NCBI GenBank assembly: GCA_018714245.1
Contig: DVNQ01000051.1
Location: 1 to 37,004 of the forward strand
Reading direction: 5' to 3'
DNA length: 37,004 nt
From: Candidatus Avilachnospira avicola
GTDB taxonomy: Bacteria > Bacillota > Clostridia > Lachnospirales > Lachnospiraceae
In this document: piece after piece, positions 1 through 37,004 of the stretch
Layout of the letters: each line of letters opens with the position of its first letter
How positions within the stretch are numbered: the first letter of the stretch is position 1
Position numbers and translations under genes: made by a program
Notes under the pieces: model-generated
What the model was told of the DNA's origin: nothing
The model's input: only the letters and a program-made list of their open reading frames with translations
Databases searched by the model: none

Positions 1-3
1 CAC

Positions 4-89
4 TGCCGGCGATCGGGGTCGAACCGACACGGGAGTCGCCTCCCACGGGATTTTAAGTCCCGGGCGTCTACCAATTCCGCCACGCCGGC
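4..89 (-). tRNA. tRNA-Leu (anticodon TAA)
   Basis: The minus strand folds into an 86-nt class II tRNA. The acceptor stem GCCGGCG pairs with CGCCGGC, a long variable arm follows the anticodon arm, and the T-arm has loop TTCGACC. The anticodon loop reads CTTAAAA, giving TAA (Leu UUA/UUG). CCA is not encoded. It is the last of three tRNAs behind the promoter at 287-315. Confidence 0.95.
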
Positions 90-107
90 AAAATAGATAT
101 AAAAAAA

Positions 108-181
108 TGGTTCCTCGGGGACTCGAACCCAGGACCGACCGGTTATGAGCCGGTTGCTCTAACCAACTGAGCTAAGGAACC
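108..181 (-). tRNA. tRNA with anticodon CAT (elongator Met, or Ile2)
   Basis: A 74-nt cloverleaf on the minus strand has acceptor stem GGTTCCT/AGGAACC and anticodon loop CTCATAA. CAT is read as Met unless C34 is modified to lysidine, in which case the tRNA reads Ile AUA. The anticodon stem-loop resembles some known Ile2 tRNAs as well as elongator Met, so the charging identity is open. It lacks the unpaired first acceptor base of a bacterial initiator. CCA is not encoded. Confidence 0.92.
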
Positions 182-186
182 ATTAA

Positions 187-259
187 AGCCGATAGGGGGA
201 CTCGAACCCTCAACCTGCTGATTACAAATCAGCTGCTCTGCCAATTGAGCCATATCGGC
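187..259 (-). tRNA. tRNA-Thr (anticodon TGT)
   Basis: A 73-nt minus-strand cloverleaf has acceptor stem GCCGATA/TATCGGC and anticodon loop TTTGTAA, giving TGT (Thr ACA). It is the first tRNA behind the promoter at 287-315 and is separated from the CAT tRNA by only 5 nt, so the three tRNAs are probably one processed transcript. Confidence 0.95.
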
Positions 260-286
260 ACTCACGTATTTTCAAACAGCTTCTGT

Positions 287-315
287 ATTTTACTAAAAAC
301 CCATCTGTTTGTCAA
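287..315 (-). promoter_or_regulatory. Promoter of the Thr-Met-Leu tRNA operon
   Basis: On the minus strand, TTGACA is followed after 17 nt by TAAAAT. The predicted start near 280 lies about 20 nt before the first base of tRNA-Thr. The match to a vegetative promoter is nearly perfect, as expected for stable RNA genes. Confidence 0.85.
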
Positions 316-319
316 CGAC

Positions 320-357
320 TTTTTTATCGGAAGGCCCTCATCCTCCTTCCGAAAAAA
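320..357 (-). repeat. Strong hairpin between dipeptidase gene and tRNA promoter
   Basis: An inverted repeat TCGGAAGG/CCTTCCGA is extended by a T6/A6 pairing, giving a stem of about 14 bp immediately after the dipeptidase stop codon. No U-tract follows the stem in either direction, so it is not a standard intrinsic terminator. It may end or stabilise the dipeptidase mRNA. Confidence 0.5.
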
Positions 358-360
358 GCA

Positions 361-1392
361 TTACCCCAGTACTTCCTTATATACCCTGAGCACATTTTTA
401 TAAAATACCTTTTCGATCTCTTCATCAGAAAATCCGGAAAGGCTCATGGCATCCGCAAGCTTCTGCATGTCCTGGGCCCCTGAGAGCTCAAGCCTTCCGC
501 CTATGCCGTCGAAATCGCTTCCAAGACCAATACTGTCTATACCGGAAACATTTTTTATATGCTTCATGTGACGAATCATATCAGAAATCCTGCTGAGTCC
601 GTTTTCAGAGGATATATTTTCCTCCGAAAGGAAGGAGGGCGCATAATTAATGCCTGTAACGCCTCCATGGGCCCCTATTGCTCTCAGCATCTCATCGCTG
701 AGATTTCTGGGATGCATGCAGCATGCCCTTGCATTGGAATGGCTGGCAATAATTGGAGTAGATCCCTTTACCGCGGAAAATACGTCCTTTATGCCTGCAT
801 CATTAAGATGAGAGATATCTATCAGTATCCCCATATCTTCCATGGCTTCCACAAATTCAAATCCCTTTTTTTTGAGCCCGTTTTCCATGTCAAAACCGGT
901 ACAGCTCCAGGTACCGCTTTCCGGTACGAATTCGGAGCGGTTCGGAAAGGCAAGTTCATTTTCAAAATTCCAGGTAAGGGTGGACTTTCTTACCCCTCTG
1001 TCATAGAGCTGTCTGAGCTTATCGATGTCCCCCTCATAGGCTGCACCCTCTTCCACAGTCTTAAGCGCTGACATAAGGCCCCTGGAATAGTTCTTCTCTA
1101 TTTGGGATCCTGTGGTGACATAGCTTATAAGGTCACTGTTTTTTTCTATCTCCTCATCCAGAAGGTCGGAAAGCTCAATGGCATAGGAAAATGGAGACTT
1201 TCCCTCCTTCTTGAGCCTCTCGGCATGAAGAAAAAGCGCAAAGCTCTGGCACATGTATCCTGAGTCCTTCATGCGGAGAAGATCGATCATGAGCCCGTTT
1301 TCCCGAAGCCCGGACCCGGCTCCTTCGCCGCCATTTTTCAGGGCATATATCTCTGATATCGTATCGCAGTGCATATCTATGATGGGTATCAT
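361..1392 (-). CDS. Membrane dipeptidase, peptidase family M19 (renal dipeptidase-like)
   Basis: A predicted zinc peptidase that cleaves dipeptides, possibly including D-amino-acid dipeptides. The 343-residue product has the family's His-x-Asp pair at residues 8-10, the bridging Glu near 114, and zinc-ligand histidines near 195 (ISH) and 218 (SHS). There is no signal peptide, so it is probably cytoplasmic. I use the ATG at 1390-1392 because GGAGGT stands 7 nt before it. A longer in-frame reading would run into tRNA-Asn. Its ribosome site lies directly behind the tRNA-Asn terminator, leaving almost no space for its own promoter. The family is clear, but the physiological substrate is not known. 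Confidence 0.88.
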   Translation of the reverse strand: MIPIIDMHCDTISEIYALKNGGEGAGSGLRENGLMIDLLRMKDSGYMCQSFALFLHAERLKKEGKSPFSYAIELSDLLDEEIEKNSDLISYVTTGSQIEKNYSRGLMSALKTVEEGAAYEGDIDKLRQLYDRGVRKSTLTWNFENELAFPNRSEFVPESGTWSCTGFDMENGLKKKGFEFVEAMEDMGILIDISHLNDAGIKDVFSAVKGSTPIIASHSNARACCMHPRNLSDEMLRAIGAHGGVTGINYAPSFLSEENISSENGLSRISDMIRHMKHIKNVSGIDSIGLGSDFDGIGGRLELSGAQDMQKLADAMSLSGFSDEEIEKVFYKNVLRVYKEVLG

Positions 1393-1407
1393 TTTTTTAC
1401 CTCCGGC

Positions 1408-1444
1408 AAAAACAAAAACGGGTCCGGAAGTCTTCCGAACCCGT
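1408..1444 (-). terminator. Intrinsic terminator of tRNA-Asn
   Basis: On the minus strand a 12-nt arm ACGGGTTCGGAA pairs with TTCCGGACCCGT (one mismatch, triloop) and is followed by TTTTTGTTTTT. The hairpin starts 4 nt after the end of tRNA-Asn and ends directly before the dipeptidase ribosome binding site. Confidence 0.85.
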
Positions 1445-1447
1445 ATA

Positions 1448-1521
1448 CGCCCCAACTAGGACTTGAACCTAGGACCCCCTGATTAACAGTCAGATGCTCT
1501 AACCAACTGAGCTATTGAGGC
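1448..1521 (-). tRNA. tRNA-Asn (anticodon GTT)
   Basis: A 74-nt minus-strand cloverleaf has acceptor stem GCCTCAA/TTGGGGC, discriminator G and anticodon loop CTGTTAA, giving GTT (Asn). It has its own promoter inside the end of the MATE gene and its own terminator, so it is a single-gene unit squeezed between two protein genes. Confidence 0.95.
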
Positions 1522-1545
1522 ATCCGTCTCAAAGAGACAAAGCAT

Positions 1546-1574
1546 ATTTTATAACTGACTCTCCATGTTGTCAA
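1546..1574 (-). promoter_or_regulatory. tRNA-Asn promoter embedded in the MATE gene 3' end
   Basis: The minus strand carries TTGACA, 17 nt, then TAAAAT. The -35 and spacer lie in the last codons of the MATE gene and the -10 overlaps its stop codon. The predicted start near 1539 lies about 18 nt before tRNA-Asn, and a small hairpin (GTCTC/GAGAC, 1525-1537) sits between them. Confidence 0.8.
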
Positions 1575-2964
1575 GCTGTTTTTCGCCCCTTGCCCTCTTT
1601 CTGAAATCACTGATTATGGATCGGGTTATAAGGAAAGCCGTTATGCCGCTTAATACATCGCTTGCAGGCGTTGCCAGCATAAGCCCGGTAAGCCCGAAGG
1701 CAGCAGTCAGGATAACAAGCAGCGGTATCAGATAAAGCCCCTGCCTGAGCAGCGATATGACCGTAGACCTGAAGCTGTATCCTATGGTCTGGGTAAACAT
1801 GTTTGCCATGGTGATCTGAGCCATCAGGGAGAAGGTCACAAGCTGCATCCTGAGTGCCATGGTCCCTATCCTGATGACCTCCGCATCGTCACGGCGGAAT
1901 ATGGTGATCAGCGGATCCGCAAATATAAAGCCGAGGATACACAGACTCGCAAGAACGGTAAAGCCTATCCTCAGACAGAAATTATATGCTTCGACTACCC
2001 TGTCATATCTGCCGGCTCCGTAATTATACCCGCAAACCGGCTGGAAGCCCTGTCCGAAGCCCACAACTGCCGAATTCATGAACATGACGATCCTGTTTAC
2101 TATGGAAAATGCAGCTATCGCCGCATCTCCGTAGGGATGGGCCGCAAGGTTCATGACTATGCTTGCCACACTGGCTATGCCCTGTCTGGTAAGGGAGGGC
2201 AGGCCGTTGTGCAGGATATTGACATACATGCGGAGATTCGGTCTGAAATTTGAGATTCTTATGGATATACAGCTCCTGATATGATTGCACAGATAGGTAA
2301 GTATCAGGAAGGATATGAGCTGGGAAAGTCCAGTGGCTATGGCAGCTCCCGCTATCCCCAGGCCAAGTCCGAAATCATAGATGAATATGGGATCCAGTAT
2401 GATATTCAGTATGCCTCCCGTGGTGATCCCGATCATTGAATACATGGCATTGCCCTGAAACCTCATCATGTTGTTCATCCCGAAGGAGCACATCATGAAG
2501 GGAGCAGCCAGCAGTATATATTTTGCATAATCCATGGCGTAGGGAGCTATGGTATCCGTGGCTCCAAGCACATAGACCAGAGGCTCAAGGAATATAAGCC
2601 CCAAAACGGCTATGAGTGCCCCGACCAGGAGCTCGGTAAAATAAGCAACGGCAACATATTGGGCTGCCGCATCATTTTTCTGCTGTCCCAGGAGCCTGGC
2701 TATGTTGTTTCCCGCACCCATGCCTATCATAAAGGCAAAGGCCTGTATGATGGCGGAAAGGGCATAGATTATCCCCACCGCCGCAGAGGCTTGCGTGTTA
2801 AGCTGCGATACATAAAATGTATCAGCCATATTGTAGATGGAGGTGACAAGCATTGAGATGATGGTAGGTATGGCCAGCCTTACGATAAGCTTCTGTACCG
2901 GATCATGCATCATCTCATCATACCGTTCCTCCTGTGTTACCTGATGATCCCCAAATATGCTCAT
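1549..2964 (-). CDS. MATE family multidrug/cation efflux transporter
   Basis: A 471-residue polytopic inner-membrane protein with about twelve hydrophobic segments. It matches the MATE superfamily (proton- or sodium-coupled export of drugs or metabolites). The N-terminus has the typical family pattern of a short charged lead, then LIVRLAIPTIISMLVTSIY and NMADTFYVSQL. The internal repeat of the family begins near residue 240 (GLPSLTRQG) and includes VGFGQGFQPVCGYNYGA. Length is normal. The ribosome site before ATG 2964 is weak (GGGGATAGGG). Upstream is dnaJ with only a weak hairpin between, so co-transcription with the chaperone operon is possible. The substrate cannot be told from sequence. 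Confidence 0.9.
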   Translation of the reverse strand: MSIFGDHQVTQEERYDEMMHDPVQKLIVRLAIPTIISMLVTSIYNMADTFYVSQLNTQASAAVGIIYALSAIIQAFAFMIGMGAGNNIARLLGQQKNDAAAQYVAVAYFTELLVGALIAVLGLIFLEPLVYVLGATDTIAPYAMDYAKYILLAAPFMMCSFGMNNMMRFQGNAMYSMIGITTGGILNIILDPIFIYDFGLGLGIAGAAIATGLSQLISFLILTYLCNHIRSCISIRISNFRPNLRMYVNILHNGLPSLTRQGIASVASIVMNLAAHPYGDAAIAAFSIVNRIVMFMNSAVVGFGQGFQPVCGYNYGAGRYDRVVEAYNFCLRIGFTVLASLCILGFIFADPLITIFRRDDAEVIRIGTMALRMQLVTFSLMAQITMANMFTQTIGYSFRSTVISLLRQGLYLIPLLVILTAAFGLTGLMLATPASDVLSGITAFLITRSIISDFRKRARGEKQLDNMESQL

Positions 2965-2997
2965 ACCCTATCCCCATGTTAAAAACCAATCCATAAA

Positions 2998-3018
2998 CGC
3001 AGGACTCTCAGGCCTGCG
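2998..3018 (-). repeat. Small hairpin between dnaJ and the MATE gene
   Basis: CGCAGG pairs with CCTGCG around a 9-nt loop. Only TTTATGG follows on the minus strand, so it is at best a weak terminator of the dnaK operon. Some reading into the MATE gene is likely. Confidence 0.4.
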
Positions 3019-3055
3019 CATTATCTGTCCATGCTTCCCCGTAAAACTTAAGCTT

Positions 3056-4204
3056 TCAGGGCCTCGTCACATCCTCTCCGCAGCTTTCCGCAAACTTCGT
3101 AAGGGCCTTCTTCTGCTCTTTTGACAGTCCCTGAGGGACCTGCACTACCAGCGTGACATAATGGTCTCCTCTGACATTTTTATTATTCAGCATCGGAACC
3201 CCCTTGCCCTTAAGCCTTACCTTGGTATCAGTAGGCATGCCGGGAGAGATGTTGTACTCCACCTTTCCATCCACCGTATCTATGTGTATGGGTCCGCCGA
3301 GGGCCATCTTGGCAAAGGATACCGGAACCGTGGAAAATATGGTATTGCCCTGTCTCTTGAATTTAGGATGGGGAGTTACCACGATCTCGATAAGAAGATC
3401 TCCTCTGGGTCCTCCGTTCTCACCGGGCTCCCCGGCACCCTGAAGCCTCCTGGCCTGTCCGTTATCTATGCCTGCAGGTATGGTAAACTTGAACTTCTTT
3501 CTCGTCTGGATATAGCCTGTACCGCGGCAGTCAGGGCATTTCTCCTTGATGATCTTTCCGGTACCCCCGCAGTCAGGACATGTGGTGACCGACTGTATCT
3601 GTCCGAAGAATGGTGAGTTCTGGGTAACCGTGATCTTTCCGCGTCCCTTACATCTTTCGCAGGTTACGGGAGATGTGCCTTTTTTAGCTCCGGTTCCGCC
3701 GCAGGTAGGACAGGTATCCTTATAGTTGATCTCTATCTCCTTTTCACAGCCGAAGACTGCCTCCTCAAAGGATATCCTGATGGAGGTATGTATATCCCGT
3801 CCTCTCTGGGGCTGATTCGCACCTCCGAAGCCTCCGTAGGAATAGGTATATGTCCTTCCTCCAGATCCTCCGAAGCCTCCGAAACCGCCGAAGAGGTCTG
3901 AAAAGATATCGGTAAAGTCCATGCCGCCAAAATCAAATCCGCCAAAGCCCGATGCCTGGCCTGCAGCAGAGTTAGGGTCAAAGGCCGCATGTCCGTATCT
4001 GTCATATGCTGCCCTCTTTTCCGGATCGGAAAGCACTGCATAAGCCTCTCCGGCTTCCTTGAATTTTTCCTCTGCAGCCTTGTCTCCCGGGTTTGCGTCC
4101 GGATGATATTTTTTGGCAAGCTGCCTGTATGCTTTTTTTATGGCCGCGTCATCGGCATTTTTGTCGACTCCGAGGACCTCATAATAATCTCTTTTTTCTG
4201 CCAT
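3056..4204 (-). CDS. dnaJ: Chaperone protein DnaJ (Hsp40)
   Basis: Co-chaperone that binds unfolded clients and stimulates DnaK ATPase in the cytoplasm. The 382-residue protein has a J domain at about 1-70 with the HPD motif in [12 protein letters not shown] Gly/Phe-rich linker at about 75-130 follows, then four zinc-binding CxxCxGxG repeats at about 145-220 ([32 protein letters not shown]) and the C-terminal substrate domain. This is a full-length type I DnaJ. It is the last gene of the hrcA operon, 144 bp behind dnaK, and that gap holds three hairpins. G5 lies about 12 nt before the ATG. Confidence 0.97.
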
Positions 4205-4234
4205 ATTAATGTCTGTCCCCCTGACATATCTTTA

Positions 4235-4253
4235 GCGGGGATAGAATCCCCGC
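4235..4253 (-). repeat. dnaK-dnaJ intergenic hairpin A
   Basis: GCGGGGA pairs perfectly with TCCCCGC around a 5-nt loop. It is the hairpin nearest dnaJ, about 30 nt before the start codon. No U-tract follows. Confidence 0.6.
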
Positions 4254-4260
4254 CCTGATC

Positions 4261-4290
4261 GGTCCCTCCGGCTCTGACCCCGGAAGGACC
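4261..4290 (-). repeat. dnaK-dnaJ intergenic hairpin B
   Basis: GGTCC-TCCGG pairs with CCGGA-GGACC with one internal mismatch. It is the middle one of three adjacent stem-loops in the 144-bp gap. Confidence 0.55.
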
Positions 4291-4293
4291 TTT

Positions 4294-4326
4294 GGACCGG
4301 GCCTCTGCTTTTCAGAGACCCGATCC
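4294..4326 (-). repeat. dnaK-dnaJ intergenic hairpin C
   Basis: A stem of about 14 positions with two mismatches, GGA-CGGG-CTCTG against CAGAG-CCCG-TCC, and a 5-nt loop. It begins about 20 nt after the dnaK stop codon. The lack of a U-tract argues against simple termination. Confidence 0.6.
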
Positions 4327-4348
4327 TCCATATGTTTTGGTCTGATCA

Positions 4349-6250
<1,902 letters not shown>

Positions 6251-6284
6251 TCAGTAAATATTCTTTGTAAGCTGCTTTATATAA

Positions 6285-6303
6285 ATGAAGGCTTTCCCTT
6301 CAT
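6285..6303 (-). repeat. Hairpin between grpE and dnaK
   Basis: ATGAAGG pairs with CCTTCAT around a 5-nt loop, just behind the grpE stop codon. The following TTATAT is a poor terminator tail, so it may set the grpE:dnaK ratio or mark an mRNA processing point. Confidence 0.4.
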
Positions 6304-6317
6304 GCTTTCACTGTCTG

Positions 6318-6998
6318 TCAGTTTGCCACCTTGACCATGGAATAACGGAGCACCTTGTCCCTGAACATGTATCCCTTCTGGAACTCTTCCACCACCATGT
6401 TTTCTCCGGCATCCTCATCTTCTATATGCATGACGGCATTGTGATAGTTGGAGTCAAACTCCTTGCCGACCGCCTCTATCGGAGTCACTCCAAGTTCATT
6501 AAGGAGATCCGTAAAGGCACGGTAGATCTTTTCTATCCCATCAACATAGGCGGAAGCCTTGAGGTCCTCCGGAACCGATGCCATGGCTCTTTCAAAATTA
6601 TCCACCACAGAAAGAAGTTTGGATATCACATACCTTTCGCCCTCATCATACATGCTGGCCTTTTCGGCATCCGTCCTTTTTCTGAAATTATCGAACTCCG
6701 CAAAAAGCCTTTTGTATTTGTCGGTAAGCTCCTCTATCTGTCTGTCCCTGGGATCCGGCTTTGAGCCCTCATATTCATCCTCTTTGGTATCTTCCGGTCC
6801 CTTATCTGAGGAAGTGGCTTCATTATGTTCCTCTGAAGCCTCCGCCTCCTGTTCCTTTTTATCCTCCGCCTTTTCTTCCTCTGAAGAAGAATCCTTATCC
6901 GGAGCAGCCTCCCGGCCCTCCTTTTTCTTTTCCTCTTCCTCTGAAAATGCTTCAGTATCTATGTTCTGATCTTTTTCAAGGTCCTTTTCATCTGCCAT
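6318..6998 (-). CDS. grpE: Nucleotide exchange factor GrpE
   Basis: Releases ADP from DnaK. The 226-residue protein has an extended, very acidic and Lys/Glu-rich N-terminal tail (about residues 1-84) that looks disordered. The standard core follows: a long coiled coil from RQIEELTDKYKRLFAEFDNF near residue 85, and the C-terminal beta-wing with NPNxHNA-like SNYHNAVMH and RDKVLRYSMVKVAN at the end. The tail is longer than in many GrpE proteins. GAGG precedes the ATG by 9 nt, and the gene starts 6 bp after the hrcA stop. Confidence 0.95.
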   Translation of the reverse strand: MADEKDLEKDQNIDTEAFSEEEEKKKEGREAAPDKDSSSEEEKAEDKKEQEAEASEEHNEATSSDKGPEDTKEDEYEGSKPDPRDRQIEELTDKYKRLFAEFDNFRKRTDAEKASMYDEGERYVISKLLSVVDNFERAMASVPEDLKASAYVDGIEKIYRAFTDLLNELGVTPIEAVGKEFDSNYHNAVMHIEDEDAGENMVVEEFQKGYMFRDKVLRYSMVKVAN

Positions 6999-7004
6999 AT
7001 ATCA

Positions 7005-8066
7005 CTACCTCGAATCCTTATCATTTCGTTTATATGCCCGGTCAAGCTGATCGATGAGATTCTTCATGGCCCCAAGCACCTTTTCATAATCCATGCGCTT
7101 TGGCCCTATGACGCCTATGACGCCTCTCATGCCATCCCCAAGCTCATAATTGGCGGTGACCAGCGAGCAGTCCTGCATGTTCCTTATCGGTCCTTCGCCG
7201 CCCAGGTAGACCTGCAGCCCGCCGCTTCCGGAAGCCTGATCCTCCACCGAATTGGATACTTCCTCCACAAGCTCCTTAAGGGCATCCTGCTCCTCAAAAG
7301 CGGATATGAGCTTGGAAGCCTTTTCCGCATCGGTAAGCTCAGGATACTTGAAGATATTTGTGGCACCGGAGGTAAATATCTCTCTCTTCTCTACGTCAGT
7401 CTCTATCATGTCAGAGACTGCATCTATGACGGACTTCACCGTGCTCCCATGCTTTCCTGCCTGCATCATGAGGGAGGTCAGCATCTTTGGAGTGATCTCC
7501 CTGAGGGAAAGGCCTCCTATGACATTGTTTATGAGGATCGTCAGATTAAGGACCGTCTCCTGATCCAGATCCTCCTCTATGTCAAGGACCTCATTCTTTA
7601 TGATGTTCCCCTCAAGCACCAGTATGAGCAGGAGCTTATAGGGCGAGGGCACACTGAGCTGCAGATACTTTATCCTGTTCTGCGTCAGGGAAGGCCCACT
7701 GATAAGCGCAGCATAATTGGTATCCACCGCAAGCACCTTGACAAGCTGCTTCAGCAGCATCTCAAGCTTGTCTACCCTCTGTACCATCAGTTCCGTGGCT
7801 TCAGTGACCTTCCGGTCGCTTTCCTGCATGATGCTGTCCACGTAAAATCTGTAGCCTTTGTCCGAGGGGATACGCCCTGCAGAGGTGTGAGGCTGGATTA
7901 TATAGCCCATCTCCTCAAGGTCGCTCATCTCGTTCCTGATCGTGGCCGAGCTCAGATTAAGCCCGCTGTACTTGGATATGGTCCTCGAACCTACGGGCTC
8001 TCCTGTCTCAAGATAATTTTTAATGATGGTCTTTAAAATGATAATTTTCCTGTCATCAAGTTCCAT
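7005..8066 (-). CDS. hrcA: Heat-inducible transcription repressor HrcA
   Basis: Repressor that binds CIRCE operators and is kept active by GroEL. The 353-residue protein has an N-terminal winged helix (about 1-80: RKIIILKTIIKNYLETGEPV, SSATIRNEMSDLEEMGYI and HTSAGRIPSDKGYRFYVD). A GAF-like dimerisation domain follows, ending with GVIGVIGPKRMDYEKV. I place the start at ATG 8066, 7 nt behind AGGAG. A TTG codon directly before it is in frame but too close to the ribosome site. One CIRCE lies directly before the gene, so the operon is self-regulated. Confidence 0.97.
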   Translation of the reverse strand: MELDDRKIIILKTIIKNYLETGEPVGSRTISKYSGLNLSSATIRNEMSDLEEMGYIIQPHTSAGRIPSDKGYRFYVDSIMQESDRKVTEATELMVQRVDKLEMLLKQLVKVLAVDTNYAALISGPSLTQNRIKYLQLSVPSPYKLLLILVLEGNIIKNEVLDIEEDLDQETVLNLTILINNVIGGLSLREITPKMLTSLMMQAGKHGSTVKSVIDAVSDMIETDVEKREIFTSGATNIFKYPELTDAEKASKLISAFEEQDALKELVEEVSNSVEDQASGSGGLQVYLGGEGPIRNMQDCSLVTANYELGDGMRGVIGVIGPKRMDYEKVLGAMKNLIDQLDRAYKRNDKDSR

Positions 8067-8088
8067 CAAATCACTCCTTATCTCTTTG

Positions 8089-8115
8089 TTAGCACTCCAA
8101 TGTCTTGATTGCTAA
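8089..8115 (-). promoter_or_regulatory. CIRCE operator of the hrcA-grpE-dnaK-dnaJ operon
   Basis: TTAGCACTC, 9 nt, GATTGCTAA. The element matches the CIRCE consensus (TTAGCACTC-N9-GAGTGCTAA) with one mismatch in the second arm. It begins directly behind the promoter -10 and covers the predicted transcription start, as expected for HrcA repression. Confidence 0.93.
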
Positions 8116-8122
8116 CATCGAT

Positions 8123-8151
8123 ATAATATAATACCGCCTGTCAAAAGTCAA
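8123..8151 (-). promoter_or_regulatory. Promoter of the hrcA operon
   Basis: Minus-strand TTGACT, 17 nt, TATTAT, with the predicted start inside the CIRCE at about 8116. It lies 37 bp behind the hemW stop, so the heat-shock genes have their own promoter in addition to any hemW read-through. Confidence 0.8.
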
Positions 8152-8188
8152 GCGGTATACCCTTTAAATATATAAACTTTTTATGAAA

Positions 8189-9346
8189 TCAGTCCAGCAG
8201 AAGGTCACTGAGTACCCGGTTGGAAAGATCCATGCCCCGGTCGGTAAGCCTAAGCCGGCTGCCTGTCCATTCCATAAGGCCTTCCTTCACATAGTCCCCG
8301 ATGATATCCCCGTAAACATTGTCAAAGGTCTTGCCGAACCGTTCCTTGAAACTGATCTCGCTTACTCCTTCGACCATACGGAGCCCCAGGAACATGAATT
8401 CCTCGATCTGATCCTTTTCTGAAAGCTTTTTTACATCCTTTCTGAGGGACTCCATTGCAGGGCCTCTGTCTTTGAAATCAAGCTCCAGATACCTGTTTAT
8501 GTCCCTTTCATTGCTCCATCTTTCCAGCTCATAGTAGGAAGAGGCCCCAAGGCCAAATCCCAGATAGGGCACTCCGGTCCAATATCCTACATTGTGCCGG
8601 CATCTGGCTCCCTCTCTCGCATAATTGCTGATCTCATATCGCTCATATCCGTTTTTAGAAAGGAAGCTTTTGGTAAACTCATCGATCCCGGCCTGCTCCT
8701 CCTCATCCGGAAGCATGAGAAGGCCTTTTTCCATCATGTCATGATAAGGAGTACCCTCCTCGATGATCAGGTTATAGACCGAGATATGTTCAGGCCTCAG
8801 CATGCATACCGATCTTAGAGTCTTTCTCCAGGTATGAAGGGTCTGCATGGGGATACAGTCTATAAGATCCACGTTGATATCATCAAAGCCCTCCATCCTG
8901 GCTCCCTGATAGCACTTCAGGAATTCCTCGTAGCTGTGTATCCTTCCAAGCATGCGAAGCTCAGTATTTTCGGCAGACTGAAGGCCGATGGAAAGCCGGT
9001 TTATCCCCGCCTTTTTATAGATCGAAAATTTATGCCTGAGGGTGGACCCGGGGTTGCATTCAATGCTTATCTCGGCATCCTTATCGACGCAAAAAGAGTG
9101 CCTTACGGCACTCATGATGTTGAGTATCAGAGAAGGATCCAGAAGGGATGGTGTCCCGCCTCCGAGAAATACCGAAGTAACGAGATGATCCCTGCCCAGA
9201 GGTGCCTGGGCTTCGATCTCCCTGATCAGCTGCCTTACATAGGCCTCCTGCAGCTCCTGTCCTGCAGGAAATGACAGGAAATCACAGTAGCTGCATTTTT
9301 TTACGCAGAAAGGTATGTGTATGTATAATTCAAGCTCCTTGCTCAT
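8189..9346 (-). CDS. hemW: Radical SAM heme chaperone HemW (coproporphyrinogen oxidase-like)
   Basis: A 385-residue radical SAM protein. The cluster motif is CVKKCSYC, with Cys at residues 14, 18 and 21 (CxxxCxxC), and GGGTPSLL follows near residue 65. HemW proteins bind heme and are thought to deliver it to membrane enzymes; they are often misnamed HemN. The adjacency to hrcA is widespread in Firmicutes and supports HemW rather than true HemN. The start codon overlaps the stop of the 3D-domain gene (ATGA), with GGAG 5 nt upstream, so the two are translationally coupled. Confidence 0.9.
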   Translation of the reverse strand: MSKELELYIHIPFCVKKCSYCDFLSFPAGQELQEAYVRQLIREIEAQAPLGRDHLVTSVFLGGGTPSLLDPSLILNIMSAVRHSFCVDKDAEISIECNPGSTLRHKFSIYKKAGINRLSIGLQSAENTELRMLGRIHSYEEFLKCYQGARMEGFDDINVDLIDCIPMQTLHTWRKTLRSVCMLRPEHISVYNLIIEEGTPYHDMMEKGLLMLPDEEEQAGIDEFTKSFLSKNGYERYEISNYAREGARCRHNVGYWTGVPYLGFGLGASSYYELERWSNERDINRYLELDFKDRGPAMESLRKDVKKLSEKDQIEEFMFLGLRMVEGVSEISFKERFGKTFDNVYGDIIGDYVKEGLMEWTGSRLRLTDRGMDLSNRVLSDLLLD

Positions 9347-10020
9347 ACAGGCTCCGCGATCCAGATCTCAGCATAATTCCATCCATAATGTGTCACCATG
9401 ACTGCATCCTGATGATCCTCAAAGAAAAGGTCAACTATGCCGTCATTTTCAATGCCTGAGCCTCCCCGGTCCTCTACCACATAAATACCGTTATAATCCT
9501 CCACGTTGGGACCGCTGCCTCCGTCTATGATCAGAACGGTACCGAAGGGCAGCTGTGAAGTGGCTGATACCGTACGTCCTTCCGTCGCCGTCGCTCCGGA
9601 GGCGGTATCTGTGCCCCACTCAGCCCCCGAATAGCCGGTAAGCCTGTGGGATCCCCAGTAGGTGCCCTTTTTATACTGTACTCCGTCCAGAGTAAAGACC
9701 TGATCAGAAGCTTCGCCGCTGCTCTTCTCCGCTCCAAGGGGCTCATCCGAGATGGCTGCGGCATCTTCTCCGGCCTTTGCCTCAGGCTCTGACTTTTCCT
9801 CTTTCACGATAAGATCCTCGGGTATGGATCCCGGGTCCTTGCTGTCAAGGCCCTCAAAATCCACTGCCACTACCGCTCCGTCCTCTCCGTAGCAGACTCC
9901 GGGGCCTCCGTTCATGCCTTCCACCGCAAGTTCTGCGCCGAAAGCGTTTGTGGATAAGAGCACTATGCATATTACTGCCGCAAATACCCATATCAGGGCA
10001 TTGACATAAGCCTTTTTCAT
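9343..10020 (-). CDS. Secreted 3D-domain protein (probable cell-wall lytic enzyme)
   Basis: A 225-residue exported protein. Residues 1-29 are a signal peptide (two Lys, hydrophobic core, AFGA-type cleavage site), and an acidic low-complexity stretch runs from about 60 to 125. Residues about 145-225 form a 3D (Asp-Asp-Asp) domain: TASGATATEGRTVSA, PFGTVLIIDG, YVVEDRGG and IVDLFFEDHQDA. This fold resembles lytic transglycosylases of the MltA type and occurs in peptidoglycan-active proteins. I place the start at 10020, where the signal peptide begins and a GGAGG lies upstream. An in-frame extension to 10086 is possible but would disrupt the signal. Its stop overlaps the hemW start. Confidence 0.8.
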   Translation of the reverse strand: MKKAYVNALIWVFAAVICIVLLSTNAFGAELAVEGMNGGPGVCYGEDGAVVAVDFEGLDSKDPGSIPEDLIVKEEKSEPEAKAGEDAAAISDEPLGAEKSSGEASDQVFTLDGVQYKKGTYWGSHRLTGYSGAEWGTDTASGATATEGRTVSATSQLPFGTVLIIDGGSGPNVEDYNGIYVVEDRGGSGIENDGIVDLFFEDHQDAVMVTHYGWNYAEIWIAEPV

Positions 10021-10088
10021 AAGATATCCTGCCTCCCCGGCCCTTAAAGTGGGGCCAAAACATTCCTTTGTCAAGATATTCTTCAAAT

Positions 10089-10117
10089 AAAATATAACAA
10101 CCTATGGATATAGTCAA
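10089..10117 (-). promoter_or_regulatory. Probable promoter of the 3D-domain-hemW unit
   Basis: Minus-strand TTGACT, 17 nt, TATTTT, about 70 nt before the chosen start codon of the 3D-domain gene. Between it and the preceding gene are two hairpins without U-tracts, GGGGCC/GGCCCC near 10168-10184 and AAAGCTT/AAGCTTT near 10136-10154. Confidence 0.6.
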
Positions 10118-10186
10118 CAAAAGTGGGGATTTCGTAAAGCTTTCGTAAGCTTTGCGCTCCGGACCGGGGGCCATGGCCCCGTGGGG

Positions 10187-11170
10187 CTATCTTATCGTAA
10201 CATCCCCGTTCTTTATACAGTAGTTTTCCTTTATCCCAAGATCCTCTATCCAGGATTTGGTCTCATATGTCAGAAAGCCGTTGATGTTTCCCTTCTGACA
10301 ATCATAAAGCCAGGAGGGCGCAGGCCAGATGCAGGCCTTGGGTGAGAGCCTTTCATAGACAGCCCTGCCCACCCCGTTCTGCCCGTGATGGCTCATCTGT
10401 ACGAAATCCACGGTAAGTCCGTCAAAAAGTCCCCAGGAGAGGAACAGATCTCCGGCAGCAGGCCCCAGATCACCGAGTATTAGCACATGCTTTTCATCCA
10501 TGGTTATGTCATAGAGCACACTTGAATTATTGACTGCATACTGATCCGGCACATTGACAGGCTCATTGAGCACCCTGAAGGAAAGCCGCTCCGAGAGCTT
10601 CACCTCAAATCCCGCAGGCATGTCAGTATGGAGGCTTTCCCCCGGAAGGCTGCTCATGGCCTGCAGCATGGATGAAGCCATGGAGCTCTCTACAGCGGCC
10701 ACTGCAGCATACCACTCCGGCTCCATGAAATTATAGTAAATGTTCCTTATATCTATCTCACCCGGATGATTGAGGAGTATGTCATATAGTGCCCCCACAT
10801 GGTCGTCCTGGGGATGGGTGATGAGCCAGGCATCCACATAGCCTCCAAGCTCCTTTATCTCAGAAAGCAGATGTCCTGAGTCAGCGGCAACGCCTCCGTC
10901 CACCACAAGTATATGTCCGTCACTGCTCTTAAAGATCATGCTGAGCTGCTGCCTGTCAGTAGCCTCATCTGCAAGCACCCTGAGCTCTCCTCCGGAAAAT
11001 ACAGGCTCAAGATCCGAATTGTCGGTCCTTGGACTGGCTACCGAACCCACCTCTCCCGGGCCGCTCACAAAGTTGAAGCCGGGGACTCCCGATGAAGCCT
11101 GAGCCGGGGAAGCCATGCTGAAAGCCATTATGAAAATAGCGGAAAATACAGTCAAAACGATTTTTTTCAT
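10187..11170 (-). CDS. Secreted metallo-beta-lactamase-fold hydrolase (ComEC C-domain-like)
   Basis: A 327-residue protein with a signal peptide at 1-25 (MKK, hydrophobic core, PAQA-SS) and a metallo-beta-lactamase fold resembling the extracellular domain of ComEC. Motif 1 is LITHPQDDHVGA at 116-127. The usual HxHxDH is H119-x-Q121-x-D123-H124, so the second His is replaced by Gln. Later metal motifs ILGDLG and SHHGQNG are present. The fold and export are clear, but the substrate (nucleic acid, phosphodiester or other) is unknown. The ribosome site AAGGAT lies inside the 3' arm of the hairpin at 11172-11208. Confidence 0.75.
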   Translation of the reverse strand: MKKIVLTVFSAIFIMAFSMASPAQASSGVPGFNFVSGPGEVGSVASPRTDNSDLEPVFSGGELRVLADEATDRQQLSMIFKSSDGHILVVDGGVAADSGHLLSEIKELGGYVDAWLITHPQDDHVGALYDILLNHPGEIDIRNIYYNFMEPEWYAAVAAVESSMASSMLQAMSSLPGESLHTDMPAGFEVKLSERLSFRVLNEPVNVPDQYAVNNSSVLYDITMDEKHVLILGDLGPAAGDLFLSWGLFDGLTVDFVQMSHHGQNGVGRAVYERLSPKACIWPAPSWLYDCQKGNINGFLTYETKSWIEDLGIKENYCIKNGDVTIR

Positions 11171-11171
11171 A

Positions 11172-11208
11172 AAAAAATATCCTTGATTTTTATCTCAAGG
11201 ATATTTTT
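11172..11208 (-). terminator. Terminator hairpin behind the DegV gene, overlapping the next ribosome site
   Basis: Minus-strand arms ATATCCTTGA and TCAAGGATAT pair perfectly and are flanked by A- and T-tracts. The T7 tail runs directly into the ATG of the metallo-beta-lactamase-fold gene. The 3' arm contains AAGGAT, the only plausible ribosome site for that gene. The structure therefore fits both termination of the DegV transcript and masking of translation. Confidence 0.75.
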
Positions 11209-11287
11209 GCACATAGCCGAATTTTAAGCAATATACTTCAAGAAACCGTAAATAAAATGAAATGTGAGGTTAATGTAAATGTATATT

Positions 11288-12181
11288 TTACAGTTCCTTT
11301 TCAGTGCCCATGAAGAAAAGTGCCACTGTTCCCGGGCCGGTATGGGAGCCTATGACGGTACCGATGTCGAAGGTCCTGACTCCACCTCCCCTGAGGTTCT
11401 TGAATCTGGCCTCTATAAGGGATCTGAGCTCCTCGGTCTCTTCCAGAGCTTCAGAATGGGAAATATAGCAGTAGCCATTATATGAAAGGCCTCCCTCTGC
11501 CCTTTCCTCCATCTTCTTTGCACAGGCCTCGATCACTTTCTTTGTCCCCCTTAGTTTGGCCGAGGGAAGGAGCCTTCCTTCGGAATTGATGCGAAGAAGG
11601 GGACATACCTTTAAGGCAGTGCCCAGCACAAAGGCAGTCTTCGAGAGCCTTCCTCCCCTGAAAAGGTAGGTAAGGTCATTTGTAAAGAACCAGGCGTTGC
11701 AGTTGTTCCTGATCGAAAGCATATAGGCCCTGAGCTCCTCCAGGGAAGCTCCCTCATCCCGCTTATCGCAGGCCATATCCACAAGGAGCCCGAAGCCGGA
11801 GGAAGCATTGAGGGAATCAATGACTTCTATCTTCCGTCCGGGAAACTCTTCTTTCAGTTCCTCCGCAGCAACACAGGCCGAATTATATGTGCCTGATATG
11901 CCCGTGGAAAGCGTAAGATGGAATATATCCTTTCCATCCGCAAGATAAGGCCTCCACAGATCTTCGTATTCCGCAGTGCTCACCTGAGATGTGGATGTCA
12001 TCGATCCGGCCTTCATCCTGGCATAGAACTCATGGATGTCCATGCTCTTTCCATAATCGTCCTTAAGATCCTGTCCATCAATGGTGAACGTAAAGCAGGT
12101 ATAGATCACTCCTCTTTCCCTGAAATGCTCATCGGAAAGATCTGCTGTGGATTCGCAGCTTATTACATATCCGTTATCCAT
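11288..12181 (-). CDS. DegV family fatty-acid-binding protein
   Basis: A 297-residue protein of the DegV/FakB family, which holds a fatty acid for phosphorylation by FakA kinase in the cytoplasm. Family motifs visible are SCESTADLS at about 8-16, the SMTSTSQVS segment near 60-68, LSTGISGTYNSA near 90-101, the DSLNASSGFGLLV segment near 121-133 and a C-terminal IGSHTGPGTVALFF. No FakA homologue is in the window. AGGAGGTGCTGT precedes the ATG. It lies 82 bp behind lepA without a visible terminator and may be co-transcribed with it. Confidence 0.88.
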   Translation of the reverse strand: MDNGYVISCESTADLSDEHFRERGVIYTCFTFTIDGQDLKDDYGKSMDIHEFYARMKAGSMTSTSQVSTAEYEDLWRPYLADGKDIFHLTLSTGISGTYNSACVAAEELKEEFPGRKIEVIDSLNASSGFGLLVDMACDKRDEGASLEELRAYMLSIRNNCNAWFFTNDLTYLFRGGRLSKTAFVLGTALKVCPLLRINSEGRLLPSAKLRGTKKVIEACAKKMEERAEGGLSYNGYCYISHSEALEETEELRSLIEARFKNLRGGGVRTFDIGTVIGSHTGPGTVALFFMGTEKEL

Positions 12182-12262
12182 ACAGCACCTCCTTAAAAAA
12201 TCTACATCAGTATGGCCTGCGGGAAGCCCTTCAAAAAGAGTCTCCGTCTGCCAACTTAATCC

Positions 12263-14080
12263 TTACTCATCGTCCAGTTTCAATACGCTCATAAATGCCT
12301 GCTGAGGTATGGTGACATTTCCGATCTGGCGCATCCTCTTTTTGCCTTCCTTCTGCTTTTCCAGAAGCTTTTTCTTTCTGGAAACGTCTCCTCCATAACA
12401 CTTTGCAAGCACGTCCTTCCTGAGAGCCTTTATGGTCTCTCTGGCTATTACCTTTCCTCCTATGGCAGCCTGTATGGGTATCTCAAACTGCTGTCTGGGT
12501 ATCTCCTCCTTTAATTTTTCACACATGCGTCTGCCCCTGTCGTAGGCAGAATCAGCAAAGACAATAAATGAGAGGGCATCCACCTCTTCCCTGTTCACAA
12601 GTATGTCAAGCTTTACGAGCTTGGAAGGCTTATATCCCTTTAAGGTATAGTCAAAGGAGGCATAGCCCCGGCTCCTTGATTTAAGGGCATCAAAGAAATC
12701 ATAGATGATCTCGTTGAGGGGAAGCTCATATCTGAGGACCGCCCTGGTCTCTTCTATGTATTCCATGCCCAGATAATTGCCCCGCCTCTCCTGGCAGAGC
12801 TTCATTATGGGCCCCACGAACTCTGTGGTCACCATGATCTCCGCCTCAACTATGGGCTCCTCCATATAATCAATGAGAGAAGGATCCGGAAGGTTCGTAG
12901 GGTTCGTAAGATCCATGACCGTTCCGTCAGTTTTATGTACCTTATATATTACGGAAGGAGCTGTGGTCACGAGATCCAGGTTGTATTCCCTCTCAAGCCT
13001 CTCCTGTATGATATCCAGGTGCAGAAGCCCCAGGAATCCGCAGCGGAATCCGAAGCCCAGCGCCACAGATGTCTCAGGCTCATAAAAGAGGGAGGCATCA
13101 TTGAGCTTGAGCTTCTCAAGGGCATCCCGAAGATCCGGATACTTCGCTCCGTCAGCAGGATAGATACCACAGAATACCATGGAGGTGACCTTTTTATACC
13201 CGGGAAGGGGCTCTGATGCAGGCCTGTCCCTGCCGGTGATGGTATCTCCTACCTCAGTGGTCTGGATATTTTTAATGCTGGCAGTCACATAACCTACCAT
13301 GCCGGCACTGAGCTCATCACAGCTTATCAGCCTGCCTGCTCCGAAATATCCCACCTCCACCACATCGTACTCGGCTCCGGTGGCCATCATCCTGATAGGT
13401 GTGCCCTTACGTATGCTGCCCTCCTTCACCCGGCAGAAAACAATGACGCCCTTATACTGGTCATATACGGAATCGAATATGAGTGCCTGAAGAGGAGCCT
13501 TCGGATCTCCCGCAGGGGCCGGTATCTTCTTTACGATCATCTCCAGGACCTCATGGACGTTTTCTCCGGTCTTTGCAGAGATCCTTGGAGCATCATGGGC
13601 CTCAAGGCCTATGACATCCTCTATCTCCGAGGCTACCCTCTCCGGATCGGCGCTCGGGAGGTCTATCTTATTTATGACCGGAAATACCTCAAGTCCATGA
13701 TCCAGCGCCAGATATACGTTCGCAAGGGTCTGGGCCTCTATGCCCTGGGCAGCATCCACCACAAGTATGGCTCCGTCACAGGCCGCAAGGGCCCTGGAGA
13801 CCTCATAATTGAAGTCCACATGTCCGGGAGTGTCGATAAGATTGAATATATATTCCTCTCCGTCGTCGGCCTTGTAAACGGTACGTACCGTCTGGGCCTT
13901 TATGGTTATCCCCCTTTCTCTCTCCAGGTCCATATTGTCAAGGACCTGGTCCTGCATCTCTCTCTGAGTAAGCAGGCCGGTCATCTCAATGATCCTGTCA
14001 GCCAGGGTGGATTTGCCGTGATCGATATGTGCGATTATGCAGAAGTTTCTTATTTTGTTCTGATCCATGATATTTGACAT
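12263..14080 (-). CDS. lepA: Elongation factor 4 (LepA), ribosomal back-translocase GTPase
   Basis: A translational GTPase acting on stalled or assembling ribosomes. The 605-residue protein has the P-loop AHIDHGKST near 17-25, the switch region RERGITI, DTPGH and NKIDLP. EF-G-like domains III and V follow, and the C-terminal domain carries the basic motif [19 protein letters not shown], a hallmark of LepA. Two starts are possible, ATG 14080 and ATG 14068, and neither has a Shine-Dalgarno site. The promoter at 14087-14115 places the predicted first transcribed base on the A of ATG 14080, suggesting a leaderless mRNA. Confidence 0.96.
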
Positions 14081-14086
14081 ACAGGT

Positions 14087-14115
14087 ATAATAGCAAAATT
14101 TAATTCATGCCGCAA
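14087..14115 (-). promoter_or_regulatory. lepA promoter, predicted to give a leaderless mRNA
   Basis: Minus-strand TTGCGG, 17 nt, TATTAT, with TGC directly before the -10 (extended -10). Exactly six bases separate the -10 from the A of the lepA start codon, so transcription should begin at or within a base or two of that A. Confidence 0.7.
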
Positions 14116-14132
14116 TATAAGCTTGAAAAGAC

Positions 14133-14161
14133 TTGAGTCATGGCATGGCATAGGATAAAAT
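14133..14161 (+). promoter_or_regulatory. holA promoter, predicted to give an almost leaderless mRNA
   Basis: Plus-strand TTGAGT, 17 nt, TAAAAT. The -10 ends at 14161 and the holA ATG begins at 14170, so the predicted start (about 14167-14169) leaves an untranslated leader of only 1-3 nt. No Shine-Dalgarno site lies at a usable distance. Confidence 0.65.
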
Positions 14162-14169
14162 GATTTATT

Positions 14170-15147
14170 ATGGCCCTGATAAAGAATCTAAATCTCATAT
14201 ACGGCACAGAGCCCTTCCTTGTCGAAGAGAAAAGGGAGGAGCTTTTTAAGGCCCTTCACACTGAAGGAAGCCCCAACTTCAATGCCTTTTCCGGAAAAGG
14301 AACTGACTGGGACGAGGTCATAAGGCTTTCCCAGACCCTTCCGTTTCTGGAGGATCGAAGGGTCATCTCCCTCTCGGATACCGGAGCCTTTAAGGGGGCT
14401 GCGGAGGAGTCCCTTAAGGAGGCATTTTCCTCCATTCCGGAAACCACCTACATCATCTTCAGCGAGGCTTCAGCAGACAGATCCAATGCTCTCTATAAGC
14501 TGTTCAAGGCCTCAGGAGATATCTTTCAGTATGATAATGCAGATAAAAAGGACTATAGGACCGCTGAAAAGATCCGCTCCGATGTCAGGGACTGGGCCCG
14601 CAAAAGGCTTAAAAAGGAAGGATTTGAGATCTCCCAGCGGGAGCTTGAGGCTCTGATGGAGACCTGCGGCTACGACATGTCCAATCTGGATACGGAGCTT
14701 GAAAAGCTGATCTGCTACAAGCTTTCTCAGCAAAGCTGCCGCATCGAAAGAGCGGATATAGAAGCCATATCCTCCCGCACCGTAAGCGACAGGGTCTTCG
14801 ACATGATATCCGCAAAGCTTTCGGGCAATGTATCAAAGGCCCTGAGGCTCTGCGAGGAGATGCTCTCCATAAAGATACCTCCCGGACGCATACTGTATCT
14901 TCTTGAAAGACAGTTCAACAGCATCTATATAATAAAGGATATGTCCAGTCTTGGGAAAAGCGAAGCTGAGATCCTTGAGGCCTGCGGCATCTCTGACTGG
15001 CAGTTAAGAAAGCTAAGAAAGGATTCTTCTTCCATAGACAGGGACAAAGCCCGTATGTATCTTGAGCTTTCCGTGGATCTTGAATCCCGCATAAAGCTTG
15101 GGGACATGCCGGAGCGTACCGCACTGGAGATCCTTCTGGCATACTGA
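14170..15147 (+). CDS. holA: DNA polymerase III subunit delta
   Basis: Clamp-loader subunit that opens the beta clamp. The 325-residue protein has the delta-type N-terminus LIYGTEPFLVEEKREEL and an N-terminal region resembling a degenerate AAA+ fold (TTYIIFSEA near 98-106). The helical C-terminal collar includes PPGRILYLLERQFNSIY and ends with the family's ERTALEILLAY. Length is typical. It is transcribed divergently from lepA and converges on rpsT, a holA-rpsT arrangement common in Clostridia. The start ATG lacks an evident ribosome site. Confidence 0.93.
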   Translation: MALIKNLNLIYGTEPFLVEEKREELFKALHTEGSPNFNAFSGKGTDWDEVIRLSQTLPFLEDRRVISLSDTGAFKGAAEESLKEAFSSIPETTYIIFSEASADRSNALYKLFKASGDIFQYDNADKKDYRTAEKIRSDVRDWARKRLKKEGFEISQRELEALMETCGYDMSNLDTELEKLICYKLSQQSCRIERADIEAISSRTVSDRVFDMISAKLSGNVSKALRLCEEMLSIKIPPGRILYLLERQFNSIYIIKDMSSLGKSEAEILEACGISDWQLRKLRKDSSSIDRDKARMYLELSVDLESRIKLGDMPERTALEILLAY

Positions 15148-15164
15148 GCCCGGGCACAGGATAC

Positions 15165-15199
15165 AAAAAGGCTGACGGTGGGTCGATCCGTCAGCCTTT
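15165..15199. terminator. Bidirectional terminator between holA and rpsT
   Basis: GGCTGACGG pairs with CCGTCAGCC around a 9-nt loop. The minus strand continues with TTTTT (for rpsT) and the plus strand with TTTATT (for holA). The gap between the convergent genes is 87 bp. Confidence 0.9.
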
Positions 15200-15234
15200 A
15201 TTAAGCGCTTAATTATATATAGTCCGTATGCCGA

Positions 15235-15498
15235 TCAATTCATAGCGGCAACTGCCTTGGAAAGCCTTGATACTTTTCTTGAGGCATTGTTGGCATGATA
15301 AACGCCCTTGGACTCAGCTCTGTCTATCTCAGAAGCAGCAGCCTTGAGAGCCTCAGCGGCAGCAGCCTTGTCACCTGACTCTATAGCAGCATGTACCTTC
15401 TTGATATAGGTCTTAACTCTTGACCTTACAGCCTTGTTGCGGGCAGCTCTGGTCTCAGCTACGATTATCCTCTTCTTCGCTGACTTTATGTTAGCCAT
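15235..15498 (-). CDS. rpsT: 30S ribosomal protein S20
   Basis: Small-subunit protein that binds 16S rRNA. The 87-residue product is basic and alanine-rich and begins [11 protein letters not shown], the standard S20 start, with helical body [20 protein letters not shown] and end [12 protein letters not shown] use ATG 15498, 10 nt behind GGAGGT, since the upstream in-frame extension has no S20 similarity. The 5' leader of about 75 nt contains a short hairpin (ACACG/CGTGT near 15550-15566), which could relate to autoregulation. That last point is inference only. Confidence 0.96.
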
Positions 15499-15579
15499 GT
15501 ATCGGGACACCTCCTTTTTAAAATAGTATCTGTTTCCACTTATACCGGACACGGACAGTTCGTGTAAACATGCTTATAT

Positions 15580-15608
15580 ATTCTATATAGAAAGCCCTTG
15601 ATTGTCAA
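15580..15608 (-). promoter_or_regulatory. rpsT promoter
   Basis: Minus-strand TTGACA, 17 nt, TAGAAT, with the predicted start near 15573. The -35 lies within the loop and second arm of the perfect inverted repeat at 15590-15616. Confidence 0.8.
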
Positions 15609-15616
15609 GGGCTTTC
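15590..15616 (-). repeat. Perfect 12-bp inverted repeat between groEL and rpsT
   Basis: GAAAGCCCTTGA pairs with TCAAGGGCTTTC around a 3-nt loop. It lies 63 bp behind the groEL stop and may end groEL transcription, although only CTTTCTATA follows. It also overlaps the -35 of the rpsT promoter. Confidence 0.7.
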
Positions 15617-15679
15617 AATGGTTTATCAGAAACTTTCGGATCTGATAATGTATGGGCTTTAATTATGTCTGTCCGAAGA

Positions 15680-17314
<1,635 letters not shown>

Positions 17315-17348
17315 TTATTGTCTTTATGTTAGATCACCATATCAGCCT

Positions 17349-17633
17349 TTACTCTATGATGGCGAGTATGTCAGACTGCTTTACGATGAGGTACTTGTCT
17401 TCCTCTATCTCGATCTCGGTGCCGGAGTATTTGGAATAAACCACCTTGTCTCCCACCTTGACCTGCATCTTTACCTCTTTCCCGTCTATCACTCCGCCGG
17501 GGCCGACCGCTACGACCTCACCCTGTCCGGGCTTTTCCTTATCCTGTCCGGGAAGGACTATGCCTGATTTTGTTGTCTCCTCAGCCTGCAGCTTCTTAAG
17601 CACTACCTTGTCATCAAGCGGTACAAGTTTCAT
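17349..17633 (-). CDS. groES: Co-chaperonin GroES (Hsp10)
   Basis: Lid of the GroEL chamber. The 94-residue product begins MKLVPLDDKVVLKKLQAEE and contains SGIVLPGQDKEKPGQGEVVAVGPG (mobile loop and start of the beta barrel), then KVGDKVVYSKYSGTEIEIEE. The ATG at 17631-17633 follows AAGGAGG at the right distance, so I reject the longer upstream reading. The CIRCE 111 bp upstream indicates HrcA control. Confidence 0.97.
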   Translation of the reverse strand: MKLVPLDDKVVLKKLQAEETTKSGIVLPGQDKEKPGQGEVVAVGPGGVIDGKEVKMQVKVGDKVVYSKYSGTEIEIEEDKYLIVKQSDILAIIE

Positions 17634-17743
17634 AACAAAAAACCTCCTTGAAATCATAAAGATCATATATTGCACGCCGTATCTTTATCAGTTCCTGCGG
17701 CTCTGCTTTTCTCTGTATCCGCGGGATATTGTAGCATTTGATG

Positions 17744-17770
17744 TTAGCAGTGTCAAGCATCGAGTGCTAA
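17744..17770 (-). promoter_or_regulatory. CIRCE operator of groES-groEL
   Basis: TTAGCAGTG, 9 nt, GAGTGCTAA. One arm is perfect, and the other has two C-to-G changes from TTAGCACTC. A TATAAA (minus strand, 17775-17780) is the best -10 candidate just upstream, but I see no convincing -35. The 478-bp stretch between groES and cdd holds this operator, the 6S RNA gene and its promoter. I see nothing further at 17781-17887. Confidence 0.88.
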
Positions 17771-17887
17771 CTAATTTATAAAAAAACTATAAAATGAGCT
17801 TCCGCAAGCCTCCGCGCCTTCATTCCCGGTCATAAACAAAGCGAGCCTCCTGCCGGGGATCAGTCAGGCCGGACTGTATGTTTTTCC

Positions 17888-17916
17888 TTGTAACGGAGTT
17901 TATATTGTGCTATCAT
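17888..17916 (+). promoter_or_regulatory. Promoter of the 6S RNA gene
   Basis: Plus-strand TTGTAA, 17 nt, TATCAT, with the predicted start at about 17922-17923, at the first base of the closing stem of the RNA. Confidence 0.7.
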
Positions 17917-17921
17917 TTAGT

Positions 17922-18100
17922 TAGCCTGAGATGTGCGTTTGGTTTATTTAATTACTTCCACAATCTGACATACGGGACTTCGGTATTGTAGCGTGGATGT
18001 CGGGCCGCCCCTGAGCGGATGGCTGAAGCGGCTTCCGAGAAGACCCACCCTGGCTATATAGCTGGGAGTCACTTATAAACCGACGGCACCTTGGGTTTTT
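17922..18100 (+). ncRNA. ssrS: 6S RNA (regulator of RNA polymerase)
   Basis: A roughly 180-nt structured RNA that mimics an open promoter and binds the housekeeping holoenzyme. Its two ends form a long interrupted closing stem. AGCCTGAG pairs with CTTGGGTT, GTGC with GCAC, and GGTTTAT with ATAAACC. The 5' CTGAGATGTGCG resembles E. coli 6S (CTGAGATGTTCG) and CCGAGAAGACC resembles CCGAGAAGCC. Between the ends are a terminal arm (CCAC...GTGG, ATAC/GTAT) and a 3' hairpin around GCTATATAGC, leaving a large open centre. It ends in GGGTTTTT. Recognition is by eye; a covariance search would settle it. Confidence 0.78.
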
Positions 18101-18153
18101 AAATTACGAAAGCAAAACAGATAATATATATTTTTCACAGGAGGTTACTTATC

Positions 18154-18612
18154 ATGACAGATTACGGAAAGCTTCTTGAGATGGCCATAAAGGATCTCGA
18201 CAAGTCTTATGTACCCTACTCCCACTTCCATTGCTCTGCTGCACTCCTGTGCAGCGATGGCACCATAGTAAAGGGAGTCAATATTGAAAATGCCGCCTAC
18301 ACGCCTACCATATGTGCAGAGCGCTGCGCCTTCTTCAAGGCAGTTTCCGAGGGACACAGGGATTTTGTTGCCATCGCAGTGGTAGGCTGCAGCGAGGAGG
18401 CCCTTGAGAGCGGTGAGTATAAGGAGGGACATCTTGCAGGCGAATACGGAAACAGCGGCCCCTGCGGAGTATGCCGTCAGGTGATGCAGGAGTTCTGTGA
18501 TCCTGATAAGTTCGATATCATCCTTGGCCGTTCCGCCACCGATTATAAGGTATTCAAGCTGAAGGAGATGTATCCCTACGGCTTCGGCCCTGCAGATCTG
18601 GGCATAAAATAA
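18154..18612 (+). CDS. cdd: Cytidine deaminase
   Basis: Deaminates cytidine and deoxycytidine to uridine and deoxyuridine in pyrimidine salvage. The 152-residue protein has the zinc-binding CAER (Cys54, catalytic Glu56) and PCGVCRQ (Cys104, Cys107), and the substrate segment ENAAYTPTICAE. It is a little longer than typical 130-residue enzymes because of an insertion near residues 80-100. AGGAGG lies 9 nt before the ATG. It may share the 6S promoter by read-through. A helical protein gene follows 21 bp later. Confidence 0.92.
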   Translation: MTDYGKLLEMAIKDLDKSYVPYSHFHCSAALLCSDGTIVKGVNIENAAYTPTICAERCAFFKAVSEGHRDFVAIAVVGCSEEALESGEYKEGHLAGEYGNSGPCGVCRQVMQEFCDPDKFDIILGRSATDYKVFKLKEMYPYGFGPADLGIK

Positions 18613-18633
18613 GACATAAAGGAGGAACATGCC

Positions 18634-19248
18634 ATGTCAAAACGTGGATCCGGAAAATATTTCGGCCTTGCTGCCCTTGCTGCGGCAGCTGCCGTATTTG
18701 TAAAGTATCTTAAGGACTATACCGATTTCAAGGATGCTGCCGAGCCTGACCTTTCAAATCTCAAGGACAGCACCGGCGCGGCAAAGGAAGCTGCAAAGCG
18801 TACCTATATCTCCATCAGGGACAAGGCAGGCGTAAAGGAGGCTGCAGGCGATCTTGCAAAAGCTGCCGGACGCATGGCCATGGATGCTGGAAATGTTGCC
18901 GCCGCTGCAGGCAGGACCACCGTCGATACGGTAAAGGACATAAAGAACAAGTACGATACTGATCCTGAGGCTGCAAAGGAAGAGGTCATCGGCAATCTCA
19001 AGGACATGAAGGATGATATCACCGACAGCATATCCGAAGCTGCCGACAAGCTGAGCGGACTCTGGAAAAAAGCCGAAGAGGAATGCGAAGATACCAGCGA
19101 GGCCTGTTGCGAAGAAGAGACAGCTGAAGAGGCTGAAGAAGAAGAAACTGCTGACGCCATCGCTGCTGATGCAGATGCTTCTGAGGCAGAGGAAGCTCTC
19201 CTTAAGGCCGACTCGGAGACAGCCACAGTCTCAGACGATACCATCTGA
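18634..19248 (+). CDS. Alanine-rich helical protein with N-terminal anchor, function unknown
   Basis: Not a family I can name. The 204-residue product starts with a basic SKRGSGKY and one hydrophobic segment, GLAALAAAAAVFVKYL (about 11-26), so it is probably membrane-anchored. Residues 30-150 form long Ala/Lys/Asp-rich amphipathic helices with repeating AAKEAAK- and AAGR-type units, loosely like YtxH or LEA-type stress proteins. Residues 150-204 are highly acidic. A clear AAAGGAGG site lies 9 nt before the ATG, so it is a real gene. Its position 21 bp behind cdd and before a strong terminator makes it the last gene of that unit. Confidence 0.7.
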   Translation: MSKRGSGKYFGLAALAAAAAVFVKYLKDYTDFKDAAEPDLSNLKDSTGAAKEAAKRTYISIRDKAGVKEAAGDLAKAAGRMAMDAGNVAAAAGRTTVDTVKDIKNKYDTDPEAAKEEVIGNLKDMKDDITDSISEAADKLSGLWKKAEEECEDTSEACCEEETAEEAEEEETADAIAADADASEAEEALLKADSETATVSDDTI

Positions 19249-19282
19249 GATCAGGTCCATTAATAAGAACTTATATAACATC

Positions 19283-19320
19283 AAAAAAGCCTGTGCACCA
19301 CGAAGATGCACAGGCTTTAA
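19283..19320. terminator. Bidirectional terminator between the helical protein gene and aroQ
   Basis: AAAGCCTGTGCA pairs perfectly with TGCACAGGCTTT around a 9-nt loop. The minus strand continues with TTTTTT (end of the aromatic operon), and the plus strand with TTTAATATTATT. Confidence 0.92.
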
Positions 19321-19358
19321 TATTATTCTGAAGGGATCCTGATACGCTTCTCTTTGCC

Positions 19359-19805
19359 TCAGCCTTCCTGCTTTCCAGAAAGCTTCTCGAAAAGATAAAG
19401 GATGGCTTTTTCATATCCCTTGAAGCCTTCCCCATAAAAGGTCTTTTCCGCAGCAAGGGATATATATGAATGATGGCGGAACTCTTCTCTTTCATAGATG
19501 TTGGAAAGATGTACCTCGCAGCATGGGATGTTTACCGCCTTCAATGCATCAAGTATTGCCACGCTGGTGTGGGTATAGGCTGCCGGGTTTATGACGATGG
19601 CATCAGTACTTCCGTAAGCCTCCTGTATCCTGTCCACTATGTCGCCCTCATGATTGGACTGGAAGAAGGAGACCTCTATCCCCTTTTTCTCACATATGCT
19701 TCTGCAGTATGAAAGGAGCGATTCATAGCTCTCCTCCCCGTATATCCCTTTTTCCCTTATGCCCAGCATATTTATATTGGGTCCATTAATAATCAGGAGC
19801 TTCAT
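19359..19805 (-). CDS. aroQ: 3-dehydroquinate dehydratase, type II
   Basis: Third step of the shikimate pathway: 3-dehydroquinate to 3-dehydroshikimate. The 148-residue protein has the type II pattern KLLIINGPNINMLGIREKGIYG, with the catalytic Tyr at about residue 22. NPAAYTHTSVAILDAL lies near 73-88 and EVHLSNIYEREEFRHHSYIS near 98-117. I use ATG 19805, where the conserved N-terminus begins. It overlaps the end of the aroE-aroK fusion by 20 nt and is the last gene of the aromatic operon. Confidence 0.95.
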   Translation of the reverse strand: MKLLIINGPNINMLGIREKGIYGEESYESLLSYCRSICEKKGIEVSFFQSNHEGDIVDRIQEAYGSTDAIVINPAAYTHTSVAILDALKAVNIPCCEVHLSNIYEREEFRHHSYISLAAEKTFYGEGFKGYEKAILYLFEKLSGKQEG

Positions 19806-21048
19806 AAAGCTTTTTCCATATCCTTTCAGCGACCAGGCGTGGCTCATCTTCATTTGTAAAGATAAAGTCCGCATAGCCGCGGTATTTTTCTATCCTTGTA
19901 TCATATATGCGCCTGAGATCATCCAGGCTTCCGGAAAGGGGCCTGCCCTCCCTGCCAAGCTCAGAAAGTTCTCTCTCAAGGAAGATCACGGGCCCGTTCT
20001 GGTGCAGGGCCCTCATGTTTTCCTCCCGAAGGACCACGCCGCCACCAGTGGCGATGACCGTACCGGTCATCTTTCCAAGCTCCTTTACGGCCTCCGTTTC
20101 CAGCTCTCTGAAATAGGTCTCTCCATACTCGGCAAATATCTCCGGTATGCTCATGCCGGCATCATTTTCCACAAAGATGTCGCTGTCCAGAAAGGCCTTG
20201 CCGCAAAGCAGTGAAAGTTCCCTTGCCACCGTTGTCTTTCCGCATCCCGGCATGCCGATTATGTTTATGTTCATAAGATCGTTTTTGAGTATGCGGTATA
20301 TATCTTCTACGGCAGAGGTTTCGACCTGTTTTCCAAAAAACAGCTCATGGGCCCTTACCGCCTGGGCAATAAGCATCCTGAGCCCGGAGGCAGTCCTGAG
20401 GCCGGCTTTTTCCGCATCCATGATGAGCTCAGTCCGCCTCGGATTATAGATCACATCCACCACTGCATAAAGCTCAGGGAAAATGCTTATGTCGATAGGC
20501 GACTCCCCATTTCCCGGAAATGTCCCTACCGGAGTGGTATTGATTATGACTTCTGTTTCCTTCCTTTCGGAGACATTGTCATAATTGAGGCTTCCCTTCC
20601 TTGAGACCACCTTCGCAGAAGCAGCTCCCGCCTTCCTGCATAGGGCTCTTGCGGTAAGGGAGGTCCCTCCGCTTCCAAGGATAAGCACATGTTTCCCCCG
20701 GAGGTCTATGTCTGCGGATCCAAGCAGATACTCCATGCCGAAAATATCGGTATTGTCTCCAAAAAGCCTTCCATCCTGAAGCCTGACTATCGTATTTACC
20801 GCACCGATCTCCCTAGCTTCATCCGAAAGCTCATCCAAATAAGGGATCACAGCCTGCTTATAGGGTATGGTCACGTTTATCCCTGAAAAAGCCTTCTCTT
20901 CCATGAATCCGGGAAGTTCCTCTTCCGAAAGCTCTATAAGCCCATATTCTTTATTTCCCAGGAGGCCGTGTATCCTGGGGGAAAAGCTGTAGGGAAGCCT
21001 GCGTCCCAGAAGTCCGTATGAGGGATATTTTCTGTCCGTATTATCCAT
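19786..21048 (-). CDS. aroE-aroK: Bifunctional shikimate dehydrogenase / shikimate kinase fusion
   Basis: One 420-residue chain carries two consecutive shikimate-pathway steps. Residues 1-250 are AroE: SFS at 21-23 for shikimate binding, Lys64 in NVTIPYKQ, GDNTD at 97-101 and the NADP loop ILGSGGTS near 123-130. Residues 259-420 are AroK: the P-loop GMPGCGKTT near 265-273, the DSD motif (FLDSDIF) and ATGGGVVLRE. The linker is short (YRILKND). An internal ATG at 20274 begins the kinase part but has no ribosome site, so I read the gene as a true fusion. GAGG precedes the start ATG by 7 nt, 9 bp behind pheA. Confidence 0.92.
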   Translation of the reverse strand: MDNTDRKYPSYGLLGRRLPYSFSPRIHGLLGNKEYGLIELSEEELPGFMEEKAFSGINVTIPYKQAVIPYLDELSDEAREIGAVNTIVRLQDGRLFGDNTDIFGMEYLLGSADIDLRGKHVLILGSGGTSLTARALCRKAGAASAKVVSRKGSLNYDNVSERKETEVIINTTPVGTFPGNGESPIDISIFPELYAVVDVIYNPRRTELIMDAEKAGLRTASGLRMLIAQAVRAHELFFGKQVETSAVEDIYRILKNDLMNINIIGMPGCGKTTVARELSLLCGKAFLDSDIFVENDAGMSIPEIFAEYGETYFRELETEAVKELGKMTGTVIATGGGVVLREENMRALHQNGPVIFLERELSELGREGRPLSGSLDDLRRIYDTRIEKYRGYADFIFTNEDEPRLVAERIWKKLYEAPDY

Positions 21049-21057
21049 GGGCCGTCC

Positions 21058-22200
21058 TCAGATGATCTCGGAATAACTTCCAAGATAAGTGAATTTCTCA
21101 AATTCATCGTCAAATTCACAGAGCAGCCTCTGTACCTTTTCATCATGTATGTTGGCTTCAAGATCGAAATAGAACATGAACTGGAAGTCCGTATCCGGCA
21201 TGGGGCGGCTCTCCAGCTTCGTAAGATTGAGGCCGAGAGCTGAAAATCTGGATACCACATGATACAGGGACCCGGGCTTATGGGCTATTGAAAACATAAG
21301 GCTGGTCTTGTCCGCTCCGGGATATATCTCAAGGTTCTTGGAAATGCAGATGAACCTGGTATAGTTGCTCTTATTATTCTGTATGCCGTCAGCAAGGGCC
21401 TTAAGTCCGTAAAGCTCTGCACAGTTCCTTGAAGATACGGCAGCGATGTCATTTCTGTCCGATTCCATGACCATACGGGCTGCTGTGGCCGTATTTTCAC
21501 AGACCCGAAGCTTCACTCCCTTGAGCTGGCCAAGAAATTCACTGCACTGTTCAAGGGCTATGTCCTTGGACCATATCTCCTTTATGTTCGAAAGCCTGGT
21601 GCCGTTTTTGGCAAGGAGGCTGTGTTCCACCTTGATCTTGGCTCCGCGTACGATGTAGAACTTGTGCTTCTTCATAAGATCATAGACCTCATTTACGGAG
21701 CCTGCAGTACTGTTTTCTATCGGGAGCACTCCGTATCTGCAGAGCCCGCTCTCAACAGCCTGGAACACGCTCCTGAAATTATCGAAGTACATGATGCTGG
21801 GCATGTTGAATATCCTGTCACAGGCAGACTGGCTGTAAGAGCCCTCCACTCCCTGACAGGCCACCACTGACCTTGAAGGAAATACATCCGGAGTGTTCCT
21901 GAGAGCATCCCTTATGGCATCCCCGATCTTTGATCCGGTGGCAAGGCTCCTGTACTCGTAGGAACGGGTAACGTCAAAAAGTGTGGTGTAGAGCACATTT
22001 GCATAGGATTCCAGTTCAGGTCCCACCTTATCCTCCACCCTGTTAAGAACGGCCCTTTCCCTCTCCCGGTCAAATACCGGCAGCTTATTTGCGCTCTTAT
22101 AGGCCGCTATCTCCCTTGCTATGCCCATGCGCTCGGCAAAAAGCCTGGTCAGCTGATCATCTATGCTGTCTATCCTTGTCCTTGCTTCCTTAAGATCCAT
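21058..22200 (-). CDS. pheA: Bifunctional chorismate mutase / prephenate dehydratase
   Basis: Makes phenylpyruvate from chorismate, the committed route to phenylalanine. The 380-residue protein has an AroQ-type chorismate mutase at about 1-90 (ARTRIDSIDDQLTRLFAERM). The dehydratase follows from about 105 (VACQGVEGSYSQSA), with the catalytic Thr in the NYTRF motif. A C-terminal ACT domain has GSLYHV and ESRP (near 330), the residues that bind Phe in feedback-inhibited enzymes. So both the protein (ACT) and the operon (attenuator) appear Phe-responsive. The start is 2 bp after the aroC stop, with GAGAGG upstream. Confidence 0.96.
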   Translation of the reverse strand: MDLKEARTRIDSIDDQLTRLFAERMGIAREIAAYKSANKLPVFDRERERAVLNRVEDKVGPELESYANVLYTTLFDVTRSYEYRSLATGSKIGDAIRDALRNTPDVFPSRSVVACQGVEGSYSQSACDRIFNMPSIMYFDNFRSVFQAVESGLCRYGVLPIENSTAGSVNEVYDLMKKHKFYIVRGAKIKVEHSLLAKNGTRLSNIKEIWSKDIALEQCSEFLGQLKGVKLRVCENTATAARMVMESDRNDIAAVSSRNCAELYGLKALADGIQNNKSNYTRFICISKNLEIYPGADKTSLMFSIAHKPGSLYHVVSRFSALGLNLTKLESRPMPDTDFQFMFYFDLEANIHDEKVQRLLCEFDDEFEKFTYLGSYSEII

Positions 22201-22202
22201 CG

Positions 22203-23318
22203 TTATCCTCTCCCTTCAATATCAAGCAGCATATCATAAATACATATCGCAGTTACCGCCTCCACAACGGGAACGGCTCTCGGCACTATACAGGGATCAT
22301 GACGTCCCTTTATGCAAAGCTCCCTGTTTTCTCCCGCTTTCATATCCACGGAATCCTGGGCCTTCAGTATGGATGCGGTAGGCTTTACCGCCAGTCTGAA
22401 GATAAGGGGCATGCCGTTTGTGATCCCTCCGAGTATGCCTCCTGCATGGTTTGAGACTGCATGGATGCTTCCGTCCTCTCCCATACGATAGGGATCATTG
22501 TGCTGACTTCCCCTCATAAAAGCTGCGCCGAAGCCTTCACCGAATTCAAGTCCCTTAACTGCCGGGATCCCGAAAACAGCCTCTGCTATACGGTTCTCCG
22601 CTCCGTCAAACATCGGATTACCAAGTCCTGCAGGCAGTCCCAGTACCCCGCATTCTATAATGCCCCCGACCGAGTCCTGATCCATCCTGGCCTCCTCTAT
22701 GACTGCCATCATGGCCTCAGCCCTCAGGGGATCATTTGCCGGAAAATCCTTTTTCCCCGCAAGGAGCAGATCTTCTTTTGTAAGCCCTGCAGGATCATAT
22801 CTATTTTCAGTCTCAGGTCCGATCCGTTCGATATGGGCCCCTATATATATGCCCCTTCGTTCCAGTATCTGTCTGACCAGTCCTCCGGCAAAACAGAGGG
22901 GCGCCGTAAGCCTTCCGGAAAAATGGCCTCCGCCCCTTACGTCCTGAAACCCGTGGTACTTTATCTCTGCCGTAAGATCCGCATGTCCGGGCCTGGGTAT
23001 CCTCTTAAGCTCATCATAGTCTCCGGAGCGCTGGTCCGTATTTCTGATGACCGCACATATGGGAGCACCGCAGCTTATCATAACAGACTCTTTTGTCTCG
23101 TCAGGAAGAAGGCCTGAAAGTATCTCCGGCACGTCTCCTTCCCTTCGCTTTGTGGAATATGCATTCCTTCCCGGAGCTCTTCTCTGCATGAAGGCCCCGA
23201 GCTTTTCCATATCTATATGCTCTCCGGCCGGGATCCCGTCGATAACCGCTCCTATCCCGGCAGAGTGGGACTGTCCGAAAACAGATACCTTTATATTATC
23301 CCCGATCATAGATGACAT
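22203..23318 (-). CDS. aroC: Chorismate synthase
   Basis: Last common step: EPSP to chorismate, requiring reduced FMN. The 371-residue protein shows FGQSHSAGIGAVIDGIPAG near 14-32, the RRAPGRN segment, RPGHADLTAEIKY near 109-121 and DVRGGGHFSGRLTAP near 126-140, and NHAGGILGGITNGMPL near 291-306. The ATG has AGGAGG 6 nt upstream and overlaps the end of aroA by 13 nt, which suggests translational coupling. Confidence 0.97.
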   Translation of the reverse strand: MSSMIGDNIKVSVFGQSHSAGIGAVIDGIPAGEHIDMEKLGAFMQRRAPGRNAYSTKRREGDVPEILSGLLPDETKESVMISCGAPICAVIRNTDQRSGDYDELKRIPRPGHADLTAEIKYHGFQDVRGGGHFSGRLTAPLCFAGGLVRQILERRGIYIGAHIERIGPETENRYDPAGLTKEDLLLAGKKDFPANDPLRAEAMMAVIEEARMDQDSVGGIIECGVLGLPAGLGNPMFDGAENRIAEAVFGIPAVKGLEFGEGFGAAFMRGSQHNDPYRMGEDGSIHAVSNHAGGILGGITNGMPLIFRLAVKPTASILKAQDSVDMKAGENRELCIKGRHDPCIVPRAVPVVEAVTAICIYDMLLDIEGRG

Positions 23319-24589
23319 CCCGTACCTCCTGTCCTCTCAAGCCTCACGCCAAGCCTCCTGAGATCATCAAAAAATCCAGGGTAGGATTTTTCAACTGCCT
23401 CTGCTCCCGTTATCTCCACCGGCTCCCTGCAGAACAGGGCTCCGATCGACAGAGCCATGGCTATACGGTGATCATTGAAGGATGAGACTTCCGTTCCTCC
23501 CGGAAGCTCTCCTGCCTTTCCCTCTATAATAAGCTCTTCCGGCAGCTCCCTGATATCAGCACCCATCCTCTGAAGCCCTTCACTTATGGCGCTCAGCCGG
23601 TCGGATTCTTTTATCCTGAGCCTTCCTGCATTTACTATCCGGTGCTTTCCCGGAGTCAGGGCCATGGCGACCGCACATATCGGTACCAGATCAGGGACCG
23701 AAGAAGCGTCAAGCACACAGCCTTCGCCATGGCTCAGCTCCTTCAGTATGTCCGCTATCGCCCGGTCTCCCTGGACCGAATCCTCTCTAAGGCCGTTTAC
23801 CTTTATCTGCCCGCCTCCAAGCAGCATGTCCGCTGCAAGGAAGAAGGCCGCATTTGACCAATCTCCATCGGCTTCATAATGAAATGGGGATACATATCCC
23901 GGGTGTCCTTCGTTTTTCTTATAGGAAAAGCTCAGCTTTCCATCCCGTTCGCTCATTGATATCCGGATGCCGAACCTTTTCATGGTATCCATGGTCATGT
24001 CCACGTAGGCCTGGGATTCCAGCCCTGTCGTAAGGGAAAGCCGTGAATCCCCCTCCATAAGCGGAAAGGCAAGCAGCAGGCCTGATACGAACTGAGAGCT
24101 TATGTCTCCCGGCAGGCTGAAGCTGCCCGGTGTCATGCTTCCCTTTATGCTTATCGGGAGTTTTTCCCCTTTGACGCTGATCCCGTGTGCTGAAAGCTCG
24201 AAAAGGATGGGTCCCAGCGGCCTTTCAGGAAGCCTTCCTTCACCGGTAAATCTTGTACTGATGCCGGCAGCCGCAAATACCGGGATCAGGAACCTCAGTG
24301 TGGAGCCGCTTTCCCTGCAGTCCGCAGGCACACTATCCCCCGGGCCTTCTCCGCGGATCCTGCCGGGGCTTACGATAAAAAGGCCTTCCCCCGGATCATA
24401 GCATATAGCTGCTCCTGCGGCACGGAGACATGAGGCTGTAGCCTCCATGTCCCGCGATATCGAATTCGAATGGATAATAGTCTCCCTATCGGAAAATGCC
24501 GCACAGATCAATGCCCTGTGTACATCTGATTTTGAAGCCATGGCCTCCATGCTGCCATGGGGTTTAGATGGATATATCCTTATGTTCAA
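23306..24589 (-). CDS. aroA: 3-phosphoshikimate 1-carboxyvinyltransferase (EPSP synthase)
   Basis: Transfers the enolpyruvyl group of PEP to shikimate-3-phosphate. The 427-residue protein has SKSDVHRALICAA near 19-31, ESGSTLRFLIPV near 92-103 (PEP-site region), GDISSQFVSGLLLA near 160-173 and RIKESDRLSAISEGL near 331-345, then NDHRIAMAL. The 96-region reads GSTLRFL, not the commonest GNAGTA form. The start is TTG at 24589, 6 nt behind AGAGG. No ATG is suitably placed. It starts 20 bp after aroB. Confidence 0.95.
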   Translation of the reverse strand: MNIRIYPSKPHGSMEAMASKSDVHRALICAAFSDRETIIHSNSISRDMEATASCLRAAGAAICYDPGEGLFIVSPGRIRGEGPGDSVPADCRESGSTLRFLIPVFAAAGISTRFTGEGRLPERPLGPILFELSAHGISVKGEKLPISIKGSMTPGSFSLPGDISSQFVSGLLLAFPLMEGDSRLSLTTGLESQAYVDMTMDTMKRFGIRISMSERDGKLSFSYKKNEGHPGYVSPFHYEADGDWSNAAFFLAADMLLGGGQIKVNGLREDSVQGDRAIADILKELSHGEGCVLDASSVPDLVPICAVAMALTPGKHRIVNAGRLRIKESDRLSAISEGLQRMGADIRELPEELIIEGKAGELPGGTEVSSFNDHRIAMALSIGALFCREPVEITGAEAVEKSYPGFFDDLRRLGVRLERTGGTGCHL

Positions 24590-24609
24590 ATCACACCTCT
24601 GAGATCCAT

Positions 24610-25677
24610 TCAGTCATTTTTCAAAGCCTTTGATGAGCCAAAGAGCCCTGGCAGCTCCTCTGCCCCTGTTTCATAGATCATGCATTCTCCAATGGAAACG
24701 GGAAGTATGAGCTTTATGCTCCCTCCGCTGCGTTTCTTATCGGAAAGGGCAGCTTTTCCAACCTCTTCAGCGGAAAACGGTGCGCTTACGGGAAGGCCAT
24801 TTTTCAGAAGCACCTCTCTGATCCTGTCTCCAAGTCCCCCATCGCAGAAACCAAGCTTTTCTGACAGGTCTGCAGCGACGCACATTCCCACAGCGACTGC
24901 ATGTCCGTGGGTCATGGAAAAGCAGCTTAGCTTTTCGATGGCATGCCCGGCAGTATGCCCCAGATTAAGGAACATGCGAAGTCCCAGATCATACTCATCC
25001 TCTTCAACATAGCCGGCCTTTATCTCCACGCTGCGCCTGATTATGAATTGCAGCTTCTCCCGAGCCTCTCCCCTGGCAAATATGTCAAATATCTCAGGGT
25101 CCTTAAGGATCCCGTACTTTATCGCTTCCGCAGCTCCGTCAGCAAAGGTCTTGGGCTTCAGGGTGGAAAGTGTATCTGCATCACAGATGACAAGCTCAGG
25201 CTGATAAAATGCCCCTGCCAGGTTTTTCCCTGCCTTAAGATCTATGGCAGTCTTGCCTCCAACTGATGAATCTATGGCAGCAAGGAAAGTGGTGGGTATC
25301 TGTACATAGCCTATGCCCCTCAGATATGCAGATGCGGCAAAGCCGGCGATGTCTCCGCATACACCCCCTCCCAGGGCGATCACCAGGTCACTCCTGGATA
25401 CTCCGTTTTCAGAGAGGAAATCCAGTATCCTTCCGAAATTCTCCAGGTTCTTATGCTGCTCTCCGTTCTCAAAGACGTATTTGACTACGGTAAAGCCCGC
25501 ATCATGGAGGCTTCTTTCCACTGTCTCCGAATAGAGCCCGGAGACTATGTCGTCCGTTATCAGAGCCGCGAGACAGGGAGTCCTGACCTCCTTTATAAGC
25601 CTTCCGCACTCATTAAGGATGTTTCTTCCGATAATGACATCATATTTTTTTGATGCTCCTACGCTCAAGCTTTCCAT
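24610..25677 (-). CDS. aroB: 3-dehydroquinate synthase
   Basis: Second step of the pathway: DAHP to 3-dehydroquinate, using NAD and a divalent metal. The 355-residue protein contains FENGEQHKNLENF, ALGGGVCGDIAGFAAS near 100-115, PTTFLAAIDSSVGGKTAIDL near 127-146 and the metal-binding NLGHTAGHAIE near 242-252. Length is typical. Its ATG shares one base with the tyrA stop (TAATG), giving tight translational coupling. Confidence 0.96.
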   Translation of the reverse strand: MESLSVGASKKYDVIIGRNILNECGRLIKEVRTPCLAALITDDIVSGLYSETVERSLHDAGFTVVKYVFENGEQHKNLENFGRILDFLSENGVSRSDLVIALGGGVCGDIAGFAASAYLRGIGYVQIPTTFLAAIDSSVGGKTAIDLKAGKNLAGAFYQPELVICDADTLSTLKPKTFADGAAEAIKYGILKDPEIFDIFARGEAREKLQFIIRRSVEIKAGYVEEDEYDLGLRMFLNLGHTAGHAIEKLSCFSMTHGHAVAVGMCVAADLSEKLGFCDGGLGDRIREVLLKNGLPVSAPFSAEEVGKAALSDKKRSGGSIKLILPVSIGECMIYETGAEELPGLFGSSKALKND

Positions 25678-26564
25678 TATTTTTTAAGATCCTCCCTGCG
25701 GTCTATCATCTCTTTCTGTATTCTGCCCTGTCTGAGCTCCTCCATAAGCTCTTCCCTTTTCCCTTCCTTTATGAGTCTGGAGTAGAGCTTTAGCTCATCG
25801 CAGAGCCTGTCTATCTCATAGGAAAGGGCCTCCCGATTATCCAGAAAAAGCTCCGTCCACATGACTTCATTGAGCCATGCCACTCTTGTAAGGTCCAGAT
25901 AGCTTCCGGCAGAATATCCGTCATGGACCCGGGCAGTAGGGCTTTTCACATAGGCATTTGATACCACATGGGCAAGCTGGGAGGTAAAGGCTATGATCCG
26001 GTCATGGACATCCATGTCCGTCCTGACCGTCCTTCCGAAGCCAAGTTCCATGAAAAAAGCCTCGGCTCTCCGGATCTCCTCCTCAGAGGCCTTTATCGGG
26101 ACAAATATCATGGAGGCAGAATTAAACAGGTCTCCTCTGGAATTATAGTATCCTGTCTTTTCCGTGCCTGCCATGGGATGGCCTCCGATAAAACTGAAGG
26201 CCGCATCCTCAAGTACGGGCATAAGCGGTTCTATGACTGCCTTCTTTACGCCGCAGAGGTCTATGACCATGGTCTCCCGGGATATCAGCTCTTTTTTCGC
26301 TGAAATAAAATCCACGCAGGCTCTGGGATAAAGGGCTATGAGCAACAGCTCACAGCTGCCTATATTGTTATCTGTGAGTCTCCCATCTATCGTGCCGTCT
26401 TTCAGGGCGCTTTCCTGTACCCCGGTATCCCTGTCAAATCCAAGGACCTGGCTTTTGGTCCTCCTTTTTATGGTCTTTGCCATGGAGGCGCCGATAAGTC
26501 CAAGGCCTACGATGCCTATGGTACCGTATGTCTTTTCTCCGGCTCCAAAGTCTCCGTCCCTCAT
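25677..26564 (-). CDS. tyrA: Prephenate dehydrogenase
   Basis: Oxidises prephenate to 4-hydroxyphenylpyruvate, the tyrosine branch. The 295-residue protein has the dinucleotide loop GIVGLGLIGAS near 17-27, IDLCGVK and the catalytic-site GGHPMAGTEKTGY near 143-157. It lacks the C-terminal ACT domain found in some Firmicutes TyrAs, so Tyr control may rest on the operon attenuator rather than on this enzyme. The start overlaps the aroF stop (ATGA). A related arogenate dehydrogenase activity cannot be excluded. Confidence 0.93.
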   Translation of the reverse strand: MRDGDFGAGEKTYGTIGIVGLGLIGASMAKTIKRRTKSQVLGFDRDTGVQESALKDGTIDGRLTDNNIGSCELLLIALYPRACVDFISAKKELISRETMVIDLCGVKKAVIEPLMPVLEDAAFSFIGGHPMAGTEKTGYYNSRGDLFNSASMIFVPIKASEEEIRRAEAFFMELGFGRTVRTDMDVHDRIIAFTSQLAHVVSNAYVKSPTARVHDGYSAGSYLDLTRVAWLNEVMWTELFLDNREALSYEIDRLCDELKLYSRLIKEGKREELMEELRQGRIQKEMIDRREDLKK

Positions 26565-27574
26565 CCCAGTTCCTTTCCGACTATGTCAAGTATTGCCTTT
26601 ATGTCAGGCACAAGCTTTGAAAATGCATCCGGAGTTATGGACTGGGGCCCGTCGCAGAGTGCATGCTGAGGATCGTTGTGTACCTCTATGATAAGACCGT
26701 CCGCTCCTGCCGCAGCCGCTGCAAGGGACATGGATCTTACGAATCTCGAATGTCCGGTGGAATGGCTGGGATCTATGACTACCGGAAGGTGAGAAAGCTC
26801 CTTGATGACCGGTATGGCTGAAAGATCCAGGGTGTTCCTGGTATAGGTCTCAAAGGTCCTTATGCCTCTTTCACAGAGGATGACCTGTTCGTTTCCGCCT
26901 GCCATGATATATTCGGCACTCATAAGGAGCTCCTGAATGGTGTTTGCCATGCCCCTCTTAAGAAGTATGGGCTTTCTCAGCTTTCCGAGCTCCTTGAGCA
27001 GTTCAAAGTTCTGCATGTTCCTGGCACCCACCTGTATCACATCCACATCCTCGAAAAGGGGGATGTGGGAAGCATCCATGATCTCCGTAACTATCGGAAG
27101 CCCTGTTTCCTTTCTGGCTTCCTTAAGGAGTTCCAGTCCTTCTGCCCTTAGTCCCTGAAAGGCATAGGGGGAGGTCCTGGGCTTGAAGGCTCCGCCTCGG
27201 AGCAGTCCGGCACCGTCATTTTTAACTTCCCGGGCTATATATGTGATCTGCTCCCTGGATTCTACTGAACAGGGGCCGGCTATGATCTGGAAATGTCCCC
27301 CTCCGAGCTTTGTTCCGCCGATATCCACCACCGTATCATCGGGATGGAATTTACGGTTCGCATTCTTGAAAGGCTCCTGGATACGCTTTACGGTCTCCAC
27401 AAAGTCCAGGCTTGACAGAAGGTCTTCGTCAAGTCCCGAGGTATCTCCTACAAGGCCCAGTATGGTCTGGTATCTGCCCACGCTTAAGTGAGTATCCACT
27501 CCGAGGCTTTTCAGCCATTTTATGAGGTTGTCGATCTGAGCCTGGCTTGCATTGTCCTTAAGTACGAGTATCAT
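26561..27574 (-). CDS. aroF: 3-deoxy-7-phosphoheptulonate (DAHP) synthase, type I-beta
   Basis: First step of the shikimate pathway: PEP plus erythrose-4-phosphate. The 337-residue protein has an N-terminal ferredoxin-like regulatory domain (about 1-70) like that of Thermotoga DAHP synthase. The barrel follows with IAGPCSVES near 98-106 (metal ligand Cys102), RGGAFKPRTSPYAFQG near 126-141 and DPSHSTGH near the C-terminus. Members with this N-domain are often inhibited by Tyr or Phe. It is the first gene of the aromatic operon, with AGGAG 8 nt before the ATG, 66 nt behind the attenuator terminator. Confidence 0.95.
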   Translation of the reverse strand: MILVLKDNASQAQIDNLIKWLKSLGVDTHLSVGRYQTILGLVGDTSGLDEDLLSSLDFVETVKRIQEPFKNANRKFHPDDTVVDIGGTKLGGGHFQIIAGPCSVESREQITYIAREVKNDGAGLLRGGAFKPRTSPYAFQGLRAEGLELLKEARKETGLPIVTEIMDASHIPLFEDVDVIQVGARNMQNFELLKELGKLRKPILLKRGMANTIQELLMSAEYIMAGGNEQVILCERGIRTFETYTRNTLDLSAIPVIKELSHLPVVIDPSHSTGHSRFVRSMSLAAAAAGADGLIIEVHNDPQHALCDGPQSITPDAFSKLVPDIKAILDIVGKELG

Positions 27575-27619
27575 AGATCTTTCTCCTTTACAGTTTCCGG
27601 ATACTAACCGCCTTCTCTC

Positions 27620-27636
27620 CCGGCCTTCCGGCCCGG
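27620..27636 (-). repeat. GC-rich hairpin between the attenuator and aroF
   Basis: On the minus strand CCGG-CC pairs with GGCCGG across a GGAA loop with one bulged G. It follows the terminator U-tract directly and would lie near the 5' side of the aroF mRNA after read-through. It could stabilise the message. Confidence 0.5.
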
Positions 27637-27640
27637 AAAT

Positions 27641-27671
27641 AAAAAAGGCTTCGCAGTTTTACTGCGAAGCC
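27641..27671 (-). terminator. Attenuator terminator of the aromatic operon (3:4 hairpin)
   Basis: GGCTTCGCAGT pairs perfectly with ACTGCGAAGCC around a 3-nt AAA loop, followed on the minus strand by TTTTTTATTT. It stands after the leader peptide and before aroF, where unconditional termination would silence the whole operon, so it must be regulated. Confidence 0.93.
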
Positions 27672-27767
27672 GATAACTTACTATGGATAATGGATATCCT
27701 ATGCAACAGCAGCAAAACTAACAACCCTACCTGAGTTGGTAAAGTAGTAATAAAAGTATGCTGCTGC
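27655..27767 (-). promoter_or_regulatory. Ribosome-mediated Tyr/Phe attenuator (alternative pairing region)
   Basis: Segment 1 is GCAGCAGCA (27759-27767), inside leader codons 7-9. Segment 2 is AGTTTTGCTGC (27709-27719), inside codons 23-26. Segment 3 is GCAGTAAAACT (27655-27665), which spans the terminator's inner stem and loop. Segment 1 pairs with TGCTGCTGT (27706-27714) over 9 bp. Segment 2 pairs with segment 3 over 11 bp with one G-U. The 2:3 pairing excludes both 1:2 and the terminator. A ribosome held on codons 10-15 would cover segment 1 and favour 2:3, allowing read-through. This is the classical attenuator logic. The pairings are seen in the sequence; the mechanism is inferred. Confidence 0.85.
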
Positions 27768-27785
27768 AAACATGTTGTTCTGCAT
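27699..27785 (-). CDS. Tyr/Phe-rich leader peptide of the aromatic operon
   Basis: A 28-codon ORF with ATG at 27785, stop TAG at 27699-27701 and ribosome site GGAG 5 nt upstream. Codons 10-15 are Tyr-Phe-Tyr-Tyr-Tyr-Phe (TAC TTT TAT TAC TAC TTT), with further Phe at 6 and 24. Eight of 28 residues are Phe or Tyr. Three Ala codons directly before the run form segment 1 of the attenuator, and the Phe-Ala-Ala codons near the end form segment 2. It follows a good promoter and precedes a terminator. A second in-frame ATG at codon 5 is possible but lacks a ribosome site. The peptide itself probably has no function beyond sensing charged tRNA-Tyr and tRNA-Phe. Confidence 0.88.
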   Translation of the reverse strand: MQNNMFAAAYFYYYFTNSGRVVSFAAVA

Positions 27786-27814
27786 ATTAGCTCCAAAAAC
27801 AAAAATCTTTTAAA

Positions 27815-27843
27815 AGATTATCATACTTGACATCCAATGTAAA
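27815..27843 (-). promoter_or_regulatory. Promoter of the aromatic operon
   Basis: Minus-strand TTTACA, 17 nt, TAATCT, with TGA directly before the -10 (extended -10). The predicted start near 27808 gives about 23 nt before the leader ATG. The -35 lies 7 bp behind the stop codon of the aminotransferase gene, with no terminator between them. Confidence 0.8.
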
Positions 27844-27850
27844 GCATTTT

Positions 27851-29053
27851 TTATCTGAGGCCGCACTCGGAGGCTATGTCCTTCCAGGCCTGCTCCGACC
27901 TTCTGATCGTATCCTCCGATACGCAGTAGGCCGCTCTCATATGTCCGCTTCCTTCAAATGAGGATCCGGGCACGATAAGCACATAATGCCTTTTGCAGAT
28001 ATTGCAGAACTCCTGATCCGTAAGGCCCTCCGGGGTCTTTATCCAGATATAGAATGCCCCCTGGGGATAGGCAGCCTCAAATCCTGCCTCCTTGAGTATG
28101 CCGTAGAGGAGCTTTCTGTTACGGTCGTATGCCTTGACATTTTCACTTATGTCCGTATCGATGCAGCGCTCTATGACCTTCTGCATGAGGCTCGGTGCAT
28201 TTACCATGCCAAGGGTACGGTTTGCTATGCTCATGCAGCTATATATATCCTCATGACAGCAGAGCTCATCAGGAACCACGCAGTACCCTATCCTTTCTCC
28301 AGGAAGCGAAAGCGACTTGGAAAACGAATAGCATACGATAGTGTCCGGATAGAAGGCTGCGACCCAGGGCTGGGTAAGGCCGTCGTAGCAGAGCTCCCTG
28401 TATGGTTCATCGGAAATGAGCACTATATGGGTGCCATATTTTCTGCTCTCCTCGGAAAGCAAACTTGAAAGCTCTCTCAGTGTCTCCTCCCCGTAGATCG
28501 CTCCCGTAGGGTTATTGGGTGTATTTATGATCACTGCCTTTGTCTTTTCCGAGATCGCCGATCTGAGCTCCTCCATGTCAGGAAGAAAAGTCTCCTTATC
28601 GGTAGGCACGGTCCGGAGCACTCCTCCGTAATTCCTTACATAATTTCCGTATTCCAGGAAATAGGGCCTGAAGGTGATGACCTCATCTCCCTCATCAAGG
28701 AGGGCCTTAAGGGCTATGTTCAGCCCTGCCGCAGCTCCGGCTATCATCAGTATATTTCCGACTCCATAGGAAGTCCCGAATCTTCTGTTGAGATGCTCGG
28801 CAATGGCCTGCCTGGTCTCAGGATAGCCTTCATTTGCCATATATCCATGGAGATATACGCTGTCCACCTCATCCACTATGGTCTTTATGGACTCATTGAC
28901 CTCCTTGGGGGCCGGCACATTGGGATTGCCGATGGAAAAATCAAATACATTTTCCGCTCCCACCTTCTTCGCCATGTCCTTGCCTTCCTGGAACATGAGC
29001 CTTATGGTGGAATTGCCCTCAAGCTGCTTCTTCATCGCCTTGCTTATCATCAT
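27851..29053 (-). CDS. PLP-dependent class I/II aminotransferase (aspartate/aromatic type)
   Basis: A 400-residue fold-type I aminotransferase. Visible are the conserved NTPNNPTG near 177-184, SDEPYRE near 214-220 (Asp215 and Tyr218 contact the cofactor), the Schiff-base Lys246 in CYSFSKSLSLPGERIGY, and C-terminal GSSFEGSGHMRAAYC with the substrate Arg. Sequence alone does not fix the substrate. Its place between thrCB and the Phe/Tyr operon suggests it makes aspartate, or Phe and Tyr, or both. It overlaps thrB (ATGA). ATG 29053 and 29050 are both possible. No terminator separates it from the aromatic promoter. Confidence 0.88.
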   Translation of the reverse strand: MMISKAMKKQLEGNSTIRLMFQEGKDMAKKVGAENVFDFSIGNPNVPAPKEVNESIKTIVDEVDSVYLHGYMANEGYPETRQAIAEHLNRRFGTSYGVGNILMIAGAAAGLNIALKALLDEGDEVITFRPYFLEYGNYVRNYGGVLRTVPTDKETFLPDMEELRSAISEKTKAVIINTPNNPTGAIYGEETLRELSSLLSEESRKYGTHIVLISDEPYRELCYDGLTQPWVAAFYPDTIVCYSFSKSLSLPGERIGYCVVPDELCCHEDIYSCMSIANRTLGMVNAPSLMQKVIERCIDTDISENVKAYDRNRKLLYGILKEAGFEAAYPQGAFYIWIKTPEGLTDQEFCNICKRHYVLIVPGSSFEGSGHMRAAYCVSEDTIRRSEQAWKDIASECGLR

Positions 29054-29931
29054 CTTGTCTCCATCCTTTCCGCACCTTCACTGCATATGCTGAGGGACAG
29101 TGTCCTGTGTCCCGGAAATGCCTGCTTAAATTCTTCGAGTATCCTCTGTTCCCTGTCACCCTGCTTTACTGCCGCCATCATGGTAGAGCCTGATCCGCTT
29201 ATGAAAAAGGCAGCAGCCCCTCCTGAGACAGCCAGCTCCCTTGCCTTTCCATAATCAGGGATAAGCTCCCTTCTGTAGGGTTCATGTAGTATGTCCCTGC
29301 AGGCCGCGGATAAAAGTTCCTCATCGCCGGTCTCCAAAGCCCGAAGAAGGCCTGTGACATGGCCTGTAGTATATATGCTGTCCGCAAGACCTATATCCTT
29401 TTTTACGACTCTCCTGGCGTCCTCTGTCCTTACCTCATAATCAGGTATCAAGGTCACAAATCTCCATTCCCCGTCACAGCAATAGCCGGTGCAGTAGACC
29501 CTTCCGCCCTCGGAAAAGCCTGCCACCACGCCTCCGTATATGGCAGGGGCCACATTGTCAGGATGTCCTTCTATGGAGGTTGCAAGGCTTACCATGTCCT
29601 CCTTTGAAAGCCCCAGCCCATGGAGCTCGTTAGCCGCCATGATCCCTCCGACTATGCAGGTCGAGCTGGATCCAAGCCCTCTTGCTATCGGCACCTCTGT
29701 CTCTTCCTTAAGGCTTATCGGGATATAGGCCCTGCCTGACATATCCAGCGCCTTTTTATAGCTTCTTATGAAAAGATTGTCTTCATTTCTGTATTCTTCA
29801 GGGCAGCCCTCTATATGCAGGCTGTCGGAAAGCTCCGCATCAAAGCAGGCGTAAAGGGAAAGGGCCGCTCCCAGTACGTCATAGCCCGGTCCGATATTTG
29901 CCGTGGTAGCCGGCACTTTTATCCTAATCAT
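29050..29931 (-). CDS. thrB: Homoserine kinase
   Basis: Phosphorylates homoserine in threonine synthesis. The 293-residue GHMP-family protein begins RIKVPATTANIGPGYDVLGAAL and has the ATP motif PIARGLGSSS at 81-90, then GHPDNVAPAIYGGVV near 136-150 and the C-terminal GGAAAFFISGSGSTM. Length is typical. The start overlaps the thrC stop (ATGA), and the stop overlaps the aminotransferase start. Confidence 0.94.
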   Translation of the reverse strand: MIRIKVPATTANIGPGYDVLGAALSLYACFDAELSDSLHIEGCPEEYRNEDNLFIRSYKKALDMSGRAYIPISLKEETEVPIARGLGSSSTCIVGGIMAANELHGLGLSKEDMVSLATSIEGHPDNVAPAIYGGVVAGFSEGGRVYCTGYCCDGEWRFVTLIPDYEVRTEDARRVVKKDIGLADSIYTTGHVTGLLRALETGDEELLSAACRDILHEPYRRELIPDYGKARELAVSGGAAAFFISGSGSTMMAAVKQGDREQRILEEFKQAFPGHRTLSLSICSEGAERMETR

Positions 29932-31415
29932 AAAAGCAGTGATCTCCTTACATTGTCATATACGAATCCCTTCATCTCCCGTATGTCCAGCACCTCTTTA
30001 TGAAGTATGGGCTTTTTCTGAAGGTCCCTGAGGGATTTCGGAATGGGCTCCCCTGTCCTTTCGTAAAGAAGGGCCATGGCCTCCTGGCCGCTGACAGCTC
30101 CGCCTCCGAAGATGGAGCCATAGACATCCGAAGCAAATTTATAGGGGCTTGCTGTGGAAAGTATGACCATGGGACAGTCTCCCGCAGCTCCCCGCCTCCT
30201 GCAGTCCTCCGCCACCTTGATGGCAACTGCGGTATGGGGATCCACTACACGGTCATAGCTTTCATATGAAGCCCTTATGGCCTCCCTGGCCTCATCGTCA
30301 GAAGCATATCCGCAGTCAAAGCTCTCCCTTATCCCGGAAAGCATCTCATCGGAGATCCTGAAGTATCCCTTTTCAGAAAGATCCTTCATCAGTCCTGCAG
30401 TAAGTTCACAGTCTCCGCCTGATTCATAGTAGAGCATGCGTTCCAGGTTGGAGGATACAAGTATGTCCATGCTGGGAGAGATGGTCTTCTTGAATTCCCT
30501 TCTCCTGTCATATACTCCGGTAGTGAGGAAATCGGTAAGCACATTATTTTCATTGCTTGCCACTATGAGCTTTCTTACCGGAAGCCCCATCCGTTTTGCG
30601 ATATATCCTGCAAGCACGTCTCCGAAGTTCCCCGTAGGGACACAGAAATCCACAGGATCTCCCGGCAGTAGCTCTCCTCTTGCCATAAGCTGCCTGTAGG
30701 CATCCGCGTAATATACTATCTGAGGAATCAGACGGCCGATGTTGATGGAATTGGCACTTGAAAGATATACTCCCGAGCCTTCAAGCTCCGATACGATGTC
30801 TGATGAAAATATCTTCTTCACCTCGGTCTGGCAGTCATCAAAATTGCCTCTTACTGCACCAACGAAGGTATTGTTCCCTTCCTGGGTGGCCATCTGCAGA
30901 TACTGGATGTCGCTGACCTTCTGATAGGGATAAAACACCGTTATGGCTATACCGCTGGCATCCCTGAAGCCCTCAAGAGCCGCCTTTCCCGTATCTCCGC
31001 TCGTAGCGGTCACTATCATCAGCTTCTCATCCCTGTCCTTAAGGGCTATGCTCATAAGCCTGGGGAGCATGCAGAGTGCCACATCCTTAAAGGCACATGT
31101 AGGCCCGTGATAAAGCTCTAAAAGCCAGTCATTGCCAAGTGGAGTCACCGGAGTGATGAGCCTGCTTGCAAATTTATCGTCATAGGCTGAGGCTATCGCA
31201 TCCTTAAGGCTCTTTTCATCCATATCTGAAAGGAAGCGCTTCATGATGTCAAAAGCCAGCTCCCTGTATCCTTTATCGATCAGCGCCCCGGGATCAAGTC
31301 TTTCACCATCCATATCATCAGTCACAAAAAGCCCTCCGTCATCACAGAGCCCCTTTAGTATGGCATCCCTGGAGTCAAAATATGCCTCCTTTGATCTGGT
31401 GCTGTGATACTTCAC
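29928..31415 (-). CDS. thrC: Threonine synthase
   Basis: Converts O-phosphohomoserine to threonine with PLP. The 495-residue protein begins KYHSTRSKE and has the Schiff-base Lys110 in TCAFKDVAL, then TSGDTGKAAL and PTGNFGDVLAGY. It is the longer threonine synthase class typical of E. coli and many Clostridia. The start is GTG at 31413-31415, 4 nt behind AAAGGAGGGGG. The open frame continues upstream through the intergenic region but has no protein similarity there. It is transcribed away from hom. Confidence 0.94.
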   Translation of the reverse strand: MKYHSTRSKEAYFDSRDAILKGLCDDGGLFVTDDMDGERLDPGALIDKGYRELAFDIMKRFLSDMDEKSLKDAIASAYDDKFASRLITPVTPLGNDWLLELYHGPTCAFKDVALCMLPRLMSIALKDRDEKLMIVTATSGDTGKAALEGFRDASGIAITVFYPYQKVSDIQYLQMATQEGNNTFVGAVRGNFDDCQTEVKKIFSSDIVSELEGSGVYLSSANSINIGRLIPQIVYYADAYRQLMARGELLPGDPVDFCVPTGNFGDVLAGYIAKRMGLPVRKLIVASNENNVLTDFLTTGVYDRRREFKKTISPSMDILVSSNLERMLYYESGGDCELTAGLMKDLSEKGYFRISDEMLSGIRESFDCGYASDDEAREAIRASYESYDRVVDPHTAVAIKVAEDCRRRGAAGDCPMVILSTASPYKFASDVYGSIFGGGAVSGQEAMALLYERTGEPIPKSLRDLQKKPILHKEVLDIREMKGFVYDNVRRSLLL

Positions 31416-31451
31416 CTTACCCCCTCCTTTGCTTTTCTGATTTTGCTTTGC

Positions 31452-31514
31452 ATGATACCACATGATACCATATTTTCCCCGCTTTTGCTTGTTATTTCGA
31501 TACCACTGTGATAT
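31452..31514. promoter_or_regulatory. GATACCA repeats in the thrC-hom divergent region (possible operators)
   Basis: ATGATACCA occurs twice in direct tandem exactly 10 bp apart (GATACCA at 31454-31460 and 31464-31470). GATACCA occurs a third time at 31499-31505, inside the spacer of the hom promoter. The third copy is part of an imperfect palindrome, ATACCACTGTGATAT (31500-31514). Each of the first two copies contains TATCAT on the minus strand, a possible thrC -10, but no good -35 is visible there. A shared regulator of thrC and hom is an inference. Confidence 0.45.
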
Positions 31515-31517
31515 TTT
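31489..31517 (+). promoter_or_regulatory. Probable promoter of hom-lysC
   Basis: Plus-strand TTGTTA, 17 nt, TATTTT, with TGA directly before the -10. The predicted start near 31524 leaves a leader of about 27 nt containing a GGAGG ribosome site. Confidence 0.6.
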
Positions 31518-31550
31518 TATGAAATAAAAGCTTGGCCGGAGGAAAATACC

Positions 31551-32618
31551 ATGAAGATAGCGATACTTGGTTTCGGAACAGTGGGAAGGAATGTATTCCG
31601 GCTCCTTGAAAATGTGAAGGATGCCGAAATATGCCGTGTACTGGAGCAGCCCGGCAGGATCACTGAAGATTTCATGACCTCTGATCCTGAGGAGATATTC
31701 AATGACCCTGACATCGGGATCGTAGTCGATGCACTGCCCGGCATACACCCCTCCTATGAATATATCAAGAAAGCCCTGAATGCAGGAAAGCATGTGGTCA
31801 GCTCAAATAAGGCAGCCATATGCTTTGGATTTTCGGAGCTTGCGAAGCTTGCGGAAAGCAAGGGTGCCGCCCTTCTTTATGAGGCTTCCTGCGGAGGGGG
31901 CATCCCCATTATAGAGGAGATCCTGCGGGTAGGATCCAACGACAGCATCTCCAGGGTCTCCGGCATACTGAACGGTACCTGCAATTACATGCTCTGGAAG
32001 ATGGAAAAGTACGGCATGAGCTATGAAGAGGCTCTCAAAGAGGCACAGGCCCTCGGCTATGCGGAGGCGGATCCCACTGCCGATGTAAGCGGATTTGACG
32101 TAAGGAACAAGATCCTTATACTCTCCTCCCTGGCATATGACTCTGCCCTCTCCTGCGATGTACCCATGATGGGCATCGAGCAGGTAACAAAGGAAAGGAT
32201 GGAAGTCTTCCGAAAGGAGGGAAAATGCATAAAGCTCATGGGCATTTCCGTAAGAGAAGGAGCTTCCTATGCCATCTCTGTATGCCCCGTGGTGCTTCCG
32301 GATACTTCTCTTGAGGCAAACGTGGCATCCAACTTCAATATAGTCTCCTTTACCGGAGATCATGTGGGAGAGCTCAAGCTTTACGGGCAGGGAGCCGGCG
32401 GAGATCCCACGGCGGATGCAGTAATAAGGGACATAAAGAAGATCCTCCTTGGAGACGCCTTCCTTTATGAAAGGAAATTTGAAAACATCCTCACAGAAGA
32501 TGCTTCTCTTCTTCGGGGGACCTGTCATGTGGGAGGCCGGATCCTTAAGGATCATGTTCTTTCCGAGGCTCTTATGGAAGCAAAAGCCCAGGGCTGCTTC
32601 TTCGCCTTTGAGCCCTGA
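31551..32618 (+). CDS. hom: Homoserine dehydrogenase
   Basis: Reduces aspartate semialdehyde to homoserine with NAD(P)H. The 355-residue protein has the dinucleotide loop GFGTVG at 7-12, SNKAAI near 84-89, YEASCGGGIPII near 104-115 and GILNGTCNYML near 131-141 (substrate-binding region), then EADPTADVSG near 166-175. It lacks the extra C-terminal ACT domain of the B. subtilis type enzyme (over 400 residues), so direct Thr feedback through ACT is not expected. GGAGG lies 8 nt before the ATG. lysC follows after 31 bp. Confidence 0.94.
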   Translation: MKIAILGFGTVGRNVFRLLENVKDAEICRVLEQPGRITEDFMTSDPEEIFNDPDIGIVVDALPGIHPSYEYIKKALNAGKHVVSSNKAAICFGFSELAKLAESKGAALLYEASCGGGIPIIEEILRVGSNDSISRVSGILNGTCNYMLWKMEKYGMSYEEALKEAQALGYAEADPTADVSGFDVRNKILILSSLAYDSALSCDVPMMGIEQVTKERMEVFRKEGKCIKLMGISVREGASYAISVCPVVLPDTSLEANVASNFNIVSFTGDHVGELKLYGQGAGGDPTADAVIRDIKKILLGDAFLYERKFENILTEDASLLRGTCHVGGRILKDHVLSEALMEAKAQGCFFAFEP

Positions 32619-32649
32619 CAGCAAATTGATCATCAAGTGAAAGGATACG

Positions 32650-33990
32650 GTGCAAGCCGCAAAGCATATGATAAAGATAACAAAATTCGGAGGAAGCTCC
32701 GTAGCAAATGCAGAACAGTTCCGCAAGGTAAAAAACATCATAGAGGCCGACCCCTCAAGGCGCTTCGTGGTCATCTCCGCGGCAGGAAAGGCAAGCAGCG
32801 AGGACAACAAGATCACCGACCTGCTCTACCTCTGCCATGCCCACGTAAAATACCATGTGGATTATCACGGGATATTTGACATCATAAAGAAAAGATTCAC
32901 TGACATAAAGGATGAGCTTGGCCTTTCCCTCAATATAGAAAAGGAACTTGAGGAGCTTTCGGATATGCTCCCGAAGCTCAGTACCGATGAGCTTGTCAGC
33001 CGGGGCGAATACTTCACCTCCCGCATGATGGCCGAATACCTGAAGTTTCCCTTTGTGGATGCGGCTGACGTGATAAAGATCAACTATGACGGCAGCATAG
33101 ACTTCGAAGCCACTGATGAAAACCTTCAGTTCATTATGAAGGACCATGACAGGTTCGTCATCCCCGGTTTTTACGGTACCACTCCCGACGGAAACATCAA
33201 GGTCATGTCTCGGGGAGGAAGCGACATAACCGGTTCCATCCTTGCCCGCTGTCTGGGAGCGGATCTCTACGAAAACTGGACCGACGTATCAGGCTTCCTG
33301 ATGGCTGATCCCCGGATAGTCAAGGATCCTCTCGGCATAAAAATGATCACCTATTCGGAGCTTCGTGAGCTTTCCTATATGGGAGCTAGCGTCCTCCATG
33401 AGGATGCTGTATTTCCCGTAAAGGAAGCCAACATACCGATAAATATCCTGAATACCAATCGTCCCGAGGACAAGGGTACCATCATACTTGATACCATACC
33501 CAAGTCAGAGGATAAGGTGGCCATAACCGGCATCGCGGGCAAAAAGGGCTTCTGCGCCCTGGCCATATCCAAAAAGCATATGCCTGAAAGCGTGGGATTC
33601 TGCAGAAAGATCCTGTCGGTATTTGAAAAATACGGTGTCAGCGTCGAACACCTTCCCACCGGCATAGATTCCATAGGCATGATCATACAGGAAAAATATG
33701 TCCATAACTGCCTTTATGACATCATAGCCGAGATCAAGGAAAAGGCGGAGCCTGACGATATCAAGTATATCCCGGACCTGGCACTGATCGCCACCGTCGG
33801 CCGCAACATGTCCAGCCGTATAGGTACCTCGGGAAAGCTCTTTACAGCCCTCGGCAAAAATGACGTCAATGTCAAGATCATGATACAGGCCTTCAACGAG
33901 ATCAACATACTGGTAGGCGTGGATGAAAGCGATATGGAAAAGGGAATAAGAGCGATCTATGACGCCTTTGTAAGAGATAAGACAGACTGA
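32650..33990 (+). CDS. lysC: Aspartate kinase
   Basis: Phosphorylates aspartate, the first step to Lys, Thr, Met and Ile. The 446-residue protein begins with KITKFGGSSVAN (residues 9-20). It has SRGEYFTSRMMA near 117-128, RGGSDITGS near 189-197 in the kinase core, and two C-terminal ACT domains (about 295-446) ending with NEINILVGVDESDMEKGIRAIYDAF. So feedback control probably enters the pathway here. I use GTG 32650, 4 nt behind AAGGA. ATG 32668 (six codons later) has no ribosome site. Which end product inhibits it is not visible. The symbol is generic for the family. Confidence 0.92.
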   Translation: MQAAKHMIKITKFGGSSVANAEQFRKVKNIIEADPSRRFVVISAAGKASSEDNKITDLLYLCHAHVKYHVDYHGIFDIIKKRFTDIKDELGLSLNIEKELEELSDMLPKLSTDELVSRGEYFTSRMMAEYLKFPFVDAADVIKINYDGSIDFEATDENLQFIMKDHDRFVIPGFYGTTPDGNIKVMSRGGSDITGSILARCLGADLYENWTDVSGFLMADPRIVKDPLGIKMITYSELRELSYMGASVLHEDAVFPVKEANIPINILNTNRPEDKGTIILDTIPKSEDKVAITGIAGKKGFCALAISKKHMPESVGFCRKILSVFEKYGVSVEHLPTGIDSIGMIIQEKYVHNCLYDIIAEIKEKAEPDDIKYIPDLALIATVGRNMSSRIGTSGKLFTALGKNDVNVKIMIQAFNEINILVGVDESDMEKGIRAIYDAFVRDKTD

Positions 33991-34012
33991 TAAAGGCACA
34001 TAAGTGAAAAAA

Positions 34013-34059
34013 GGGGCTTTGCAGAAGGATGATATACATCCGTTATGCAAATCCCCTTT
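34013..34059. terminator. Bidirectional terminator between lysC and smpB
   Basis: GGGG-TTTGCA-GGATG pairs with CATCC-TGCAAA-CCCC with small internal loops. The plus strand continues TTTATTGTTT, and the minus strand continues with TTTTTTC. The genes converge here. Confidence 0.85.
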
Positions 34060-34109
34060 ATTGTTTGATTTCTTTATATTGCGGAAGTTCTATATTGCAC
34101 AGGTTCCTT

Positions 34110-34580
34110 TCAGACCCTTATATTTGCCTGCTTGAAATCCCTTTCAAGCTCCCGCTTCTGAGTCTTCTTTGCTATGTCATCCCTCTTGTCATAGAGCTTC
34201 TTTCCGCGGCACAGGCCTACTTCAACCTTTACCCTGGGTCCCTTGAAATATACCATCAGCGGTATCAGGGCATAGCCCTTTTCCGAGGCCTTGACTATGA
34301 GCCTCGCTATCTCCTTTTTATGAAGCAGCAGTTTTCTGACGCGGAGAGGGTCCTTATTGAAGATATTGCCCTTCTCGTAGGGATTGACATGCATCCCGTA
34401 TATGAAGAGTTCCCCCGCCTTGTCCTTGATGAAGGCCTCCTTTACCGAGCAGTGTCCAAGCCTCATGGACTTTACCTCAGTACCCGAGAGCTCTATCCCC
34501 GCTTCAAGCTTTTCATCCACGAAATAATCATGATAAGCCTTTTTGTTATTTGCTATGATCTTTATACTGTCCTTAGCCAT
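34110..34580 (-). CDS. smpB: SsrA (tmRNA)-binding protein SmpB
   Basis: Brings tmRNA to stalled ribosomes for trans-translation. The 156-residue protein begins MAKDSIKIIANNKKAYHDYFVDE and has EAGIELSGTEVKSMR near 26-40 and GYALIPL. The basic tail KKLYDKRDDIAKKTQKRELERDF matches the conserved C-terminus. I use ATG 34580, the usual family start, which overlaps the rnr stop by 8 nt. A TTG at 34595 is better placed behind GAGG and would add five residues, so the start is uncertain. No tmRNA gene is seen in the window. Confidence 0.95.
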   Translation of the reverse strand: MAKDSIKIIANNKKAYHDYFVDEKLEAGIELSGTEVKSMRLGHCSVKEAFIKDKAGELFIYGMHVNPYEKGNIFNKDPLRVRKLLLHKKEIARLIVKASEKGYALIPLMVYFKGPRVKVEVGLCRGKKLYDKRDDIAKKTQKRELERDFKQANIRV

Positions 34581-36603
34581 ATGTTCTGAAATCAATGGTC
34601 CTCATCATCTTGTCTGAGGACACAACTATGATATGCACCTTCTGTCCAAGACAGAAGGTCCTGTGCCTCCGGTCTCCCGTAAGGCAGAGTTTCTTCTCAT
34701 CAAAGGTATAATGATCGTCTACGAGCGAGCTTACGTGTACCATGCCTTCACAGGTATTGGGCAGCTCCACATAAAATCCGTAAGCCGTGACTCCGGATAT
34801 TATACCATCAAATTCATCTCCGATAAAGCGGGACATGTACTCACATTTTTTCAGCTTCTCACAGTCCCTTTCCAGCTCATCTGCTTTCTTCTCACTTTCC
34901 GAGCAGGCCTCAGCGACCGAAGGAAGTATCTCTTCATAATGCCTTGTCCTCTTCTTTTTCAGTCCCTCTCCCCTTATCCATTCCTTTATGATCCTGTGGA
35001 TCTGAAGGTCAGGATAGCGCCTTATGGGTGAAGTGAAATGTGTATAGAATTCTTTTGAAAGGCCATAATGTCCCACACATTCAGTAGAATATCTGGCCTT
35101 GCTCATGGAACGAAGTGCCGTCTTTTCTATAAGAGCTGCCTCCGGGCTGCCCTCGGTCTTCTGAAGGATCCTGGATAGGGCCCTTGGATCCTTAAGCCCG
35201 TTTTTATCCCGTTTTATCGAAAATCCCAGGCCCTGTACAAGGCTTATGAGCTCTTCTGCCTTCTCCTCGGAAGGGGCCTCATGGATCCTGTATAAAAAAG
35301 GCACCTTCCTTTCACAGAACTCCCTCGCAACGGTCTCATTTGCTGCCAGCATAAGATCCTCGATCAGTCTGTTGGCCTCAGTGATCTCATAGGGTGCTAT
35401 CTCGACTGCCCTCCCCTTTTCATCCAGCCTGATCACGGATTCAGGAAGGTCAAAGTCTATGGCTCCCATTCCCTTCCTTCTTTTCCTGAGGAGCTTAGAG
35501 AGCCTCAGCATGAGCCTGAGCATCCGAAGGAGCTCTTTGTCCTTTTCTGCCCTGGCAGCTTCCTTATCCGTCAGAAGCTCATGCACATACCTGTAAGTAA
35601 GCCTTCTCCTGCTGCGTATGGCTCCCTCCGCGATCTCATGGGAAATGATCTCTCCCTTTTTATCTATCCTCATGATACATGAGAGGGTAAGCCTGTCCAC
35701 CCCTTCATTAAGGGAACATATACCGTTCGAAAGCTTTGCGGGGAGCATAGGGATGACCCTGTCCGGAAGATATACGGAAGTCCCTCTCAGCCTGGCTTCC
35801 TTGTCAAGCTCACTTCCCTCGGCAACATACTCTGCCACATCGGCTATATGTACATATAGTTCAAATATCTCGGATCCCCTGTCATAGGAAAGAGAAACCG
35901 CATCATCAAAGTCCTTGGAGTCATCCCCGTCTATCGTGACACAGAGCTGATCCCTGAAATCCCGCCTTCCCCGAAGATCCTTTTTCCTTACCTTATCAGG
36001 TATGTCACAGAGCTCAGCCCTTATCTCATCGGAAAAGGAAAAGGGCAGACCGCTGGCCCTGACAGCCGAGGTTATGTCCACACCCTTCTGTCCCGGCTTT
36101 CCTATGACCTCAGTTATGACTCCTTCAGGCTTATGCCTTCTGTCTCCGTAGGATCTGATCTTTACGATGACCTTGTCCCCGGAATCTGCGTCACAGAAGT
36201 CAGTTTTATCCACATAAATGTCTGTTATGAAATGCACATCGTCAGGCACAACAAAGCCGAAGTTCTTATGCTTGTGAAAGCTCCCCACAAGCTCTGTCAC
36301 TCCCCTTTGCTCCACACTGAGCACCCGGCCTTCTGCTCTCATGGCCCCATCCGAAGACGCTTCCTTTTCAAGAAGTATATTTACGGTATCTCCATTGAGG
36401 GCATTGCCGGTCCTGTCTGCCGGTATGAAAATGTCCTGGTCCCTGCCTTCAACCCTTACAAAACCGAAGCCCTTCTGATGCTGCATGTATTTTCCGCTGA
36501 GAGTAGTCCTCTGACCGGATATTCCTTTTCTTGTCTCCGGCCTCCGCTTATATTTTCTTTTCGTTTTTTCCTGTCTCTTTTTCCTTATCATATAAGATCT
36601 CAT
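34573..36603 (-). CDS. rnr: Ribonuclease R
   Basis: 3'-5' exoribonuclease that degrades structured RNA and works with SmpB-tmRNA on stalled messages. The protein is 676 residues with a very basic N-terminus (about 1-30) and cold-shock domains (about 40-190: QHQKGFGFVRVEGRDQDIFIPAD). The RNB catalytic domain follows with TIDGDDSKDFDDAVSLS near 228 (metal-binding Asp cluster), then HFTSPIRRYPDL near 540 and a C-terminal S1 domain (FDGIISGVTAYGFYVEL near 605). I place the start at ATG 36603, behind AGGTGAT. A GTG at 36609 is in frame but too close to the ribosome site. Confidence 0.95.
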   Translation of the reverse strand: MRSYMIRKKRQEKTKRKYKRRPETRKGISGQRTTLSGKYMQHQKGFGFVRVEGRDQDIFIPADRTGNALNGDTVNILLEKEASSDGAMRAEGRVLSVEQRGVTELVGSFHKHKNFGFVVPDDVHFITDIYVDKTDFCDADSGDKVIVKIRSYGDRRHKPEGVITEVIGKPGQKGVDITSAVRASGLPFSFSDEIRAELCDIPDKVRKKDLRGRRDFRDQLCVTIDGDDSKDFDDAVSLSYDRGSEIFELYVHIADVAEYVAEGSELDKEARLRGTSVYLPDRVIPMLPAKLSNGICSLNEGVDRLTLSCIMRIDKKGEIISHEIAEGAIRSRRRLTYRYVHELLTDKEAARAEKDKELLRMLRLMLRLSKLLRKRRKGMGAIDFDLPESVIRLDEKGRAVEIAPYEITEANRLIEDLMLAANETVAREFCERKVPFLYRIHEAPSEEKAEELISLVQGLGFSIKRDKNGLKDPRALSRILQKTEGSPEAALIEKTALRSMSKARYSTECVGHYGLSKEFYTHFTSPIRRYPDLQIHRIIKEWIRGEGLKKKRTRHYEEILPSVAEACSESEKKADELERDCEKLKKCEYMSRFIGDEFDGIISGVTAYGFYVELPNTCEGMVHVSSLVDDHYTFDEKKLCLTGDRRHRTFCLGQKVHIIVVSSDKMMRTIDFRTYG

Positions 36604-36621
36604 AATCACCTAAAAAAATGC

Positions 36622-36652
36622 AGATAAAAAGCAGCCCCATATGGAACTGCTT
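36622..36652 (-). terminator. Probable terminator or attenuator between secG and rnr
   Basis: On the minus strand AAGCAGTTCC pairs with GGGGCTGCTT (10 bp, two G-U) around ATAT, and TTTTTATC follows. It lies 38 bp behind the secG stop and would reduce transcription into rnr-smpB. Confidence 0.65.
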
Positions 36653-36689
36653 CGACATTGACTTCTCTTAATGAAAGTGCTCCATGTCA

Positions 36690-36920
36690 TCACTTCATAA
36701 GGATGTTGAGCACCAGTGTAAGTACGAGGAACAGCATGGATCCGTACTTAGTGAACTTCTCAAGATTTCCGGACATGGAACGTCCCTTTATCTTTCCCCA
36801 GTAGCTGTCAGCCATGCCTCCGATACTTCCGAGGCCCTCACTCTTTCCCTCCTGCATAAGCACAAGTGCTGCCAGCGCAACACCAAGGATGCAATATATG
36901 ACCGAAATCACTGTAGTCAT
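36690..36920 (-). CDS. secG: Preprotein translocase subunit SecG
   Basis: Small inner-membrane subunit of the SecYEG channel. The 76-residue protein has two membrane segments (about 5-22 and 57-74) around the conserved loop MQEGKSEGLGSIGG. GGAGG lies 7 nt before the ATG. The secG-rnr-smpB order is widespread in Firmicutes. Confidence 0.95.
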   Translation of the reverse strand: MTTVISVIYCILGVALAALVLMQEGKSEGLGSIGGMADSYWGKIKGRSMSGNLEKFTKYGSMLFLVLTLVLNILMK

Positions 36921-36948
36921 GTCTTCACCTCCAAATTATAGCCATACA

Positions 36949-36978
36949 ATACTACCACAGCAAACAGGCAAAAGTCAA
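36949..36978 (-). promoter_or_regulatory. Promoter of secG (and rnr-smpB)
   Basis: Minus-strand TTGACT, 18 nt, TAGTAT, with the predicted start near 36942, about 22 nt before the secG start codon. The last 26 bp of the window show nothing further. Confidence 0.65.
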
Positions 36979-37004
36979 TACCTCCCGGCCTTTGCGGCAT
37001 TACC

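Follow-up and report, generated by a model that had tools for sequence, protein, structure and literature searches.

In enteric bacteria, the pheL/pheA and trpL/trp systems are governed by ribosome-mediated attenuators, in which a leader ORF with control codons is combined with the RNA pairings 1:2, 2:3 and 3:4, and termination is the default when the leader is untranslated; in trpL, segment 2 follows the stop codon. In the phylum to which the DNA studied here belongs, T-boxes are common, and these sense tRNA directly, without translation. A T-box has been described at a tyrosine operon of the Bacillus cereus group (PMC2494555), and leader-peptide attenuation in Firmicutes is in print for the His leader peptide of hisS/hisZ in bacilli (PMC2965389) and the Leu-rich ilv leader of Staphylococcus aureus (PMC5794164), both of which, as far as those descriptions go, resemble the present leader in mechanism but concern other amino acids, genes and orders. 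At shikimate genes, as here, two candidate uORFs encoding Phe and Tyr have been presented from five genomes including Clostridium novyi (Stav et al. 2019, PMC6429828); the text that accompanies them (their Fig. 6b) gives neither organism nor sequence and describes no antiterminator test, and they are likened to our leader by description only. The uORFC-13-1 motif (PMC8632094), with 24 representatives from Acholeplasma and environmental sequences only, likewise joins a uORF with Phe codon(s) to a terminator upstream of aroF and is predicted to attenuate; it is set apart, by description only, by having Phe alone and by its Acholeplasma and environmental sources. Another candidate, gbs2033 (PMC4448216), is a riboswitch-like cis-regulatory element at ABC transporter genes that also lies upstream of an Enterococcus faecium aroFBC-tyrA operon; it too is set apart by its description only, which makes no mention of a leader peptide. 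The relevant part of PMC4448311 holds nothing bearing on a leader of this type. Judging from these descriptions, a Phe/Tyr leader-type attenuator at shikimate/aroF genes is already known as a kind, in the form of published candidates, and the suggestion in an earlier note on this DNA that the element was possibly undescribed was too strong in view of the Phe/Tyr uORF candidates, the Acholeplasma aroF uORF and the Firmicutes leader-peptide attenuators just cited. In the open-licence literature, no report was found that tests the 1:2/2:3/3:4 architecture in such leaders or their breadth in Clostridia.

The leader described here lies in a window of 37,004 nt (the whole stretch of DNA that was analysed), which is contig 12 of a 1.58-Mb assembly with a completeness of 91.9%. 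Like pheL and trpL, it has a leader ORF with control codons, segments 1:2 and 2:3, a terminator 3:4 and, by prediction, default termination. Unlike them, it precedes an eight-gene shikimate and Tyr/Phe operon, mixes Tyr and Phe codons and belongs to Clostridia, and its segment 2 lies inside the ORF, unlike that of trpL. With the T-box (RF00230) it would share antitermination control by an amino acid, as well as the phylum, and T-box matches occur elsewhere in the same genome; it differs in its translation-dependent sensing, and no T-box was found at the leader itself. Comparative sequence evidence makes it very likely that this leader works by ribosome-mediated transcription attenuation, in the manner of trpL and pheL, and senses charged tRNA-Tyr and tRNA-Phe. 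This is the reading that the earlier note had given, and it is supported by the conserved Tyr/Phe run, by covariation of 2:3 and 1:2 among strongly diverged loci, by the spacing of the segments and by the lack of an Rfam match at the leader.

The leader and the operon it precedes

On the minus strand, a gap of 276 nt separates the end of an aminotransferase ORF (27851) from the start of the DAHP synthase gene (27574). This gap holds a promoter-like hexamer pair, a ribosome site, a 28-codon ORF, a terminator and the aroF ribosome site, with the following parts:

27838..27843, minus strand: -35-like hexamer TTTACA, read in the sequence
27815..27820, minus strand: -10-like hexamer TAATCT, 17 nt past TTTACA, read in the sequence
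27791..27794, minus strand: Shine-Dalgarno-like GGAG of the leader ORF, read in the sequence
27699..27785, minus strand: leader ORF of 28 codons plus stop, MQNNMFAAAYFYYYFTNSGRVVSFAAVA, from translation; Tyr/Phe-rich counterparts lie upstream of relatives' aroF
27759..27767, minus strand: segment 1, GCAGCAGCA, directly 5' of the control codons, from the predicted fold and 1:2 co-evolution
27741..27758, minus strand: control codons 10-15, Tyr-Phe-Tyr-Tyr-Tyr-Phe, from translation
27724..27745, minus strand: apical hairpin of the 1:2 arm, ACTTTACC...GGTAGGGT, from stem search and predicted fold
27709..27719, minus strand: segment 2, AGTTTTGCTGC, codons 23-26, predicted to pair with 1 or 3
27655..27665, minus strand: segment 3, GCAGTAAAACT, upper 5' arm, loop and start of the 3' arm of the terminator, from pairing counts
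27647..27671, minus strand: intrinsic terminator (3:4), GGCTTCGCAGT-AAA-ACTGCGAAGCC, 11 perfect bp with a loop of 3, from the sequence and stem search
27641..27646, minus strand: terminator U-tract, TTTTTT in DNA, read in the sequence

From start codon to U-tract the leader measures 145 nt, most of it ORF and terminator. The predicted fold has a 9-bp helix between segment 1 and the region of segment 2, and the 2:3 pairing is complete in the window (11/11, one pair being G-U). The elements by which trp/phe-type attenuators are recognised can be found here: a leader ORF (translation predicted) that has its own ribosome site and carries successive control codons for the amino acids whose synthesis the operon serves; an intrinsic terminator between this ORF and the first structural gene, present in relatives too; an antiterminator, 2:3, that is kept in evolution and excludes the terminator; and a protector hairpin, 1:2, beside the control codons. 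The ORF with its ribosome site and Tyr/Phe codons had been read correctly, base for base, in the earlier note, and the sequence likewise agrees with the perfect 11-bp terminator and U-tract given there. Its promoter fared less evenly: TTTACA-17-TAATCT is present, and TTTACA followed 17 nt on by TAnnnT can be seen by eye in 12/12 same-genus loci, but a strict sigma-70 consensus scan of the leader region found no promoter. A Shine-Dalgarno-like motif accompanies 57 of 69 leaders against 11.8 in shuffles, a contrast that is overstated and unfair since an observed leader could draw on as many as three in-frame starts and a shuffled one on a single start. A counterpart of the apical hairpin, CUUUACY...GUAAGG, appears in most same-genus rows of a 12-leader alignment and is weak in L004.

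The eight genes downstream encode shikimate pathway enzymes and those of the Tyr and Phe branches:

26561..27574, minus strand: aroF, DAHP synthase, first operon gene (NCBIfam NF006421, 493.6 bits, cut-off 335)
25677..26564, minus strand: prephenate dehydrogenase, tyrA-like (the families listed all are or contain prephenate/arogenate dehydrogenases, none above its cut-off)
24610..25677, minus strand: aroB, 3-dehydroquinate synthase (TIGR01357 above cut-off)
23306..24589, minus strand: aroA, EPSP synthase (TIGR01356 above cut-off)
22203..23318, minus strand: aroC, chorismate synthase (NF003793 above cut-off)
21058..22200, minus strand: chorismate mutase-prephenate dehydratase, pheA-like (PRK11898, 211.4 bits, cut-off 219, plus N-terminal chorismate mutase families)
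19786..21048, minus strand: shikimate dehydrogenase-shikimate kinase fusion, aroE-aroK (each half matches its family, below curated cut-offs)
19359..19874, minus strand: aroQ, type II 3-dehydroquinate dehydratase (TIGR01088 above cut-off)

The gene set from aroF to aroQ matches what had been claimed; 3/8 genes (prephenate dehydrogenase, chorismate mutase-prephenate dehydratase and aroE-aroK) fall short of the curated cut-off of the best-matching family. The fusion of aroE and aroK into one ORF was missing from the earlier finding.

In the proposed mechanism, transcription would begin a short way before the leader ORF, and RNA polymerase would be trailed by a ribosome. A shortage of charged tRNA-Tyr or tRNA-Phe would make this ribosome stall at codons 10-15 and mask segment 1; segment 2 would then pair with segment 3, the terminator would be blocked and aroF-to-aroQ would be transcribed. 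With both tRNAs charged, it would instead be free to move on over segment 2 to the stop codon, 3:4 would fold and transcription would terminate at the U-tract near 27641. Were the leader not translated, 1:2 would form and termination would be the default outcome.

Recurrence of Tyr/Phe leaders upstream of aroF

A DAHP synthase search gave matches in 114 of 195 related genomes, and upstream DNA was taken from 90 listed places, comprising 30 (the window's own included) and a further 60 loci; at least 13 more full-length places at about 50% identity, plus weaker ones, fall outside this sample. A profile scan of named genomes added 80 loci, the best 80 of 592. Two of the resulting 170 loci (L132 and L163, with <200 nt upstream against a minimum of 300 nt) were dropped, leaving 168. 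Of these aroF upstream regions, 59/168 contain a short ORF in which a stretch of 8 residues includes 6 or more Tyr/Phe, whereas five dinucleotide-shuffled sets give 0, 1, 2, 2 and 0 and the reverse strand gives 2; because the loci were picked by similarity to the window's aroF and are related to one another, such shares are not a census. At the looser threshold of at least 5 in 8, the count rises to 90/168 (shuffles 4-12, reverse strand 15), and some of these ORFs are due to chance. For the window's leader a chance origin was rejected, since its predicted fold of -53.6 kcal/mol compares with -30.2 +/- 3.4 in dinucleotide shuffles (z -6.9; 0 of 200 as good) and its architecture recurs in relatives far above shuffles.

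An automated detector accepted an ORF with a terminator in the right place at 30/90 relatives and 37/80 named loci, and scored a further 19 of the 80 named loci as having an ORF and no terminator. The detector is known to miss some: inspection by eye of four of these 19 (L098, L102, L105 and L171) shows a hairpin close to a U-run in each. No Tyr/Phe ORF was found at 24/80 named aroF loci, which include Faecalibacterium sp. An122, Papillibacter, Desulfosporosinus and Collinsella, as well as the two loci with <200 nt upstream. Within the order to which the window belongs, leaders are present in its own genus, in further genera of the same family and in further families; going by record labels, they also occur in Oscillospiraceae, Ruminococcaceae, Lachnospiraceae and one Christensenella MAG. 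Among named isolates, a leader was seen in Angelakisella massiliensis (L098), Bittarella massiliensis and Clostridium magnum DSM 2767, for example. Leader-bearing MAGs labelled Treponema and Planctomycetaceae are possible binning errors. This occurrence in many Clostridia contradicts any view of the leader as a local oddity.

The earlier note had proposed a covariance model search upstream of Clostridia aroF, and such a search was made with a model built from 12 same-genus leaders. In the window's own genome the leader scores 133.5 bits, and there is one other match, a weak one (E 0.69). Over 200 genomes of the family, 8 have matches; setting aside the window's genome and one training member, 5/6 matches lie directly upstream of aroF, including one in G212, new to the sample, and the match in G276 lies away from aroF. 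The model is narrow; for example, it gives no match in G043, the genome of the L030 leader.

What is kept across loci is a run of Tyr or Phe, not fixed residues. The 69 runs hold 236 Tyr and 211 Phe (codons TAT 116, TAC 120, TTT 171, TTC 40), with both residues in 64 runs and one alone in 5. These figures bear on a variant reading, in which the attenuator is real but responds to a general slowdown of translation or to one amino acid, Phe or Tyr. The varying Tyr:Phe ratio and the five single-residue runs lend it something; the presence of both residues in nearly all runs, and an operon that carries the branch enzymes of exactly Tyr and Phe, make it unlikely. Whether runs richer in Tyr go with a downstream tyrA was also considered. 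An apparent link in 56 loci (35 vs 21, Tyr share 0.56 vs 0.31, p 0.0002) was gone in the stricter set and is not claimed: among strong leaders with enough downstream sequence, no link was found (25 vs 5 loci, 0.55 vs 0.45, p 0.34; 3 loci dropped because their downstream sequence was too short).

Some leaders depart from the common pattern. In L018/L185, the run is diluted to EYYVSSFTLYY, the terminator is retained and the covariance model still matches; this leader is perhaps a decaying or retuned attenuator. A separate aroF leader type with a conserved SWG(Y/F) is found in L048, L050, L059, L061 and L167, and also in L054, L064, L153 and L168. It combines Phe/Tyr with one Trp codon, within AGCTGGGGCT in L048, L050, L054, L059, L061 and L064; in L059 and L061 the SWG(Y/F) stretch is itself the best partner of the terminator arm, with weak scores. 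Trp sensing may have been added in these leaders, or constraints of RNA pairing may have brought in the Trp codon incidentally.

Co-variation and spacing of the pairing segments

Pairs of 2:3 were counted without gaps in 17 hand-picked loci; a MAFFT alignment of 12 leaders was not used for this, as its gaps are misplaced in segment 2. Pairing is retained at 178/187 pairs, a count that leans towards pairing since the loci were picked because they pair. Both sides have changed at 4/11 positions, and pair 7 is broken in 6/17 of the loci. For instance, the pairing is AGUUUUGCUGC:GCAGUAAAACU in the window, AAUUUUACUGU:GCAGUGAAAUU in L015 and GGUUGCACUGC:GCAGUGGAACC in L020. The compensatory changes and conserved runs that the earlier note had advised looking for can be found. 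As to loss of the run or of 2:3 with the terminator kept, which it took to count against an attenuator, 2:3 holds to the extent just given in these hand-picked loci, and L018 shows a diluted run with its terminator in place. The reading frame of segment 2 shifts between loci, being 0 in the window, 1 in L008, L010 and L011, and 2 in L119, and in L100 the segment lies past the stop codon; its bases are kept all the same, which indicates that RNA pairing is kept there, not peptide.

Segment pairings were also assessed by a swap test, in which duplex energies within a locus are compared with those of all between-locus pairs after removal of row and column means, with 20000 permutations. Zone 1 is the sequence before the Tyr/Phe run, zone 2 that after it, and zone 3 the 5' arm of the terminator with the loop and first 3' bases. 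ORFs and terminators were chosen blind to pairing, except for L022 and L038, which were added by hand to the 32-locus set; L158 (2:3 of only -3.0) and L145, which look unlike leaders, were both retained in the counts of the later tests on named and on 60 thinned loci. In the 32 loci (window and relatives), 2:3 averages -18.3 within loci vs -14.7 when swapped, and 0/20000 permutations are as good, a result repeated in 24 thinned loci and in 12 thinned window-type loci. The corresponding counts for 1:2 are 0/20000, 0/20000 and 1/20000. Taken alone, 12 loci of other leader types give a weaker 2:3 signal (88/20000), and single-locus 2:3 scores are weak in L059 (z 0.2), L023 (-0.7) and L028 (-0.9). 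The 37 named loci behave alike, with 2:3 at -19.3 vs -13.9 (0/20000), 1:2 at 0/20000 and 1:3 at 647/20000.

The broadest set comprises 60 thinned loci (the 69 minus 8 close relatives and 1 short of upstream sequence). Here 2:3 reaches -18.9 kcal/mol for self pairs vs -14.0 for swapped ones (z -12.9, 0/20000), and 1:2 has a z of -10.0 (0/20000). The remaining 5/7 pairings were meant as controls: upstream:3 (z 0.0), run:3 (z 0.4), 1:3 (z -2.5), upstream:2 (z -2.4) and Tyr/Phe run:2, which at z -6.2 is not a null, perhaps owing to an extension of the 1:2 arm across the control codons. The run itself is, by these predicted pairings, a partial contributor to that arm. The swap tests imply that segments 1 and 3 each fit segment 2 specifically, as the attenuation model requires; together with the fold and the pair count, they uphold the exclusive pairings 1:2 (9 bp), 2:3 (11 bp) and 3:4 that had been described from the window alone.

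The spacing of these segments can be set against the size of a ribosome, whose footprint extends about 12-15 nt to either side. Across 69 loci, with wide ranges, the median distance from the end of segment 1 to the first Tyr/Phe codon is 9 nt, that from the last such codon to the start of segment 2 is 20 nt and that from segment 2 to the terminator is 42 nt; the corresponding distances in the window are 0, 20 and 37 nt. This arrangement suits a ribosome that, stalled in the run, would cover segment 1 and leave segment 2 free.

These observations also bear on a different explanation, in which a functional small protein is made from the ORF, and the terminator either acts as a simple attenuator or marks where a separate short transcript ends. 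A good ribosome site and a Tyr/Phe run that recurs among relatives would suit such a protein, but the peptide is highly variable between loci outside the run, segment 2 keeps its bases despite changes of frame or a position after the stop, the RNA of the ORF co-evolves with the terminator, and NCBIfam and Pfam scans of 7 leader peptides gave no match at E<=1. Such a protein is therefore highly improbable.

T-boxes and the probable place of leader-peptide control in Clostridia

Rfam, including the T-box family, gave no match to the window's leader at gathering score, and the sub-threshold matches at E<=10 are not credible. The window's genome does contain five T-box matches, four of them over the cut-off, which by eye from translations adjoin pheS, thrS, an ABC substrate-binding protein and a metN-like ATPase, with the weak fifth after alaS. 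With a T-box at pheS and a leader peptide at the aro operon, this one genome appears to use two different Phe sensors. Elsewhere, a T-box was found at 1/20 leaderless named aroF loci (20 of the 24 were scanned), at 0/20 leaderless relatives' aroF loci and, like any other Rfam family, at 0/20 leader-bearing aroF loci (20 of 37 scanned). That the leader is an unrecognised T-box or metabolite riboswitch with an incidental ORF is hardly credible, for although T-boxes abound in the phylum and occur both in this genome and at one leaderless aroF (L152), neither the window's leader nor the 20 scanned leader-bearing loci has a credible Rfam match, and the 145 nt are mostly ORF and terminator.

For ribosome-mediated attenuation, by comparison, the evidence extends well beyond the window. 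On balance it seems probable that, in several orders of Clostridia, the shikimate pathway has as a main control fast-evolving Tyr/Phe leader-peptide attenuators (with Trp added in some lineages) and not T-boxes, and that these attenuators form a single long-lived class in which the RNA segments have repeatedly changed sequence in concert. If so, no sequence-based RNA family would describe these leaders because only their logic is conserved. The comparative evidence is strong for enteric-style, translation-coupled attenuation of a central aromatic pathway in many Clostridia, where T-boxes would be expected. Since such attenuation needs a ribosome close behind RNA polymerase, these leaders could serve as natural tools for probing how transcription and translation are coupled in Clostridia. 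Rules for annotating short ORFs of an overlooked class can be drawn from them as well, and the swap test offers a way to confirm attenuators in which sequence conservation is lacking.

Several minor observations can be added. The T-box adjoining pheS in the window's genome is L032 (G000:C118). That of L152, at 2696-2945 directly upstream of aroF in an Erysipelotrichaceae MAG, scores 121 bits. The window also contains a 6S RNA match (RF00013) at 17920-18101 on the plus strand, whose 49.9 bits are barely above the gathering score of 46.4. Finally, an ORF at 29928-31793 on the minus strand matches threonine synthase and one at 31551-32618 on the plus strand matches homoserine dehydrogenase, so that their 5' ends overlap; the threonine synthase match spans residues 193-561 only, and the start of that ORF therefore probably lies further in.
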